Source of the DNA: Deltaproteobacteria bacterium
GTDB taxonomy: Bacteria > Desulfobacterota > Deferrimicrobia > Deferrimicrobiales > Deferrimicrobiaceae
Direction of reading: 5' to 3'
Length of the DNA stretch: 64,000 bases
NCBI GenBank assembly: GCA_021815305.1
Contig: JAKAHC010000002.1
Coordinates: forward strand, 1 to 64,000
Under the pieces are notes generated by a model. It was given only the letters and a program-made list of their open reading frames with translations. It made no database searches and was not told the origin of the DNA. Of the stretch, positions 1-64,000 are shown piece by piece. The translations under genes and the position numbers were made by a program. Position 1 is the stretch's first letter. Every line of letters begins with the position of its first letter.

Positions 1-33
1 AGGTCCCAGGTTCAAATCCTGGCCCCGCTACCA
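1..33 (+). tRNA. tRNA 3' end (partial, isotype unknown)
   Basis: The window opens inside a tRNA gene. A 5-bp T-stem (6-10 with 18-22) encloses the loop TTCAAAT (11-17). The 3' acceptor strand CCCCGCT (23-29), discriminator A (30) and an encoded CCA (31-33) follow. The anticodon lies outside the window, so the isotype cannot be read; the missing 5' acceptor strand should read AGCGGGG. A tyrosine-integrase remnant starts directly downstream, as is usual when a tRNA 3' end served as an attachment site. Confidence 0.9.
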
Positions 34-44
34 AACAAATCAAA

Positions 45-74
45 GGGTTACGGGCAATTCCCGTAGCCCTTTTT
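45..74 (+). terminator. Rho-independent terminator after the tRNA
   Basis: A 10-bp stem (45-54 with 60-69, one G-T pair) closes a 5-nt loop and is followed by five T residues. It lies 11 bp after the tRNA CCA and should end the tRNA transcript. Its right side overlaps the 3' end of the integrase remnant on the other strand. Confidence 0.8.
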
Positions 75-83
75 CTTTGGATT

Positions 84-140
84 GCCGTAATTCTGCCGTA
101 AAACACTCTGACGGAATCGCCGGCGTCTCCGTTTCCCATC
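84..140. repeat. Direct repeat 1, left copy (integrase 3' end)
   Basis: These 57 bp match 1278-1334 at 54 of 57 positions. They encode the C-terminal tail of the integrase (WETETPAIPxECFTAE). Together with repeat 2 (356-421 / 1342-1407) this shows that two integrase copies flank the toxin-antitoxin genes. Confidence 0.9.
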
Positions 141-355
141 TCGCCTCCCGCAAGCCCGCCAGAAAGCGCCCTCCGTCCTTGCGCATCCGGTTCCGGATGT
201 ACTTCCCGTAATGCCGGTAGAGCATCTCCGTGCTCGTATGGCCCAGCATCCGGGCGACCCAGAGCGGGTCCTCGCCCGCGGAGAGCATCAGCGACGCAAA
301 CGTGTGGCGCGTCTGGTACATCGTGCGCCTTCTTAAGCCGCACTTGTCGAGCGTT

Positions 356-421
356 GGATACCAGGTGCGCTTTCGCAGGTTGTTCACGTCCAGCGGGGCC
401 CCCTTGGGGCCGGTGAAGACG
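356..421. repeat. Direct repeat 2, left copy (integrase core)
   Basis: These 66 bp match 1342-1407 with a few substitutions and encode the conserved stretch PKGAPLDVNNLRKRTWYPT. In this copy 215 bp separate repeats 1 and 2; in the right-hand copy only 7 bp do. The right copy has therefore lost about 208 bp that carried the catalytic R, H and Y boxes. Confidence 0.9.
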
Positions 422-493
422 GAACTTCTCGATTTACCGAAATTCCTTGTGGGCAGGGTTGGTGGAGGCGGATGTTTCATTGCCGGAAAGTCA

Positions 494-522
494 TTGCACC
501 ATATCTGAATTTCGGATAATAT
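494..522 (+). promoter_or_regulatory. Putative promoter of the toxin-antitoxin pair
   Basis: TTGCAC (494-499) and TAATAT (517-522) are spaced by 17 bp; GATAAT (515-520) is an alternative -10 at shorter spacing. The site is AT-rich compared with its surroundings and lies 30 bp before the antitoxin start, after the end of the integrase fragment. Confidence 0.5.
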
Positions 523-551
523 GAATTACGGCATAGCGTATATGGGGGTGC

Positions 552-806
552 ATGATGAAGGAGAACGTCGTGGTTTCCGGGCGAGGGCAGATCACGCTTC
601 CGGCTTCCATGCGCAGGCGCCTCGGGATCAAATCGGGCGGTGTCCTGGTTGCGGAGGAACGGAAAGGCGAACTGGTTCTTCGTCGGGCAGCCGTGGTGGA
701 GTTGGACACCTACACGGATGAAGAAATCGCCCGATGGAACAAGGAAGATCGACTTTCCCCGGATGAGAGGTCCAGGATCATGAGGAAGGTTGGCCGGAAA
801 CGTTGA
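552..806 (+). CDS. AbrB/SpoVT-type antitoxin
   Basis: An 84-aa protein with an N-terminal swapped-hairpin AbrB domain: VVVSGRGQITLPASMRRRLGIKSGG (about residues 6-30) has the typical 'GQITLP...R..LGI..G' pattern. The C-terminal 35 residues (TYTDEEIARWNKEDRLSPDE) are acidic and would wrap the toxin. Family knowledge: such proteins neutralise a PIN toxin and repress their own promoter by binding as dimers. A G-rich ribosome site (GGGGGTG) precedes two adjacent ATGs (552 and 555); either could be used. The stop overlaps the toxin start (TTGA), so the two are translationally coupled. Both lie between integrase remnants. Confidence 0.85.
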   Translation: MMKENVVVSGRGQITLPASMRRRLGIKSGGVLVAEERKGELVLRRAAVVELDTYTDEEIARWNKEDRLSPDERSRIMRKVGRKR

Positions 807-1204
807 CCCGCCTTTTCCTGGATTCGAATGTCCTTTTCACGGCGGCTCATAATCCTGAAGGGAAAGCTTCCCTTGTGATCGAATTGGCTGGTACGGGATC
901 CTGGGAAGTTGTGACCAGCGCATATTGCGTTTCCGAGGCGCGCATGAACCTCGAACGGAAGTACCCGTCGTCCCTTAATCGCTTGGAGGCGTTGTTGCGG
1001 ACAGTCCGACGCGTTCCGGATGTTGCCGCGGATCGATGCGAATTGCCTCTTCCGGAGAAGGATCGGCCGATCATTGCCGCGGCCCAACGGTGCAACGCCA
1101 CCCATCTGCTTACCGGAGATCGGCGTCATTTCGGTGCGTACATGAACAGGCCGAAGGAGACGATGGGGATTGTCATACAGACCGTCGCGGACTTCCTGTC
1201 TTAA
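803..1204 (+). CDS. PIN-domain toxin (VapC-like ribonuclease)
   Basis: A 133-aa PIN-domain protein. The acidic metal-binding residues of the fold are all present: D7 (FLDSN), E45 (SEARMNLE), D87 (EKDRPI) and D106 (TGDRRHF). Family knowledge: these toxins are Mg-dependent endoribonucleases that cut tRNA or rRNA when the antitoxin is degraded. The start is TTG at 803, overlapping the antitoxin stop by 4 nt (TTGA), which favours this start over later ones. The length is normal, so the pair looks intact although the flanking integrase genes are ruined. The exact RNA target cannot be inferred. Confidence 0.85.
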   Translation: MTRLFLDSNVLFTAAHNPEGKASLVIELAGTGSWEVVTSAYCVSEARMNLERKYPSSLNRLEALLRTVRRVPDVAADRCELPLPEKDRPIIAAAQRCNATHLLTGDRRHFGAYMNRPKETMGIVIQTVADFLS

Positions 1205-1244
1205 ATGCCGGGAATCCATTTGGCGTCGACAGCATGTTCTGAAC

Positions 1245-1274
1245 AAAAAGGCCGGGCTTTGGGATTGCCCGGCC
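1245..1274 (-). terminator. Terminator of the right-hand integrase remnant
   Basis: GGCCGGGC (1250-1257) pairs perfectly with GCCCGGCC (1267-1274). On the minus strand the stem is followed by five T residues (AAAAA at 1245-1249 on the plus strand). It suits the minus-strand integrase remnant; on the plus strand it may also end the toxin transcript, without a T-run. Confidence 0.65.
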
Positions 1275-1277
1275 GTT

Positions 1278-1334
1278 GCCGTTATTCTGCCGTAAAACAC
1301 TCGGCCGGAATCGCCGGCGTCTCCGTTTCCCATC
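1278..1334. repeat. Direct repeat 1, right copy
   Basis: Matches 84-140 at 54 of 57 positions. Together with the left copy it brackets the toxin-antitoxin pair. Confidence 0.9.
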
Positions 1335-1702
1335 CCGCGTGGGATACCAGGTGCGCTTTCGCAGGTTGTTTACATCGAGCGGGGCACCCTTGGGGCTGGT
1401 GAAGACGTAGGCGGCGCCGGGAGGGGAGAGCGCCCGATGCCTCTTCAGCACCTCCAGAAGTGGCGGCGGGATGTCGATGTCGCGATCCTCGACGTCGCGG
1501 ACCGCGATGCGGGACATCGGCATCTTCCCGAAGTGCGGGATGGCGTACAGGTCCATGATGGACCGATAGTCCCGCCAGGTGGACAGGGCGAGTTTCTTCC
1601 TGATCTTTTCCCTGCCTCGGGTAGTTTCGATGCGTTCGCCTGTGCCCCCCTCGACGTGTTGCAGGACACGAAAATGAATCGCAATGATTGCTTCGGGTTA
1701 TT
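1282..1702 (-). pseudogene. Tyrosine recombinase (phage integrase), second decayed copy
   Basis: Open reading on the minus strand from a stop near 1703 gives TRGREKIRKKLALSTWRDY and MDLYAIPHFGKMPMSRI (core-binding domain), then the catalytic-domain start up to RTWYPT. At about 1335-1341 an internal deletion of about 208 bp (relative to the copy at 40-480) removes the R-H-H-Y catalytic boxes and shifts the frame; the C-terminal tail WETETPAIPAECFTAE survives in another frame. No good start codon is seen, so the 5' end is also lost. The two copies are complementary in damage: the left lacks its N-terminus, the right its active site. This suggests that one element inserted twice, or was duplicated, and then decayed. 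Confidence 0.8.
1342..1407. repeat. Direct repeat 2, right copy
   Basis: Matches 356-421 over 66 bp. It lies only 7 bp from repeat 1 here, which marks the internal deletion in this integrase copy. Confidence 0.9.
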
Positions 1703-1740
1703 GTTAAGATGTTGGCAAGATTGAAACCGGGGGGTGTCTC

Positions 1741-2556
1741 GTGGGCATTCTTCAAGGCAGGAAGGGCCTGATCCTCGGCGTCGCGAACGAGAAATCCATC
1801 GCATGGGGCGTGGCCAGGGCCTGTCATCGCGAGGGGGCCGAGCTTGGGTTCAACTATCTCGGCGAGGCGCTGAAGAAACGGGTTCATCCCCTGGCGGAGT
1901 CGATCGGATCGAGCTTCATCGAACCGCTCGATGTCGGCGACGACGCCCAGATCGACGATTTTTTCGCCAAGGCCGAGGCCCGGTGGGGGCGACTCGACTT
2001 CGTCGTGCACTCCATCGCCTTTGCAAACAGGGAATCGCTGAGTGGCCATTTCCTGGATACATCGCGCGCCGACTTCCATCTCGCGCTGGATATTTCCGCG
2101 TACTCCTTCATCGCATGCGCCCGGCGGGCGGCCCGATTGATGGGGCCGGGAGGGGCCATGGTGACGATGAGTTTTCTCGGGGCGGTGCGCGCCGTGCCGA
2201 ACTACAACGTGATGGGCGTTGCGAAGGCCGCACTGGAAGCGGCGACCCGTTACCTTGCCTATGACCTCGGGCCGGAAGGGATCCGGGTCAACGCCGTCTC
2301 GGCAGGGCCGATCCGTACGCTGGCCGCTTCCGGCGTGGGCGATTTCCGCAAGTTGATGGAGAAGAGCGCCCGTGGCGCCCTGCTCCGGCGGAACGTGACG
2401 CAGGACGAGGTGGGGAATGCCGCCGCGTACCTCCTTTCGGACTGGGCTTCCGGCGTGACCGGCGAAGTGCACTACGTCGATGCGGGGTTCAACATCGGCG
2501 GCGGCGACCCGGGCGTCGATCCGGCCGCAAGGGATTCCTCGTCCCCTCCGTCCTGA
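1741..2556 (+). CDS. fabI: Enoyl-[acyl-carrier-protein] reductase (NADH), FabI type
   Basis: A 271-aa short-chain dehydrogenase of the FabI class, the last reductive step of each fatty acid elongation cycle. The N-terminus has the FabI-specific nucleotide loop [13 protein letters not shown] instead of the usual TGxxxGxG. The catalytic pair is Y155 and K162 in YNVMGVAK (Y-x6-K spacing, diagnostic of enoyl reductases). The C-terminus has [12 protein letters not shown], then a 15-residue Ser/Pro tail. The start is GTG at 1741 after GGGGGGTG. The gene stands alone and begins just after the integrase scar, so the scar's right edge is within about 40 bp of its start. Confidence 0.93.
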
Positions 2557-2623
2557 GCGTTCGGCGGGGGACGGCAAGCGGATCCCCGAGCGGAAACGCA
2601 CGTCGAACGTGAAGAAGAACGTC

Positions 2624-2667
2624 AAGATGTCGAGAAGATGTCGAGAAGATGTCGAGAAGATGTCGAG
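2624..2667. repeat. Four tandem 11-bp repeats upstream of a promoter
   Basis: AAGATGTCGAG occurs four times without gaps (2624-2634, 2635-2645, 2646-2656, 2657-2667), then a partial fifth unit. Eleven bp is about one helical turn, so the four units present the same DNA face. The array ends 4 bp before a TTGACA -35 element, the position expected for an activator. Direct repeats with an 11-bp period are typical of OmpR/PhoB-family response regulators; the identity of any binder is inference. Confidence 0.8.
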
Positions 2668-2671
2668 AAGA

Positions 2672-2700
2672 TTGACAGGGCGATGCGTTTGCCCTATGAT
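2672..2700 (+). promoter_or_regulatory. Near-consensus sigma-70 promoter
   Basis: TTGACA (2672-2677, perfect) and TATGAT (2695-2700, 5 of 6) are separated by exactly 17 bp. The transcript would start near 2707 and carry a leader of about 135 nt with two possible hairpins: GTTAC/GTAAC near 2728-2745, and GCCACCGG/CCGGTGGC near 2796-2826, just before the ribosome site of the small gene at 2844. The four 11-bp repeats lie directly upstream. Confidence 0.8.
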
Positions 2701-2843
2701 AAAAAAATTCCGACAGCACGCAGGGTGTTACGGGCGACTGTAACCCCTCTTTCAAAAATACAAACCCCAAACATACACGGATCCAACCGAAGCCACCGGG
2801 CTTCCAAATTCCTGTTACCGGTGGCCGGGGAAGGAGGCAACAG

Positions 2844-3107
2844 ATGAAAAACATCGGCTCGCTGATTCACCGTGCGCTTTTCACCGTGCTGTTCCTCGCC
2901 GCGGCGACGGCTGCAATGGTGGGGTATGACCAGTTCATGGCGACCCAACCCGTAGGAAATCTCGAACTGCACACATGGATACCCAAGCCCCAGATCGTTC
3001 ACCTGATGCGCTACCATGGAACCGACGGACTGAAAATCACGCAGGACGAGGTCTTTATCTGGCGCAACAACCAGTGGATTCCGGTGATGAGACGCGGTCG
3101 GGTCTGA
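2844..3107 (+). CDS. Small secreted or membrane-anchored protein of unknown function
   Basis: An 87-aa protein that I do not recognise. Residues 10-28 (ALFTVLFLAAATAAMVGYD) form one hydrophobic segment after a short basic N-terminus: an uncleaved signal anchor or signal peptide. The rest (LELHTWIPKPQIVHLMRYHGTDGLKI) is polar, ends in basic residues (MRRGRV) and would lie in the periplasm. GAAGGAGGC is a strong ribosome site 6 nt before the ATG. The gene has its own near-consensus promoter with upstream repeats, a long leader and a strong terminator, so it is a monocistronic unit that may be highly or conditionally expressed. Confidence 0.75.
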   Translation: MKNIGSLIHRALFTVLFLAAATAAMVGYDQFMATQPVGNLELHTWIPKPQIVHLMRYHGTDGLKITQDEVFIWRNNQWIPVMRRGRV

Positions 3108-3139
3108 CGCGGTCCCCTTCCGTCCCTGCGGTATTTCGG

Positions 3140-3178
3140 CCCGCAGACCCGCTCCGGCAGCGGGTTTGCGGGTTTTTT
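3140..3178 (+). terminator. Strong rho-independent terminator
   Basis: CCCGCAGACCCGCT pairs with AGCGGGTTTGCGGG (one mismatch) around a short CCGGC loop, followed by six T residues. It ends the transcript of the small gene at 2844-3107. Confidence 0.9.
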
Positions 3179-3251
3179 CCCCCTTTCCGCATCTGCAATA
3201 CCGCTGCGGATCCCGGTGAGAAACGCGGGCCGGCATGACGCGACGGCCCGG

Positions 3252-3449
3252 ATGGTGACAATCCGTACCGGGGGTGGAATCCCCTCCGTGGACGACTTCT
3301 CCCATGCGGGACCGCTCCCCGGATACTTTCCCGGCGGCGTCCGCTGCGCGGCCGAGCTGCGAGAGAACCCGGCTGGCGTCGATGTCGGCCCGCTCTCCCC
3401 GGAAGAGATGGAGAACATGCGTGCGCTCGGCCGTGCCGTGCACGGGTAG
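3252..3449 (+). CDS. Hypothetical small protein
   Basis: A 65-codon frame (MVTIRTGGGIPSVDDF... to ALGRAVHG) with the strong third-position GC of its neighbours, so it is probably translated, but no family is recognised and no good ribosome site precedes the ATG. An in-frame GTG at 3216 is an alternative start. It ends 13 bp before the deacetylase-like gene and would be co-transcribed with it. The C-terminal LSPEEMENMRALGRA looks helical. It could also be a chance frame. Confidence 0.4.
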   Translation: MVTIRTGGGIPSVDDFSHAGPLPGYFPGGVRCAAELRENPAGVDVGPLSPEEMENMRALGRAVHG

Positions 3450-3462
3450 CGCCGGCCGGTCG

Positions 3463-4335
3463 ATGACCCGATACGCCACCGGCATCTTCTATCATCCGTC
3501 ATTTTCCCGGCGCAGTTACCTGACGGCCGGAGCGCGCCTGGCCGATTTCCCCATGGCGCTGGACGGGATCCTGCGCAGCGACCGGGTTCACCTGTATGAA
3601 CCGGGACCGGTTTCGCGGGAACTGCTGCTGAAGGTCCATACCCCGGGCCTGCTCGAGAAGGTGAAGGGGGATCCCCTTTGCGCCACCGCATGGCATTCGG
3701 CGGGCGGCGTGGTGATGGCGGGAGAAAAGGTTGCGGAAGGGGAGATCGCCAACGCCTTCGCCTTCATCGGCGCGGGCGGCCACCATTCGGGGCGGGACTT
3801 CTTCGGCGGGTACTGCTGCTTCAACGACGTCGCGCTTTGCATCGTCAACCTGCGGGAGAAGTTCGGATACCGCCGATTCGCGATCCTGGACACCGACGCC
3901 CACCATGGTGACGGCACCCGGGATCTGTTCCTCTCCGACCCGGACATTCTCCATGTCTGTTTCTGCGGCCTGGATTATGAGTCGCCGGACGGAACGAAGG
4001 TGGATGTGGCCCACCCTGCGATTCGGGGAACCGGGAACGGGCGGACGATCAACGACGTCCATTTCGATCGCGTGAGGAAGGAGTTTCCCCACCGGGTGCG
4101 AAATTTCCGGCCCGATCTCGTTTTCTGGTACTTCGGATTCGACACACACAGGGGCGACTACGGCGACATCGGCCTCACCGGGCCGTTCTACTGGGACATC
4201 GCATGCCTGGTGCGCGATCTCGCGGCGGAGGTCTGCGACGGAAAGCTGGAGGTGGTCCTGGGCGGCGGATCCGAAACGCGACTGGCGACGTACCTGATCC
4301 CGCCGGTCATCGAACGGCTGGCGGGGCTCTCATGA
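3463..4335 (+). CDS. Histone-deacetylase-family amidohydrolase
   Basis: A 290-aa protein of the arginase/deacetylase fold, class II HDAC-like. Motifs in order: GAGGHHSGRDFFGGYCCFND (tandem His near residues 107-108), DTDAHHGDGTRDLF (Zn ligands D145 and H147), and YFGFDTHRGDYGDIGLT (third Zn ligand near D228 and downstream loop). Bacterial members deacylate small molecules (acetoin-utilisation AcuC type, acetylpolyamines) or lysines; the substrate cannot be read here. The length is slightly under the usual 310-350 aa. The start is ATG 3463; upstream in-frame codons would run back through the preceding small ORF in another frame and look non-coding. Confidence 0.85.
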   Translation: MTRYATGIFYHPSFSRRSYLTAGARLADFPMALDGILRSDRVHLYEPGPVSRELLLKVHTPGLLEKVKGDPLCATAWHSAGGVVMAGEKVAEGEIANAFAFIGAGGHHSGRDFFGGYCCFNDVALCIVNLREKFGYRRFAILDTDAHHGDGTRDLFLSDPDILHVCFCGLDYESPDGTKVDVAHPAIRGTGNGRTINDVHFDRVRKEFPHRVRNFRPDLVFWYFGFDTHRGDYGDIGLTGPFYWDIACLVRDLAAEVCDGKLEVVLGGGSETRLATYLIPPVIERLAGLS

Positions 4336-4518
4336 ATCCGTTCTTCCGTTCCCAAAGGGTCTTCGGGCCGTCGAGGGGCAGGCTTCGCCGTGCGGAAGCG
4401 GGATTGGGGAGGGTGCGATATGGCATCCGGAGCCTGCCGCGATGGGCGAAGGTGCGAGAGTCCGGAGCGGATGCCGCGCGTCGAATGCTGCCTGCGGATC
4501 TCCCCGGGGGGCGGGGAA

Positions 4519-6111
4519 TCACCTGCCGCGAAATCCCCGGGATCCCCCGCCGAAACCGCGTTCCCCGCCTCCGAAGGATCCCCGGGGACCCCCGCCGAAT
4601 CCTTGGTTTTCCCCCCCGCCGGAGTTTCGGAAACCGCCGTAACCGCGGTTCCCGCCACTGTAAGAGCCCCGAAAGCCGCCGCGGTAGACATTGCTTCCGC
4701 CACGGGCAAACCCCCGGGAAATGCCGGCGGGCTGCGACATCGGAGCGCGCGCTACGTAGGAGCCCCTTGGAACGCCGCGGGTTCCGGAGCCTGCGGAGAT
4801 CCTGCCGCCGCCCCCGGAGAAGGGGCGCGTGCCCCCTCCGCGCCCGATCGAAGGAACGCCGTTCCCGTAGTTGCCGGATCGGGCCCGGCCGACCCCGCCG
4901 TTGCCTTCCCGGAAAAAGGACGGCCGGCCGACGGCCCGGTTTGCGCCCCGCATCCGGGTTCCTCCCCAATCCACGAGCCTGCCTTCTGCGCCCCGGAACA
5001 TGACCGTGCCTCGTTCGACCGGCCGGTTCCAGCGCGCAAGGGACGTGTCATTCCGTGAGGAAAAGCGCGAACGGGACTCGATCTGCCCCGGTCTTTCGGG
5101 CACCCAGCGGACGAATCCCCCCCTGCCGAAGAAGCGCACGTTTCCGGGGAAGAATCGGGCACGGTGGCCGAAGAACGCGGACCTGCCGAAGACGAAATCG
5201 AAGGATACGAAAGAGTGGAAGGGGCACCATACCCACCCGTACACGGGCGACGACCACCACCACCCGGTGTGATATGGCCACCAACCCCAGGGTTCGTAGG
5301 CCACCCACGTCCATCCGTACGGAGAGATCCAGACCCACCGCCCGTAATAATACGGCTCCCAGTCCTGGTCCACGTACGGCCGCCAGGCGTAGCCGTACTC
5401 CGGCGTCGGGACCCAATCGCCGTATTGCTGGAGCTCGCCTGCCACCTCGGGAGGGACCCCCGCCTCCTGCTCAGGCTCCGTCAAGGCCACCTGCGGGGCC
5501 TCCGCCGGCGCCGTGTAATCCGTACGGTTGACGAGGATCCGGTTCCCAATGGACGCCTCCTCGCCTTCGTGCACGGCGGTGGGAGAGCCTTCTCCGCCGG
5601 CCACGGCGCCTTCGCCCGAACGCACGACGAATCTCGTGGTCCCGCGATCGATGGACAGCGAATATCGGCCCGGCATATCCACCTGGACCTCGCGGTTTCC
5701 GGGGACCTTGACCCGGACGGGGGCGAAATCCGCCTTGGGCAGGGAGAGGTCCGCCCGGCCGTTCCGAAGCCGGTAAGAGACCTCCTTTTCCCCCAGTTGG
5801 CGGATATCCACCTCGGTTCCTCCCCGCAGGTGCAGGATCTGGTTCCCGCGGAACTGGACCTCTGCCTCGGAACCCTGCGGGACGCTCACCCGCGATCGCT
5901 CCACCAGCGGGTAGTTCGTCGCGGCCTCCTCCCAGTTTCCGGAGTCGCCGGACCGGACCCAGGCGGTGCCGTTGTCGATCTTGAGGCGCGCCACCGCCGT
6001 AGAGGGAATTCCGCCTTCTCCCGTTCCCGAATCGGCCGCCGGAACGGGAACCGCCAGGAAGGAAAGAGCGGCAACAAAAAACCCGATCGCAATGCAATGT
6101 TTCGCATTCAT
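4519..6111 (-). CDS. FecR/DUF6600-type secreted protein with Gly/Arg-rich tail
   Basis: A 530-aa exported protein. A signal peptide (CIAIGFFVAALSFLAVPVPAA) is followed by a FecR-like beta domain (about residues 40-190: WVRSGDSGNWEEAATNYPL, then LRNGRADLSLP). Next comes a Trp/Tyr-rich DUF6600-like block (YGDWVPTPEYGYAWRP to WGWWPYHTGWWW, about residues 235-320). The last 200 residues are low-complexity Gly/Arg/Ser/Phe (for example SFGGGERGFGGGSRGFRGR). I chose ATG 6111, preceded by GGGGAGGGGG, over an in-frame start at 6162. The family is common in Gram-negative bacteria; its role in the envelope is not established. The tail resembles a disordered RGG-type region and may be adhesive or phase-separating (inference). 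Confidence 0.8.
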   Translation of the reverse strand: MNAKHCIAIGFFVAALSFLAVPVPAADSGTGEGGIPSTAVARLKIDNGTAWVRSGDSGNWEEAATNYPLVERSRVSVPQGSEAEVQFRGNQILHLRGGTEVDIRQLGEKEVSYRLRNGRADLSLPKADFAPVRVKVPGNREVQVDMPGRYSLSIDRGTTRFVVRSGEGAVAGGEGSPTAVHEGEEASIGNRILVNRTDYTAPAEAPQVALTEPEQEAGVPPEVAGELQQYGDWVPTPEYGYAWRPYVDQDWEPYYYGRWVWISPYGWTWVAYEPWGWWPYHTGWWWSSPVYGWVWCPFHSFVSFDFVFGRSAFFGHRARFFPGNVRFFGRGGFVRWVPERPGQIESRSRFSSRNDTSLARWNRPVERGTVMFRGAEGRLVDWGGTRMRGANRAVGRPSFFREGNGGVGRARSGNYGNGVPSIGRGGGTRPFSGGGGRISAGSGTRGVPRGSYVARAPMSQPAGISRGFARGGSNVYRGGFRGSYSGGNRGYGGFRNSGGGENQGFGGGPRGSFGGGERGFGGGSRGFRGR

Positions 6112-6407
6112 GGCATCCCCCTCCCCGCAGTTGGGGACGTGGGTTGGAATCGTCGGCGCCACAGGAGATTAGACGACTTTCCTCCGCGGGGAAATTCATA
6201 TTCCGCGCATACGCATTGCTTGCTCCTGGAAGATGAAACCCGATTCCGGGAGGATGGTTTCCGCTATCGGACGGCCTTTCGGACGGCCAAACGGATCGAT
6301 CCTGCCGGTGCCGCGCGCGGCAAGGTGGACAAACGCCTGTTTGCACCGCTCCCGGAGAGTCGCCGGTTTCCGGCGGCTTTCCCCCCCCGGGCCGCCGGTC
6401 TTTCGTC
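6112..6407. other. Intergenic region without a recognisable gene
   Basis: Divergent spacer between the FecR-type gene and the liv operon. Long frames here on either strand are shadows. A GC-rich inverted repeat (CCGGCGGC 6370-6377 with GCCGCCGG 6391-6398) sits just before the liv promoter, and a short direct repeat (ATCGGACGGCC / TTTCGGACGGCC) lies near 6266-6290. No RNA gene is seen. Confidence 0.6.
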
Positions 6408-6437
6408 TTGACACATCGTCCCTTTCCTCCCTATCTT
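6408..6437 (+). promoter_or_regulatory. Putative promoter of the liv operon
   Basis: TTGACA (6408-6413, perfect) and TATCTT (6432-6437, 4 of 6) with an 18-bp spacer. A leader of about 170 nt would precede livK, room for regulation, but no known riboswitch was recognised in it. Confidence 0.55.
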
Positions 6438-6612
6438 GAATCCGATCCCCCTCTTGCGAATCCCGAGGGACCCTCGGCCGGTGGGGGCCGAATTCGGAAT
6501 TCCCGGCGTTCCGCCCGAGGAGCGGTGAAGCGCTCATCGAGCGGGACGTTCGTTGCATGTTCGTCGCGTATGGAATCAACGGCACGTCACCGGAACAAAG
6601 GAGGGATTCGGC

Positions 6613-7788
6613 ATGCGAAAAGGATTGCTTCCCGGCATCTTCGTCCTCGCGGTTGTCATGTCGTTCGCGCCTTCCGGCCCGCTCCAGGCGGCGCAGACCA
6701 TCAAGATCGGCATCAACGCACCGCTCACAGGCGACATCCCCAAGGTCGGCGAGGGGACGAAGTTCGCAGCCCAGATGTGGCTCGAAGACGTAAAAAAGGC
6801 GGGGGGGATCACGGTCGGGAAGAGGAAGATCCCGGTGGAACTGGTCCTCGAGGACAACGAATCGAAAGCGGAATCCGCCGTGAAGGTCGCGACCAAGATG
6901 ATCACGGAAGACGACGTCCTCGTCATGATCGGACCCCAGGCGTCCAAACAGGCGGTTCCGGCCGGCGGGATCGCGAACAACTACAAGACGCCGATGATCA
7001 GCCCGTGGTCGACGAACCCCGACACCACCAAGGACCGGCCCTACGTATTCCGCGCCTGCTTCCTCGATCCGTTCCAGGGGCCGGTGCTGGCCAATTTCAT
7101 CACGTCGGAATTCAAGTTCACCAAGGCCGCGGTGCTGTACGACGTGGCGAGCGACTACCCCAAGGGGCTGGCCGAGTTCTTCAAGCAGGCATGGGAAAAG
7201 CTGCACGGCAAAGGGTCCGTGGTCGCCTACGAGAGCTTCACCACAAAGGACACCGACTTCAGCTCCCAGCTGACGAAAATCATCAACTCCGGCGCCCAGG
7301 TGCTGTTCACCCCCCAATACTATAACGAGGTGGCCTTGATCGTGCAGCAGGCTCACCAGTTGGGGTGGAAAAAACCCATCGTGGGGAGCGACAGCTGGGG
7401 GTCGGCCGAGTTGGTGAACCTTTGCGGCAAGGATTGCTATGGGGATTTCTTCAGCACGCATTACGCGGCGGCCGGCGCCAAGGGGGCGACGAAGGCGTTC
7501 ATCGACCGGTACAAGGCGAAATACGGCTACGTGCCCGACGACGTGGCCGCATTGACCTGGGACTCCATGAACCTCGCCCAGACGGCGATCCGGAACACCG
7601 GGGGACTTACCGGGGACCTGAAGAAGGACCGGGAAAACGTCCGCAACGCGCTGGCCCGGATCAAGAAGTTCAAGGGGATCACGGGGGAGATGACCTTTTC
7701 CGGCACCGGCGACCCCTCGAAGTGCGCGGTGATCGTGAAGATCAGCGACAAGGGCGAATTCACGTTCTTCAAGTCGGTCTGCCCGTAA
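6613..7788 (+). CDS. livK: Branched-chain amino acid ABC transporter, substrate-binding protein
   Basis: A 391-aa periplasmic receptor of the Leu/Ile/Val-binding family (type I fold). The signal peptide ends near PLQAAQ. The first strand IKIGINAPLTGDIPKVGEGT and the SKAESAVKVATKMI-DDVLVMIGPQASKQA segment are typical. It captures its ligand and docks on the LivHM permease encoded next. AAAGGAGG lies 8 nt before the ATG, so the upstream in-frame start at 6553 is not needed. Ligands of this family include branched-chain amino acids, amides and aromatic acids; the substrate is not certain. A hairpin separates it from livH, which could favour receptor expression. Confidence 0.92.
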   Translation: MRKGLLPGIFVLAVVMSFAPSGPLQAAQTIKIGINAPLTGDIPKVGEGTKFAAQMWLEDVKKAGGITVGKRKIPVELVLEDNESKAESAVKVATKMITEDDVLVMIGPQASKQAVPAGGIANNYKTPMISPWSTNPDTTKDRPYVFRACFLDPFQGPVLANFITSEFKFTKAAVLYDVASDYPKGLAEFFKQAWEKLHGKGSVVAYESFTTKDTDFSSQLTKIINSGAQVLFTPQYYNEVALIVQQAHQLGWKKPIVGSDSWGSAELVNLCGKDCYGDFFSTHYAAAGAKGATKAFIDRYKAKYGYVPDDVAALTWDSMNLAQTAIRNTGGLTGDLKKDRENVRNALARIKKFKGITGEMTFSGTGDPSKCAVIVKISDKGEFTFFKSVCP

Positions 7789-7814
7789 GAAACCCGCAGT
7801 GAACGGTATCGCGG

Positions 7815-7853
7815 AAAGGCGGTCCGGGGCCTTCGGGCCCTGAGCCCGCCTTT
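7815..7853 (+). terminator. Hairpin between livK and livH (possible attenuator)
   Basis: AAAGGCGG (7815-7822) pairs with the CCGCCTTT side (about 7847-7853), with an inner GGGGCC-TTCG-GGCCC hairpin, followed by only TTTAT. It looks like a partial terminator or mRNA-stabilising stem that gives more receptor than permease, as in many binding-protein operons. Confidence 0.5.
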
Positions 7854-7877
7854 ATCGAGAGGACAGGCGCCGCACCG

Positions 7878-8801
7878 ATGGTGATCTTTCTGCAGAACCT
7901 GGTCAATGCCCTCCAGTGGGGGAGCTTCTACGCACTGATCGCACTGGGATACTCCATGGTGTACAGCATCCTCATGCTCTTCAACTTCGCGCACGGCGAC
8001 ATCTTCATGGTCGGCGCGTATATCGGTTTCGGCGTCTCCGTCGGCCTGATCGGGCTCGCCCACTCGGGCCTGCTGCCGATGCCGCACTGGCTGATCCTGG
8101 TTCTGACCATTCTCGTTTCGATGTTCCTTACCTCTTTCGTGGGCATGATCGTGGAGCGGGTGGGGTACCGCCCGCTGCGGAACGCGCCCCGGGCCTCGGC
8201 CGCCATCACGGGGCTGATGATCGGCATCATCCTGGAGACCGGCAACCTGATCCTGCTGGGCGCCCGGCGCGTCAGCTTCCCGTCGCTGATCGAGACCGCA
8301 ACGTATGACGTGGGCGGCGTGATCCTGACCAACAAGAAGATCATGATCGTCGGCGTGTCGCTGCTCCTGTCCCTTGCGCTCCACCAGTTCGTGCGGAGGA
8401 CGAAGTGGGGGATGGCGATGCGGGCGATGGCATTCGACTCTGTCGTGGTGCCCCTGATGGGTGTGCCGCTGAATACCATGGCCGCCCTGACGTTCGCGAT
8501 CGGTTCGGCGCTGGCCGCCGCCGCGGGGATCCTCTTCGGCGTGGCCTACCCCGTTCTGGATCCCTACATGGGAATCGTTTTCGGCTGGAAGGCGTTCGTG
8601 GCGGCAATCCTCGGAGGAAGAGGCTCCATCCTCGGAGCCACGTTGGCGGGCTTCCTGCTGGGCTTCACCGAGATCTTCGTTGCCATGGTCTTCCCCTCGA
8701 CGTTGCGCGACCTGATCGCCTACTCCATCATCCTGCTGATCCTGACGTTCCGGCCCCACGGTTTCTTCGGAGAACCGTACAGCGCCCGGTTGAGGCTCTG
8801 A
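7878..8801 (+). CDS. livH: Branched-chain amino acid ABC transporter permease LivH
   Basis: A 307-aa polytopic inner-membrane permease with about eight hydrophobic segments. It starts with the LivH hallmark NLVNALQWGSFYALIALGYSMVYSILMLFNFAHGD. EAA-like coupling residues occur near GVAYPVLDPYMGIVFGWKAFVAAILGGRGS. It pairs with LivM to form the translocation channel. It is second in a livK-H-M-G-F operon; the next gene starts 4 bp after its stop. Confidence 0.92.
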   Translation: MVIFLQNLVNALQWGSFYALIALGYSMVYSILMLFNFAHGDIFMVGAYIGFGVSVGLIGLAHSGLLPMPHWLILVLTILVSMFLTSFVGMIVERVGYRPLRNAPRASAAITGLMIGIILETGNLILLGARRVSFPSLIETATYDVGGVILTNKKIMIVGVSLLLSLALHQFVRRTKWGMAMRAMAFDSVVVPLMGVPLNTMAALTFAIGSALAAAAGILFGVAYPVLDPYMGIVFGWKAFVAAILGGRGSILGATLAGFLLGFTEIFVAMVFPSTLRDLIAYSIILLILTFRPHGFFGEPYSARLRL

Positions 8802-8805
8802 CGCG

Positions 8806-10086
8806 TTGGCTCCGCCGACGACATTCCGCACGTTCCGGGCCGGCTGGTCCCGTGTCCCGCTGATCGGTTGGCTTTTCGGCGCGCTCCTCGCCGTGACGCT
8901 GGAGCGCCTTGTGGGTGGTCCCCTCGCGGCGGCCGTCGGTCTGCCGAAGATACCTGCGCTGTTCGGGCTGGACATCATGCTGAAGAAACCCCTCCTGATC
9001 CCGAACGCGTTCCTGTACGTGCTGCTGGTCTACGGGCTTCCGATGGGATTCGCGACGCGCGCGAGCATCGCCCCCGCAAACCGGCTGGCCGCGGGGCTTC
9101 TCCGGCTTCCGATCACGGTCACGACGTTCGTTTACATCGTCTTCCTGTACGTGATCTTCCACGTGTGGGCCGAGGTCAACGACTACCGCGCCCTCGTGCT
9201 CAAGCTCACCCTGATCGCCATCATGTTCACCCTGAGCCTGAACGTGATCAACGGATACATGGGCGAATTCTCGTGTTCCCACCCCGGTTTCATGGCGCTG
9301 GGCGCCTACTGCGCCTCGGTGTTCTCCCTGGGGCTTTTCGTCGATACCCGGTTCTTCGGAACGGCTCTTTTGCCCCCGGCCCTGGGACCGTTCGTTTTCC
9401 CGGTCGCCCTGCTTCTGGGCGGGCTCCTGGCGGCCGCGGGGGCGTTGATCGTGGCGGTTCCGTCCTTCCGGACGAGAGGGGATTACCTGGCGATCATCTC
9501 CCTGGCGTTCCTGTTCATCGTCAAGAGCCTGATCGAGAACCTCGAGTATGTCCGCGGACCGCGGGGCCTGAGCGGGCAGCCGGACTGGGCGAACCTCCCC
9601 ACGGTCTTCCTTTGGACCGTCGCCTGCATCTGGAGCATCAACAATTTCGTGACCTCGACGATCGGAAAAGCGTTGAATGCCGTGCGTGACAACGAGATGG
9701 CCGCCAACGCCATGACGGTCGACACGCGGCGCACCAAGATGGTCGCGTTTCTCTTCGCGGCCTTCTGGGCCGGCATCGCCGGAGGGCTGTTCGCCCACGT
9801 CCTGCGTTACGTCAACCCGGGGACCTTCGGAATCCAGAGCCTTGCCGAGGTGCTCGCCATGGTGTATTTCGGGGGCCTGAACTCCGTCTATGGCTCCATC
9901 GTGGGCGCGGTGAGCATCAGCCTCCTCGGGGAAGCGCTCCGGCCGCTGGAGATCTTCAAGTGGATCATCATTCCGCTGCTGCTCATTCTCGTGATGATCT
10001 ATCGCCCTACGGGGCTGATCGCGTTCAAGGACGTCGATGTCACGGCACTGTTCCGGCCCAGGACGGGGCCGGACGAAGAGGTGTGA
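8806..10086 (+). CDS. livM: Branched-chain amino acid ABC transporter permease LivM
   Basis: A 426-aa inner-membrane protein. The C-terminal 300 residues are the LivM domain (LKLTLIAIMFTLSLNVINGYMGEFSCSHPGFMALGAY, later AVRDNEMAANAMTVDTRRTKMVAF). The N-terminal 110 residues add about three extra membrane segments, as in long LivM forms. The start is TTG at 8806, 4 bp after livH; it is the first start in the frame, but a slightly later GTG is possible. It forms the permease heterodimer with LivH. Confidence 0.9.
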   Translation: MAPPTTFRTFRAGWSRVPLIGWLFGALLAVTLERLVGGPLAAAVGLPKIPALFGLDIMLKKPLLIPNAFLYVLLVYGLPMGFATRASIAPANRLAAGLLRLPITVTTFVYIVFLYVIFHVWAEVNDYRALVLKLTLIAIMFTLSLNVINGYMGEFSCSHPGFMALGAYCASVFSLGLFVDTRFFGTALLPPALGPFVFPVALLLGGLLAAAGALIVAVPSFRTRGDYLAIISLAFLFIVKSLIENLEYVRGPRGLSGQPDWANLPTVFLWTVACIWSINNFVTSTIGKALNAVRDNEMAANAMTVDTRRTKMVAFLFAAFWAGIAGGLFAHVLRYVNPGTFGIQSLAEVLAMVYFGGLNSVYGSIVGAVSISLLGEALRPLEIFKWIIIPLLLILVMIYRPTGLIAFKDVDVTALFRPRTGPDEEV

Positions 10087-10087
10087 G

Positions 10088-10858
10088 ATGCCGGTCCTCG
10101 AGGTCCGCAAAATGTCCCACAATTTCGGCGGCCTGCGGGCCGTCAACGGCTACCACCTGGAGATCGATGCGGGACAGATCCGGGGGCTGATCGGGCCGAA
10201 CGGGGCGGGAAAGACCACCATCTTCAACCTCATTTCCGGTGTCTACGCGCCCGCGGAAGGGGAAGTTTCCCTGAACGGCCGCAAGGTGAACGGCCTTCCT
10301 CCTCATCGGATCGCCGCCATGGGCATCAGCAGGACGTTCCAGAACCTTCTGCTGTGGCGGCACATGACCGTCGTCGAGCACGTGAAGATGGCCCACTACT
10401 CCCGGATCCGGTACGGATTGGCCGGGGCCTTCTTCGGGACGAGGAAACGCCACAGGGAAGAGGCGGAGATCGAAGAGAAGGCATTGGGGCTCCTGGAGAT
10501 GATGGGCATCCGCCACCTCGCGGGCCAGGTCGTCCTCAACCTGCCGTACGGCGCCCAGAGAAGGGTCGAGATGGCCCGGGCGCTGGCCACGGAACCCAGG
10601 GTGCTGTTGCTGGACGAGCCCACGGCGGGGATGAACCCGGAAGAGTTGGTCCGGATCATGGAGATCATCCGGCGGGCCCACGACGAGCTGGGGCTGGCGA
10701 TCCTCCTCATCGAGCACCGGCTGAAGGTGGTCATGGAACTGTGCGAGAGGATCCAGACCCTGAACTTCGGCGAGGTCATCGCCGAGGGGACGCCCGAAGA
10801 GATCCGGAACGATCCGAAGGTGATCGATGCCTACCTGGGGAAAGAGAGTCTGATCTGA
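10088..10858 (+). CDS. livG: Branched-chain amino acid ABC transporter ATPase LivG
   Basis: A 256-aa ABC ATPase. Walker [13 protein letters not shown], LivG-typical [23 protein letters not shown], a signature region [16 protein letters not shown], and Walker [16 protein letters not shown]. The signature LPYGAQR in place of LSGGQQ is normal for LivG proteins. It powers the LivHM permease together with LivF. ATG 10088 lies 2 bp after the livM stop; the gene overlaps livF by 1 nt (TGATG). Confidence 0.94.
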
Positions 10859-11571
10859 TGCTGCTGTCCGTGGACAACCTTCAGGTTTCCTACGACAGGA
10901 TCAAGGCCCTTCACGGCTTGAGCTTCCGGATCGACGAAGGAGAGATCGTGTGCATCATCGGCGCCAACGGGGCGGGGAAGAGCACGACGCTTCGGGCGAT
11001 CTCCCGGCTCGTCCCGGTCGAGGCGGGGACGAAGATGACCTTCATGGGGCGGGACCTGCTGAAATACCCCGCCGACAAGGTGGTCAGCGAGCTCGGGATC
11101 TCCCATGTACCCGAGGGCAGGCGCCTGTTCGACAACCTGACGGTCCAGGAAAACCTCATGCTGGCCACCTTTGCCCGGAAGGACGGCAAGGCGATCGGAA
11201 AAGACCTGGAACGGGTGTTCTCGATCTTTCCGCGCCTTTCGGAGCGGCAGCATCAAAAAGCCGGAACCATGAGCGGTGGAGAGCAGCAGATGCTGGCCGT
11301 TGGGCGGGCATTCATGAGCGGCAGAAAGATCATGCTCCTGGACGAGCCCTCCATGGGGCTGGCGCCCCTGCTGATGAAGAGCGTGTTCGACTCTCTGAAG
11401 GAAATCAACCGGGAAGGGACCACCATCCTGGTCGTCGAGCAGAACGCCCGGATGGCGCTCCAGTTCGCCGGCCGGGGGTACGTTCTGGAGAACGGCAGGC
11501 TCGTGCTCGAGGGCGCGTCCGAAAGACTGCTCGGCGACCCCCAGGTCAAGAAAGCCTATCTGGGAGGCTGA
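10858..11571 (+). CDS. livF: Branched-chain amino acid ABC transporter ATPase LivF
   Basis: A 237-aa ABC ATPase. Walker A GANGAGKSTT, LivF-type SHVPEGRRLFDNLTVQENLMLA, signature MSGGEQQMLAVGRAFM, Walker B MLLDEPSMGLAPLL. It partners LivG in driving uptake. It is the last gene of the five-gene liv operon, and its start overlaps the livG stop. No clear terminator follows within 100 bp. Confidence 0.94.
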   Translation: MLLSVDNLQVSYDRIKALHGLSFRIDEGEIVCIIGANGAGKSTTLRAISRLVPVEAGTKMTFMGRDLLKYPADKVVSELGISHVPEGRRLFDNLTVQENLMLATFARKDGKAIGKDLERVFSIFPRLSERQHQKAGTMSGGEQQMLAVGRAFMSGRKIMLLDEPSMGLAPLLMKSVFDSLKEINREGTTILVVEQNARMALQFAGRGYVLENGRLVLEGASERLLGDPQVKKAYLGG

Positions 11572-11899
11572 CAGGGATTTGCCTGCCCGCGGGAAGCAAA
11601 GGCGAAGGGAACGGCGGGCCGCCTGTTTTCAATCCACTCTGTCCGGAAGGGTCTCTTGCCGGACCGAAAACTCCCCGCATTCCCAATGGTTCCGGCCATT
11701 CCCTGCCTGATGAAAAAATGTGCAATGCGTTCCCGGCCAAGGGATACCCCTGAAGATTGGGGCGGTCTCGGTCCTGATATTCGTTGGTGCGAATATTCAA
11801 CAGGCTATTCCACAGGGAATCCACAGCCCTTGTTGAAAGGCATGGTCCTTGCGGTCATCCTCCCGGTTTCCTGACGAACCGGGCGGGTGGGGCGGTTCC
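11572..11899 (+). other. Intergenic region with a short inverted repeat
   Basis: No supported gene. ATATTCG (11777-11783) and CGAATAT (11790-11796) form a perfect 7-bp inverted repeat with a 6-nt spacer, a possible operator or small hairpin. Nearby TATTCCACA and AATCCACAG (about 11806-11825) resemble DnaA boxes loosely, but there is no cluster and no origin gene. Confidence 0.45.
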
Positions 11900-11986
11900 A
11901 TGGATCGTGCTATGATTCGGCGGTTACGAGAATCGGAGCCTGCGACGGCTGTCCGGCGGTTATTCCACGGTGGGGGTGTCGAACCA

Positions 11987-12322
11987 ATGGAGAAGCGCAA
12001 CGAGTTGGTCCATGACGGCAAGGCGCTGCTCGGAATTGTCCGCGCCGCGACAAGGCATGTATTCAACCGGGAGGGCCTCGAAGAGGAAAGCGTCGACGTC
12101 TCCGTCAACGAGTTTTTCAATACGGCGCAATACGTCGTGAAATATTACGGCAAGTTCTTCGAGGAGGACAGGGAGATGGCCGTGGCGGGCCTGACGAAGT
12201 GCATCGGTGAAGTGGAGAAAAGCGGGTACGGCGTCGTCGTCTCCATGGATTACGGAAAGACCTCCGGCGCGATCGGGAACGACGGCTATCTCGCGATCGT
12301 TCACGTATTGAAAAACGAATAG
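11987..12322 (+). CDS. Conserved-looking hypothetical protein
   Basis: A 111-aa cytosolic protein without signal or membrane segments; no family recognised. The frame has clear codon bias (GC third positions) and a plausible alpha/beta pattern: FNTAQYVVKYYGKFFEEDREMAVAGLTKCIGEVEKS (helices), then GYGVVVSMDYGKTSGAIGNDGYLAIVHVLKN (strands). In-frame ATG at 11900 (with GGGGCGG before it) would add 29 residues; I prefer 11987 because the extra part looks less like coding sequence. It stands alone between the liv operon and a convergent ABC exporter. Confidence 0.6.
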   Translation: MEKRNELVHDGKALLGIVRAATRHVFNREGLEEESVDVSVNEFFNTAQYVVKYYGKFFEEDREMAVAGLTKCIGEVEKSGYGVVVSMDYGKTSGAIGNDGYLAIVHVLKNE

Positions 12323-12358
12323 GCGGATTCCCCGGCCTTCGCATCGGGAAACCGGCCG

Positions 12359-13165
12359 TCAACTTACGCTTTCCGCGCTGTAGCGCGCCATGAGCCCGGA
12401 ACAAACCGCACCGCGATGAATGCGGGTGAAGAACCACGACGCCAGCGCGATGTAGAGTGCGGCCATCCCGGCGCTCCACAGGAGCATGTCTCCCCGGTAC
12501 GCGTTCCCCGCGACGATCGCGCGAATCCCCTCGAACACGTAGGATGGGGGCAGGGCCCGGGAGACCTGCTGCATCCAGGGGGGAAGCGTCGATACGGGGT
12601 AGAAGACCGCGGCGAAGGGGGATACGACGGCGGGGATGGGCCAGACGAGCCACTCGGAGGCGGGTCCGAACCGGAGCACCAGCGCGCTGCCGAAGATGCC
12701 GAGGGCGATCCCGAACAGGAAGAGCACGAGCAGGAACGGGACGAGCATGAGGCCGTAGGCGAAAAAGGACAGCCCGAAGAACGCCGTCGCCAGGACGACC
12801 ATCATGAGGAGGCCCACCGAGCTCGTCGCCACGCTCGAGAGCACGAGGCCCCCCATGTACTCCCGGGTCGAGAGCGGCGAGGCGAACAGGTTGAGGAAGT
12901 TGTGCGTCCAGACGTCCTCCAGGAACGCCATCGTCACGCCGTACATGACCCGCGTGAAGAAGTCCCACAGGAGAACCGCGCCCAGGAGCACCGGGACGAA
13001 ATCGATGCCGGGCGACGCCACGGCGTCGAGATACCGCGTGATGAACCCCCACAAGACGATGTCGATGGCGACCCATGCGAAGAGCGCCAGCACGCGCGCG
13101 GGACTTCCCCGAAGGAGATAATACTGCCGGAGCACGATCGCCGCAGTGCGGTGGAGACGCCTCAT
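12359..13165 (-). CDS. ABC-2 type transporter permease
   Basis: A 268-aa membrane protein with six predicted hydrophobic segments, ABC-2 family (NodJ/DrrB-like). Landmarks are RGSPARVLALFAWVAIDIVLW near the N-terminus and the family loop FYPVSTLPPWMQQVSRALPPSYVFEGIR before the last segments. It works with the ATPase encoded 6 bp upstream in the same operon to export a lipid, polysaccharide or drug; the substrate cannot be inferred. It converges on the hypothetical gene at 11987-12322. Confidence 0.87.
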   Translation of the reverse strand: MRRLHRTAAIVLRQYYLLRGSPARVLALFAWVAIDIVLWGFITRYLDAVASPGIDFVPVLLGAVLLWDFFTRVMYGVTMAFLEDVWTHNFLNLFASPLSTREYMGGLVLSSVATSSVGLLMMVVLATAFFGLSFFAYGLMLVPFLLVLFLFGIALGIFGSALVLRFGPASEWLVWPIPAVVSPFAAVFYPVSTLPPWMQQVSRALPPSYVFEGIRAIVAGNAYRGDMLLWSAGMAALYIALASWFFTRIHRGAVCSGLMARYSAESVS

Positions 13166-13171
13166 GGGTCC

Positions 13172-13915
13172 CTACGCCTGCCCGAGCGAGAGCGGTTCCC
13201 GCGCAACGGTGATGAAGAGATCCTCCAGCGTTTCCTTGCCGTGCTCCCCCGGCAAGGTCCTCGGGTCCCCCTCGAGCAGGATCTTTCCGCGGGACAGGAA
13301 GAGAACGCGGTCGCAGACGTCCGCGACCTCGTACATGTTGTGCGTGGTCCACAGCACACCCACCTTGTCCCGCCGTGCGAACTCGCGGATCTTCGCGCGG
13401 ATGTCCCGGGCCGTTGCGGGATCGAGCGAAGCCGTCGGCTCGTCGAGGAGAAGCAGCCGGGGGCGGTTGAGCATCGCCTTGACGAGGCACGCACGCGTCT
13501 GCTCCCCGGACGAGAGCGCGCCGAACTTGGCGTGCCGCAGCCCCTTCAGGTCGAACAGGTCGAGCAGCTCTTCGATGCGTTCCGGAAGCCGATCCACCCC
13601 GTACATCAGGCCGAAGACACGCAGGTTCTGCTGCACGGTCAGGTTCCCGGGCAAGGGGGCGTAGACGGCCGCGAAATTCGTGCGGGCAAGCGCCCGGGCG
13701 CGCGTCGACGAAATGTCCTCGCCTTCGATGCGGATCGTTCCCGAGGTCGGCGCGAGGACGCCCAGGATCATGTTGATGGTGGAGGTCTTACCCGCCCCGT
13801 TGGGCCCCAGGAGCCCGACGGTCTCGTTCCCGCCCACCTCGAACGTGATGCCGTCGACCGCGGCCCTGACCCCATAGATCCGCCGCAATCCGCTGACCGA
13901 AAGAACCTTCGTCAT
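13172..13915 (-). CDS. ABC-2 type transporter ATP-binding protein
   Basis: A 247-aa ATPase. Walker [21 protein letters not shown]-loop region YAPLPGNLTVQQNL, signature LSSGEQTRACLVKAM, Walker [14 protein letters not shown]-loop WTTHNM. The signature LSSGE replaces LSGGQ, which is common in this export subfamily. A GTG at 13927 would add four residues. It is the first gene of a two-gene exporter unit with the permease 6 bp downstream. Confidence 0.9.
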   Translation of the reverse strand: MTKVLSVSGLRRIYGVRAAVDGITFEVGGNETVGLLGPNGAGKTSTINMILGVLAPTSGTIRIEGEDISSTRARALARTNFAAVYAPLPGNLTVQQNLRVFGLMYGVDRLPERIEELLDLFDLKGLRHAKFGALSSGEQTRACLVKAMLNRPRLLLLDEPTASLDPATARDIRAKIREFARRDKVGVLWTTHNMYEVADVCDRVLFLSRGKILLEGDPRTLPGEHGKETLEDLFITVAREPLSLGQA

Positions 13916-14067
13916 CCTGCACCGCACCGCCCGCCAACGGGTTCACTTCCTGTAAACATTGTAACCGCTTCTTCCGGAAAGAGTTTCGGAGCGGGCGGGT
14001 CCCGGGGCGGGATTTGCCTTCCGGAGAAGACATTTCGGATTCCGCGCAGGGCCGGAGCGATGATGTC

Positions 14068-14370
14068 CTATTCCCCCAGCTTCTCTTTCACGGACCGGAC
14101 CTTTCCCTCGCCGGTATGCGCCTTGTCGCGGCGGTCGTCGATCTTGATCAGGGTCGACACCCGCACCGCTCCCTGCGTGAAGGGCTGCTCATGCATCTTG
14201 CGCAGGACGGGCAGGATCCTGTCGAGGTCCCCTTCGACGATCGTACCCATGGCGGTGAGCTCGTGCTTGAGGCCGCTTTGCCGGAGAACGCGCTCGACCC
14301 CGGCCACGTAGTGGGAGAGGCTGGAAGTGGCGGTCCCCAATGGCGCCACGGTGACGAACACGACGGCCAT
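14068..14370 (-). CDS. MTH1187/YkoF-type thiamine-binding protein
   Basis: A 100-aa ferredoxin-like protein of the former DUF77 family: VFVTVAPLGTATSSLSHYVAGVERVL, then HELTAMGTIVEGDLDRILPVLRKMHEQPF and GAVRVSTLIKIDDRRDK. Members bind thiamine or its HMP moiety as dimers or tetramers in the cytosol and take part in salvage or transport. It stands between ilvD and the exporter, co-directional with both, 51 bp after ilvD. ThDP use by branched-chain amino acid synthesis is a possible but unproved link. Confidence 0.8.
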   Translation of the reverse strand: MAVVFVTVAPLGTATSSLSHYVAGVERVLRQSGLKHELTAMGTIVEGDLDRILPVLRKMHEQPFTQGAVRVSTLIKIDDRRDKAHTGEGKVRSVKEKLGE

Positions 14371-14421
14371 AATATCCCTCCTGGCAGGGGTTCCTGCACG
14401 ACCTAGGGGGGCGCGGGATCC

Positions 14422-16140
14422 CTAACTTGTGACCGCTCCGCTCGAAGCGCTGCCGACGAGCCGCACGTATTTCCCGAGTACGCCGTGTCTGTATTTCGGC
14501 TCCGGTGCGTTCCAGGCCGAAAGCCGTTCCGAGATTTCCCCGTCGCTCACCTCCAGGGAGATCGACCTCTCCCCGGGGTGGATGGTGATTCGGTCTCCTT
14601 CGCGCACGATGCCGATCACCCCCCCGGCCTGAGCCTCGGGGGCGACGTGCCCCACCATGATCCCGTGCGTGCCGCCGGAAAACCGGCCGTCTGTGACCAG
14701 AGCGACGTTTTCGCCCAGACCGGCGCCCATCAGGGCCGCGGAGGGGGAAAGCATCTCCCGCATCCCCGGCCCGCCCTTGGGCCCTTCGTACCGGATCACG
14801 ATCACGTCGCCTTTCCGGATCGCCCCCCCAAGGATCGCGTCCAGGGCGTCTTCTTCCCGGTCGAAGACCCGCGCGGGACCGGAATGGCGGGAAAGCTCCT
14901 TTCCGCTCAGCTTCAGGACCGCCCCTTCCGGGGCCAGGTTCCCCCGAAGCACCGTGATGTGGCGCCCGGGCGAAGCGAAGGGGTGTTCCGGCGGAGCGAG
15001 GACGTCCTGCCCGCCAGGGAGAGACGGGGCGTCGGCCAGGTTTTCCGCCACCGTTTTCCCGGTGACGGTCAGGCAACCCCCATGGAGGATTCCTCCGTCG
15101 AGCAGCGCCCTCATCACGACCGGAACCCCGCCGATCCGGTCCAGGTCCTCCATGACGTATTTCCCCGAAGGTTTGAAGTTGCCGAGAAGCGGGACCTTCC
15201 GCCCGATCCGATGGAAATCTTCCAGCTCCAGGGGCACCCGGGCCTCGTGGGCCAGGGCGAGGAGGTGCAGCACGCCGTTCGTCGATCCGCCGAGAGCCAT
15301 CATCACGGCGATTCCGTTCTCGAACGCTTCGCGGGTCGCGATGTCGCACGCCCGGATTCCACGGCGCAGGAGCAGGAACAGCGTCTTCGCAGAGTCGGCG
15401 CAATCCTTCCGCTTCCTGACCGAGATCCGGTTCCGCCGGTCGACCGCGGCGTGGGAGGCGGAACCGGGGATGGAAAGCCCCATCGCCTCGATCACCGACG
15501 CCATCGTGTTTGCGGTGTACATCCCCCCGCACGAGCCTGCCCCGGGGCAGGCGTGGCATTCCACCTGGTGCAGTTCTTCGTCTCCCATCCTCCCCGCCGC
15601 GTGGGCCCCGATCGCCTCGAAAGCGCTTACGACCGTCAGGTCTTCCCCACGGTACCGGCCCGGCAGGATGGTGCCCCCGTAGAGTGTCAGCCCGATCGCG
15701 TTGTTCCGGAGGATGGGCATGAGCGCGCCCGGAATGCTCTTGTCGCATCCGCTGAGCGTGATGATCCCGTCGGCCGCGTACCCTTCGTGCATGGTCTCGA
15801 TGCAATCGGCGATGAGATCCCGGGACATCAGCGAGTATTTCATCCCTTCCATCCCCATCGTCTCCCCGTCGCTGATGACGGGCGTGCCGAACAGGAACGG
15901 TTTGCCTCCGGCCGCGGCGATTTCCCCGGAAAGGATATCGCCGAGTTTCCGGATGTGGTCGTTGCAGGGGGTCGCGTTCGTGAAAGGGCACGCCATGGTG
16001 ACGATCGGTTTGGAAAAATCCCCGTCCGTGAAATCCACGGCGCGCAGCATCGCGCGGGCGGCAGACCTCCTTGCCCAATCCGTCCCTCCCGGGGTTCCGG
16101 TGAGCAGATGGCTGCGATGCTTCAAAGGGCGGTCCTTCAT
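14422..16140 (-). CDS. ilvD: Dihydroxy-acid dehydratase
   Basis: A 572-aa enzyme of the IlvD/Edd family; it dehydrates 2,3-dihydroxy-isovalerate and -methylvalerate, the third step of valine and isoleucine synthesis. Cluster cysteines are visible in MACPFTN, LSGCDKS and [33 protein letters not shown] and [14 protein letters not shown] favour IlvD over Edd. The C-terminal [22 protein letters not shown] is the standard family signature. I chose ATG 16140, preceded by AAGGA, over the longer GTG start at 16161. It is transcribed away from the receiver-LpxC gene; a divergent promoter lies in 16162-16383. Confidence 0.93.
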
Positions 16141-16383
16141 GGGCATCCTTTGCTTGGGCACGGCAGGCAGCCGTGCGGTCTCCCGCGATCCGGGGGGTTC
16201 TCAGTAGATGAGCGGGGGGGGAACGCCGATTCCCGTCGGGGGAGAGATGTTCGCGTGCCGGAACGGAGATCCGCACCCGCCCGACACATTCCCCGCTATC
16301 CCGAAGGCTTCGGGAGGGATAATATTACCCTTGGGCGCATGCCTCAGCAGGCAGGACAGCCCCATTTCACCGGGAGCGTCGCC

Positions 16384-17688
16384 ATGTTTCCTCCGGGACC
16401 CATCCTGATCGTAGATGACGAAGCGGGCATCCGGCAATCGCTCGAAGGCGTGCTGCGGGACGAGGGGTACGATTGCGCGGTCGCCCGCGATGGCGCCGAC
16501 GCCCTCTCGAAACTTTCGTCGCTTCGGCCCGCGCTGGTGCTTCTCGATATCTGGATGCCGGGAATGGACGGGATGGAGACGCTTCGGCGGATCAAGGAAT
16601 TGCAGCCCCGCACTCCGGTGATCATGATGAGCGGTCACACGACGATCTCGACCGCGATAAAGGCCACGAAGGTCGGCGCGACGGATTTCATCGAAAAGCC
16701 CCTGGAGATCGAGATCGTGTTGAACGCGATCCGCCGGGCACTGGAATCGCGTGATGCCCTGCAGGGCGTGGATGCGGGGGATGCCCCCGGCGAGGCCGGA
16801 TTCCACCCGGCCACGGGCGTCCCCGAACTTCCGTCCGTCGTCTTCAGGGAGCAGACGATGCGCGGGGCCCGCATGCCGCAGCGGACGCTTTCCCGCAGCG
16901 CGGTGATGTACGGACAGGGGTTGCATTCCGGGAAAAAGAGCGGCCTGATCTTCGAGCCGCTCGGTCCCGATTCGGGCATCCATTTCATGGGAGTCTCCGA
17001 CAACCAGGCGGTTCCCGCCCACCTGGACTACGTCGGATCGACCGGCTACGCCACGACGATTCGCCTGGGAAGCACGCAGGTGGCGACCATCGAGCACGTC
17101 ATGTCGGCGCTCAACGCTTTCGGTATCTGCAATCTCCTCATCAAATGCAACGGCGAGGTCCCCGTTCTCGACGGGTCGTCCCTGGAGTTCTGCGCACTGT
17201 TCGAAGAAGTCGGCGTCGAGAACCAGATCGGGGAGTGGCACCAGATCGCGGTGAGGGAACCCATCGGGGTCGAGGCCGGGGATGCTTCCATCCGCATCGA
17301 GCCTTGCGACGGCTTCGAGATCGATTACACGCTAGAATATCCGGCGCCGGTTGGCCGGCAACGGTTCGTCTTCCGCCTGGACGACCCGGCGGTCTACCGG
17401 AAAGAGATCGCTCCGGCGCGCACGTTCGGGTTCGTGAAGGACATCGGGGTGCTGCAACGGCAGGGACTTGCCCTCGGGGGCCGTTTCGACAACTTTGTTC
17501 TCTTCGGGGAAGAGGGACCGATCAACGACGCCCTCCGGTTTCCGGATGAACCGGTGCGGCACAAGATTCTGGACGCTATCGGGGACCTGTACCTTCTCGG
17601 CCGCCGCCTGCAGGCGCGGGTGGTCGCCAGCATGACGGGACACTCGCAGAACATCGCTGTCCTGAAGAAGGTGCGGGACCTGCTGTGA
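16384..17688 (+). CDS. lpxC: Receiver domain-LpxC fusion (UDP-3-O-acyl-GlcNAc deacetylase)
   Basis: A 434-aa fusion. Residues 5-122 are a complete response-regulator receiver: acidic pair D11/D12, phospho-acceptor D55 (LLDIWMPG), S83 and K105 (EKP), closest in style to NtrC/NtrX receivers. After a 40-residue linker, residues 165-434 are LpxC, the committed step of lipid A synthesis. Zn ligands H238 (IEHVMSAL), H393 and D397 (HKILDAIGD), and the general acid H420 (GHSQN) are intact. ATG 16384 is the only sensible start: the frame continues upstream only as a shadow of ilvD. No histidine kinase is adjacent. I infer that phosphorylation tunes lipid A output. Confidence 0.92.
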   Translation: MFPPGPILIVDDEAGIRQSLEGVLRDEGYDCAVARDGADALSKLSSLRPALVLLDIWMPGMDGMETLRRIKELQPRTPVIMMSGHTTISTAIKATKVGATDFIEKPLEIEIVLNAIRRALESRDALQGVDAGDAPGEAGFHPATGVPELPSVVFREQTMRGARMPQRTLSRSAVMYGQGLHSGKKSGLIFEPLGPDSGIHFMGVSDNQAVPAHLDYVGSTGYATTIRLGSTQVATIEHVMSALNAFGICNLLIKCNGEVPVLDGSSLEFCALFEEVGVENQIGEWHQIAVREPIGVEAGDASIRIEPCDGFEIDYTLEYPAPVGRQRFVFRLDDPAVYRKEIAPARTFGFVKDIGVLQRQGLALGGRFDNFVLFGEEGPINDALRFPDEPVRHKILDAIGDLYLLGRRLQARVVASMTGHSQNIAVLKKVRDLL

Positions 17689-17760
17689 TGCGCCCTCTCT
17701 CGGCCCGGTTCGCGTCCCTGTGGTCCCGTGATCCGCGGGTAGAACCGGGCGGCCCTCGGG

Positions 17761-17796
17761 CAAACCGTAATTTCAAGTGATACTTGCGGTTGTTTG
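17761..17796. promoter_or_regulatory. Interrupted inverted repeat, possible operator
   Basis: CAAACCG (17761-17767) and CGGTTGTTTG (17787-17796) form outer arms, and AAGT/ACTT an inner pair around GAT. It lies in an AT-rich island after lpxC and about 130 bp before the next gene, together with TAAC-ATACCGTTATCGTTA. Operator or small hairpin; no T-run follows. Confidence 0.4.
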
Positions 17797-17923
17797 AATA
17801 ACATACCGTTATCGTTACACAACATCCACTATTATGCGGTCCGGACGAAATGCCCGGGAGCGATCGGAGAGCATTCTTCATCTAACCTGCCGGGTGGGAG
17901 TCCGTTTCCACGGGAGGCGGGGC

Positions 17924-18637
17924 ATGCGGACGAGGAACGGGTGCCGGTACATCATCAAGGTGTTCGAGGCGCAGTGGGACCAGCACCACGACGAGACCGT
18001 CAAACCGTTTTTCGAACAACTGAAGCGGGACGCGAACGAAACCTACATGCGGCGCAACGGCGCGCAACAGGATCATCCGGGCCACGATGCCCTTTTCAGT
18101 TACGTCGTCTTCCAGAACGCGGAAGGCCTCAAGGATGCGCTCTACCACTACGACCAGGGCGTCGACCAGAGGAAGAAGATCGCATACATCGCCTGTCACG
18201 GAAAGCGGGGCGTCCTCAGCGCGGTGCGGGACATCAGCCGCAGGAAGCTCAAGAACATCCTCGCTCCCCTGACCAGTTACGACGGCCTGTACTTCGGCGC
18301 CTGCGACTTCGTCAACCGGAAGACCGCCGAGGTCCTGCTCGGGGGGGCGCAATATTCCAAATGGATCGCCGGGTACGAGAACTGGACCCCATGGCTCGAG
18401 GGAATCCTGTGCGACCTCATGTTCTTCCGGCTGCTCCTGAGCGGGAGATTCCTGCGGCCGAACACGAACGCCAGGTGGAACCCGGTTCACCGGCCCGAAG
18501 AGGTGGCGTTCCGTCTGTACGAACAGTTCCCGATGGCCCGGGACCTCCGTTTTTCCCTGTATTACAGGAAACCGGACCGTATCTGCTCGACGCTGGAGGA
18601 GCAACCCTCCCTGTGCCCCCCGCATCGAACCCGGTAG
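17924..18637 (+). CDS. Possible caspase/CHAT-fold protein
   Basis: A 237-aa soluble protein without signal peptide. The centre reads KKIAYIACHGKRG (H92) and, 35 residues on, YDGLYFGACDFVN (C127): a strand ending in a His-Gly, then a strand ending in a Cys, the order and surroundings of the catalytic dyad in caspase-like CHAT peptidases. The N-terminal FEAQWDQHHDETVKPFFEQLKR fits a helical lead-in; the C-terminal third is unknown. GGGAGGCGGGGC precedes ATG 17924, so earlier in-frame codons were not used. It lies 15 bp before a trypsin-like protease gene, probably in one operon. The peptidase assignment is inference and needs structure comparison. Confidence 0.6.
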   Translation: MRTRNGCRYIIKVFEAQWDQHHDETVKPFFEQLKRDANETYMRRNGAQQDHPGHDALFSYVVFQNAEGLKDALYHYDQGVDQRKKIAYIACHGKRGVLSAVRDISRRKLKNILAPLTSYDGLYFGACDFVNRKTAEVLLGGAQYSKWIAGYENWTPWLEGILCDLMFFRLLLSGRFLRPNTNARWNPVHRPEEVAFRLYEQFPMARDLRFSLYYRKPDRICSTLEEQPSLCPPHRTR

Positions 18638-18652
18638 GCAAAGGGGAGATGC

Positions 18653-19726
18653 ATGGCGGGAATCCGCAACGGAGCGTTCCACAGGATCCAGGAGGAGGAG
18701 GGAGACGGCCCCTTGCGTTCCGGAGGGCGCGAGGTTGACTCCCCGGAGAAAACCGACTCCGAACTGCTGGACGCTTACTCGCGGGCGGTGACGGCCGTGG
18801 TGGATGCGGTCGGTCCCGCCGTGGTCAGCGTATCCACAGGCCGGGAATCCCCCGGCGGGAACGGGGTCGAGGCGATCGGCGCCGGATCGGGAGTTCTCCT
18901 CACGCCGGACGGGTATGTGCTCACCAATCACCACGTCGCAAGGGATGCGGACCGGGTCCGCTTGACGCTCACGGACGGGTCGACCCTGGGAGCGGTGCGC
19001 GTGGGGTCGGATCCCCCGAACGATCTTGCGGTGGTGCGCGCGAACGGGTCCGGGTTGCCCTACGCCGCCCTGGGCGATTCCTCGACGCTCAGGGTGGGGC
19101 AGTTGGTCATCGCGATCGGGAACCCCCTGGGGTTCCAGTCCAGCGTGTCCACCGGGGTGATCAGCGCCACGGGCCGTGGAATGCGCAGCATGGAGGGCCG
19201 TCTGATCGAGAACGTGATTCAGCACACCGCTCCCTTGAACCCAGGCAATTCGGGGGGTCCGCTGGTCGACTCCCGGGGTCGGATCCTGGGGATCAACACG
19301 GCGATCATCGCGGCGGCGCAGGGAATCGGTTTTGCCGTGCCGGCGGCAACGGCCCGTCACGTGGTTTCGCAGTTGCTTGCCTATGGAAGGGTCCGCAGGG
19401 GATACCTTGGAATCGCGGGGCGGCCAAGGCCCCTGTCGAGGCGCATCGTGCGCTACTTCGGCCTCCCGCGGGAGGCGGGAGTGGAAGTGGTTTCCGTCGA
19501 ACCCGGCGGTCCGGCCGGCGCGTCCGGGATCCGTCCCGGCGACGTCGTCGTGGAGATGAACGGTCGCTCCGTGGAAAGCGTCGATGATCTGCACCGGCTT
19601 CTCTCGGAGGCGAAGGGCGCGGACAGGGCGCGACTCGGCCTGTTGCGGGGAAACGAGAGGATGACGATCGAGGTCGTGGTCGGGGAGGCGGCGGGGAAGC
19701 CGGATGCCGTCTCCGGGGAGGGCTGA
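18653..19726 (+). CDS. Trypsin-like serine protease with PDZ domain (HtrA/Deg family)
   Basis: A 357-aa HtrA-like protease. The catalytic triad is complete: His in LTNHHVA, Asp in PNDLAVVR, Ser in NPGNSGGPLVD. A PDZ domain follows (GVEVVSVEPGGPAGASGIRPGDVVVEMNG). The N-terminus (MAGIRNGAFHRIQEEEGDGP) is polar and shows no signal peptide or membrane anchor. Unlike standard DegP/DegS it would therefore be cytosolic unless a later start were used; none gives a clear signal. AAAGGGGAG precedes the ATG. It is 15 bp downstream of the possible caspase-fold gene, so two peptidase-like proteins may work together. Confidence 0.88.
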   Translation: MAGIRNGAFHRIQEEEGDGPLRSGGREVDSPEKTDSELLDAYSRAVTAVVDAVGPAVVSVSTGRESPGGNGVEAIGAGSGVLLTPDGYVLTNHHVARDADRVRLTLTDGSTLGAVRVGSDPPNDLAVVRANGSGLPYAALGDSSTLRVGQLVIAIGNPLGFQSSVSTGVISATGRGMRSMEGRLIENVIQHTAPLNPGNSGGPLVDSRGRILGINTAIIAAAQGIGFAVPAATARHVVSQLLAYGRVRRGYLGIAGRPRPLSRRIVRYFGLPREAGVEVVSVEPGGPAGASGIRPGDVVVEMNGRSVESVDDLHRLLSEAKGADRARLGLLRGNERMTIEVVVGEAAGKPDAVSGEG

Positions 19727-19910
19727 AAGCCCTTCCCCAGGGATCGATGAAGGTCCCCGTCGAACCGGATTCCTCATGCAGCATCCCGGGAGAAGAGGGC
19801 CCGACCCGAGTCGAATCGTGCGTCGCCGGAGGGGAAGCCGGCGGACATGGTGTATCCCGAACTCCCGGAAAATCCCGCTGCGAAGGGATGTTTTTCCTTA
19901 AATGGGAATT

Positions 19911-19929
19911 TATACTGTCAGGTAGACAG
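19911..19929 (+). promoter_or_regulatory. -10-like element overlapped by a CTGTC/GACAG palindrome
   Basis: TATACT (19911-19916) is followed and overlapped by CTGTC-N5-GACAG (19915-19929). This is 51 bp before the small gene at 19980 and suggests a repressor-controlled promoter. The -35 region is weak. Confidence 0.4.
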
Positions 19930-19979
19930 GTCCGTTGTCCATCAACCTTGCTTTTGTGACAAGTCGAAGGGAGGAGGAC

Positions 19980-20249
19980 ATGGAAAGGTACCACGTGGAG
20001 TCGCCTCACACCCCCCAGGAATGCCTGAGGGCCCTGGACGAGATCCTGGGGAAAGGTTCGGGAGTCCTGGCCAAGTACGAGTGGGGCTGCATGTCCGGGG
20101 ATCACACGGGCTATGCCACCCTGGACGCGCGCAGCGAGTCCGAGGCCAAGGAGATCATCCCGGAATTCTTGCGGGGAAAGGCACGGGTCGTCAAGTTGAG
20201 CAAATTTACGCAGGAGCAGATCCGGGAGTTCCACAAGAAGTCGGCGTGA
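19980..20249 (+). CDS. Small alpha/beta protein of unknown function
   Basis: An 89-aa cytosolic protein with a strong ribosome site (GGGAGGAGG) 4 nt before the ATG. Its pattern YHVESPHTPQECLRALDEILG - WGCMSGDHTGYATLDA - SESEAKEIIPEFLRG - ARVVKLSKFT (strand-helix-strand-strand-helix-strand) fits a ferredoxin-like dimeric alpha/beta barrel such as DUF3303-type proteins; this is inference from the pattern. It has its own likely promoter and is followed by a strong hairpin, so it is a monocistronic unit. Confidence 0.7.
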   Translation: MERYHVESPHTPQECLRALDEILGKGSGVLAKYEWGCMSGDHTGYATLDARSESEAKEIIPEFLRGKARVVKLSKFTQEQIREFHKKSA

Positions 20250-20253
20250 GACC

Positions 20254-20290
20254 GATCGGGGAGAGGGAGAGGTTCTCCCTTTCCCCGATC
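20254..20290. terminator. Hairpin between convergent genes
   Basis: GATCGGGGA (20254-20262) pairs with TCCCCGATC (20282-20290), and AGGGAGA with TCTCCCT inside. It lies just after the stop of the 89-aa gene and before the convergent lipM-like gene, so it may act in both directions; there is no T-run. Confidence 0.6.
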
Positions 20291-20392
20291 CTCCTGATCG
20301 GCATTCCACCCGATCGGCGATTTTTCCGGTTCTTTTTTCGGATCGCGAAACGTTTCGACCGGCCGGCTGCGGGAGTCGTCGCGTGGCCGGGA

Positions 20393-21232
20393 TCAGGCCG
20401 TCCCTGGCGCAGCGGTGACGGGGGGGGCGGGGCCGTCGCGAGGCAGTGCGTATCTTCCTTCGGCGAGGGCGGCCACCTTCTCCCGCTCCGCGCAGGTGAG
20501 CGCCGAAGGGACAAGGGTGACGCCGAGCGCCGCAGCGAACGCATCCGCGAGTCCCCGCATCAATGTCTCTTTCGGGATCCTCACCCCCAGCGTCGACAGG
20601 CTGGCCACCGAGCGATCCAGCCCGGAAGGTTTCTCCCGAAGGAAACCGACCGCGGTTTCCAACCGGTCCTGCAGCGGGATGGAGCCATGCTGGAAGATCG
20701 CGTCTCTCGTCCGGCGCTGCGCGTTGCCGCCGACCTTCCGCCCTTCGACCAGGATGTCGAAGCTCTCCAGCCCCGCGTAGCAGAAAGAGGTTCGCGCGCC
20801 GAGTCCCGATGCCTCCGGCGTCCCATCGAATTCGTCGACGGCGTACCCTGCCCGCAGCCCCAATCCTCGATAGAACGCCAGCAGGAAGCGGTTCAGGGTA
20901 CGGTACGAATCCCTGACGGACATGGGAAAAGGGAGATGGCGAGGAGCGCAGACGATCGCGTAGGTCAGTTCGTCGTCGTGATAGATCACGCCCCCCCCCG
21001 TGATCCTTCGGACCACATCGACCCTTCCCTGCCGGCAGCGCGGGAGGTCGAGCACCCTGTCGGGATCCTGGAACCGTCCCAGCGATAGCGCCGGGGGATT
21101 CCATCCGTAGAGGCGGAGTACGGGCCGGGATGCCCCGGGGTCGAAACCGTCCAGCAGCGCCTCGTCGATCGCCATGTTGTCGGCCCCGTTTCGCGGGCCG
21201 GTGAAGATGAGGCGCCAGTCCTTCCCTAACAT
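20393..21232 (-). CDS. Octanoyltransferase LipM-like / lipoate-protein ligase family
   Basis: A 279-aa protein of the BPL/LplA/LipB fold. RRITGGGVIYHDDELTY is the acyl-binding signature; C151 (TSFCYAG) followed by GRKVGGNAQRR and IFQHGSI matches the LipM pattern, where that Cys carries the octanoyl group. The conserved lysine is K166. It would attach octanoate or lipoate to carrier domains, most obviously GcvH of the operon in which it is the last gene (it overlaps gcvPB by 7 nt). Lipoate-protein ligase activity instead of octanoyl transfer cannot be excluded. No LipA is in the window. Confidence 0.83.
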   Translation of the reverse strand: MLGKDWRLIFTGPRNGADNMAIDEALLDGFDPGASRPVLRLYGWNPPALSLGRFQDPDRVLDLPRCRQGRVDVVRRITGGGVIYHDDELTYAIVCAPRHLPFPMSVRDSYRTLNRFLLAFYRGLGLRAGYAVDEFDGTPEASGLGARTSFCYAGLESFDILVEGRKVGGNAQRRTRDAIFQHGSIPLQDRLETAVGFLREKPSGLDRSVASLSTLGVRIPKETLMRGLADAFAAALGVTLVPSALTCAEREKVAALAEGRYALPRDGPAPPVTAAPGTA

Positions 21233-22671
21233 CCGAAGTGGCAGACTTTCTGCTCGCGGGCCGCCTTGGTCTCGTCGGGCCGCGAGATCGGGGTCGTCAC
21301 CGGCGCCCGTTTGAGCGCGGCGGGATCCTTCTCCGCCAGGACAGCCGCCTCGCGCATGGCTTCGATGAAGGCGTCCAGCGTCGCCTTACTCTCGGTCTCG
21401 GTCGGCTCGATCATGATCGCCTCTTTCACGATCAACGGGAAGTAGACCGTCGGTGGGTGGAACCCCTTGTCGATCAGGAACTTGGCGATGTCGATCGCGC
21501 GGATGTCGTGCCGGAGCTGCCGGCTGGCCGAGAAGACGCACTCGTGCATGCAGGTCTGGTCGTAAGGGAGATCGTAGAGGTCTTTCAGGCGGGCCAACAC
21601 GTAATTGGCGTTCAGGACCGCGAGTTCCCCGGCATCGATCAGCCCTTCCTTCCCCAGCATCAGCGTGTAGCCGTACGCCCTGGCGATCACTCCGAAGTTC
21701 CCGAAGAAGTTCGCCGTCCTGCCGATGCTCAAGGGACGATCCGAATCCAGCGAGAAGCGGCCGTCCCCCCCCTCGACGACCCGGGGAACGGGAAGGTAGG
21801 GGACGAGCGCCTGTTTCACGCCAACCGGCCCGCTGCCGGGTCCGCCGCTCCCGTGCGGTGTGCCGAAGGTCTTGTGCAGGTTGACGTGGACCACGTCGAA
21901 ACCCACGTCTCCGGGCCGCAGCTTGCCGAGGATGGCGTTCAGGTTGGCCCCGTCGTAGTAGACCAGGGCGTCCACGGCGTGCGCCAGGGCGCAGATCTCC
22001 TTGATGTGCGGGTTGAAGAGGCCGAGGGTATTGGGGCAGGTCATCATCACCGCCGCGACCTCCCCGGAGAGCGCGGCCTTGTACTTTTCCCGGTCCATGT
22101 CCCCGCAGGCGTCGGTGGGGACGGTGACGATCTCGTAGCCGACCATGGCGGCGGATGAGGGGTTGGTGCCGTGGGAGGAGTCGGGGACGATGACGTACCT
22201 CTTCCGGTTCCCCTTCGCCTTGTGGTAGGCGGCGATGAGCATGATGCCGGTGACCTCGCCGTGTGCCCCGGCCAGGGGCTGGCAGGTGACCGCGTCCATC
22301 CCCGTGATCTCTTCCAGCAGTTTCCCCATGCGATGGAGGATCGCCAGCGCCCCCTGGGAGAACTTCTCCCCCCCCGGCAACAGCGGGACCATCGGGTGGA
22401 ACGGCGTGAAGAGGCGCGCTCCCTCCTCCAGCGCCTTGGCGTTGTACTTCATGGTGCAGGAGCCCAGCGGGTAGAAGGTGGTGTCCACTCCGATGTTGCG
22501 GCGGGAGAGCTGGGTGAAGTGGCGCACTACGTCCAGTTCGGAAAGCTCCGGAAGCCCGGCGGGTTCGCCGCGAAGGAACCCCGCGGGCAACGGCGAGGCC
22601 GCCGGCACGTCTCCGGCCGGCAGGCGGACTCCGGCCCGGCCGTCGACGGATTTCTCGTAGATCAGTTCCAT
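21226..22671 (-). CDS. gcvPB: Glycine dehydrogenase (decarboxylating) subunit 2
   Basis: A 481-aa PLP subunit of the split P-protein, which decarboxylates glycine and passes aminomethyl to lipoyl-GcvH. The PLP lysine lies in [32 protein letters not shown] and [13 protein letters not shown] are family landmarks. The start at 22671 overlaps gcvPA by 10 nt; the frame is open upstream for another kilobase, but that part is a shadow. The protein ends in CHFGC. Fourth gene of gcvT-H-PA-PB-lipM. Confidence 0.95.
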
Positions 22672-23996
22672 AGCGCGGTCTCCAGTTCCCTTGCCAGAAG
22701 GTCGATCTGATCCCTGGACCGTTTCTCCGTCACCGTCACCAACAGGCCGTGCTCCGCCCCGGGGTAGTATGGGCCAAGGGGCACGCCGGCGGCGATTCCC
22801 CGTTTCAGAAGGGAAGAAACCACTTCCCCGGCCGGCCGGGGGAGACAGAGGGTGAACTCGTTGAATGTGGGGGCGCCGGAAAGGGCCGTGACCCCCCGGA
22901 TCGCCGTCAGGACGCCCTTCGCGTACTCGGCCTTGTCGCGGTTCCTCATCGCGAGGTCCGTGAGCCCCCGCCTCCCCAGGCACGAAAGGAAGATCAGGCC
23001 CCGAAGGGCGCAAAGGCTCTGGTTGCTGCAGATGTTGGAGGTCGCCTTCTGCCGCTTGATGTGCTGCTCGCGCGCCTGGAGCGTAAGGACGAATCCGCGG
23101 CGCCCCTCGCGGTCGACGGTTTCGCCGACGATCCGGCCGGGGACGTTCCGGATGTACTGTTTCCCGGCGGCCAGAAAACCGAAGGACGGTCCGCCGAAGG
23201 AGAGGGGGTTCCCCAGGCTCTGGCCGTCGCCCACGGCGATGTCGGCCCCCATCTCCCCCGGGGTTTTCAGCAGGCCGAGGGAGACGGCGTAGACGGAGGA
23301 CACCAGCAGCGCGCCGCACCGGTGCGCCTGTCCGGCGAGGTCGCCGTAATCGGCAACGCAGCCGAAAAAGGTCGGGTTCTGCACCAGCACTGCGGCGGTA
23401 CGGTCGTCGATCTCCCGGGAAAACCGACTGCGGTCCGATTCCCCGCACACCGGCGGGAGCTCCACGACCTCGACCGGCAGGTTGGCGAGGTAGGTCCGGA
23501 CGATCGACCTGCTGAAGGGGTTCACCGCGCCGTCCAGGAGGATCCGGCTTCGTCCGGTGATGCGGAGCGCCATCAGGGCGGCTTCGGCCAGTGCGGTACC
23601 TCCGTCGTAGAGGGATGCGTTGGAGGAAGCAAGCCCCGTCAGCCGGCAGATGGCGGTCTGGTACTCGAAGAGCGCCTGGAGAGTCCCCTGGGAGCATTCG
23701 GGCTGGTACGGGGTGTAGGCGGTGTAGAACTCGGAGCGGCCCGCCAGGTGGTCCACCGCCGCGGGGATGATGTGGTCGTAGAAGCCGCCGCCGACGAAGG
23801 GGACGACGTCCGCGTTCCGCCCCGCAAGTTCCTGCAGTCGGGTCATCATCTCGAACTCCGACATCCCGGGGGGCAGGTCGAAGGAACGCGCGCGGAGCGC
23901 CTGGGGGATGGAATGGAACAGGTCGCCGACGCTCCCGACGCCGATCGCGGCGAGCATTTCCCGGATCTCTTCCCGTGTGTGCGGCGTGAAACCCAT
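22662..23996 (-). CDS. gcvPA: Glycine dehydrogenase (decarboxylating) subunit 1
   Basis: A 444-aa subunit of the two-component P-protein. [63 protein letters not shown] and [15 protein letters not shown] are typical GcvPA segments. It forms an alpha2-beta2 enzyme with GcvPB. The N-terminus starts 1 bp after the gcvH stop. The split form is usual in many anaerobes, in contrast to the fused GcvP of enterobacteria. Confidence 0.95.
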
Positions 23997-23997
23997 C

Positions 23998-24372
23998 TCA
24001 GAGCCCCTTGCAGTACTCGTCGTACCGCTCCCTGCGCATCAGCTTCGACGTCTCGGCAGGATCGGCCATCTGGAGCCGCGCCATCCACGCCTCCTCCTCG
24101 GGGGAGGAGTTCACGATTTCCGGGGAAGCGTTCAGCGCCTCGTTGACGGAGATCACCTTTCCGGAAACCGGCGCGTAAATGTCGCTTGCCGCCTTCACCG
24201 ACTCGATGGCGCAGAGAACGTCGAACTGCTTCACCGTCTTTCCCGCCGCGGGGAGCTCCACGAAGGTGATATCGCCCAGCTGGTGCGCCGCGTAGTCCGT
24301 GATCCCCACCGTGGCGATGTTCCCGTCGATCTTCACCCACTCGTGTTCCTTGGTGTAGAACGTCATGGTCAT
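23998..24372 (-). CDS. gcvH: Glycine cleavage system H protein
   Basis: A 124-aa lipoyl carrier. The lipoyl lysine is K60 in [15 protein letters not shown], flanked by the usual EWVK and [19 protein letters not shown] strands. It shuttles the aminomethyl group from GcvPA/B to GcvT. AAGGAG precedes ATG 24372 by 8 nt. The lipM-like gene at the end of the operon would supply its acyl group. Confidence 0.96.
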
Positions 24373-24408
24373 GACGCTTCTCCTTGGGAAATGGTGATCG
24401 GTCCGCCG

Positions 24409-25500
24409 CTACCGGCGGACCGATCCTTCTCTGTAGAATGGCAACCCGCAGACGCTGGCCGTCATGCTGACGTTGTCGTGGCGGATCGTGAGCTCCGCCC
24501 CGATCGTCGCGGCGTTCGGGGCCACCAGGCCGAGCCCGATGCCGCAGCCGAGCATGGGCGAGAAGCCCCCGCTCGTCGTGGTGCCCACCTGCGCGCCGCC
24601 GCTCCAGATCTCGTAATGGTGGCGGGGGGAGCGCCGGGAGTCCATCCGGAAGGCGACCTTGGTGCGCCTGCATCCCGCGACCCGCTGCGCCAGCAGGGCA
24701 TCCTTGCCGACGAACCGCTTGTCGAAATCCACAAAGCTTCCGAGCCCCGCCTCCAGCGGGGTGATCGTTTCGTCGAGGTCGTTGCCGTAGAGGCTGTACC
24801 CCACCTCGAGCCGCAGGAGATCCCGCGCCCCCAGGCCCGCGGGCTTCATCCGGGGGTCTGCGAGGAGCAGGTCCCACAGCTCGACGATTTTCTCCGACGG
24901 CAGGAAGATCTCGTACCCCAGTTCGCCGGTGTAGCCCGTGCGGCTCACGATCGCCCTGCTGCCCAGGAGGTCCATGGTGATGAAGCGGAAGTAGGGGACG
25001 GAAGCGATTTCCGGGCCGAGCAGATCGGTCAGGATGTCCCTGGACAGCGGCCCCTGCGGGTCGAGCTTTCCGGTGGCGGCGGAGATGTCGGTGAGGAGGG
25101 CGCCATCCCGGAGGCGCGAGCCGATGACGCGGAAATCGTTGTCGGAGGTCGCAGCGTTGACCACGATCATGGCCTTGTCGGGGGCCAGGCGGAAGACGAT
25201 CAGGTCGTCGGCGATCCCCCCTTGCTCGTTGAGGAGGAAACCATAGCGGGAGCGTCCTTCCGGGATGGTGGCGACGGAGAAGGTGAAGATGTCTTCGAGA
25301 CCTCCGCCGATGATGTCGCCGACGAAGAGGAACTCGCCCATGTGGCAGATGTCGAAGAGTGCGGCCTTTTCCCGGCACCAGCGGTGCTCGGCGAGGATCC
25401 CCTCGTACTGGATCGGCATGTTCCAGCCGCCGAAGGGGGCCATGAGGGCCTTCCGGTCCCGGTGCCTGCCGACCAGGGGTGTTTCCCTCAGAGGCTCCAT
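24409..25500 (-). CDS. gcvT: Glycine cleavage system T protein (aminomethyltransferase)
   Basis: A 363-aa tetrahydrofolate-dependent aminomethyltransferase. FGGWNMPIQYEGILAEH near the N-terminus, LFDICHMGEF, RTGYTGELGYEIFLP and the C-terminal SGGFSPMLGCGIGLGLV are family landmarks. The start is ATG 25500, preceded by AAGGGAGG at 7 nt; the frame is open further upstream without a ribosome site. First gene of the glycine cleavage operon, directly behind a good promoter. The short leader leaves no room for a glycine riboswitch. Confidence 0.95.
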   Translation of the reverse strand: MEPLRETPLVGRHRDRKALMAPFGGWNMPIQYEGILAEHRWCREKAALFDICHMGEFLFVGDIIGGGLEDIFTFSVATIPEGRSRYGFLLNEQGGIADDLIVFRLAPDKAMIVVNAATSDNDFRVIGSRLRDGALLTDISAATGKLDPQGPLSRDILTDLLGPEIASVPYFRFITMDLLGSRAIVSRTGYTGELGYEIFLPSEKIVELWDLLLADPRMKPAGLGARDLLRLEVGYSLYGNDLDETITPLEAGLGSFVDFDKRFVGKDALLAQRVAGCRRTKVAFRMDSRRSPRHHYEIWSGGAQVGTTTSGGFSPMLGCGIGLGLVAPNAATIGAELTIRHDNVSMTASVCGLPFYREGSVRR

Positions 25501-25536
25501 GGCGTTCCTCCCTTTCGGCGGGTTACCGGGGGCTTC

Positions 25537-25565
25537 ACTGTATCCGATCTGCAGCACGTTGTAAA
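25537..25565 (-). promoter_or_regulatory. Promoter of the glycine cleavage operon
   Basis: On the minus strand TTTACA (25565-25560) and TACAGT (25542-25537) are 17 bp apart, 5 of 6 and 4 of 6 consensus matches. The transcript would start near 25530, giving a leader of about 30 nt before gcvT. Confidence 0.65.
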
Positions 25566-25604
25566 TCCGGCGGATCCCCCCGTCGGCGCGGTTCCCTGTA
25601 ACGG

Positions 25605-26369
25605 TCACGCGAGCACGGACAGGGCGGCGCCCAGGGCGCCCGTGAACTGCGGATCGGGCGCCACGGCGAGCGGTCCGGGCAGCGTCTGCGACAGGGCGGC
25701 AACCATCCCCGGGTTGAGCGCCACGCCTCCGCTCATGAGGAAACGCACCCCGGCCGGCACCGTGCCGACGAGCGAGGAAACTCTCAGGGCGAGCGCCATG
25801 TGCAGGCCCTTGACGATGCCCTCCACAGGCTCTCCGCGCGCCACCAGCGAGACCACCTCGCTTTCGGCGAAGACGGTGCATGTGCTGGTCACCGGGACGG
25901 ATCCTGCGGCGCGCTCCATGTACGCGGCGACCTCCTCCAGCGGCACCCGCAGGCGTTCCAGGATCACCTCCAGGAAGCGGCCGGTTCCGGCGGCGCACTT
26001 GTCGTTCATGGCGAAGTCGAGGACCTCGCCCCTCTCCCCGAGACGGATGACCTTCGTGTCCTGCCCCCCGATGTCCACGAGGACGCCCGGCTGCCCGGTC
26101 CCGAAGAAGGCGCCGCGGGCATGGCAGGTGATCTCGGTGATCTCCCTGGCGGCACCGAGCCGCTTGCGGCCGTAGCCCGTGGCCCCGACGGGGAGGGCGG
26201 TCTTCCCGGTCTTCGTGGAGAGCGCGTCGAGGGCGCGCACCGCCTGCTCCCCGATCCGGGGGTCGGAAGGCTCGAGGAACCGCGCGAGGACTCTCCCTCC
26301 GCCGTCGATCGCCACCGCCTTGAACGTGGTGCTTCCCGCGTCGATGCCGATCGCTGCGGCTCCGCTCAC
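25605..26369 (-). CDS. 2-Hydroxyacyl-CoA dehydratase activator (HgdC/BadF family)
   Basis: A 254-aa ASKHA-fold ATPase. The phosphate loop is GIDAGSTTFKAVAID; VDIGGQDTKVI is the second phosphate motif. The two cysteines that hold a [4Fe-4S] cluster at the dimer interface are C125 (NDKCAAGTGRF) and the Cys in TSTCTVFAESE. Family knowledge: the homodimer uses ATP to push one electron at very low potential into the dehydratase encoded upstream. It overlaps the adjacent subunit gene by 4 nt. BadF/BcrA-type benzoyl-CoA reductase subunits are relatives, but the partner genes favour a dehydratase-type system. Confidence 0.9.
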   Translation of the reverse strand: MSGAAAIGIDAGSTTFKAVAIDGGGRVLARFLEPSDPRIGEQAVRALDALSTKTGKTALPVGATGYGRKRLGAAREITEITCHARGAFFGTGQPGVLVDIGGQDTKVIRLGERGEVLDFAMNDKCAAGTGRFLEVILERLRVPLEEVAAYMERAAGSVPVTSTCTVFAESEVVSLVARGEPVEGIVKGLHMALALRVSSLVGTVPAGVRFLMSGGVALNPGMVAALSQTLPGPLAVAPDPQFTGALGAALSVLA

Positions 26370-27679
26370 GGGAAGCGCTCCATGAAGGCGCGCAGGCGGT
26401 TATCGGCCTGCTCCGCCGACCATGCGCGCGGATCGGCGTGGTCCGCCTCCAGCACGAGCGATCTCACGCCCGCTTCGACCAACCGGTCCTTCAAGTCGAT
26501 CTGCCCTATGGAGTAGGGTTTGCAAGAACGGTCGCTGTGGAGGATGGCGCCCGTGGCCCCGTACTCTTCGCAAAGCCTCTTCATGAGGGACAGCCTGTGG
26601 GGGAGGTCACGGTTCAGGAACACGTGGAGGTAGGCTCGCGCGGCAGAGCCCTCCGGGTCGGCGGGGTCGATCCGGCGGCCGGCCTCGGCCCAGGCGCTGG
26701 CGTAGGTGGTGCAGACGACGTTGAAACCTTCCCGGGCCAAAAGGGTGGAGAGGTCCCGCAGGTGGAACCATATGGGCAGGTTGTCCCACAGGAGGCGCAC
26801 GCGCTCGTTTTCGATTCCGCCCACGCCGCGGGCGACGCGGTCCTTGAGTTCATCGAGCAGCATCCTGTAGTAGGCGTTGCACTCCCCGGTCCCGCGCATG
26901 GCCACGATCGGCGCAAGGTGGAAAAAGGAGTCGAACCCGGTCCAGGGAGACGGCCGGGCGAGGGAGGTGCGCAGGCACTCGTCCCAAAGCCTCGTGCCTT
27001 CGCGGGCCAGGCGCATCGACTCCACGAGCCCGGCGCTGTCCACCGGGCGCCCGGCGATCCGGCCGGCGACCTCCGCCAGTTCGCGCAGTTGATCCACGAC
27101 ATAGGCCACGTGGTGCGGGAGGGCGTCACCGTACACGAAGGGGGTGTCGACGACGACCAGCGGAACGCGGAAGCGGTCTGCGAGCGCCCGGTACCAATAA
27201 AGGACGGTCTGGCAGATGTTGGTGCAGCAGCACAGCAGATCGGGTCTGGGCAGGCGCCCGACAGGAGTTTTCCCCGCGGCCAGGCTCCCCAGGTCGGCGC
27301 GTGCATAGCCGCACAGGTCGCGGGAATACCCTTCCCGCTCCACCGCCTCGGACAGCTCGGGGACCAGGCGTTTCACCGAACAGATCGCCCCGTGGTTCTC
27401 CGGGTAGACCGTGTGGAACCGGAGCGAACGCAGCGCCTCCACGGGGAAACCGCTCGTGACCCATGCGACGGGGACGGCGCCGTCGGCGTAGCGGCCGGCG
27501 AGATAGTGGCGGGCCGTAAGTTCCTTGAGCTTTCGCGCGCATTCCAGCGGAGGTCCGAACGGTCCCGTCCTTCGCCCTCCCTTCCGGGAGAGCAGGCGTC
27601 TCCGCCAGCCTTTCGCCCCCGACAGCAGCGGAACGGCCACGCGCGACATGAACTCGTATGAAACGCGGCGACCGATCAA
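26366..27679 (-). CDS. 2-Hydroxyacyl-CoA dehydratase family subunit (HgdA/HgdB-like)
   Basis: A 437-aa protein of the HGD-D family, which holds a [4Fe-4S] or double-cubane cluster. Cluster-type cysteines appear in NHGAICSVKR, LLCCCTNICQTV and HSDRSCKPYSIGQ. TTYASAWAEAGRR and the NAYYRMLLDELKDR region are usual in this family. It overlaps both neighbours by 4 nt (ATGA-type). With the second subunit and the activator it forms a three-gene operon. No CoA transferase or acyl-CoA dehydrogenase lies nearby, so the substrate is unknown; a double-cubane-cluster reductase acting on a small molecule is an alternative. Confidence 0.85.
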   Translation of the reverse strand: MIGRRVSYEFMSRVAVPLLSGAKGWRRRLLSRKGGRRTGPFGPPLECARKLKELTARHYLAGRYADGAVPVAWVTSGFPVEALRSLRFHTVYPENHGAICSVKRLVPELSEAVEREGYSRDLCGYARADLGSLAAGKTPVGRLPRPDLLCCCTNICQTVLYWYRALADRFRVPLVVVDTPFVYGDALPHHVAYVVDQLRELAEVAGRIAGRPVDSAGLVESMRLAREGTRLWDECLRTSLARPSPWTGFDSFFHLAPIVAMRGTGECNAYYRMLLDELKDRVARGVGGIENERVRLLWDNLPIWFHLRDLSTLLAREGFNVVCTTYASAWAEAGRRIDPADPEGSAARAYLHVFLNRDLPHRLSLMKRLCEEYGATGAILHSDRSCKPYSIGQIDLKDRLVEAGVRSLVLEADHADPRAWSAEQADNRLRAFMERFP

Positions 27680-28788
27680 GGGGCGCTCCTTGCGGATTCC
27701 ACGATTTCCGCAAACGCTTCCAGGCGAGTGACGGACTGGGCGGGGAGATCAGCCTCCAGCTCGCCTTCGAGGTGAAGCAGGGGAGCGCCGATCCCGGAGA
27801 AAAGGCGACGGATGGCCGGGACGTCGAAGCTTTCCGGCTCGCAGAACTTGGGGACATGGACGATGACCCCCGCGGCTCCCGATCGCCTGAAAAGAGCCGA
27901 TAGATACTCCATCCGGCGGGCGGGGGCTGCCGCCCGGGTCGGGCAGGGGGGCATGGCGAAGGTCCGCGCCGCCAGTGTGCCGATGGGATCTTCACCTCGG
28001 GCGGGCGGTCCCAACGGGATGCGGCGGCCGACCGCGGCGTAGTCGTCGGCGACAACGAAAGTACCCCCCGATGCCAGATGATCGAAGATCGCCATGGGTT
28101 CGGGAACGTACCCGGTGATCAGCAACGGAACTCCCCGCCGCCGGCGCTCTTTCCCGATCCTGCCTTCGGCGGCCTGCAACTCCGCCAGGTGGTCCTCGGG
28201 CCACAGGAACTCGCCGCGTCGCAGAAGCCTGTACAACGCGGGGTCGTCGAGGTCCAGGCAAGCGCGGCGGCGAAGCAGTGCGCCCTTGATCCGGTCGATC
28301 TCGGCATGCAGGGCGATCGCCGCATCCAGGCGGGCGGCATCCAGCGTCTCGCCCGTCAGCCGTTCGAGACCACATGCAAGGCTCGAAAGCTCGGCGCGCG
28401 CGAAAGCCCGGGCGCTGGGCCTGTCCTCCCCTTTGGGGTGATGAAAACGGAGCACCGGCTTCTTCCACCCGCCGAAGTCGGGAACCAGGGTGGCCAGCCC
28501 CTGGAGGGAATCGCAGGTGTGGGGGAACAGGACCGCGTCCGCGGCGTCCGCGCCTCCCGAGGCGAGAAAAGCCAGCGCGTTTCGGACGACCGCGCAGGCG
28601 TAAGGCTGGATCCGGCCCGCTTCGGGGCCGCGGGGAGGGCCCGGCGGGCCCCAAAGCTCCACGGTATGCACATCCATCGCGGTGAAGAGCTCGCGGGGAT
28701 AGAGTATCGGGAGCACCACCACGGTCTTGCGACCGAGCTTTTTCTGGGCGGCGATGGCGGCTGCGCGCATCACGCTCCAATCTGCCAT
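27676..28788 (-). CDS. 2-Hydroxyacyl-CoA dehydratase family, second subunit
   Basis: A 370-aa paralogue of the neighbouring subunit. Cluster cysteines fit FPHTCDSLQG and VPKFCEPESFDVPAIRR; LITGYVPEPMAIFDHL and the final PLLHLEGE match the family. The start is uncertain: ATG 28788 (MADWSVMRAA) is chosen because the extra N-terminus from 28863 (MEGGNLPDVRRRG) looks non-coding, but neither has a clear ribosome site. It is the first gene of the operon, divergent from the TolC-like gene with about 105 bp between. Confidence 0.82.
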   Translation of the reverse strand: MADWSVMRAAAIAAQKKLGRKTVVVLPILYPRELFTAMDVHTVELWGPPGPPRGPEAGRIQPYACAVVRNALAFLASGGADAADAVLFPHTCDSLQGLATLVPDFGGWKKPVLRFHHPKGEDRPSARAFARAELSSLACGLERLTGETLDAARLDAAIALHAEIDRIKGALLRRRACLDLDDPALYRLLRRGEFLWPEDHLAELQAAEGRIGKERRRRGVPLLITGYVPEPMAIFDHLASGGTFVVADDYAAVGRRIPLGPPARGEDPIGTLAARTFAMPPCPTRAAAPARRMEYLSALFRRSGAAGVIVHVPKFCEPESFDVPAIRRLFSGIGAPLLHLEGELEADLPAQSVTRLEAFAEIVESARSAP

Positions 28789-28894
28789 GCGCGGCCGTGG
28801 ACGGCAAGGGAGGCGATCGCTTTCCCCCCGTCTCCGGACATCCGGGAGATTTCCTCCTTCCATTCCGGGGGCATTCTCAATATTCTACTTTTCT

Positions 28895-30280
28895 ATGCGG
28901 TATCGGGTCATCGCTTTCCTTCTCCTGTGCCTGCCGGTTCACCGCGCCTTTCCCGCCGGCGCGCAGGAAGTCGACAACTCCGCGGCATCGCCTCCGGTTA
29001 CCCTCGTGGATGCGGTCCGGACCGCGCTTGCGGACGCTCCCGATGTCCGCCTCGCGTCGCAGGACGTCCGCATCACGGCCGAGGGCAGGAACGTCGCTCT
29101 CGCGAGACGGCTCCCCCGCCTGGATGCGAGCACGGACTTCACCGCCCTTTCGCAACCCCCGTCGACCGTTTTCCAGGGAACCCCGATCCAGACCGCGGAC
29201 AAGAACATCTGGCGCGCCCGGCTCACCGCGGAGCAGACGATCTACGATTTCGGCAGGACGCGGTCCCGGGTGGACCAGGCAGGGGCGCGCATCCGAGTCG
29301 CCGAGCGGGTCGAAGGGGCGACCCGGGATCGGCAGGCGCTCGACGTCATTTCCTCGTTCCTCGATGCCAGGCGGGCGGAGGCGCTGCGCCAGGTGGCGGA
29401 GGAATCTCTCGCCACGGCAAGGGATCACCGGCGGCTTGCCGTGGACCGGTACGATGCGGGGGCGGTTGCGAAAAACGACGTGCTCGCCGCGGATGTCCAG
29501 GTGGCTAACGCCGAAGCCGCTCTCATCACCGCCCAGGTCCAGGTGGAGATTTCCCGGTCCCGCCTGGCGCTGCGGATGGGCATTCGCGGCGACCGCTTTG
29601 TGGTCCCGGCGCCCGGTCCCTACCCGGTTCCGTCCGAAGCGGTTCCATCCGTTTCCGACAGCGTCCGGGCTGCGTTCGCGAAACGGAACGAGCTGCGGGC
29701 CCAGGACGCCTCCATCCGGGAAGGGGAGGAGGCCGTGAAAACCGCCCGGTCCGAGTTCGCCCCGACCTTCTTCGGTCAGGGAGGCTATTCGTACGAGGCC
29801 AACGACCTGAACCCTCACAGGAGCGTGTTTTCGATCCTGCTGGGGGGGAAAGTGAACCTCTTCACGGGCTTCGCCGACGAGGCAATGCTGCGCCAGGCGC
29901 GGGGAACCGTCGATCGGCGCAGGGAAGCGCTGGCCAGGCTGCAGAACGATATCGCGCTCGAGGTGAAATCGACCCACCTGTCCCTGGCCGAAGCCGGCAA
30001 GAGAAAGGCGGTGGCGGAGGTGGCCGTCGCGAGCGCGGAGGAGAATCTGCGCATCCAGGACGAGAGGTACAAGGAGGGGATGGCGATCTCCACCGAAGTG
30101 CTGGACGCCCAGACCCTCCTTGCCCGAGCGAAAGTCGACCGTCAGAATGCCGCGTACGACCTGGCCGAGGCGCACTACCGGCTGCTTTCGGTCCGGGGGG
30201 AGCTGCTCGATTTCCTCGCCCCGCTGCTGGCTTCGGGACGCCAGGATTCCTCGATCGGGGACCGTGCGACGAACCCGTGA
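28895..30280 (+). CDS. TolC-family outer membrane channel protein
   Basis: A 461-aa outer membrane efflux protein. A signal peptide (VIAFLLLCLPVHRAFPAGAQ) is followed by two tandem OEP repeats of long helices: VTLVDAVRTALADAPDVRLASQDV opens the first, and SVSDSVRAAFAKRNELRAQDASI the second. ALRMGIRGD and DERYKEGMAISTEVLDAQTLLARAK are typical. It would form the trimeric exit duct of an efflux or type I secretion system, but no membrane-fusion or inner-membrane partner is adjacent. The last 106 bp overlap the 3' end of the convergent metallophosphoesterase gene. Confidence 0.88.
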   Translation: MRYRVIAFLLLCLPVHRAFPAGAQEVDNSAASPPVTLVDAVRTALADAPDVRLASQDVRITAEGRNVALARRLPRLDASTDFTALSQPPSTVFQGTPIQTADKNIWRARLTAEQTIYDFGRTRSRVDQAGARIRVAERVEGATRDRQALDVISSFLDARRAEALRQVAEESLATARDHRRLAVDRYDAGAVAKNDVLAADVQVANAEAALITAQVQVEISRSRLALRMGIRGDRFVVPAPGPYPVPSEAVPSVSDSVRAAFAKRNELRAQDASIREGEEAVKTARSEFAPTFFGQGGYSYEANDLNPHRSVFSILLGGKVNLFTGFADEAMLRQARGTVDRRREALARLQNDIALEVKSTHLSLAEAGKRKAVAEVAVASAEENLRIQDERYKEGMAISTEVLDAQTLLARAKVDRQNAAYDLAEAHYRLLSVRGELLDFLAPLLASGRQDSSIGDRATNP

Positions 30281-31917
30281 TGGGTCTTCATGGTGGCCAG
30301 CCCCTTGTCGAACCGGGTTTCGGCCATCAGGCTCCCCGATAGCCGAAGCGTCTTGAAGTCCAGGACGATCTCGTTGTAGGAGATTTCGTAGTCCACGTCG
30401 AACAGTTTTCTGTAGATGTACGTGTTTTTCCCCACGGAGCTTCCGCATCCGAAAATCAGGATCGGCCGGTTGCGCACGAGGTTCTCGGGGATCCGTCCCG
30501 TGACGGGGATGTGCCTGTGACCGTGGAGGATGACCTTCACCCCGTTGGAGTCGCAGAAGCGGAGATACTCCCGTCCGTCCGCCAGACCGTCCATGCGCTC
30601 GTACGCGGCCCCGAGGATTTTGCGGAACGACGCGCCGAGGGTTTTCATGTGGAACCGTCGCATCTCGGGATCGATCAGGTGCAGCTGCATCGGATGGTGG
30701 TGGAGCAGGGACACCAGCAGGGGGTTCCCCTCCACGGCGGGCGGATGCTTCAGGTCTTCCTCGACGGCGGCGTACTGCTCCGGCGGGATTTTCCCGCGCG
30801 CCATCCTGCCGCGATCGGCGGAATTCAGGCAGACCACGCCGACGGGAAATCCCGGAATCCATTCGACCCTTGCATGGCATGGGGGAACAAGGGATGCGGA
30901 AGCGCTCCTCTTCCCCAACACCCCGGTCCTTCGCATATCGTGATTTCCGAGGACGAATATGGGATCCCTGCACACCCCGCGCAATTCTTTCAGATAGTCA
31001 TACAGGTCATTCGCGCAGACCACGTTGGCCGCCTCCGGCGTCTGCATGATATCGCCGCTCAACAGGAACACCACGGAGGAACTTTCCCTGCTCCTGTCGA
31101 GGCAGTTCCGCGCCATTTCCTTCACCCTGACGATTCTTTCGAAGGATATCCTGCTTCCGATGTGCGTATCGCTCAGATGCAGGAACGTCAGCCGGGAGCC
31201 CGCGTCGATCCCGCACGCGGGAAAGGCCTCGATGTAGTGATGCATCAGGAGATATCCGGGGGCATTCGCGACGGCGTCACCACGGGAAAAAATCCAGCGG
31301 AGGGCATCTTCCGTTTTCTCCGGGGGCAAGGGGAAAAACAGAGATTCGTCGCTGCGGCGCCACAGCAAAACCCCCGGCCAGCGGGTGGATTTCGACAGCG
31401 CGGACCGGAAGGGAGGGTATAGGTCCGTGACGGCGAAATCCTTTTGCGGGGGTTCTTTCAGGTGGAGGATGAGGTGCGGGTTGTCCCGGATGCCCTGTGA
31501 CAATTTCAGAAGGAAATGTTTCGATGTCAACAGGTGGTCCACCGTACGGTGTTCCTTCAACCCGGAAGGGACGAAAACCGCCATCCACTTCCTTTCCGAG
31601 AACATGTCGCGCAGTTTCAGGATGATGTCGTCGTAACGGCGGTGCGGCACCGCCAGGGCGTCGTCCCGCAGAAACGCCGCGGTTTCCATTGTTCCGGCGT
31701 GTGATTTCCCGTGGAAATACAGCCCATCCATGATGTTTCCGAGGAATGCCGCCAGCGTGTCGCGGGCGAGATCCGGATCTCCGACGTCCGGGATCGGGTT
31801 ATGCGGGTCCAGCACGTAGGAAATCCAGTTTGCCGACTGCAGGTTGAATCTCTCCCCCAAGGGAGCCTCCAGGGTCCCGCATCCTTGCCCCGTGCCGATC
31901 CGCACGCCCCGGTCCAA
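30175..31917 (-). CDS. Metallophosphoesterase with unknown N-terminal domain
   Basis: A protein of about 580 aa. The C-terminal half is a calcineurin-like phosphoesterase with all metal motifs: FLHLSDTHIGS, LLSGDIMQ, VLGNHDMRR, SLLHHHPMQ and ILHGHRHIPV. The N-terminal 240 residues (SANWISYVLDPHNPIPDVG, MAVFVPSGLKEHRTVDHLLTSKHF) are not recognised. It is cytosolic; no signal is seen. No ATG is available: TTG 31917 with GAAGG upstream is the best start, GTG 31905 the alternative; the frame upstream of 31930 belongs to the divergent gene. It overlaps tolC's 3' end by 106 bp. Divergent from the GNAT-XRE gene, with which it may form a functional pair. Confidence 0.78.
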   Translation of the reverse strand: MDRGVRIGTGQGCGTLEAPLGERFNLQSANWISYVLDPHNPIPDVGDPDLARDTLAAFLGNIMDGLYFHGKSHAGTMETAAFLRDDALAVPHRRYDDIILKLRDMFSERKWMAVFVPSGLKEHRTVDHLLTSKHFLLKLSQGIRDNPHLILHLKEPPQKDFAVTDLYPPFRSALSKSTRWPGVLLWRRSDESLFFPLPPEKTEDALRWIFSRGDAVANAPGYLLMHHYIEAFPACGIDAGSRLTFLHLSDTHIGSRISFERIVRVKEMARNCLDRSRESSSVVFLLSGDIMQTPEAANVVCANDLYDYLKELRGVCRDPIFVLGNHDMRRTGVLGKRSASASLVPPCHARVEWIPGFPVGVVCLNSADRGRMARGKIPPEQYAAVEEDLKHPPAVEGNPLLVSLLHHHPMQLHLIDPEMRRFHMKTLGASFRKILGAAYERMDGLADGREYLRFCDSNGVKVILHGHRHIPVTGRIPENLVRNRPILIFGCGSSVGKNTYIYRKLFDVDYEISYNEIVLDFKTLRLSGSLMAETRFDKGLATMKTHHGFVARSPIEESWRPEASSGARKSSSSPRTESSR

Positions 31918-32019
31918 CAGGGATGCCTTCAGATTACCGTCACGGCGAAGCCGGTGGCAATGCCCCCGGTGGTAGAATGATGTTTCCGGGAAAAAGTCTT
32001 CCTTGGGGGAGGGACGCCG

Positions 32020-33039
32020 ATGAGCGACGCCAACAGAAAGATCCGGTTGGTAAAGTCCATGTCCCATGAGGAGGAGCCTGCCCGGGAACTCCCCGATGCG
32101 CTCGATGTGGAATTCGTCTACCCCGGCCACAGCGTGGTCGTCGCCGACGAGGGGCCCGACACGTACATCCATTCGATCCACGGTCGGATCGAGTTCTCCA
32201 CCGCATACGAGGACAAGGAATCCGGAGAGTACGGCGCGTGGCGGACGGAGGCGGGCCGCTTCCATGCGCTTTACGTGGATGCGGCGCTCGCGCGGGAGGA
32301 AGGGACGAACCTGTCCGAGGTGATGGACGCCGAATCGGCCGAAATGGCGGAGATCTGCGCAACCCTGTACGATCCGGCGACGGACGGGTTCCGCAGCGAG
32401 GCGGGAGAGCCCCTGCAAGGGGATGCCGGGTCCAACATCCTTGCGGTCCACCGGGTGGAAATCCTGCCGACGCATCGCGGCATGGGGCTGGGACTGGCCG
32501 CGTTGTGGTACCTGATCCGTCTCCATTCGGCAGGGTGCGGGCTGGTGATCCTCAAGGCGGTTCCGGCCCAGTACGGTGCGCGATTCGGCGGCGGTCAGGA
32601 CGAGTGGGCGAAACGGATGGCGTACGATACTTTCCCGGCCGGGCAGGAGGAAGCGCGGCGGAAACTCGTTTCCCTCTGCGAAAAGCTGGGATTCCGGCAT
32701 ATCGGCGGGAACGGGGTGATGGCGCTTTCCATGACGGCGCAAAACCCCGTCCCGGAGGAGATCTTCCACTGGGTGCCGCGGCAGGTGATCCCTGCCGGCG
32801 TTCGGAACGGCGGCCCTCCGGGAGGGGTGTCGACACCGCACCTTGTCGGGTCGAACCTGAAGAGGCTCCGGGAAGTCAGGGATTGGAGCCGGCCGGAACT
32901 TGCCAGGATATTGGGAGTGAACGAGGCGTACATCAACAACGTGGAAAGCGGCAGGAAAGGGGTCGGGCTGGACCGCATCGAGCGGTGGGCCCGGGTATTC
33001 GACGTCCCCATCGGGGAGTTCTTCCTGCCGCGCCGATGA
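32020..33039 (+). CDS. GNAT acetyltransferase-XRE helix-turn-helix fusion
   Basis: A 339-aa protein. The central part has a GNAT core: ILAVHRVEILPTHRGMGLGLAALWYLIR carries the R-x-x-G-x-G acetyl-CoA loop (RGMGLG), and LCEKLGFRHIGGNGVMALSM fits the last strands. The C-terminal 65 residues are an XRE-type HTH: LKRLREVRDWSRPELARILGVNEAYINNVESGRKGVGLDRIERWARVF. GGGGGAGGG precedes ATG 32020. It is divergent from the metallophosphoesterase gene with about 100 bp between the starts, so it may control that promoter. An acetyltransferase tethered to a DNA-binding domain is unusual; the acyl acceptor is unknown. Confidence 0.8.
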   Translation: MSDANRKIRLVKSMSHEEEPARELPDALDVEFVYPGHSVVVADEGPDTYIHSIHGRIEFSTAYEDKESGEYGAWRTEAGRFHALYVDAALAREEGTNLSEVMDAESAEMAEICATLYDPATDGFRSEAGEPLQGDAGSNILAVHRVEILPTHRGMGLGLAALWYLIRLHSAGCGLVILKAVPAQYGARFGGGQDEWAKRMAYDTFPAGQEEARRKLVSLCEKLGFRHIGGNGVMALSMTAQNPVPEEIFHWVPRQVIPAGVRNGGPPGGVSTPHLVGSNLKRLREVRDWSRPELARILGVNEAYINNVESGRKGVGLDRIERWARVFDVPIGEFFLPRR

Positions 33040-33196
33040 CGCTTCCGAACCCCGCCCTGTGCCAGGTCGACGCCCGCGTCCTCCTCGGGGAACGGGCGTG
33101 AGCGCTTGCGCCCCGATGCGGCCATGGGTCACCGTCGATCGGCGCCTGTCCGGGATATGGTATCCTTCATCCAGCATCCGGCGTACCGGAGTTCGT

Positions 33197-34240
33197 GTGC
33201 CTTCAGGCAGGTTGAAATCCCTCGGGGTACGGAAAGCGGTGGTTTGGACGGGCCTCGTGGCTGCATTCGCCCTGTCCGTCTCCCTTGCGGCCGGCTTCTG
33301 CACCGAGGCCTGCAAGGCGACCTACGAATGGACGATCTTCGGAATGAAATTCCCCTTCCTGGGGATCGGGTTCTTCGCCCTCTGCATCCTGCTGTATCTT
33401 CCCGGCGATCGGCCCGTGTTCCGGGAACTCTTCTCCCTGGCGATATCCGGGGCATGGGGCGCGGAGATCACTTTCCTCTATGTTCAGAATTCCATCATCA
33501 ATAAATGGTGCCCGATGTGCCTTGCCGTGGCATTCTGTGTCTTCGTGGTCGGAGTTGCGCTTGCGGCAGGGTATTTCCGAAACGCGGGGAAGGATTCCGG
33601 ATCAGGGAGGGGTACGATGGCACGGCACCTGTCGAAAGGGATCATCCTGGCGGCGGCGATGATCGCCGGCGCCTATGTCTCTTTTCTCGGGCTGGGAAAT
33701 CCGGCCGCGGCCGATGCGGGTACGATCTCGGTGGGGCTCGGGAAGCAGGACTCGGATATCGAGGTCTACGTGTTCACGGACTGGTTCTGCCAGGCGTGCC
33801 GGCAGGCGGAGCCGGACCTGGAGAAGGCGTACCCGAATATCGTGAATCGCGCGAGGCTCATCTTTGTCGAGGACCCTATCCACAAAGAGAGCATGAATTT
33901 CATCCCCTACAACGTGAGCTTCCTCGTTCGGGAGAAGGAGAAATACCTCGAGATCCGGAAAGCCTTGGCGCGACTTGCCCTGAGGACAAAGGACCCCAGT
34001 CCGGAGGACGTGCAGAAGGCCGTTGCGCCGCTGGGCGTGAAGTACCGGCCCCTGAACTACGCGGATCTCGGCACCGCGGTCCGGTATTACCAGGCGCTGG
34101 TGAGGTCCTTCCACGTGGAGGGGACGCCGACCCTGGTGGTGTACAACCGGCGCACGAAAAGCGTGAAGCAGCTATACGGGGTAAAGGATCTGTCTTACCC
34201 GAACATCCTCATGGCGGTTTCCGGTGTGTCGCCTCCATGA
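33197..34240 (+). CDS. VKOR-DsbA fusion (disulfide bond formation)
   Basis: A 347-aa membrane protein. The N-terminal half is a vitamin K epoxide reductase-like domain with about five membrane segments and cysteine pairs in GFCTEACKATYEW and NKWCPMCLAV (CxxC). After another hydrophobic segment (GIILAAAMIAGAYVSFLGLG) comes a periplasmic thioredoxin-fold part with FTDWFCQACRQAEPD (FCQAC active site) and cis-Pro in VEGTPTLVVYN. It would oxidise periplasmic thiols and pass electrons to quinone, replacing DsbA/DsbB in one chain. The start GTG 33197 has GGAG 5 nt upstream; no ATG is near. Confidence 0.85.
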   Translation: MPSGRLKSLGVRKAVVWTGLVAAFALSVSLAAGFCTEACKATYEWTIFGMKFPFLGIGFFALCILLYLPGDRPVFRELFSLAISGAWGAEITFLYVQNSIINKWCPMCLAVAFCVFVVGVALAAGYFRNAGKDSGSGRGTMARHLSKGIILAAAMIAGAYVSFLGLGNPAAADAGTISVGLGKQDSDIEVYVFTDWFCQACRQAEPDLEKAYPNIVNRARLIFVEDPIHKESMNFIPYNVSFLVREKEKYLEIRKALARLALRTKDPSPEDVQKAVAPLGVKYRPLNYADLGTAVRYYQALVRSFHVEGTPTLVVYNRRTKSVKQLYGVKDLSYPNILMAVSGVSPP

Positions 34241-34243
34241 ACC

Positions 34244-34286
34244 CCCTGCCCCGCGGCGCGGAGGGACCCCGGTGGCTGGGGCAGGG
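34244..34286. terminator. GC-rich hairpin between convergent genes
   Basis: CCCTGCCCC (34244-34252) pairs perfectly with GGGGCAGGG (34278-34286). It lies 4 bp after the VKOR-DsbA stop, ahead of the convergent SpoIIM-like gene; no T-run. Confidence 0.5.
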
Positions 34287-34343
34287 TGAACCGGATCGGG
34301 CATGCGGAGGTTCCAGGACGAATCGGGGACCGCGCCCTCCGAC

Positions 34344-34907
34344 TTAGGAAACGGCGAGAAGGAGCGCCGTCTCGATGGCCGCGGCGAGGACGAGGAGGGG
34401 GAAAACGACGACGAAATACCTGCGGACGGCATGGAGCAGCCTGGGACCGATGGGGGTGCTCTCCTTGCGCCGGGCCAGGCGGAGAACCGCCGCGCCGAGC
34501 CGGAGACCGTACGAGGCGGCGATGAGAAGCGCAGGGATCTCGAAGATCCCGTGGGGCAGCACCGCGAGGGCTGCCTTCGCGTACCCCTGCGTCTCGCCCG
34601 CCTGCCGGCACAACACTCCGAGGATCAGCCCGTTGGACGCCACCGACATCACCGGGACGATCCCCAGGAACAGGCCGAAGAGGAGCGTGAGAAACGAACC
34701 GATGACGTTGTTGGCGAGGATGAGGAGGAAGAGGGTCCCCCCCGCGAGGTCCCGGTAGGTGCCGTCGACGAACCGGAAGATCCGGGTAACCTCCTGCCTC
34801 GCCGGGGGCGGGGCGAAGGCCCCCGCAAGAAAAGCGGCTGCGAAGATGCAGGAGAGTACGAGGGCATACGGCTTGAGGTCCCGTTCGGGCATCTCCAGGA
34901 TCGTCAA
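34344..34907 (-). CDS. SpoIIM-family membrane protein (stage II sporulation protein M-like)
   Basis: A 187-aa integral membrane protein with five hydrophobic segments. LILANNVIGSFLTLLFGLFLGIVPVMSVASNGLILG and LAVLPHGIFEIPALLIAASYGLRLG contain the conserved NN and PHGxxEIPA features of the SpoIIM/DUF95 family. In spore formers SpoIIM helps engulfment; members in non-sporulating bacteria have no known role. It stands alone, convergent with VKOR-DsbA and divergent from the gene at 35095. Confidence 0.85.
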   Translation of the reverse strand: MTILEMPERDLKPYALVLSCIFAAAFLAGAFAPPPARQEVTRIFRFVDGTYRDLAGGTLFLLILANNVIGSFLTLLFGLFLGIVPVMSVASNGLILGVLCRQAGETQGYAKAALAVLPHGIFEIPALLIAASYGLRLGAAVLRLARRKESTPIGPRLLHAVRRYFVVVFPLLVLAAAIETALLLAVS

Positions 34908-35094
34908 CGGCGCACCTGCGGGGTCCCTGTGGAATCATCCCGGGAATTTTGCGGATATGCCCATTATGGGGGAACGTGGGGAGAAGGCAAGGGCGCGGCA
35001 TCGCCGGCGTCGGAATCGGCGATCCGATCGATTGCGGCTTGGAGGGCTTCCTCCGTTGCATAAAATGGAACATCGCCGGACAGGAGGAGGAGTG

Positions 35095-36192
35095 ATGACC
35101 GCGCAAGTCTCCGAAGGGACCGATCTCGTCGAGTGGTATTACGAGCGGGGGTTCACCGACGGGTTGCCCGTAGTTCCTCCGACGCAGGAGAAAGTCGACG
35201 CCGTGGTCGACGCGCTGGGGGGCGACCCGTCGCACCTCGAATGCCGGGTGCCGCCGAGATGGGGAGGCTTGACCCGGCAGGTGCTGGCGGTGAACATGGT
35301 CATGGCGGGATGCAGGCCCGAGTACGCCCCCGTGGTCCGTGCGGCGCTGCTCGCGCTATGCGAGACCGCGTTCAACCTGAACGGGGTGCAGGCGACGACG
35401 CACGTCGCCTGTCCTCTCCTCGTCGTGAACGGGCCGATCGCGAAGCGGATCGGAATGAACGCGGGTTGCAACGTCTTCGGATCGGGAAACCGCGCCAACG
35501 CGACCATCGGCAGGGCCATCCGGCTCGTCATGCTGAACGTCGGAGGCGGCTGGCCGGGCGATCTGGACAAGAGCACGCTCGGGCATCCGGGGAAATACAC
35601 GTACGCCGCCGCCGAGAACGAGGAGGCGAGCCCCTTCGCCCCTTACCACGTCGAGAAGGGGTACCGGGCCGAAGACTCCACGGTGTTCGTGTTCGCGGCC
35701 GAGGCGCCCCACTGCGTCGTGAACCACGTCGCCAACGACCCGGAAGGCATCCTGGACAGCATGTGCTCCGCGATGAGCACCATCGCGCACAACACCGCGG
35801 TGAGCCATGGGCACTGCGTCGTCGTGCTGGGCCCGGAGCACGCGGCCACCATCGGCAAGTGCGGGTGGAACCGCAACGACGTCAAGTCGTACCTGTGGAT
35901 GTATTCCGGGAACGCCTTCGGGGAACTCGCCTTCCGGCACCGGTACGGGAAGGTGTACAACCGGAACCTTCCTCGCTGGTGCAGACGGGACCCCGACGCG
36001 CGCATTCCCATCGTCCCGAGTCCGGAAAACATCCACCTGTTCGTGGCGGGCGGCGCCGCGGGACGTTTTTCCGCGTTCATCCCCGGGTGGGGACACATGT
36101 CCACTCCGGTGTTGCGCCCCGTCGACCCCGCCGCGGGCGGTCCGGGACCGCAGCAGGGTCACGGCTGCGCCGACGGCGCCTGTCTGCTTTGA
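35095..36192 (+). CDS. Conserved protein co-encoded with the UGSC selenoprotein
   Basis: A 365-aa soluble protein with an excellent ribosome site (GGAGGAGG) before ATG 35095. I do not know its function. It has many cysteines (MAGCRPEY, HVACPLLV, NAGCNVFGSG, APHCVVNH, DSMCSAM, SHGHCVVV, IGKCGWN) and ends in GHGCADGACLL, a possible metal or redox tail. The N-terminus LVEWYYERGFTDGLPVVPPT looks like a substrate-binding or dimer segment. It precedes the selenoprotein gene by 38 bp; the pair forms an operon, so it probably shares a pathway with, or is a partner of, the selenoprotein. Confidence 0.75.
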   Translation: MTAQVSEGTDLVEWYYERGFTDGLPVVPPTQEKVDAVVDALGGDPSHLECRVPPRWGGLTRQVLAVNMVMAGCRPEYAPVVRAALLALCETAFNLNGVQATTHVACPLLVVNGPIAKRIGMNAGCNVFGSGNRANATIGRAIRLVMLNVGGGWPGDLDKSTLGHPGKYTYAAAENEEASPFAPYHVEKGYRAEDSTVFVFAAEAPHCVVNHVANDPEGILDSMCSAMSTIAHNTAVSHGHCVVVLGPEHAATIGKCGWNRNDVKSYLWMYSGNAFGELAFRHRYGKVYNRNLPRWCRRDPDARIPIVPSPENIHLFVAGGAAGRFSAFIPGWGHMSTPVLRPVDPAAGGPGPQQGHGCADGACLL

Positions 36193-36230
36193 CAAGGTTC
36201 GATCATCCGGTTTTCCGGAGGGAGGATCCC

Positions 36231-36782
36231 ATGAGGCAACGAGATGCAGGCGGGAAATGCGTACCGGTATACGATCCCCGGGGGATCGTGGAGGCGGAAT
36301 CCAGGATCGTCGCACCGCGGGTGACGGACCTGAACGGGCTGCGGTTGGGGATCATGGACAACACGAAGTGGAACGCGAACAAACTCCTCCGCCGGACCCG
36401 GGACCTGCTCCAGCAGAAATTCACCTTCGCGGAAGTCAACTATTACCGCAAGGAGAGCTTCTCGAGGATTGCCGCCGACGAACTGATCCGGCGGATCGCG
36501 GCGGGGAACGACGTCGCCCTGACCGCGATCGGCGATTGAGGTTCGTGCACGTCATGCTGTATGCATGACAGTATCCGCCTGGAGTCGCTGGGGATCCCGA
36601 CGGCGGTGATCGTGACTTCCGAGTTCCTCCACGAGGCGCAAGTGCAGTGCGCCGCATTGGGCATGGAGGGGTTGCATCCCGTGGTGATCCGGCACCCGCT
36701 CAGCTCCCTGACCGAGGTGGAGATCCAGGGGCGGGCCGAGGAGGCGCTTCCCCGGGTGGTCGCGACCTGGTCGGGAAAGTGA
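36231..36782 (+). CDS. UGSC-motif selenoprotein (in-frame TGA = selenocysteine)
   Basis: A 183-aa protein read through TGA at 36537-36539. Before the TGA: MRQRDAGGKCVPVYDPRG to NDVALTAIGD (102 codons). After it, in the same frame: GSCTSCCMHDSIRLESLG to VVATWSGK, ending at a TGA at 36780. The motif U-G-S-C gives the family its name (UGSC (seleno)proteins; others have CGSC). Both halves look coding and continuous: LGIMDNTKWNANKL and IPTAVIVTSEFLHEAQ are strands and helices of one alpha/beta fold. GGAGGGAGG precedes ATG 36231. A bacterial SECIS-like hairpin follows the codon. Ordinary gene calling splits it into two false ORFs. The biochemical role of the family is unknown; a redox enzyme is likely. 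Confidence 0.88.
36540..36575 (+). promoter_or_regulatory. Bacterial SECIS element for the UGA at 36537
   Basis: GTCATGC (36551-36557) pairs perfectly with GCATGAC (36563-36569), leaving the 5-nt loop TGTAT. The loop G (36559) lies 20 nt after the UGA, within the 16-37 nt window known for bacterial SECIS elements, and is among the first two loop bases as required. The hairpin lies inside the coding sequence, as always in bacteria, and would bind SelB. Confidence 0.8.
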
Positions 36783-36883
36783 CCCCGTGCCCCGGAGCGG
36801 GGGCGGGGAGCGGAATGCACGGGTAAAGATCGGGATTGGAACGGCCGATAAGGTCCGCAGGGATACCGACGCGGGGACCTTCC

Positions 36884-37978
36884 ATGCCGAGAATTGACGC
36901 TTTTCTGAAAATCATGCACCAGTCCGGAGCTTCCGACCTCCATGTCGGCGACGGGTATTCCCCGATGCTGCGCATGCACGGCACCCTCGAGTCCGCGAAA
37001 CATCGGGTACTCTCCGCGGATGAGGTCCGGATTCTCCTGTACGAAATGCTGTCGGACCCGCAGATCAGGGAACTGGAAGAAGCGGGGGAGATCGACCTCA
37101 TGTACCAGGTGCCGGAGGTAGCCCGGTTCCGCATCAATATCTACAAGAAGCACGAGGGGCTGGGTGCGGCCTTCCGGATCATCCCCAACAGGATCCCGAC
37201 GCTGGACGGCATGGGATTCCCCGAGGCCGTCAAGAAACTGCTGTCGCACAAGAGCGGGCTTCTCCTGGTCACAGGGCCGACGAATTCGGGCAAGACGACG
37301 ACCCTGGCCGCCATGGTGGATCACCTGAACGACAACAGGAACTACCACATCGTCACGCTGGAGGACCCGCTCGAATACATCCATGCGAACAGGAATTGCC
37401 TGATCAACCAGAGGCAGATCGGCCAGCACAGCCGGTCTTTCGCCAGGGCGTTGCGCGCGGCGCTCCGGGAGGATCCCAACGTCGTCCTGGTCGGCGAGAT
37501 GCGGGACAACGAGACGATCGCTCTTGCGCTCACCGCCGCGGAGACGGGGCTCCTTGTGCTCGGAACGCTCCACACGAAATCCGCGGCGCAGACGATCAGC
37601 CGCATCGTCGACGTGTTCCCCTCCAACCAGCAGGACCAGGTGCGCATGGCACTTTCGGAAGTGCTCGTCGGCGTCGTAAGCCAGCAGCTCGTGAAGCGGG
37701 CGGACGGCTCCGGGCGCGTCGCGGCGCTGGAGATCCTTGTGAGGACGCCGGCGATTGCGAACCTCATCAGGGAATCGAAGGTCCAGCAGATCCACACGGC
37801 GGTGATCACCGGCAGGCAGCTCGGAATGCAGAAGCTGGAACACCACCTCAGGGAGCTGGTCACCCAGAAGATCATCACCCCGGAAGAGGCGGCCCTGCAT
37901 GCGGAGAACCCGCAGGAATTTCTGGTCGCGAGGAAAGATGCACCGGCAGAGAAGATCCAGGGAACAAGGGTGCCATGA
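36884..37978 (+). CDS. PilT-family twitching motility / secretion ATPase
   Basis: A 364-aa hexameric ATPase. The N-terminal PAS-like domain begins MHQSGASDLHVGDGYSPMLRMHG; Walker A is GPTNSGKTTT (about residues 130-139); the Asp box/Walker B segment is ALREDPNVVLVGEMRD with ETG-LVLGTLHTKSA (His box) after it. In type IV pili PilT drives pilus retraction at the inner membrane. It overlaps the next gene (ATGA), a MshEN/receiver/DUF4388 protein, rather than pilus genes, so it may serve a regulated subset of pili or another motor. Several PilT paralogues per genome are usual in this group. Confidence 0.9.
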   Translation: MPRIDAFLKIMHQSGASDLHVGDGYSPMLRMHGTLESAKHRVLSADEVRILLYEMLSDPQIRELEEAGEIDLMYQVPEVARFRINIYKKHEGLGAAFRIIPNRIPTLDGMGFPEAVKKLLSHKSGLLLVTGPTNSGKTTTLAAMVDHLNDNRNYHIVTLEDPLEYIHANRNCLINQRQIGQHSRSFARALRAALREDPNVVLVGEMRDNETIALALTAAETGLLVLGTLHTKSAAQTISRIVDVFPSNQQDQVRMALSEVLVGVVSQQLVKRADGSGRVAALEILVRTPAIANLIRESKVQQIHTAVITGRQLGMQKLEHHLRELVTQKIITPEEAALHAENPQEFLVARKDAPAEKIQGTRVP

Positions 37979-40101
37979 AAAGAGGAAGACTGGACCAGAT
38001 CCTGCTGCGGGTCGGGACGGGATCCGAGGAGCAGATCCAGAAGGCGTTGCTCCGCCAGAAGTCGCGCGGGGGGAAGCTCGGGACCCATCTGCTGTTCTAC
38101 CGTTACGTCAGCGAGGAACAGCTCGTCAACGCTTTGGCCGAGCAGTTCCAGGTCGGCGGCGTCCGGCTGGGGGACCTCGAGATTCCCGACGATGTGGTCA
38201 GGAGGATCCCGGCAAGCGTCGCGGAAGAGCATGGCGCGCTGCCGTTCCGCTTCGATCGGGAAAACGGGGAATTGCACGTTGCGATCGCGGACCCGGAGAA
38301 CCCGAACGCACTCGGTGCGATACGCGGGGCAAGCGGCAACTTGCGGGTCGTCTTCCACGTCGGCGCGGAAAGCGTCATCCGGGACAAGATCGCGTTCCAT
38401 CACCATGGCCGACGCCAGGAACCGTCCCTCCGGAGGATCATCGACCTTCCCGACCTGTTCGAGGAGGAGAAAGGCCATTCATCCGATGCTGCCGGGGAGC
38501 CGTCGCGGCAAGAACCCGTGGCGCAGTCGCAGGAGAATGTTCTCCTGTATACCCGCCAGGTGTTCCTCCGGAACGTTCTTCCCTCCATTTTCGAGAGGGA
38601 AGGGTTGCAGCTTTCGGTGGCCACCTCGCCTCATCAGGCAGCCGAGTTCCTGAAGGCGGCGCACTACAAACGGGTGCTCGTCTCCGAGGACGCCCGGGAA
38701 GAGTTCGAGCGCATCGCTTCGGAGAACGAGTCGCAACCTTCGTTTCCGGAGGTGACTTTTTTCCGCGCGGTGGGAGACTCCCTCCTGGAAAACCCCGTTT
38801 CCTATGGCCGGATGTTCGATTCCCTCCTGGGGGCCGTACGGTTCATCGCCGACCAGCGGGCATCCGCCCTGCCGTATTCGCCGCCCTACGCTCTGATTTC
38901 GCAGGAAATCCTGGGGATCGGCCGCGAAGTGGGGCTGGACCGGATCGTCATCGACGGACTTCGGATCGCGGCGCATCTGCTGGTTCCGCCGGACGAACCC
39001 CCAGCGGCATCCCCGGATCCCGGCAGGCCTCCACGTTCCGAGAACATGTTCGGTCGTCTGGACGTTTCTATTCATATAGCGAAACAGATAGATTATCCAT
39101 GGGATATAGCTTCCTGTCTGAACGATCTCATGAAGTTTTCCGGCAGTGGAAGAAGCGGCCTCCAACCGGTGGAAAACAGGATCCGGCCTTCCGTCGAGAC
39201 CGGCGTGCTGTCCCTGGTATGGTACCGGCATCATGTCCTCCGGTCGGCGCAGACAGGGGGCCGGGGAGACCTCGAATTCCAGAAATCCGGCCTTCGGTAT
39301 CAGGCGGGCCGCCTCGCCCCGTCCTCCGTGGTGGAGGCCTACGTCAGGGTCCTCGAATCGTCCGATTTTCCCGTCATCGGAAGCAAGGACATCGTCATCG
39401 TCGGCGAAGCCCGTTCCCCCGCGTCGAGGATCGGGTCGGAGCTGAAAGCCCACGGGTTCCTCGTCGTGGAGGCCGATACCCTTCAGGAGGCCCGGAAGGT
39501 GTGCGCGCGCCGGAAACCTGCCGCCATCCTGATCCATGTCGACGAGTCGTTGTCCGCCGCCGATCAGTTCTGCCGGCACATACGGGAAGATCTCGCGGAC
39601 CCCACGACCGCGCTGTTCGCGGTCACGCAGAGAAGCGAGCCGTCGTTCCTGTTGAACCTCATGGATACCTGGTTCAGCGATGTGCTGCCGCTTCCCATGA
39701 ACGGACGGGTGGCCGTCGCAAGGATCGCGAAGGCGCTTTCCGCGGGCGAGAAAGCCGCGGGCGTGGCCGGCGGGCAAGGGTTCGGCGCCACGTTCAAGGA
39801 CCTGTCTTTCATGGATCTCGTGCAGACGCTGGGATCCGGACTCAAGGATGTCCGGATGCGGGTCGATCACAGCAGCGGCGTGCAGGCCGAAATCTTTTTC
39901 CGGCGGGGGCGGATCGTCTACGCAGAGTGCGGCCGGGTCAAAGGCGTCGACGCCGTGTACCACGTGATCCGGTGGCAGGACGACGGCAGTTTCCGCATCG
40001 AGCCCGCCAACGCGTTTCCCGCCGATAACGTTGCGGTCTCCAACGACTACATGCTTCTCGAAGGGGCGAGGCTGCTGGACGAGAGCCGGACCGGGACCTG
40101 A
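37975..40101 (+). CDS. MshEN-receiver-DUF4388 multidomain regulator
   Basis: A 708-aa cytosolic protein. Residues 1-150 form a GspE/MshEN N-terminal domain (LDQILLRVGTGSEEQIQKALLRQKSRGGKLGTHL), known as a c-di-GMP or motor-docking module. Residues 188-290 (VLLYTRQVFLRNVLPSIFEREG) look like a degenerate receiver. Residues 468-588 are another receiver-like domain (DIVIVGEARSPASRIG), whose acceptor region reads AILIHVDES. Residues 605-695 are DUF4388/PATAN (FKDLSFMDLVQTLGSGLKDVRMRV, GRIVYAECGRVKGVDAVYHVI). A low-complexity linker lies near residue 340. Start overlaps pilT by 4 nt, so it is made with PilT and may regulate it. Confidence 0.8.
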   Translation: MKRGRLDQILLRVGTGSEEQIQKALLRQKSRGGKLGTHLLFYRYVSEEQLVNALAEQFQVGGVRLGDLEIPDDVVRRIPASVAEEHGALPFRFDRENGELHVAIADPENPNALGAIRGASGNLRVVFHVGAESVIRDKIAFHHHGRRQEPSLRRIIDLPDLFEEEKGHSSDAAGEPSRQEPVAQSQENVLLYTRQVFLRNVLPSIFEREGLQLSVATSPHQAAEFLKAAHYKRVLVSEDAREEFERIASENESQPSFPEVTFFRAVGDSLLENPVSYGRMFDSLLGAVRFIADQRASALPYSPPYALISQEILGIGREVGLDRIVIDGLRIAAHLLVPPDEPPAASPDPGRPPRSENMFGRLDVSIHIAKQIDYPWDIASCLNDLMKFSGSGRSGLQPVENRIRPSVETGVLSLVWYRHHVLRSAQTGGRGDLEFQKSGLRYQAGRLAPSSVVEAYVRVLESSDFPVIGSKDIVIVGEARSPASRIGSELKAHGFLVVEADTLQEARKVCARRKPAAILIHVDESLSAADQFCRHIREDLADPTTALFAVTQRSEPSFLLNLMDTWFSDVLPLPMNGRVAVARIAKALSAGEKAAGVAGGQGFGATFKDLSFMDLVQTLGSGLKDVRMRVDHSSGVQAEIFFRRGRIVYAECGRVKGVDAVYHVIRWQDDGSFRIEPANAFPADNVAVSNDYMLLEGARLLDESRTGT

Positions 40102-40135
40102 AAGCTTTCCGCCGCGAGGTAAGGAAGGGATCGAA

Positions 40136-41473
40136 ATGGAAGTCACCCGAACGTTGGCGCGGTTTCTCGTGTCCGCCGGACCGGAGGACGTGCCGGCTCC
40201 CGTCCGGAAGGAATGCGTGCGCACCCTCCTCAACTGGGTGGGGGTCGCCGTGGGAGGTTCGCGGCACCCTGCGGTCGAAAACGCGGTTGCGGCGATCTCC
40301 CCCTTTGCGGGTCCTCCGCAGGCGCGACTGCTGGGACGGACCGAGCGGTGGGACATTCTGAACGCCGCGCTGGTGAACGGCATCAGTTCCCACGTCTTCG
40401 ATTTCGACGACACGCACCTCAAGACGGTCATCCATCCGTCGGGCCCCGTCGTTTCCCCGGTTCTGGCTCTTGCGGAATACCTGCCGGTTTCCGGGAGGGA
40501 GTTCCTGCATGCCGTAACCCTCGGCATCGAAACGGCCTGCCGGGCAGGCAACGCCGTCTATCCGGACCATTACGAGGCGGGATGGCATATCACCGGAACC
40601 GCCGGAAGCATCGGCGCGGCGGCCGCCGCCGGGATCCTGCTCCGTCTCGACGAGCTGCAGATGACGTGGGCTCTGGGGCTTGCGGCTTCCCAGCCGGTGG
40701 GGTTGAGGGAATCGTTCGGGTCCATGAACAAGAGCTTCAACCCCGGGCGCGCGGGGCAGAACGGCCTGACGGCGGCCCTGCTGGCGTCGAGGAACTTCAC
40801 CAGCTCCCGCCGGATGCTGGAGGCGAAGCGGGGATGGGGCCGCACGATCAGCACCCGGCATGACTTTCTGGAGATCACGGGGGAGCTGGGGCGGCGGTGG
40901 GAGATCTCGTTGAACACCTACAAGCCTTTCGCGTGCGGAATCGTGATCCATCCCGCCATCGACGCCTGCATCCAACTTCGCAAGGAACACGGTCTTACGG
41001 CGGACCGGATCGATCGGATCGTTTTGAAAGTCCATCCCCTCGTGCTGGAGCTCACGGGCAAGAAAGAGCCGGACGAGGGGTTGGAAGGGAAATTCAGCGT
41101 CTATCATGCGGCCGCCGTGGCGATCGTTTCCGGAAAGGCGGGGGAGAAGGAGTTCGGCGACCGCGCGGTGCGGGACCCGGCCGTCGTCGCGCTGCGCGGA
41201 CGCGTGACGGCCCTCGCGGATCCTTTCCTGAAGGAGGACCAGGTGGAAGCCACCGTCGTCCTGCGGGACGGGAGCGAACTTCGCAAATTCGTGGAACATG
41301 CCGTCGGAAGCGTGGAGCGGCCGATGACCGACGGCGACCTGGAAGCGAAGTTCGCGGACCTTGTCGAGGGGATCCTCGACTCTCGACGGACCCGCGACCT
41401 GGTCGAAGCGTGCTGGGGTGTGGAAAGCCTCTCCCGGGCGGCCACACTGGCGGAAACCGCGGTTCCCCGCTGA
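40136..41473 (+). CDS. MmgE/PrpD family protein
   Basis: A 445-aa protein of the MmgE/PrpD (2-methylcitrate dehydratase-like) fold. Landmarks: ALVNGISSHVFDFDDTHLKTVIHPSGPVVSPVLALAE, GWHITGTAGSIGAAAAAG, and FACGIVIHPAIDACIQL. Members dehydrate or isomerise 2-methylcitrate, cis-aconitate or similar tricarboxylates. No prp genes are nearby, so the substrate is open. AAGGAAGGGA precedes ATG 40136, 34 bp after the multidomain regulator; it may belong to the same transcript. A terminator follows. Confidence 0.88.
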   Translation: MEVTRTLARFLVSAGPEDVPAPVRKECVRTLLNWVGVAVGGSRHPAVENAVAAISPFAGPPQARLLGRTERWDILNAALVNGISSHVFDFDDTHLKTVIHPSGPVVSPVLALAEYLPVSGREFLHAVTLGIETACRAGNAVYPDHYEAGWHITGTAGSIGAAAAAGILLRLDELQMTWALGLAASQPVGLRESFGSMNKSFNPGRAGQNGLTAALLASRNFTSSRRMLEAKRGWGRTISTRHDFLEITGELGRRWEISLNTYKPFACGIVIHPAIDACIQLRKEHGLTADRIDRIVLKVHPLVLELTGKKEPDEGLEGKFSVYHAAAVAIVSGKAGEKEFGDRAVRDPAVVALRGRVTALADPFLKEDQVEATVVLRDGSELRKFVEHAVGSVERPMTDGDLEAKFADLVEGILDSRRTRDLVEACWGVESLSRAATLAETAVPR

Positions 41474-41517
41474 TCTCGCCTCGGGCGCGCGCCGCTGCGC
41501 GGGGTCGGCCCAAACGG

Positions 41518-41575
41518 AAGGGGCGGAACCCGACCCGGGCGCCGCCCCTTCGTTCAGGAACCCGTCCGGCCGGAC
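41518..41575. terminator. Two hairpins between convergent genes
   Basis: AAGGGGCGG pairs with CCGCCCCTT (about 41518-41552), and CCCGTCCGGCCGGACGGGG (about 41561-41580) folds into a second tight stem. They separate the MmgE/PrpD gene from the convergent Ig-repeat gene; T-runs are short. Confidence 0.6.
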
Positions 41576-41587
41576 GGGGGGTTCGTG

Positions 41588-44500
41588 TTAATCCCGTCTC
41601 CGGAGGGTCCGGCCGCGCAATACTGCAAGGCCGAGTCCCGCCAGGATCAGGAACAGGTCGGTGTTCGAACCGGAGGAACCGGTTCCGCCGACGATTGCGC
41701 AACCGCCGCCCGAAGAGTTCGTCAGGCCGATGGAGCCGCTCCCCGATGACACCGGTACCGCCACCCCGACGGGGTCGACAAGGACGGCGCCGGCCGGAGC
41801 GACGTTATCCGTCGGACTCGCCGCGGCATTGACCGAGGGACTCCCGCCGGTTACCGTCAGGATGACCATGTTCCCGTCGATGACGGCGGTAGGCACCTCG
41901 TGGAACCCGTTTGCGCCGGCCTGGTACACCTTGCTCCCCGGAGGAATGGGGCTGGGGAAAGTAACGGTGACCTGAGCGGTGCTTCCGGGCGCCACACCGA
42001 CTTCCTGAAACGCGATCATGCCGTCCTGGAACTCGTATCCCGCCGGTTTGCCGGCCGGGTTCAGGCTGGAGCTGGTATCCGCGATCCCCACGGCCCCGCG
42101 GATGGCTGTGCCCGCGGTGCGACTCGAGTCGACATGGACCTTTCCGGTCCCTTTCGAACTCCACCGGGAGGCCGTGCGGCCGTCGTGCGGGCTGTCGTCT
42201 TCATTGTCCGGCGAGCCGTCCGCGTCGGAATCGGGACTTGCCGCGATGGTCGTGAAGGTCCAGTTATACGGAGCGGTCAACGTGCTGCCCGGTCCCACCG
42301 CGATGGAGGCAAGATACGTGGTGCCGTTCGCGAGCGGACAATTCGGAGTGAACGTTGCCTCCGTGTGCGTTGCGTTGTAGGTGAAAGTCCCCTGCACGAC
42401 CCCTTCGCTGCTGCAGACGTCGGAACGATACGGCCAGGACGGGGCCATGGTCGGGTTGGTGGCCGGAACGTTGGGACGCAGCGTGAAAGTTCCGCCGTTG
42501 AAGATGGCGCTGATGTCCGTCGATCCGCTTTCTTTCGCGGAGATCACCGTGTCGACCGGGACGTTCACGGCGTTGTCGGCAGGCATGACATCGAGGGTTC
42601 CCGTCTGCGCGGGCACGTCGAGGATGCTCACGGTCAGGGTTGCGGATTTCGCGACCCCGCCGCTGCTGTAGTTCGCCGTCACGATCACGTTCACCGTGGA
42701 GGACACTGCGTTCGCCGTCAGTACCCCCGACGAGCCGATGCTGGCATAGGAGGCGGGAGACACGCTCCAGGTCGGCGTGACCGTGGTGGAGGTCCCGTCG
42801 CTCCAGGCCGCCGTGGCGGTGTATGTTGCCGTGGAGCCTTCATTGACCGAAGCGGGGCCGTGGATCGCGAGGCTGTTCAGGGTGCCGGCCACGTCCAGGA
42901 TGGAGACGGACTTGGTGGCCGTGCGGGTCACCGTGCCGGAGGTGTAGCTCGCGGTGAGGGTGACCGACTGGTTCGATGTGACCGCCAGGGTGGTGAGGAC
43001 GCCGGAGGCGCTCACATTGGCGTATGTAACGGGAGACACGCTCCAGGTCGGCGTGACCGTGGTGGAGGTCCCGTCGCTCCATGTCGCCGTGGCGGTATAG
43101 GTCGCCGTGGCGCTTTCGTTGACCGAAGAAGCACCGTTGATCGCTATGCCGTTCAAGGTGGCCTGCACGTATGCGATGGTCACGGAAGCGGAGGCTGTGC
43201 GGGTCACCGTGCCGGAGGTGTAGCTGGCGCCTATGGTCGCGGTCTGGTTCGCCGTGACGGTCGGCGCGGTGAGGACGCCGGAGGAACTGATCGTCCCCAA
43301 GGTCGTGGTCCACGTCGGCGTGACGGAGGTCGTCGTCCCGTCGCTCCACGTCGCCGTTGCGGAGAACGATCCCGTGGCGCCGGAGTTGACGGAGGCCGGC
43401 CCGCTGATGGCGATGCCGCTCAAGGTGGCCTGCACGTTCACGATGGTCACGGAAGCGGAGGCTGTGCGGGTCACCGTGCCGGAGGTGTAGCTGGCGCCTA
43501 TGGTCGCGGTCTGGTTCGCCGTGACGGTCGGCGCGGTGAGGACGCCGGAGGAACTGATCGTCCCCAGGGTCGTGGTCCACGTCGGCGTGACGGAGGTCGT
43601 CGTTCCGTTGCTCCACGTCGCCGTTGCGGCGTAGGTCGCCGTGGTGTTCTCGTTTACGGAAGCCGGTCCGCTGATCGCGATGCCGCTCAAGGTGACCGGC
43701 GCCGGGTTGATCGTGAGGGAGAACGACTTGGTGGCGGATCCTCCGCCTGTGACCTGGACGGTGAAACTGGAAGCGCCGGCCGCCGTCGGCGTACCGCCGA
43801 GGACTCCTCCGGAGGAGAGGGACAGGCCGGCGGGAAGCGTACCGGAAGTGACCGACCAGGCGTACGGGGTCGTCCCGCCGGTGGCCGCGAGCGTCTGGCT
43901 GTACGCCGTTCCCACCGTTCCCGCAGGCAGCGGGCTGGCCGTGGAGATCGCGGGCGCCGTGGGAGGGGCTGTTACCGTAAAGGAGTTTGTGGACACCCTC
44001 TGCTCGCCGTGATTCGGATTGCCGGGATCCGGGGTAAAGGTTGCCGGGAGGGAACTGGTGTCATACTTGTTTCCGTACCACGCAGCCTGGTAGGTGTAGC
44101 TTCCGGGCGTGGTCGGCGCGGTTGTCGTAAAAGTGATCGGGAAGCCCGCTCCCCCTCCCACATGGGAAGGCCCCGTGCTCCGGGCGACTTCCACGTTGTT
44201 CAAGTAAAGGATGGCGCGGATCCAGCCGGACTCGCTTCCTCCGGAGAAGGTCACCGTGACGGTTTCGCCCGGAGCGTAGCTCGTCTTGTTCGTCGTCGCG
44301 GCGTCGTTGCGCGGGCCATGGTGGTGGCACCCGTCGCACGTGGTCGGAGTCGCCCCATGACACGAGGAACAGTTGGGGCTGTAGTAACTGGATTGCGCCT
44401 CCGCATTCGGCGCCATGGCCGCGAAGACGGCAAACAGAAGGAAAAAGAACAGGATGGTTCCCGCTTTTTTAAAATTTTCCTCGAAGACATTTCGCATCAT
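41588..44500 (-). CDS. Large secreted Ig-repeat protein with two haem-type motifs and C-terminal anchor
   Basis: A 970-aa exported protein. A signal peptide ending AEAQS is followed at once by CSSCH and CDGCH, two c-type haem motifs about 12 residues apart. Then come a beta domain ([16 protein letters not shown]), a putative-Ig/He_PIG-type repeat ([20 protein letters not shown]) and four Big_2-like repeats each opening LxGIAIxGPASVNE or similar. An Ig-like (SbsA) domain ([19 protein letters not shown]) and a choice-of-anchor U domain ([14 protein letters not shown] to [17 protein letters not shown]) follow. It ends in GGGCAIVGG, a hydrophobic stretch and RGRTLRRRD, a sorting-signal layout. 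GGGAG precedes ATG 44500. Confidence 0.85.
43154..43362. repeat. 209-bp direct repeat, copy B (Ig module)
   Basis: Differs from 43421-43629 at about 6 of 209 positions (offset 267 bp). Each copy encodes most of one Ig-like module with the shared text [20 protein letters not shown]. Recent duplication or gene conversion inside the gene; copy number could vary between strains. Confidence 0.9.
43421..43629. repeat. 209-bp direct repeat, copy A (Ig module)
   Basis: Partner of 43154-43362, about 97 percent identical. Confidence 0.9.
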
Positions 44501-44958
44501 TTCGGTCTCCCTGGTATGGATTTCTCCGGTGTCGGGCAAAAACCGTTGGATCCGCGCTCTATTCCGCGCCGAGCGGATCCCCTTCGGGGGAAGGGTCCGG
44601 CACGCGGGAACTTCGCTGGAAGAAAAATCGGACTTTCCGTTTTGCAGGATTCAAATTCAATAACGTAACCTGCACATTTTCCCCCTTTCCTCCGTGGACT
44701 TTGTGGCCTAACAATATAAATAGCTATAATGCTTATGGCTATTCCGGTTACCGTCGTAATATTTCGCGAATCGGTGGAACTTGTTTGGGTTACTCGTAGT
44801 AACAATGGGCAAAATATGTGCCAACATTGGCTTTATATTTCCGCAAGAACGGGAGGGAGGGGTGCAGGGATGCGTTTCAGGAGATTCGGGGGCGCCAGGA
44901 ACCATTCGCCGGAAGGCGACGATCCGGCGATGGAGCTATCGGGTCGGGCCGGGAGCTA
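44501..44958. other. Intergenic region, AT-rich centre
   Basis: The minus-strand leader of the Ig-repeat gene lies on the left side and contains GGATCCGCTCGG... foldable sequence; no known riboswitch was recognised. The centre (44640-44860) is markedly AT-rich. No supported gene apart from the ABC remnant that follows. Confidence 0.5.
44721..44741. promoter_or_regulatory. Imperfect palindrome containing TATAAT
   Basis: TAGCTATAA-TGC-TTATGGCTA pairs at 8 of 9 positions per arm. A perfect plus-strand TATAAT (44725-44730) lies inside. It sits in an AT-rich island (about 44640-44860) that stands out from the GC-rich surroundings. It may be an operator-promoter of the Ig-repeat gene or of a lost gene to the right. 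Confidence 0.4.
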
Positions 44959-45057
44959 TCCGGCACCGCCTTTCGGGAGGGGAACGGCAGCGTGTGGCGG
45001 TCGCGCGCGTCCTGGTCCATGAACCGCTCCTGCCGCTTGCGGACGAGTCCACGCCGA
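44959..45057 (+). pseudogene. ABC transporter ATPase remnant
   Basis: In frame, RHRLSGGERQRVAVARV and LVHEPLLPLADEST match the signature and Walker B region of LolD/MacB/FtsE-type ATPases (usual text LSGGERQRVAIARAL...LLLADEPT). No Walker A, N-terminus or H-loop is found on either side: upstream is AT-rich non-coding DNA, downstream the frame runs into the cyclopropane synthase gene on the other strand. The expected DEPT is DEST. It is a scrap of a decayed gene of about 30 recognisable residues. Confidence 0.7.
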
Positions 45058-45070
45058 GAAGATCAAGATC

Positions 45071-46375
45071 TCAGGAATACCAGTCCGCGCGGGTCAGCGG
45101 CAGGCAGCTCCTCCCCGCGTCGTTCCTGGAAAGAAGGACCTGGTAGACGTTGTTTCTTCCGGTTTCGAAGGCATGGGCGGAACCGGTCATGTACAGCCGC
45201 CAGATGCGGCATGTGATTTCGTCCGTCGCGCGGCGGGCCTCCTCCATCCGTTCTTCCAGGCGCCGGACCCAGTGACGCAGCGTAAGGATGTAGTGCTCGC
45301 GCAGGCTCTCCACGTCGCGGATCTCGAACCCGCTCTCCTCGGCGGCGCGCAGGGTGAGACTGACCGGATAGAGGTCCCCGTCCGGGAAAACGTAACGGTC
45401 CACGAAGGACGCCCCGATTCCCGATGCATCCGCGCCCGGTCCGGTGGCGATTCCGTGGTTGAGGAAAACTCCGCCGGGCCGCAGGAGGCGCCACGCGATC
45501 CTGAAATATTCCCCCAGCCTGGACCGGCCGATGTGCTCGAACATCCCGACGCTGGCGATCTTGTCGAAGCCTCCGGGTTCCCCCCAAACCCGGTAGTCCT
45601 GCACCTCGGCCCGGCAGCGCCTCTCCATGCCCGCCTCCCGGATCCGCTCGTTGGCAAGATCCGCCTGCGCGCGGCTTAAGGTGATGCCGACCGCCTCCAC
45701 ACCGTAGTTCCGCGCCGCATGGAGGATCAGGGCGCCCCAGCCGCAGCCGATGTCGAGCATGCGCTCGCCGCCGCGCAATCTCAGCTTGCGGCAGATGTAG
45801 TCCAGTTTCCTCTCCTGGGCCGTGTCCAGGGGTTCGGCGGGATCATGAAAATATGCCGTCGAGTACACCATGCGGCGGTCCAGCCAAAGCTCGAAGAACC
45901 GGTTGGAAATGTCGTAATGGTAGGTGACCGCGCTGCGGTCCCTCTGTAACGAATGGACGGCCCCGTGGAGTCTGGCCGCCTTCCGACCCGGCGGGGGAAA
46001 GTGGTGGGAGGGCAATGCCAGAAGATCTCTCGAGAACCGAAGCCGTTCCTTGATTCCCAGATGCATTCCCCGGAGGTAGTCCCCGAACCGGAATGCCGCT
46101 TGGAGGTCACCCTCGATATCGAAATCCCCGTGGATGAACGCCTCCCCGAGGGAGAGTTCGCTCAATCGCCAGAACATCTTCCGGAGCGCCCCCGGGTGGC
46201 GAAGGACCATCGTGAAACGGTTCGGCTTCCCCGGCCCCGGGTTCCAACGCGTGCCGTCCCAAAGGAGGATGGTGAAATCCAGAGGGCCGTAGCCGCGGAG
46301 AATCTCCTGCAGGAAAGCGAACGTTTTCTGCGAGACGCGGTCGGGGGAGCGGAGAGGGGGATCCTCCATGGCCAC
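45071..46375 (-). CDS. cfa: Cyclopropane-fatty-acyl-phospholipid synthase family protein
   Basis: A 434-aa SAM-dependent methyltransferase that adds a methylene across double bonds of membrane phospholipid acyl chains. The N-terminal 130 residues are the CFA lipid-binding domain (LSLGEAFIHGDFDIEGDL). Then come VTYHYDISNRFFELWLD, the SAM loop MLDIGCGWGALILHAA, GITLSRAQADLA, MFEHIGRSRLGEYF and the C-terminal HYILTLRHWVRRLEE. GTG 46375 and ATG 46369 are both possible starts. It begins 4 bp after the small DUF6982-like gene and is probably co-transcribed with it. Confidence 0.92.
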   Translation of the reverse strand: MAMEDPPLRSPDRVSQKTFAFLQEILRGYGPLDFTILLWDGTRWNPGPGKPNRFTMVLRHPGALRKMFWRLSELSLGEAFIHGDFDIEGDLQAAFRFGDYLRGMHLGIKERLRFSRDLLALPSHHFPPPGRKAARLHGAVHSLQRDRSAVTYHYDISNRFFELWLDRRMVYSTAYFHDPAEPLDTAQERKLDYICRKLRLRGGERMLDIGCGWGALILHAARNYGVEAVGITLSRAQADLANERIREAGMERRCRAEVQDYRVWGEPGGFDKIASVGMFEHIGRSRLGEYFRIAWRLLRPGGVFLNHGIATGPGADASGIGASFVDRYVFPDGDLYPVSLTLRAAEESGFEIRDVESLREHYILTLRHWVRRLEERMEEARRATDEITCRIWRLYMTGSAHAFETGRNNVYQVLLSRNDAGRSCLPLTRADWYS

Positions 46376-46378
46376 GCG

Positions 46379-46783
46379 TCAAAGGTTCCGGACCTTGTCT
46401 ACGGAGGCGGAGACGATGTAGACCTTGTCGTTGTTCCATTGCGGGTCCACCGGGAAGAGGAAGAAGCCCGCCCGCTGGGGATCGTATCCCGTGGTGGTCC
46501 CCACGATGACTTCCCCGTCCTTCCACCGCACCTCGATGAGACGCCCCGGGGGTTTCTTCCCCTCGGGCGCCTGCTTTTTCTCCTTGTAGTTGCGGTCGCC
46601 CTGGAAATCCTTGACGAAAAACAGGGCCTTCAGATCCTTTATCCGGATTTCCATCGGATCTCCCGCATCAGCGGCATCGTGGGGCATGACATGGAACACC
46701 GGCTTGTTCGGGAAGAAATTCTGGGTGTACCCCTTGACGATTTTCCCGTTGGTAAACCTCACGACGATTTTGCTCGGATCCAT
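46379..46783 (-). CDS. DUF6982-like small protein
   Basis: A 134-aa soluble beta-rich protein: IVVRFTNGKIVKGYTQNFFPNKPVFHVMP, then IRIKDLKALFFVKDFQGDRNYKE and IEVRWKDGEVIVGTTTGYDPQ. The repeated 'V-R-F/W-x-(N/D)-G-x-x-x-G-x-T' text suggests two SH3-like or PilZ-like barrels. Similar proteins are common in Desulfobacterota, without known role. GGAGGGCCCC precedes ATG 46783. It overlaps nothing and ends 3 bp before the cfa start. Confidence 0.75.
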   Translation of the reverse strand: MDPSKIVVRFTNGKIVKGYTQNFFPNKPVFHVMPHDAADAGDPMEIRIKDLKALFFVKDFQGDRNYKEKKQAPEGKKPPGRLIEVRWKDGEVIVGTTTGYDPQRAGFFLFPVDPQWNNDKVYIVSASVDKVRNL

Positions 46784-46877
46784 GGGGCCCTCCGCCACGT
46801 CCGGGAAATGTCTCAAACATTACGATACGTTCCCGTGATGAAATGTCAACAGGGGTCTCCGGAACGGCGTCGTGCCC

Positions 46878-48365
46878 TCAGCCGGGCCGTTTCGATTCCG
46901 TGTTCCGGGCGAGAATGAAGAAGTGGTGGCCCATGATGGCGAGCGTGACCGCCAGCCCGAGGTGCCGCCTTGCGCGGAGGAAGGTGTTGCCCAGGAAACG
47001 CCAGTACGATCTCCGGTACTCCGAAAAGATCCCCTGCCGGATGAAGGAGCGGATCAGGGCCAGGTAGTCGGAGAAGGACCTCCGCTCCCTCGTGGAAGGC
47101 CCCAGACGGGAGAGGAACACCCTGGCGCGTTCGAAATACTCCTTGGGATTATAGAGGGTCGATACGACTTCCCGGTAGCCCGCCAGAAGGGTTTCCGCGT
47201 CCATTTTGGGGATGAAGTTCAGGAGGGCCGCCGTGTTGTCGCCGATGCTCTGGCGCACGATGCGGCCTTCCCCGGCAAGGCGGCGCCACAGACGGGTATT
47301 GGGGAGTGCCGTCAGCAGCCCCACCATGGAGATGGGGATGGCGGCCTCCTTGATGAAGGCGATCTGTCGTTTGAAGATGTCCGGGGGGTCCTGGTCGAAC
47401 CCCAGGATGAACCCCCCCATGACCTCCATCCCGTGTTCCTGGAGCCGCCGGACGCTTCCCAGCAGATCGGTGTTCGCATTCTGGGTCTTGCCCGCGGCCC
47501 GGTGACTCTCCTCGACCGGCGTCTCGATCCCCACGAACACCCTGTTGAAGCGGGACGCCCGCATCAGGGAGAGCAGCTCCTCGTCGCCGGCCAGGTTGAT
47601 CGAGGCCTGGGTGAACAGGGAGAAAGGGTTGCGGCGGCGCGCCATCCATTCGGCCAACTGCGGGAGAAGCCCCTTGATGGCTCTCCGGTTCCCGACGAAG
47701 TTGTCGTCCACCATGAAGACCGAACCCCGCCAACCCAGATCGTAGAGTCGGTCGAATTCGGCAAGGACCTGTTTTGCCGTCTTGGTCCGTGGAACCTGCC
47801 CGAACAGTTCGATGATGTCGCAGAATTCGCACGCAAAGGGGCACCCCCTGGAATACTGGACAGGCATCGAGCTGTACCGGCGCATCCGGGAGAGATGCAG
47901 ATCGGGCGGCGGAACCCGCGTCATGTCCGTCCGGCATGGAGAGGCGTAGAACCGTTTCGCCTGTCCCGCCGCGAGGTCGTGTGAAAGGATCTTCACGATC
48001 TCCTCGGCTTCGCCCACGACGACGTGGTCCGCATCACGCCAGGCGGCGTGCTCGGCGCTCGTGATCGGCCCCCCGACGACGGTTCGGACCCCTGCCGCCC
48101 CGCAACGTGCGATCAGTTCCGAAAGGGAAGGAGCCTGGACCAGCATGGCGCTCAGGAAGGCCACATCCGCCCAGGCAAGGTCCTTTTCCCGAAGATCCTC
48201 CACGTTCAGATCGACCAGTCTTCGCTCCCAGGCGGAGGGGAGCAGCGCGGAAACGGTAAGCAATCCGAGCGGCGGATACGAGGACCGTTTCCCGAGGAAA
48301 GGAAGGGCGTGACGGAAGCTCCAGAACGTTTCGGGGAAGCGGGGGTACAGGAGGAGGGCCTTCAA
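46878..48365 (-). CDS. B12-binding radical SAM protein (DUF4070, hopanoid methylase-like)
   Basis: A 495-aa enzyme. The N-terminal cobalamin-binding domain (SSYPPLGLLTVSALLP, VGGPITSAEHAAWRDADHVVVGEAEE) lacks the DxHxxG motif, as usual in this branch. The radical SAM cluster is QYSRGCPFACEFCDIIELFG (CxxxCxxC). FMVDDNFVGNRRAIKG, VFVGIETPVEES and GFILGFDQDPPDIFKRQ, then a DUF4070 C-terminus, closely resemble HpnP (hopanoid C-2 methylase) and relatives. No hopanoid genes are in the window, so a different lipid or cofactor substrate is possible. It is transcribed in the same direction as cfa. Confidence 0.85.
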   Translation of the reverse strand: MKALLLYPRFPETFWSFRHALPFLGKRSSYPPLGLLTVSALLPSAWERRLVDLNVEDLREKDLAWADVAFLSAMLVQAPSLSELIARCGAAGVRTVVGGPITSAEHAAWRDADHVVVGEAEEIVKILSHDLAAGQAKRFYASPCRTDMTRVPPPDLHLSRMRRYSSMPVQYSRGCPFACEFCDIIELFGQVPRTKTAKQVLAEFDRLYDLGWRGSVFMVDDNFVGNRRAIKGLLPQLAEWMARRRNPFSLFTQASINLAGDEELLSLMRASRFNRVFVGIETPVEESHRAAGKTQNANTDLLGSVRRLQEHGMEVMGGFILGFDQDPPDIFKRQIAFIKEAAIPISMVGLLTALPNTRLWRRLAGEGRIVRQSIGDNTAALLNFIPKMDAETLLAGYREVVSTLYNPKEYFERARVFLSRLGPSTRERRSFSDYLALIRSFIRQGIFSEYRRSYWRFLGNTFLRARRHLGLAVTLAIMGHHFFILARNTESKRPG

Positions 48366-48388
48366 TTCCGTAATGCCTCTCTGTTCAT

Positions 48389-49066
48389 TCAGAACATGGT
48401 TTTAAAGATTATCTCACGGTTTCCGGGGGGACGTTCGGCCAGTACGCGCAAGGCGGCCGCGGCGACGGCAGAACCCAGGTACCCTCCCGCGATCACGTCC
48501 GACAGGAAATGGAAATCCGTGGCGATCAGCGCGGCGCCGAGCGCCAGGGTGATGAAAAGCAAAATGGCGCGGCACCTGGGAAAGAAGAGCCAGGCGGTGA
48601 CCGCCAGGGATGTGAACACGGTCATGTGTCCCGAGGGGAAGCCGTTGTGGATTCCTCCGCCGTGAAACCAGTCGAAGGTGTCCATCGTGGGGGCTTCCAG
48701 CCAGGCGCGGGTGTTGATCCGCCCGAAAAAGATCTTGAGGACCGTCTTGAGCGCGTAGGCGGCCGGCATGGCGCTTCCCGCCGCCCGGAAGAACAGGGTC
48801 CGTTCGTCGACGATGTGCCTTCGGACCCGCAGCGTGTAGGAAACCCACATCCACGTCGACCCGAGGAGCACCGCGGGAAGGAGAAGGTCGGGGATGTCCT
48901 CCGCGTACCGGGAGAAAGTGACGTTGGACAGGAACGCCTGTTCGACCCACAGGGCGATCCTGCCGTCCAGGGAAAAAACGCTGAACAAGACAACGAGGAC
49001 CGTGACCGCGAATCCGCGTGCGGACAGCACGAACTTTTCCAACGGAAACGGATTCACGCTTTCCAT
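48389..49066 (-). CDS. PAP2-family membrane phosphatase
   Basis: A 225-aa integral membrane protein with about five hydrophobic segments. The phosphatidic acid phosphatase motifs are KIFFGRINTRAW (motif 1), NGFPSGHMTVF (motif 2) and FHFLSDVIAGGYLG (motif 3; the usual SRxxxxxHxxxD is partly altered). Substrates may be undecaprenyl pyrophosphate, lipid A phosphate or phosphatidic acid. AAGGAG precedes ATG 49066; the frame is open upstream but without signals. It lies 23 bp before the radical SAM gene and is probably in one operon with it. Confidence 0.85.
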   Translation of the reverse strand: MESVNPFPLEKFVLSARGFAVTVLVVLFSVFSLDGRIALWVEQAFLSNVTFSRYAEDIPDLLLPAVLLGSTWMWVSYTLRVRRHIVDERTLFFRAAGSAMPAAYALKTVLKIFFGRINTRAWLEAPTMDTFDWFHGGGIHNGFPSGHMTVFTSLAVTAWLFFPRCRAILLFITLALGAALIATDFHFLSDVIAGGYLGSAVAAAALRVLAERPPGNREIIFKTMF

Positions 49067-49286
49067 CCGCTCCTTCCCGGGATTACGAATCGCACGGCGT
49101 ATTCTCCCCACTCCCACTGTTACCACGGAAGACCACGCTCCGGTGGATTTTCCCGCGAAGGATCGCGCCGGGGATTCGCCGCACCCCATGGGAAAAATGG
49201 CGCCGGGCGGTTGGATCCGCCTTTCACGGGGCTACACTGATAATCGTTCCTGTCGGAACTGCCACAAAGAGGAGGTGATGATACCC

Positions 49287-49472
49287 ATGCAGTTCGAGAT
49301 CCATTGCCGGGACACGGGACCGGATTGTCCGTTCGTGGCAAGGGCGGAAACGGTGGAGGAGGTCGTCAACATGCTGATGCGTCACGTCCGGTCGGCCCAC
49401 GAGTGCGACTGGTTCGCGATCGAGGAGATACACCAGGCTGCGAGGACGGTGATCCGAGGGCAGGCGGCATGA
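49287..49472 (+). CDS. DUF1059 small protein
   Basis: A 61-aa protein: FEIHCRDTGPDCPFVARAETVEEVVNMLMRHVRSAHE is the standard DUF1059 pattern (C-R-D-x-G-x-D-C-P-F). The two Cys and two His could bind a metal. AGGAGGTG lies 10 nt before ATG 49287; an in-frame ATG at 49278 is too close to it. No function is known. A GATAAT element near 49239-49246 fits a promoter; divergent from the PAP2 gene. Confidence 0.82.
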   Translation: MQFEIHCRDTGPDCPFVARAETVEEVVNMLMRHVRSAHECDWFAIEEIHQAARTVIRGQAA

Positions 49473-49628
49473 CGGGCGGCGCAGGGTGGTTCCTGCGCCG
49501 GAAGACTCTGGAACGTATCGATGCTGCGTTTCCCCCCTGGGCGGCGGCGGGGGAACGTTACCCGGAGCCGGCGGATCCGTGACAGAATGGTTTCTCCGGA
49601 TTTTTACCCCATTCACGGAGGCGATCCC

Positions 49629-50747
49629 TTGAGCGGGCTTCTCTGCGGGACCTGCGGTGCGCCGTATCCCATGGAAGACCCGAGGTGGCGTTGCGACTGC
49701 GGCGGACTCCTCGACATCCGGTTCCAGGCACGGTTCGACAAGCGGAAGATCGTACGGCGGAAGCCGACGATGTGGCGCTACCGGGAAGCGATTCCCATCG
49801 AGAACGACGCCAGCATCGTTTCCTTCGACGAGGGGATGACGCCGATGATCCCCGTCGACCTGGGGCCGGGGGAGCTGCTTCTCAAGCTCGAACAGCTTTT
49901 CACGACCGGATCGTACAAGGACCGCGGCGCGGCCGTGCTCGTCAGCAAGGCGAAAGAGCTTGGGATCGAGCGGGTCGTCGAAGACTCCTCGGGGAACGCC
50001 GGGTGTGCGATCGCGGCGTACGCAGCGAAGGCGGGCATCCGGTGCGAGATTCTGGTTCCCGAGAGCACTTCCCCCGGGAAGCTGGCGCAGATCCGGTTCT
50101 ACGGCGCGGCCCTGCGCCGGGTCCCCGGAAGCAGGGAAGACACCGCGAGCGCGGCGATGTCGGCCGCCGAAACGACCTACTACGCGAGCCACTCCTGGAA
50201 CCCCTTCTTCTTCCAGGGGACGAAGACCTTTGCGTACGAAGTGTGGGAGCAGATGGAATTCCGGGCTCCGGACGCGATCCTTCTGCCCGCGGGGAACGGA
50301 ACGCTCCTGATCGGATCGTACATCGGGTTCCGGGAGTTGAGGGAAGCGGGCCTGGTCGACCGGATCCCGCGGCACGTCGCCGTGCAGGCGGAAAACTGCG
50401 CCCCTCTTCTCGCCATGTTCCGTGGCGGCCTTCACGCGGTCCCGACGATCGAAAGCAGGGAGACGATCGCGGAGGGCGTCGCGATCGCGGCCCCGGTACG
50501 GGGAAAGGAGATCGTCGACATCGTCCGCCGTACCGGCGGAGAGGTGGTGGCGGTGGACGACGCGCAGGTGGAGAAGGCGTTGCTCCTTTTGGGGAGGAAA
50601 GGGCTCTACGTGGAGCCGACCTCGGCCCTGCCGGTGGCCGCGTTCCTGGAATACCCCTCCCTTCGTTCCGGCGTCGTCGTGGCGCCGTTGACGGGGCACG
50701 GCCTCAAGGCCACCGGGAAAATGCAGAAAATCGCATCGAACGGGTGA
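49629..50747 (+). CDS. thrC: Threonine synthase (PLP-dependent)
   Basis: A 372-aa fold-type II PLP enzyme that converts O-phosphohomoserine to threonine. An N-terminal zinc-ribbon-like part (CGTCGAPY and WRCDCGG) is typical of this ThrC class. The PLP lysine is in TTGSYKDRGAAV; SSGNAGCAIAAYAA binds phosphate; LLPAGNGTLLIGSYIGF is the cofactor phosphate loop. Start TTG 49629 follows GGAGG at 7 nt and is better than upstream in-frame codons. A cystathionine-synthase-like or diaminopropionate enzyme is a less likely alternative. Confidence 0.85.
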   Translation: MSGLLCGTCGAPYPMEDPRWRCDCGGLLDIRFQARFDKRKIVRRKPTMWRYREAIPIENDASIVSFDEGMTPMIPVDLGPGELLLKLEQLFTTGSYKDRGAAVLVSKAKELGIERVVEDSSGNAGCAIAAYAAKAGIRCEILVPESTSPGKLAQIRFYGAALRRVPGSREDTASAAMSAAETTYYASHSWNPFFFQGTKTFAYEVWEQMEFRAPDAILLPAGNGTLLIGSYIGFRELREAGLVDRIPRHVAVQAENCAPLLAMFRGGLHAVPTIESRETIAEGVAIAAPVRGKEIVDIVRRTGGEVVAVDDAQVEKALLLLGRKGLYVEPTSALPVAAFLEYPSLRSGVVVAPLTGHGLKATGKMQKIASNG

Positions 50748-50956
50748 CCGTCGGGCCGTGGCGGAGGCCGCTCCCGCAAGCCGGAATGCGCAAGATCCTT
50801 CAAGGGGCCTTTACCGGATTTTCGGATGGGCGTGCGAACTGCGCCGGCGATGACACGTCCCGGTCCCCTCGGCCAGTGACGTCCCCCCCATGGATCCCGG
50901 AAACTTGCGTCCCGGGAAGAATATCCAATCGGGAACACCCTTAGGGGGAAGGGAAT

Positions 50957-51904
50957 ATGCGGAAACGGAAGCTGGGGAACTCGGGCCTGGAGGTTTCCGC
51001 ACTGGCTCTCGGCGGGAACGTCTTCGGCTGGACCGCGGACGAGGCGACGTCGTTCAGGGTGCTGGACGCGTTCCTGGCCGCGGGGGGAAACCTGATCGAC
51101 ACGGCGGACATGTATTCGATCTGGGTCCCGGGACACAGGGGCGGAGAATCGGAGACCCTCATCGGCAGGTGGATGAAGCGGCGTGGGAACCGGAACGAGG
51201 TCGTCCTCGCCACGAAGGTCGGAAAGGAGATGGGCCCCGGCAGGAAAGGACTGTCGAAGCACTATATCCTGCGCGCCGTGGAGGATTCTCTCCGCCGTCT
51301 GCAAACCGACCGCATCGATCTGTACCAATCCCACGAAGACGATCCCGATACGTCCCTGGAAGAGACGATGGAAGTCTTCGGGCAGCTGGTGCGCCAGGGG
51401 AAGGTGCGGGCCATCGGGGCTTCGAACTACGGCGCAGAAAGGCTTTCCGAGGCGTTGCGGGTCGCGGTACGATGCGGAGGGCCGAGATACGAGAGCCTGC
51501 AGCCGTGCTACAACCTGTACGACCGCTCCGGATTCGAGACGTCGCTTGCTCCCGTTTGCCGGGATGAGGGTTTGGGAGTCATCGGATATTCCTCCCTTGC
51601 CAGCGGCTTCCTCACGGGGAAGTACCGGTCGGAGGCGGATCTGTCCGGGAGCGTCCGGGGCGAATCGGTCCGGAAATACCTCGATGGGAGAGGCCTGCGG
51701 ATCCTCGACGCCCTGGACCTGGTCGCGCGGCGACACGGTTCGACTCCCGCGCGGGTTTCCCTTGCCTGGCTGATCGCGCGCCCCGGCGTCACGGCGCCGA
51801 TCGCCAGCGCCACGAACCTCGCCCAATTGGAGGATCTCATCGGGGGAACACGACTTGCGCTGGACCGTTCCTCGATCGAACTGCTGGACCGGGCGAGCGC
51901 TTGA
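50957..51904 (+). CDS. Aldo/keto reductase
   Basis: A 315-aa TIM-barrel NADPH reductase. MRKRKLGNSGLEVSALALGGNVFGW, NLIDTADMYSIW (catalytic D and Y), EVVLATKVGKEM (K), LYQSHEDD (H), AIGASNY and APIASATNLAQLEDL (NADP site) are all in place. It belongs to the YajO/YhdN-like branch. A related but distinct member starts at 63451. Substrate unknown; these act on aldehydes and ketones, including methylglyoxal. GGGGGAAGGG precedes the ATG. Confidence 0.9.
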   Translation: MRKRKLGNSGLEVSALALGGNVFGWTADEATSFRVLDAFLAAGGNLIDTADMYSIWVPGHRGGESETLIGRWMKRRGNRNEVVLATKVGKEMGPGRKGLSKHYILRAVEDSLRRLQTDRIDLYQSHEDDPDTSLEETMEVFGQLVRQGKVRAIGASNYGAERLSEALRVAVRCGGPRYESLQPCYNLYDRSGFETSLAPVCRDEGLGVIGYSSLASGFLTGKYRSEADLSGSVRGESVRKYLDGRGLRILDALDLVARRHGSTPARVSLAWLIARPGVTAPIASATNLAQLEDLIGGTRLALDRSSIELLDRASA

Positions 51905-51928
51905 AGAATCCCCCGCGGGACAGAGGGT

Positions 51929-53347
51929 TCAGCGCCCGTTCCGCTCGACGAGGAAACGGCGCAGCTTTCCCCCCGCGGACTCGCTGCGCGGCAGTTCCTC
52001 GGACATGTCCAGCGTCACCCCATCGAGTTTTTGGGAGGACAAGTGCCTCCGCAGGCGGGCGAGGACTTCGCCGCATGTCCGAACGCGATCGGAACCCGGG
52101 GCCTCTTCGATGCGCAGCCGAAGGGTCCGCGGGCCGGTCTGAAGCACCTGGTACGCCAGTACGCCGGGAACCTCCTCCACCACCGTGGCGAGCACCAGCG
52201 GGAGCAACGGCATCGGCGTCCCGTCCTCCATCGAGAGGAAAAGGGTTTCGTCGCTGCGTCCCTCGGGCCGCACGACCGGAAGAGGGTTGCCGCACGGGCA
52301 GGGCGTCGGGGAAACGGCCATGCTGTCTCCGAGGTCGTACCGGATGAGCGGCTGGACGAAGTTGGCCAGGTTCGTCAGGAGGGTCGTGCGGGATACTTCC
52401 CCCGGCGGGACCGGATCTCCCCGCGCATCCACCGGTTCCAGGACGAGCCAGTCGACGTTGGCGTGCAGGCGTCCGTACCGGCAGTCGAAGGCGATCCCCA
52501 TGAACTCCGAGGCGGCGTAGGTGTCCCTCAGGGGGCATCGAAACGACGCGGCGATCCGCTCGGCGAGCGGGGCGGAGAGCCGCTCGGCACCGGAGAGCAG
52601 GAGCGCCGGGGAGATCCGCAACCTTCCCGCCGCCTGCTCCCCGGCCAGGACGGTCAGGGCGGTGGGGTAGCTTCCGACCACCGCCGGCTGGTAATCGTTC
52701 AGCGACCGCACGAGAAGGGGAAGAGGAGTCATCAGGGAGAACGTCCTGTTACGGCCGCAAAGCAGCGGATGGCGGGATCGTACGATGGCTTCCACGACCG
52801 AACTGGCGAAGTGTCCGCCGGTGGCGATGATCGTCGCCGTGCGGGCAAGGTTCCTTGCGAAACGGGCCGGAGAACCGGAATCGACCAGCGTCGCGAGGCG
52901 ACGGGTCAGAAAAAGCGCCTTGTAGACGGACATCGCCCCGGCGTCGTGCAGCAGGATGGCGGGGGACCCCGTGGTGCCTGAAGTCGAGAAGGCGACGTAT
53001 CGGCCAAGGTAGAGATGACCGATACGCGAAGCATCGGATACGAACCCTTCCGCGGTTTCCCTTGAAATCGCCGGGTCGGTCGGCCACTCGTCGAAATTCT
53101 CCATCAGGTCGCGCTTGGTCACCGCGGGGAAATCCCGGAGATCGGGAGTTTCGCCGGGAAGCGACGCACACCGCTTCCGATAGTACGGAGAGCGGCGCCT
53201 GGCGAATTCGAGCAAGCGTGCCAGGCGGCCCTTCCGGAGCCGGCGCGTCTCTTCCGGCGATGCCCTCCCGGCACTTCGTGTCTCCCACAGGAGGCGGGGA
53301 AATCGGGGGATTTCCCGACCGGGAATTTCCGAAGGGACATGTGCCAT
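51929..53347 (-). CDS. AMP-dependent ligase (phenylacetate-CoA ligase-like)
   Basis: A 472-aa adenylate-forming enzyme of the PaaK/CapK type. YVAFSTSGTTGSPAILLHD is the P-loop; YAASEFMGIAFDC and PLIRYDLGDSMAV are the A5 and A8 motifs. RRRSPYYRKRC at the N-terminus is typical of the PaaK group. It would activate an aromatic or other carboxylate as AMP ester, then perhaps CoA. GGGGAGG lies 8 nt before ATG 53347; earlier in-frame ATGs (53374, 53401) lack such a site. A 17-bp palindrome and the scrap of a MarR-type regulator lie upstream, which suggests a former local repressor. Confidence 0.85.
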   Translation of the reverse strand: MAHVPSEIPGREIPRFPRLLWETRSAGRASPEETRRLRKGRLARLLEFARRRSPYYRKRCASLPGETPDLRDFPAVTKRDLMENFDEWPTDPAISRETAEGFVSDASRIGHLYLGRYVAFSTSGTTGSPAILLHDAGAMSVYKALFLTRRLATLVDSGSPARFARNLARTATIIATGGHFASSVVEAIVRSRHPLLCGRNRTFSLMTPLPLLVRSLNDYQPAVVGSYPTALTVLAGEQAAGRLRISPALLLSGAERLSAPLAERIAASFRCPLRDTYAASEFMGIAFDCRYGRLHANVDWLVLEPVDARGDPVPPGEVSRTTLLTNLANFVQPLIRYDLGDSMAVSPTPCPCGNPLPVVRPEGRSDETLFLSMEDGTPMPLLPLVLATVVEEVPGVLAYQVLQTGPRTLRLRIEEAPGSDRVRTCGEVLARLRRHLSSQKLDGVTLDMSEELPRSESAGGKLRRFLVERNGR

Positions 53348-53458
53348 CGGCCGATCCTCCCCGAGGAAATCCATGATTCCATTGTAGGCTTGACGATCCA
53401 TCGGGGGTTCGATTCCGGTCGGCGGTTGCCGGCTTCCCGGGGAGGGAGTATACTTATG

Positions 53459-53475
53459 ATACAAATGATTTGTAT
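53459..53475. promoter_or_regulatory. Perfect 17-bp palindrome, likely MarR-type operator
   Basis: ATACAAAT-G-ATTTGTAT is symmetric about one central base. It lies in an AT-rich stretch with TATACTTATGAT-like -10 elements (53448-53460), between the divergent AMP-ligase gene (about 112 bp) and the MarR remnant (36 bp). Length and symmetry suit MarR-family dimers. Confidence 0.65.
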
Positions 53476-53511
53476 GCATAACGTACCGGTCGGCCGGGAG
53501 GTTGGGAACCG

Positions 53512-53667
53512 ATGAAAACATACTCGGCCGGAAAAGACCGAAGGGTCGTGATGATCACGCTGACCCGCCGTGGGAAGCTCGCTTCGCGGAAGATCCACGG
53601 GGATGTTCATCGGCATCCAATGGAGGACCGGGACGGATTTTTCGGACCTCGCAAGGATTCACCGTAG
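53512..53667 (+). pseudogene. MarR-family regulator, internally deleted remnant
   Basis: A 51-codon frame: GKDRRVVMITLTRRGKLASR is the wing and following helix of a MarR-family regulator (usual text DRRVVLVxLTxxGR). GGGAGG lies 10 nt before ATG 53512, so the original 5' end with operator, ribosome site and start seems kept, while about 80-90 residues with the recognition helix are gone; only six residues precede the wing. The C-terminal helix is also replaced by HRHPMEDRDGFF. Too short for a full MarR (about 140-150 aa). It may still be translated. Confidence 0.6.
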
Positions 53668-53694
53668 ATCCTGGCCGGAGGGAGGATTCGGGAA

Positions 53695-54138
53695 ATGACC
53701 GAAGAGGAGAAAAGCAGGCTTTGCCGGCAGATCGTGGAGAAGGTCGGGGACGCGGTAATCTTCGCCGACCGGGACGGGATCATCCGTCTCTGGAACGGAG
53801 CGGCAACGGGGATCTTCGGGTACACGGAAGAGGAGGCCCTGGGCCAATCCCTGGATCTGATCATACCGGAGAGGCAACGGCAGGTGCACTGGAAGGGATA
53901 CGGGAGGGTCATGGTCGACGGGGCGACGAAATACGGATCCGAAACGCTCGCGGTGCCGGCCATCCGGAAAACCGGCGAGCGCATCTCCATCGAGTTCACG
54001 ATCGCCCTGTTGCGGGATGCGGACGGGAAGGTGCAGGGCCCCGTGGCCGTCATTCGGGACGTGACCGCGCGTTGGGAGCGCGAGAAGAAAATGCGCGCGC
54101 ACGTCGCCCAACTCGAGGCGGGGTACACGACGCTCTGA
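53695..54138 (+). CDS. Single PAS-domain protein
   Basis: A 147-aa cytosolic protein made of one PAS domain (IVEKVGDAVIFADRDGIIRLWNGAATGIFGYTEEEALGQSLDLIIPE) with PAC-type C-terminus (GPVAVIRDVTARWEREKKM). Residues 126-147 are a short coiled helix with no kinase, GGDEF or HTH part. Such stand-alone PAS proteins may bind a small ligand or haem and signal through a partner. GGAGGGAGG lies before the ATG. It follows the MarR remnant by 28 bp and might have been under its control. Confidence 0.87.
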   Translation: MTEEEKSRLCRQIVEKVGDAVIFADRDGIIRLWNGAATGIFGYTEEEALGQSLDLIIPERQRQVHWKGYGRVMVDGATKYGSETLAVPAIRKTGERISIEFTIALLRDADGKVQGPVAVIRDVTARWEREKKMRAHVAQLEAGYTTL

Positions 54139-54314
54139 TTTCCCGTGAGGGAGGTTCCGAAGCCGGGACCTGCTTGCGCGCCCTGGGGGAGGGAAGAGGC
54201 TGAGAAGAGCCCTCGGGAAAACTGCCCTCCGCACTTTCGCCGCGTGCTCGTGCCGACCGCCACCGCGCCCGCGGTGAGCGTGGCCGGGGAAATTCCGGAC
54301 CTCGGCAATCCTTC

Positions 54315-54323
54315 TGGTACAAT
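54315..54323 (+). promoter_or_regulatory. Extended -10 promoter of the sco-nosL operon
   Basis: TGGTACAAT gives an extended -10 (TG-n-TACAAT, 54318-54323) with no good -35. The transcript would start near 54330, 30 bp before the sco gene. It is the only clear promoter in the 220 bp after the PAS gene. Confidence 0.5.
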
Positions 54324-54359
54324 GTAACGGTCCTTCCATCTCGCTCAGGAGAAATCCGC

Positions 54360-54938
54360 ATGGCGAAGGGGAGATTCGTAATCGGCGTTCTCCTCCTGGG
54401 GGCCCTCGCAGCCCCGATTTGGGGGAGCCGCGCGCAAGCGGCGGAAAAACCGAAGAAGACCGTCGAGAAATATTTCGTTCCGGATGTCGTCCTCGTGAAC
54501 CAGGACGGGACGAAAATCCCCCTGAAGAAGTTCCTCGAGACCGACAGGCCGGTCATGCTCGATTTCATCTATGGCACCTGCACGACCATATGCCCCGTCC
54601 TTTCCGCCTCCTTCGTCAACCTGCAGAACCGGTTAGGGACGGATTCCCGTAAGATCCGCCTCGTATCCATCTCCATCGACCCGGAAAACGATTCGCCGAA
54701 GGTGATGAAGGAGTACATGAAACGGTACCGCGCCAGGTCTGGGTGGGATTTCCTCAGCGGGACCCGCTCGGACATCGACCGCGTGATGTACGCGTTCAAC
54801 GCCTACATCGCGAACAAGATGGACCATTATCCGCTGACGCTCATCCGGTATCCGGGGGACGGCAGGTGGGTGCGGATCGACGGGTTGATGAGCGCGTCCG
54901 AACTGATGGAAGAGTACCGCAAGGTGTCAGGGAAATGA
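54360..54938 (+). CDS. SCO1/SenC-type copper chaperone
   Basis: A 192-aa periplasmic thioredoxin-fold protein. A signal peptide (VIGVLLLGALAAPIWGSRAQA) is followed by VVLVNQDGTKIPLKKFLETDRPVMLDFIYGTC. The Cu-binding CxxxC is C74-T-T-I-C78; the third ligand His fits NKMDHYPLTLIRYPG. SIDPENDSPKVMKEY is standard for the family. Sco proteins deliver copper to the CuA site of cytochrome oxidase or N2O reductase. AGGAG precedes ATG 54360. First gene of a seven-gene operon; its stop overlaps the next start. Confidence 0.9.
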   Translation: MAKGRFVIGVLLLGALAAPIWGSRAQAAEKPKKTVEKYFVPDVVLVNQDGTKIPLKKFLETDRPVMLDFIYGTCTTICPVLSASFVNLQNRLGTDSRKIRLVSISIDPENDSPKVMKEYMKRYRARSGWDFLSGTRSDIDRVMYAFNAYIANKMDHYPLTLIRYPGDGRWVRIDGLMSASELMEEYRKVSGK

Positions 54939-56656
54939 CCGCCCTCCGGAGAAGGACCCCGTCGCTCCGAGCGGATGCGCGCAGGACGGCGCTCTGCCTC
55001 CTCGCCTCGCTTTTCCTTTCCGCCGGCGTTTTCGCGGCCGACCGGAAACCGGAACCCGTGCCGATGCCGAAGGAGGAAGCGCTGCGGCTTGGGGAAAGGA
55101 TCTACCGGGAGGGCATCCTGCCGTCGGGAGAACCGGTGATGGCGATCGTCCAGGAGGACATCCCGGTCGACGGAACCATGTTTTCCTGCACCAGTTGCCA
55201 CATGCGCGGGGGGCTGGGGTCGAACGAGGGGAGGATATCGACGCTTCCCACAAACGGGGACTCGCTGTACCGGCCGTACGAAGACACCCCGGTCCCCATG
55301 ACCACGGTCGAGAAGAATTTCAAGAAATTCCGGGCGGCCCATCGCCGCCCCGCCTACACGGACGAAACGCTCGCCGAGGCGATCCGCCTGGGAACCGATC
55401 CGGCGGGGCGCCGGCTGGATCCCACCATGCCCTGCTACCAGATGAACGACAGGGACATGGCGATCCTCGTTTCCTACCTCAAGGTTCTCTCGTCCGAAAC
55501 GCCCCCTGGGGTGACGCCGACGAACATACGCTTCGCCACGGTCATCGCAGGAGACGTGGCCCCCGAGGACCGCGACGCGATGATTCTTCCCCTGGAAGCG
55601 TATGTCCGGGAAAGGAACAGCCGGTCGAGAGGGCTGCAACGGAGGGTCCGCATGCGCGCGTCCATGGAAGGACTGAACCTCGCCCTCCGCGACGTGTCGC
55701 TCGCCCGCTGGGAGCTCAGGGGACCCCCGGGGACCTGGCGCGCCCAGTTGGAGGAATATTACCGGAAGGAGCCGGTTTTCGCCATGCTGGGCGGGATCGG
55801 ATACGGCGACTGGCGGCCCGTACACGATTTCTGCGAGAACCACCGCATCCCATGCGTCTTTCCGATCACCGATTTTCCCGTGATCTCCGAAAGCGACTGG
55901 TACACGATCTATCTCTCCAAGGGGATCTACCAGGAAGGAGAGGCCGCCGCGCGTTACCTGCGCAGAGAGGTGGAACGGGTCCCGGAGACGACCATCGTCC
56001 ATGTGTACCGGGACACCCCGGGGGGACGTGCCCTGGCGGCGGGGTTCGAGGAAACGTGGCGCGAGATGGGGCTTCCCTCTCCCGAATGCCGCGTCCTTCG
56101 GGGCGACGAACCCGTAACGGGGAAACTCCTGCGCAGCCTCCCCGCAAAGGGAGCGCATGCCGTTCTCCTGCTGTGGGCGGGTCCCGAGGCTGCGCAGGCC
56201 CTGGAGGAGATCGCGGCGGATCCGGCCCGGCCCGGGAAGGTGTTCCTGTCCTACAGCCTGTGGAAGCGGAATCCCGGAACCGTACCGGACAAGGCGCGGG
56301 ATTACACGTTCCTTACGTATCCCTACCGGCTCCCCCGGGAGGAAGGACCGTACGGGAACATGGCCAGGGCGTGGCTGGCGGCAAAGAAGGTGCCGCTCAA
56401 CGACCGTCGGATCGCGACCCGGACGTATTCGCTCATCGGGGTCATGTCCCAGGCGTTCGGGAAGATGCGGCAGAACATCTATCGCGACAATTTCATCGAC
56501 TCGATCAGCGTATTGCCGGACCTCCTGTACCCCGATTACGAGCGGTTGAGTTTCGGTCCGGGCCAGCGATACGCTTCCAAGGGGTGCTACATCGTGCAGC
56601 TGACCCACGGGGCCGTACCGGAGATCGTGAAGAAAAGCGACTGGGTGATCCATTGA
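54935..56656 (+). CDS. Cytochrome c-periplasmic receptor fusion
   Basis: A 573-aa exported protein. A signal peptide ends near residue 35. Residues 45-180 are a mono-haem cytochrome c domain: haem motif C85-T-S-C-H89, then SYLKVLSSETPP at its end. From about residue 198 (IRFATVIAGDVAPEDRDAMILPLEAYVRERN) to the end it looks like a type I periplasmic binding protein/ABC receptor (FAMLGGIGYGDWRPVHDFCENHRIPCVFPITDF, YTIYLSKGIYQEGEAAARYL, FLTYPYRLPREEGPYGNMARAW). It overlaps sco by 4 nt. A redox-active receptor for the ABC transporter of the same operon, or a sensor, is an inference. Confidence 0.82.
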   Translation: MTALRRRTPSLRADARRTALCLLASLFLSAGVFAADRKPEPVPMPKEEALRLGERIYREGILPSGEPVMAIVQEDIPVDGTMFSCTSCHMRGGLGSNEGRISTLPTNGDSLYRPYEDTPVPMTTVEKNFKKFRAAHRRPAYTDETLAEAIRLGTDPAGRRLDPTMPCYQMNDRDMAILVSYLKVLSSETPPGVTPTNIRFATVIAGDVAPEDRDAMILPLEAYVRERNSRSRGLQRRVRMRASMEGLNLALRDVSLARWELRGPPGTWRAQLEEYYRKEPVFAMLGGIGYGDWRPVHDFCENHRIPCVFPITDFPVISESDWYTIYLSKGIYQEGEAAARYLRREVERVPETTIVHVYRDTPGGRALAAGFEETWREMGLPSPECRVLRGDEPVTGKLLRSLPAKGAHAVLLLWAGPEAAQALEEIAADPARPGKVFLSYSLWKRNPGTVPDKARDYTFLTYPYRLPREEGPYGNMARAWLAAKKVPLNDRRIATRTYSLIGVMSQAFGKMRQNIYRDNFIDSISVLPDLLYPDYERLSFGPGQRYASKGCYIVQLTHGAVPEIVKKSDWVIH

Positions 56657-56672
56657 AAAGGGAGCCGGTGCG

Positions 56673-57149
56673 ATGAAACGGGCCCTGCGGTTCCTGGGAG
56701 CATGGTCGCTGTTGACGGTCTCCGTCGCCCTCGCGGTTTCGCCTTCTCCTCCCGCACCCCCCGCAAACGCCAAGTGCCCCGTGTGCGGAATGTTCGTCGC
56801 CAAGTTCCCGAAATGGGTAGGTGTCATCCGATTCGGCGATTCCTCGTACGCCTGGTTCGACGGGACGAAGGACCTTTTCACCTATCTCCTGGATCCGGCA
56901 AAGCACGATCCGGCGGGGAAACGGATGGACATCGCCGCGGTCTACGTGAAGGATTACTACACCCTCGGCACCATCGACGGACGGAGCGCCTTCTACGTCT
57001 TTGGCAGCGATGTGCTCGGCCCGATGGGGAAGGAGCTGGTGCCGTTCGCGAAGAAGGACGACGCCGAGGGGTTCCTTCGCGATCACCGGGGGAAGAAGGT
57101 CCTTCGCTTCGACGAGATCACGCGGACGACGTTGAAAGCCATGGAATAA
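56673..57149 (+). CDS. NosL-family copper chaperone
   Basis: A 158-aa exported protein: signal peptide (FLGAWSLLTVSVALAVSPSP), then CPVCGMFVAKFPKW, the NosL metal site (C-x-x-C-G-M), and DGTKDLFTYLLDP, FYVFGSDVLGPMGKELVPFAKKDDAE. NosL binds Cu(I) and helps to assemble nitrous oxide reductase; in genomes without nosZ it occurs with ABC systems like this one. The N-terminus lacks a lipobox Cys before the motif, so it is probably soluble or anchored by its signal. 16 bp after the fusion gene. Confidence 0.9.
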   Translation: MKRALRFLGAWSLLTVSVALAVSPSPPAPPANAKCPVCGMFVAKFPKWVGVIRFGDSSYAWFDGTKDLFTYLLDPAKHDPAGKRMDIAAVYVKDYYTLGTIDGRSAFYVFGSDVLGPMGKELVPFAKKDDAEGFLRDHRGKKVLRFDEITRTTLKAME

Positions 57150-57153
57150 GGGC

Positions 57154-57450
57154 GTGCGCAAGTCCACCGTTTTCGTCCTCGTGACGGCCGCGAACGCGAT
57201 CCTGCTATCGATTTTCCTTCTGCATGGCAAGTACGACCGGGGAGAGGCGGCCGCCGCGCGGTCGGCAAGCGCGGAGATCGTCCGCAAACTCCGGCTCACC
57301 GACCTCTGTCTTTTCACCGAGGCGCGCTACACGAGGCATCCTTCCATGACCGACTTCCAATCCCCGTTCCAGGATCACCCCCTCGCGCTGGAACATTTCC
57401 CGTCCGGGGCGCTGGTGACGCCGCCGGGCTTCCGGCGGGAGGGGCCGTGA
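57154..57450 (+). CDS. Small membrane-anchored protein in the nosL operon
   Basis: A 98-aa protein with one N-terminal membrane segment (TVFVLVTAANAILLSIFLLHG) and a periplasmic part (RLTDLCLFTEARYTRHPSMTDFQSPFQDHPLALEHFPSG) rich in His, with one Cys. I do not recognise the family. It starts at GTG 57154, 4 bp after nosL, and its stop overlaps the permease start (ATGA-type). The His/Cys content fits a metal-handling subunit of the ABC complex. Confidence 0.72.
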   Translation: MRKSTVFVLVTAANAILLSIFLLHGKYDRGEAAAARSASAEIVRKLRLTDLCLFTEARYTRHPSMTDFQSPFQDHPLALEHFPSGALVTPPGFRREGP

Positions 57451-58583
57451 ACCGCACCGTGGAACGGCACAGGAACATCCTCGATTTCGCCCTTTCCTCG
57501 CTGCTCAGGAGGAAAGGGAAGAACCTCTCCCTCTGGGTGGTGTACACGATCGTCGTCTTCCTGATCGCGGCGATCGTTTTCTACACCCATGCCCTGAAAC
57601 GGGAGGCGGCTCTGGTCCTGCAGGGAGCTCCCGACATGGTGGTCCAGAAGATGGTCGCCGGGAGGCAGGACCTCGTGCCGGTCGCCTACGCCGGGAAGAT
57701 CGCCGCCCTCCGGGGAGTGAGCTCCGTGCGTCCGCGCTGCTGGGGCTACTACTTCGATCCGATCTCGGGCGCGAACTATACCCTGGTGGCCTCGGAATCC
57801 CCTTCCCCGGCGCCGGGCGCCGTCGACATCGGGAGCGGCGTGGCGCGCGTTCTGCGCGTGGGCCGCGGGGATCTCCTTCCGATCCGAAGCTCGAGCGGCG
57901 CCCCGATGCTGCTCACGGTGCGAAAAGTGCTGCCCTGCGTTTCGGAACTGGTTGCGGCGGACCTGATCGTCATGTCGGAAGGGGATCTCCGGGATCTGTT
58001 CCGCATCCCGCGGGATCTGGCTACGGACCTTGCCGTGACCGTCGCCAACAGCGACGAGTTGGCGACCCTCGCCGTTAAAATCTCGCAGCGGTTCCCCGAC
58101 AGCCGCCCGATCCTGAAAAGCGAGATCCTGCGGACCTACGATTCGATCTTCGACTGGCGGGGGGGGATGATGGTCGTCGTGCTGGCCGTGGCGGTGCTCT
58201 CCTTCGTTATCTTCGCATGGGACAAGGCGACAGGCCTCTCCGCCGAGGAGCGCAAGGAGATCGGGATCCTCAAATCCGTCGGGTGGGAGACGGGGGACGT
58301 CCTGCTCCTCAAGTTCTGGGAAGGGGCGGTGATCTCCCTGTCCGCGTTTCTTTGCGGGGTGGTCCTTGCGTATTTCCAGGTGTTCTTCCTTTCCGCGTCC
58401 CTGTTCGAACCGGCGCTGAAAGGGTGGGCGGTGCTCTATCCGCGCTTCCGGCTGGTCCCCGAAGTGGACCCGTACCAGCTCGTTGTGCTCTTCTTCCTGA
58501 CGGTGGTTCCCTATACGATCGCCACGATCGTGCCGTCGTGGCGCGCCGCTACGGTCGATCCCGATGCGGCCATGAGGTCGTAA
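57447..58583 (+). CDS. ABC transporter permease, FtsX/MacB type
   Basis: A 378-aa membrane protein with one N-terminal helix (LWVVYTIVVFLIAAIVFYTHA), a large periplasmic domain (VQKMVAGRQDLVPVAYAGKIAALRGV...), then three C-terminal helices with the FtsX-type coupling segment LSAEERKEIGILKSVGWETGDVLLLKFWEG. These 'mechanotransmission' permeases act on periplasmic or outer-leaflet lipids and proteins rather than import solutes. The ATPase is the next gene. Similar permease-ATPase pairs accompany NosL in many clade II nos-like clusters. Confidence 0.87.
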   Translation: MNRTVERHRNILDFALSSLLRRKGKNLSLWVVYTIVVFLIAAIVFYTHALKREAALVLQGAPDMVVQKMVAGRQDLVPVAYAGKIAALRGVSSVRPRCWGYYFDPISGANYTLVASESPSPAPGAVDIGSGVARVLRVGRGDLLPIRSSSGAPMLLTVRKVLPCVSELVAADLIVMSEGDLRDLFRIPRDLATDLAVTVANSDELATLAVKISQRFPDSRPILKSEILRTYDSIFDWRGGMMVVVLAVAVLSFVIFAWDKATGLSAEERKEIGILKSVGWETGDVLLLKFWEGAVISLSAFLCGVVLAYFQVFFLSASLFEPALKGWAVLYPRFRLVPEVDPYQLVVLFFLTVVPYTIATIVPSWRAATVDPDAAMRS

Positions 58584-58585
58584 GC

Positions 58586-59314
58586 GTGATCGAACTGCTC
58601 CGCGTGACGAAATCCTTCCACCCCGGCAAGTCGAACCAGTTCACCGCCCTCCAGGACGTGAGTCTCACGGTGGAGCCGGCCCGGGTCACCGCACTGAAGG
58701 GCCCGAGCGGATCCGGGAAAACCACGCTCCTGACGCTCATCGGCTGCATGGCCCGGCCGACGTCCGGCCGGATCCTTCTGCGCGGCGCGGGGATCCGGGG
58801 GATTCCGGCGGGGGCGGGGAACGGGGAAGTGGAAATCACCGGCCTTCCGGAGCGGTTCCTGACCGGCATCCGCCGGGAGACCTTCGGCTTCATCTTCCAG
58901 CATTTCAACCTCGTGAAGGGGATCACCGTCCTGGAGAACGTGATGCTGCCCGCCTACCCTACCGGCGAGCGGTGCGGGGCCGTGTCGCAGAGGGCGATGG
59001 AGTTGCTTGCGCTCTTCAACGTCGCGCGCCACGCGGCCTCCCGGGTGGACCGGCTTTCGGGGGGGGAGGCCCAGAGGGTGGCCATCGCACGGTCCCTCAT
59101 CAATCGGCCCTCCATCATCGTCGCCGACGAGCCGACGGCCCACCTGGATACCCGCCTCTCCCGGGAGTTCATGCAGATCGTCCGCTCCCTCAAGGCGGAA
59201 GGGAAAACCATCCTTGTGGCGAGCCACGACCCGATCGTGTACGACTCCCCCTTCGTCGATTCGGTCGTCGAGATGCGGGACGGCCGAATCCTCGGTGGCG
59301 GCGCAACCCCTTGA
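58586..59314 (+). CDS. ABC transporter ATPase, LolD/MacB type
   Basis: A 242-aa ATPase. Walker A KGPSGSGKTTLLTLIG, Q-loop FIFQHFNLVKGITVLENVMLP, signature LSGGEAQRVAIARSL, Walker B IIVADEPTAHLD, H-loop VASHDP. Between Walker A and the Q-loop is a 25-residue insert (GIRGIPAGAGNGEVEITGLPER), longer than in LolD. Start GTG 58586, 2 bp after the permease stop. Drives the FtsX-like permease. Confidence 0.9.
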   Translation: MIELLRVTKSFHPGKSNQFTALQDVSLTVEPARVTALKGPSGSGKTTLLTLIGCMARPTSGRILLRGAGIRGIPAGAGNGEVEITGLPERFLTGIRRETFGFIFQHFNLVKGITVLENVMLPAYPTGERCGAVSQRAMELLALFNVARHAASRVDRLSGGEAQRVAIARSLINRPSIIVADEPTAHLDTRLSREFMQIVRSLKAEGKTILVASHDPIVYDSPFVDSVVEMRDGRILGGGATP

Positions 59315-60306
59315 TCCTGCATCCCGCCGTTCTGGCGCTGATCGTCGCCTCCGCGCTTACCGGTTTCATGGTGCTCTATGCCTGCTGGTACGGGGCGAGG
59401 ATCCTGCTGCAGTGGGAGATCCGCAGCGGGAGCGAGAGGCAGCTGGGGCTGGAGCGGCGCACCTACCTGATCTCGACCCTCCTTTGCTTTGCCTTTGCGG
59501 TGCAGATCCTCTCCCTGTTCCTGTATGTCTACACTGCGGACCGCCTCCACGGTCTTTTCAGCGGCGCCATGTGCGCGGCGGGCACGCTCAACGTCAACCG
59601 GTACGGCTACCCCGTGCTGGTTTTGAAAGCCGTCACGTTCCTGCTGGCCGGGGTATGGCTCATCGTCAACCATGCCGACACCAGGGGGTACGACTACCCG
59701 TTGATCCGGATCAAGTACGCCCTTCTCCTGCTCATCGCCCCGCTGGTGCTGACCGATGGGATCCTGGAATACCGGTATTTCGCCGGCCTGCGCGCCGATG
59801 TCATCACGTCGTGCTGCGGAAGCCTGTTCAGCCGGGACCGGGCGGGCGTCGCGGGGGATCTCGCCGCCCTGCCGAGCGGACCGATGGAGTGGTTATTTTT
59901 CGCCGGCATGATCGCGACGGCGGCGTGCGGCATCCGTTTCAACCGCACGGGGAGCGGCGGTTATCTCTTTTCCGTCGTCGGCACGCTTGCCTTTTTCATC
60001 GCCGTCGCCTCCCTGATTTCCTTCATCTGTCTCTACTACTACGATCTTCCGACCCACCATTGTCCTTTCTGCATCCTCCAGAAGGAGTACGGTTCCATCG
60101 GGTACGCCCTGTACGCCACGCTGTTCGGAGGCGGGGTGGCGGGGATGGGAACGGGTGCGCTCATGCCTTTCCGGAACCGGGGCACCATGGCGGCCGTCAT
60201 TCCGCCGCTCCAGCGCAGGCTCGTCGTGGCCACCCTGGTATTCTACCTGCTGTTCACCCTGATGGTTTGCTGCCGCATGCTCCTCTCCCCGCTTCGGCTC
60301 GGTTAG
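59311..60306 (+). CDS. Polytopic membrane protein with CPFC motif
   Basis: A 331-aa protein with about eight hydrophobic segments. It starts with TTG overlapping the ATPase stop (TTGA). The last loop region holds DLPTHHCPFCILQKEYG: two His and a CPFC pair next to a membrane segment, a likely copper or thiol redox site; TSCCGSLF gives two further Cys. GAMCAAGTLNVNRYGYPVL occurs near the middle. I do not recognise a named family. As last gene of the sco-cyt-nosL-ABC operon it probably moves copper, haem or electrons across the inner membrane. Confidence 0.78.
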   Translation: MILHPAVLALIVASALTGFMVLYACWYGARILLQWEIRSGSERQLGLERRTYLISTLLCFAFAVQILSLFLYVYTADRLHGLFSGAMCAAGTLNVNRYGYPVLVLKAVTFLLAGVWLIVNHADTRGYDYPLIRIKYALLLLIAPLVLTDGILEYRYFAGLRADVITSCCGSLFSRDRAGVAGDLAALPSGPMEWLFFAGMIATAACGIRFNRTGSGGYLFSVVGTLAFFIAVASLISFICLYYYDLPTHHCPFCILQKEYGSIGYALYATLFGGGVAGMGTGALMPFRNRGTMAAVIPPLQRRLVVATLVFYLLFTLMVCCRMLLSPLRLG

Positions 60307-60377
60307 CGTGAACGCCATCCGTCCCCCGAACCGGCGGAACTGCGTTTCACACGACCCGCCGCGGTCCCCGGGGAACC

Positions 60378-61427
<1,050 letters not shown>

Positions 61428-61487
61428 TTACGGCAAGTTCCATCTCCGCGGGCGCGCCGCACCCCCCCGCCCCGGGCAAGGGGAGCG

Positions 61488-62858
61488 TCAGTCGCGCACC
61501 GTGCCCGCCCCGCTTCGGTTCTTCCATTGGAAAGCGTGCGGCCAGCGATCCGTGGAAGGATTGGTGAAGCCCGTGTGGCAAATGTTGCATGCCGATGGAG
61601 TCCGCCCGTTGCCGTGCTGCTCCAGGAAGTTCCCGCTCTTCCCGCGGGAACCGGAGTGGCAGGCGCCGCAGCTTGCGAGGGTCTTCGCAGCCCCCTGGTA
61701 CTGGATCGCCTGGTAATTGTCGGAGTCCTCGCGGGAAGGGATCGTCGCGTGGGGGCTCCCGTGGCAACCCTCGCAATAGATCCCTCCGTGGCCCGAGGAA
61801 GCCCGGTAGAGCGCCGTCCCCGTGCTCACTCCGGCCACACCGGTGTGGCACGCGGAGCATGCCGGCTCTCCCAGCCACGGCGTACGCGCGCCTGAAGAGA
61901 CCGAAGACGCCACGTTCGCCATGGTTCCGTGGCACTTCCGGCAATTCCCGTCCGGTGCCGTGTGAGCCAGGCTCCTGCTGCATTTCGTGTTGTTGCCGGG
62001 ATGGCAATCGTAGCACGTCGCTCCACGCGAAGCGTGCGACCCGTGGATCGCCTGGGAAAGGTACTTCCCCGAGGAACCGGCGCCCTGTTGGCCGAGAACG
62101 GGGCTCCCGTGGCAGCCTGCGCACAGGACCGGCTTCCGGCCGACAAGCGAAGTGCCGTGCATGGCGTCGTGCTTGACGAGGATGTCCTGGAACGGGGTGG
62201 AGCCGTGGCACTTCGCGCAGTTGATTTCATCGGAGGTGGGAATCGTCGTCCGTGTCTTCGCCACGACATTTCCCGACCGGTCTTTCACCGAGATCTCCGC
62301 CACCTGGTAGGGATTCCAGCTGTTGTTGTCCGAAACCGGAGTCACGGGGATCCCGCTGGCCTGGAAATGGTCCCCTTTGGAGAGCATCGTTCCGGAAAGG
62401 CCGTTGCGCACCTGTGGATCGTCCAGGTTCAGACCCGTGTCCCGCTGAAGACTGACCCCGAACAGCTTCAGGGCGTAATCCCAGAAACCGCCATAGGACC
62501 GTTTTCCGTAAGAGTAGGTGTTGTTCACGATCCGGTATTCCACGGTGATCCCGGAGGTCACCAGTCTCGGGGGGTTGCTGCGCTGGATGACCTGCGCCCA
62601 GAGCGTGTTGTACGGGGGGAGAATCACGGCCGTGTCGTAATCCGGGTTCAGGCAGTGCATGCCGAGGTCGTTCCAGGCAACCACGAGATAGGACCCTTTG
62701 GAGGTTGCGTTGACCGCAGACAGTGGCACGGAGGTACCGCTTGCGGAGGAACGGGACAATCCGTCGCCGCTGCCACCGCCACCGCAACCGGTCAGCAGAA
62801 GGCCTCCCAGCAGGAGGGAAGAAAGAGCAAATAATCCATATTTTCCATAGGGATTCAT
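61488..62858 (-). CDS. Octahaem c-type cytochrome lipoprotein
   Basis: A 456-aa exported protein. A lipobox (LLLTGCGGGGS, C25) indicates a lipid-anchored protein. Residues 55-190 are a beta-rich domain without haem (VAWNDLGMHCLNPDYDTAV, then PQVRNGLSGTM). Eight CxxCH motifs follow in the C-terminal half: CAKCH, CAGCH, CYDCH, CRKCH, CSACH, CEGCH, CGACH and CNICH. It resembles Geobacter-type periplasmic or outer-surface multihaem cytochromes of extracellular electron transfer. GGAGAA lies before ATG 62858. No other cytochrome genes are adjacent, but the Ig-repeat protein at 41588 also has haem motifs. Confidence 0.92.
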   Translation of the reverse strand: MNPYGKYGLFALSSLLLGGLLLTGCGGGGSGDGLSRSSASGTSVPLSAVNATSKGSYLVVAWNDLGMHCLNPDYDTAVILPPYNTLWAQVIQRSNPPRLVTSGITVEYRIVNNTYSYGKRSYGGFWDYALKLFGVSLQRDTGLNLDDPQVRNGLSGTMLSKGDHFQASGIPVTPVSDNNSWNPYQVAEISVKDRSGNVVAKTRTTIPTSDEINCAKCHGSTPFQDILVKHDAMHGTSLVGRKPVLCAGCHGSPVLGQQGAGSSGKYLSQAIHGSHASRGATCYDCHPGNNTKCSRSLAHTAPDGNCRKCHGTMANVASSVSSGARTPWLGEPACSACHTGVAGVSTGTALYRASSGHGGIYCEGCHGSPHATIPSREDSDNYQAIQYQGAAKTLASCGACHSGSRGKSGNFLEQHGNGRTPSACNICHTGFTNPSTDRWPHAFQWKNRSGAGTVRD

Positions 62859-63450
62859 GAGAAGTTCTCCTTAATGATTTCGGCCGTTGCAGGCGGGTTG
62901 CGGTGTCGGCCGCGCCCACCCGGTGCCCGAAGGAATCTCCGCTGTCGGCTAGTGCGGGTCTACGGCGGTTGGCCAGGGATCGTCCGCGCCGTTCCCGGGG
63001 GGAAAGGTGCGGAGCGCGGGAAGGGAGTGGCGCAAGGGGACCCCTGCGATCTTCCTGCACCAGATGGCCAGCGCAGACATCCGCTTGCAAATCTTGTCGC
63101 AGGTCCCTTTCCGGAATCTTGAGAAACGGATCCGGCGAATGGAGAGGGCCGAGGCAAGGAGAGGTAAAAGCAGGAACGCAGGAACCACCCGGAAAATGCA
63201 ATTGTTGAATGAGAATATTACATTCCTGAAACACATTCTCCGGGAATCCCCCCCTTTTGCGCGATGGGGGGTGGAACAGCAATCTTTATGCCTGTTGGTA
63301 TTGTCTATTGTTATCGACAGACAGGCTGCTCAGGGAAAACCCCAGCAGGGAAGGGAAAACCCGGCCCCTGTTGCCAGAGAGGTTCCCCGAATCTCCCCCC
63401 TGCCGGGTGATAATGTATTCAAGGAACCGATTCCCGAAGGAGGAGAACCC
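62859..63450. other. Intergenic region between divergent genes
   Basis: No firmly supported gene. A minus-strand frame at 62949-63236 (95 codons, with a hydrophobic segment VVPAFLLLPLLASAL) is possible but weak. GAATG-AGAATATTA-CATTC (about 63209-63227) and TGTC-N10-GACA (about 63306-63323) are inverted repeats that may be operators. GATAATGT near 63412 fits a -10 for the reductase gene at 63451. Confidence 0.45.
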
Positions 63451-64000
63451 ATGGAATACCGGAATCTCGGATCTGCCGGCACGAAGGTGTCCCGCATTTG
63501 CCTCGGTTGCATGACATACGGCGCAAAAAGCTGGCGGGAGTGGGTGCTCGAGGAGAAGGAGAGCCGACCCTTCTTCCGGCGAGCCCTGGATCTGGGGATC
63601 AACTTCTTCGACACCGCGGACGTGTACTCCCTGGGGCGCAGCGAGGAGATCCTCGGGCGTGCCCTCAGGGAAATCGGTCCCGGCCGGGACAAGGTCGTGA
63701 TCGCGACCAAGGTGTTCGGGGTCATGGGGGACGATCCCAACCAGCGGGGGCTCTCCCGGAAGCACATTCGCCACTCGATCGACGATTCCCTCCGCCGCCT
63801 GGGGACGGATTACGTCGACCTGTACCAGATCCACCGGTTCGACCCGTTGACCCCCGTGGAGGAGACGCTGGATGCGCTCGCCGACGTGGTGCGCGCCGGG
63901 AAGGCGCTGTACATCGGCGCCTCTTCGATGTATGCGAGGCAGTTCCTGGGGATGCTGCACGACGCCGACAGGCGCGGAACCGGCCGGTTCGTCACGATGC
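63451..64000 (+). CDS. Aldo/keto reductase, partial (runs off the window)
   Basis: The first 183 codons are present. MEYRNLGSAGTKVSRICLGCMTYG, NFFDTADVYSLGRSEEILGRAL (D and Y), DKVVIATKVFG (K) and VDLYQIHRFDP (H) show an intact reductase with the PLP-free TIM-barrel AKR signature, near the YajO-type group. AGGAGGAG precedes ATG 63451. It is related to, but not the same as, the reductase at 50957. The 3' part lies beyond 64000. Confidence 0.92.
   Translation, partial: MEYRNLGSAGTKVSRICLGCMTYGAKSWREWVLEEKESRPFFRRALDLGINFFDTADVYSLGRSEEILGRALREIGPGRDKVVIATKVFGVMGDDPNQRGLSRKHIRHSIDDSLRRLGTDYVDLYQIHRFDPLTPVEETLDALADVVRAGKALYIGASSMYARQFLGMLHDADRRGTGRFVTM

Follow-up and report, generated by a model that had tools for sequence, protein, structure and literature searches.

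A UGSC-family selenoprotein gene and its constant companion in a Deferrimicrobiaceae genome, with profile similarity suggesting kinship to the selenocysteine domain of GrdB

The UGSC gene and its upstream partner

Two adjacent genes and four smaller features were located on the forward strand of the window, which is the whole stretch of 64,000 nucleotides analysed from contig JAKAHC010000002.1 of a Deferrimicrobiaceae genome (Table 1). As the preliminary description had proposed, the frame of the downstream gene runs from its ATG to an in-frame TGA after the residues ALTAIGD and continues in the same frame as GSCTSCCMHDSIRLESLG to a stop at 36780-36782, likewise a TGA. The read-through protein matched PF24696 (UGSC) over model positions 2-171 of 172 with 194.5 bits (cut-off 25, E 2e-57) and NF041046 (UGSC_fam) with 160.9 bits (cut-off 125, E 2e-47), and a single family model matched continuously across the TGA is not attributable to chance. 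These full-length matches bear out the assignment to UGSC, a known family without an assigned function, and the gene is a new member of a selenoprotein family already described in 2008. In metagenomes of aquatic origin UGSC ranks with the most abundant selenoproteins, 255 Sec forms having been counted in GOS (PMC2398784). The expectation that standard annotation would split such a gene was borne out by plasmid relatives: UGSC of the Paracoccus ferrooxidans plasmid (L204:6387-6956) is divided at the Sec TGA into two hypothetical ORFs, and on the Acidovorax sp. T1 plasmid (L193:6983-7273) the public annotation truncates the UGSC ORF at this codon.

Table 1 Features of the UGSC locus (positions are those of the window)
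Feature	Position	Strand	Basis
Partner gene, 365 aa, unannotated, ends in CADGACLL	35095..36192	+	Adjacency or fusion to UGSC
RBS-like GGAGGGAGG 5' of the UGSC ATG	36217..36225	+	Reading of the sequence
Selenoprotein gene of the UGSC family (183 aa and a stop codon; residue 103 is Sec)	36231..36782	+	Full-length PF24696 and NF041046 matches
In-frame TGA read as selenocysteine (U103)	36537..36539	+	TGA in homologues, Cys in others, sel machinery
Cys106, candidate resolving Cys of UxxC	36546..36548	+	No exception among 48 aligned rows
Bacterial SECIS hairpin with a stem of 7 bp and a loop of 5 nt (TGTAT) whose G is at 36559	36551..36569	+	Conservation, covariation

The U-G-S-C motif occupies residues 103-106 and was invariant in the 48-row alignment. 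A redox centre of the form U-G-S-C-x-x-C-C had been suggested, of which the UxxC part holds throughout the family while the remainder does not. U103 and the Cys at +3 (C106) were the sole motif residues kept family-wide, and C109 and C110 varied, the C-C after the serine being present in the close subfamily only and replaced by SW, SG, PA or LA in wider relatives. The longer centre is therefore too broad because its second and third Cys are not family-wide. Two relatives (L134 and L135) carried U-G-T-C, which is the spelling found in GrdB.

The partner gene lies directly upstream and ends 38 nt before UGSC. It is a hypothetical gene in current annotation, and no Pfam or NCBIfam family was matched by its product. 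Conserved residues of the partner include D22, G23, P29, T30, N112, G113 and E174. A relative of the partner adjoined UGSC in every related locus for which the DNA reached far enough and was adjacent or fused to UGSC in all eight plasmid loci examined. In the phylum scan the two were fused in one chain, with UGSC N-terminal and the partner C-terminal, at 13 of 29 loci. Where the genes are separate, the partner precedes UGSC in the window and both orders occurred among the plasmid relatives. The partner is an obligate companion of UGSC, and this constant adjacency or fusion is strong evidence that the two proteins act as one enzyme. Fusion of UGSC to a previously undescribed domain, named Unknown_1, is on record (PMC2398784).

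An AlphaFold model of the partner had a pLDDT of 82.9. A class I fumarate hydratase fold was considered and set aside as uninformative, the Foldseek match being weak with a low TM (E 1e-3, TM 0.27). The C-terminal tail reads CADGAC-LL in the window and CVDGTC in the consensus and was missing from many relatives; it is predicted to be flexible and may act as a thiol shuttle. Sporomusa termitida and Vibrio europaeus have partner-containing genes of about 570 aa (L199 and L200), next to which genes for aconitase X and DUF126 were found.

Selenocysteine decoding of the in-frame TGA

The proposal that the in-frame TGA encodes selenocysteine is now virtually certain, with the conserved TGA, the Cys-type relatives, the sel genes and the conserved SECIS all in agreement. 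The codon was TGA in 83 of 83 homologous stretches where it was readable, the window gene among them. Among eight plasmid homologues it was TGT or TGC (Cys) in six (Roseovarius, Natrinema, Halalkalicoccus, Arthrobacter, Embleya and Variovorax) and TGA in two (Acidovorax and Paracoccus versutus), and alignment at the U position thus gave the alternation of Sec and Cys that had been anticipated among UGSC homologues. Roseovarius THAF8 and Arthrobacter ERGS1:01 carry natural Cys forms of the pair. The genome of the window (2.77 Mb in 13 contigs, 97% complete) was searched for the sel genes, whose absence would have spoken against selenocysteine, and selA, selB, selC and selD were all present, including a tRNA-Sec (74.1 bits, over the cut-off), SelA (E 1.6e-136) and SelB (302 bits). 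The gene for SelD (G000:C5:107630-108625; L104 and L108) has one in-frame TGA, and SelD of this genome is probably itself a selenoprotein. At 20 of 80 homologous loci selA, selB or selD lay within about 6 kb of UGSC, and SelB and SelA (Pfam) were among the commonest operon neighbours of UGSC relatives.

The hairpin described downstream of the TGA was confirmed, with 36551-36557 (GTCATGC) pairing with 36563-36569 (GCATGAC) and the loop G lying 20 nt past the TGA. It was kept in 60 aligned relatives with covariation at three pairs, of which pair 18-30 occurred as G-C, G-U and A-U, and 95% of the cells in the alignment were paired compared with at most 50% when it was slid. In these relatives the codon for Ser108 was TCG or TCA in 60 of 60, that for C109 was TGC in 59 of 60 and that for C110 was TGT in 58 of 60. 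Fixed codons together with pairing across relatives indicate selection at the RNA level on top of the protein constraint. The folding energy of the single sequence was unexceptional (27 of 200 shuffles folded equally well, z -1.16). In the second UGSC copy of locus L071 the SECIS stem was altered by a compensatory change from a C-G to a G-C pair.

Two other readings of the TGA were weighed and rejected. That the gene is a pseudogene, or that the TGA is an ordinary stop followed by a separate downstream part, would agree with the way standard annotation divides such genes, as in Paracoccus ferrooxidans and Acidovorax, and is nevertheless very improbable, being already refuted by conservation. 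The TGA was shared by all 83 homologues with the protein conserved on both sides of it, and sel genes and a conserved SECIS were present. Homologues without a C-terminal half were specifically sought; none of those fetched stopped at the TGA position and the C-terminal half was conserved in all. Reassignment of TGA throughout the genome (for example to Trp or Gly), rather than recoding to Sec, has nothing in its favour except the open frame and its probability is negligible. The partner and UGSC genes both terminate at TGA, which is thus also an ordinary stop in this genome, while haloarchaeal and actinobacterial relatives have Cys at the recoded codon and the genome encodes both tRNA-Sec and SelB.

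Genomic neighbours, copy number and origin of the operon

The neighbours of UGSC relatives included TctC receptors, acyl-CoA dehydrogenases, UbiD, FAH and TRAP transporters, and a CoA-transferase III was located beside UGSC at 20 of 80 loci and at five plasmid loci. These are genes of organic-acid uptake and CoA-ester metabolism and constitute a catabolic setting. The thioredoxin reductase gene trxB was part of the UGSC and partner cluster in Roseovarius, Arthrobacter (with trxA) and Variovorax, which are three plasmid loci, two of them Cys-type, and adjoined UGSC in 0 of 80 Sec-type loci. The presence of trxB and trxA beside the pair is as expected for a dithiol-driven reductase. A gene of the MmgE/PrpD family is located at 40127-41473 of the window, 3.3 kb downstream. 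Five homologous loci also had such a gene, which may be coincidental.

At least eleven UGSC copies were listed in each of several genomes (G033, G198, G208 and G252). Many of these copies were fusions of UGSC and partner of about 600 aa, each containing a single TGA, and the expansion of selenoproteins in these genomes is unusually large. Synergistota carry multiplied grdB paralogues that serve different substrates (PMC10838667), and by analogy the many UGSC copies per genome would represent substrate diversification. A second, divergent pair of UGSC and partner was located a few kb from the first in two loci (L071:9903-11470 and L068:7836-9418). Fused UGSC proteins from five loci (L125, L127, L128, L130 and L131) had hydrophobic N-termini resembling signal peptides, which suggests that these fusions are exported selenoproteins.

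In the family tree, UGSC of the window paired with that of Herminiimonas (71% identity, support 99/80) inside a betaproteobacterial group, and UGSC proteins from the window's own phylum were placed elsewhere. The UGSC gene was found in 0 of 10 genomes of the same family in the phylum scan. A neighbouring gene for a T2SSE/PilT-type ATPase shared 75-82% identity with relatives from the same bacterial family, in which another gene lies on the upstream side (judged by eye to be FolD-like in two of three). This identity and the other upstream gene in the relatives point to a contig that is native and an operon of UGSC and partner that was probably acquired. In the nearest relative (L011) selB, selA and a CoA-transferase adjoin the pair, and the window has kept the pair only. 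UGSC sequences from metagenome-assembled genomes titled Klebsiella pneumoniae or Bordetella parapertussis (L035, L057 and L059-L061) were nested among environmental betaproteobacteria, and these titles look wrong.

Fold, kinship with GrdB and proposed function

The AlphaFold model of UGSC (pLDDT 92.0) had alternating strands and helices with Sec103 after strand 3 and ahead of helix 3, a predicted Rossmann/flavodoxin-like domain. A Foldseek search of this model against the PDB returned weak and mostly generic Rossmann matches with no thioredoxin in the best 50, and sequence searches of the PDB gave chance matches only, with no GrdB structure found by sequence. The thioredoxin topology (beta-alpha-beta-alpha-beta-beta-alpha with CxxC at the first helix) did not appear in the model. 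A "likely thioredoxin-like fold" has been published for the family and is unsupported by the AlphaFold model, Foldseek or profile comparison.

Comparison by hhalign placed UGSC against the catalytic (Sec) domain of GrdB (4.6e-8, score 59.6) with U aligned on U, U-G-S-C-T-S-C on U-G-T-C-T-R-C and HPLS on HPLG. A broader UGSC set gave 1.1e-9, with GrdB scores of 65-70. Shuffled columns reached a maximum score of 22 compared with 59.6 for GrdB, masking of the motif left a GrdB score of 39.6 in the same register, and 17 comparisons with unrelated single sequences gave scores of 12-20, including 17 for thioredoxin. By hmmscan, the NCBIfam model gly_red_sel_B matched 8 of 30 UGSC proteins (best E 4.1e-6), and some of the 30 matched the GrdF, GrdH or PrdB models. 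The curated GrdB cut-offs were not reached, relatives scoring far below those of the NCBIfam GrdB models (L134, for example, at 17-22 bits), and PF07355 matched neither the UGSC protein of the window nor any of the 30. Profile similarity to short PrdB-like proteins was weaker than that to GrdB. These comparisons indicate that the UGSC domain and the Sec domain at the C-terminus of GrdB are homologous, and with all GrdB-family scores below the curated cut-offs UGSC is a distant homologue and not a GrdB.

The resemblance to GrdB, GrdF and GrdH (PF07355, TIGR01917/TIGR01918) extends over a strand, U-G-[ST]-C-T-x-C, a helix, a GIP strand and HPL[SG], and both systems are multi-component with many copies in some genomes. 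UGSC differs in being without the N-terminal half of GrdB and in its partner, which stands where GrdB has the pyruvoyl GrdE but is unrelated to it. PrdB of D-proline reductase (TIGR04483) and PrdB-like short selenoproteins share UxxC, a similar size and a strand-Sec-helix-strand core with UGSC, whereas UGSC has another N-terminal part and another partner, and no pyruvoyl PrdA was identified. The full-length likeness to PF24696 and NF041046 includes U-G-S-C, SECIS and the alternation of Sec and Cys, and in the selenoprotein itself there is no difference from that family. Profile comparison found no similarity of the partner to GrdE, GrdB or PrdB, and a kinship of the partner with these was rejected. 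As the partner is unrelated to GrdE-like profiles, the system lacks the electrophilic pyruvoyl component that known members have. In Synergistota a GrdB-like protein whose partner, as in UGSC, is not of the pyruvoyl type has been proposed to cleave C-F (FarB/FarE, acting on fluoroacetate; PMC10838667), and members of the GrdB superfamily may therefore act on further kinds of C-X bond with no pyruvoyl group involved. FarB is itself a GrdB homologue, however, and is set beside UGSC by description rather than by sequence.

We favour, with moderate confidence, the interpretation of 35095-36782 as a two-gene operon for a two-component, dithiol-driven Sec reductase of organic-acid-like substrates. 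In GrdB and PrdB the Sec acts as nucleophile, a thiol resolves the selenium-carbon adduct and a dithiol is the final reductant (PMC10298544), and GrdB has UxxCxxC (PMC13188914). No biochemical result on UGSC was found in the literature searched, and its chemistry is inferred from homology to GrdB and PrdB together with gene context; nucleophilic attack with reductive bond cleavage is the most likely course. On this reading the UGA is decoded as selenocysteine via the SECIS hairpin, the UGSC domain is a Rossmann-like catalytic unit that shares ancestry with the Sec domains of GrdB and PrdB, and a small organic acid or derivative would be bound between this domain and that of the partner. Sec103, located where the helix following the third strand begins, would then attack an activated carbon (or heteroatom) of the substrate, Cys106 would resolve the selenium adduct to a selenenylsulfide, and the selenolate would be regenerated by a dithiol donor, for example the thioredoxin system.

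A different role is implied by the family description, and repeated in a 2026 review, in which UGSC would have the thioredoxin fold and serve as a thiol/selenol oxidoreductase for protein disulfides or peroxides. The likeness of UxxC to the CxxC of thioredoxin agrees with this, but the predicted topology is a Rossmann-like alternation of strands and helices in parallel, thioredoxins are absent from the best 50 PDB fold matches, the hhalign score was 17 for thioredoxin compared with 65-70 for GrdB, and the neighbours are catabolic, so that such a role is improbable. Somewhat less so, though still unlikely, is that Sec103 has no redox role and serves as a nucleophile or acid-base catalyst comparable with the cysteines of the Asp/Glu racemase or maleate isomerase folds, with UGSC and partner forming an organic-acid isomerase, lyase or hydratase. 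A Rossmann-like domain and neighbours in carboxylate and CoA-ester metabolism would suit such an enzyme, as would aconitase X/DUF126 beside two partner-containing genes and the MmgE/PrpD genes of five loci and of the window. The second Cys of UxxC is invariant, however, a sign of selenenylsulfide chemistry, the homology is to reductases, and trxB and trxA occur adjacent to the pair, all of which speak against such an enzyme.

More broadly, we lean slightly towards UGSC and its partner as a third, widespread branch of the GrdB/PrdB superfamily, in which an unrelated partner would replace the pyruvoyl subunit for dithiol-dependent reductive cleavage of organic acids, a genome could carry as many as a dozen paralogues to serve different substrates, and aerobes and haloarchaea would be among the hosts. 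If true, selenoether-type chemistry would extend from amino-acid-fermenting anaerobes to aerobes and haloarchaea. Placement beside GrdB and PrdB with a named partner would make the target for assays a two-component dithiol-dependent reductase of small carboxylates and not a thioredoxin-like protein. The obligate partner, the link to GrdB and the correction of the fold were not found in the literature searched, which took in a minority of the subscription journals, and are reported here as new.

The genome of the window encodes a second selenoprotein, of the PrdB type (VPV-U-PVC-HQSVGLVARHVEAAGIPT), with an in-frame TGA (L091:1273-2163, corresponding to G000:C13 near 175209-175454). It matched TIGR04483 with an E of 1.9e-51, yet below the cut-off of that model.
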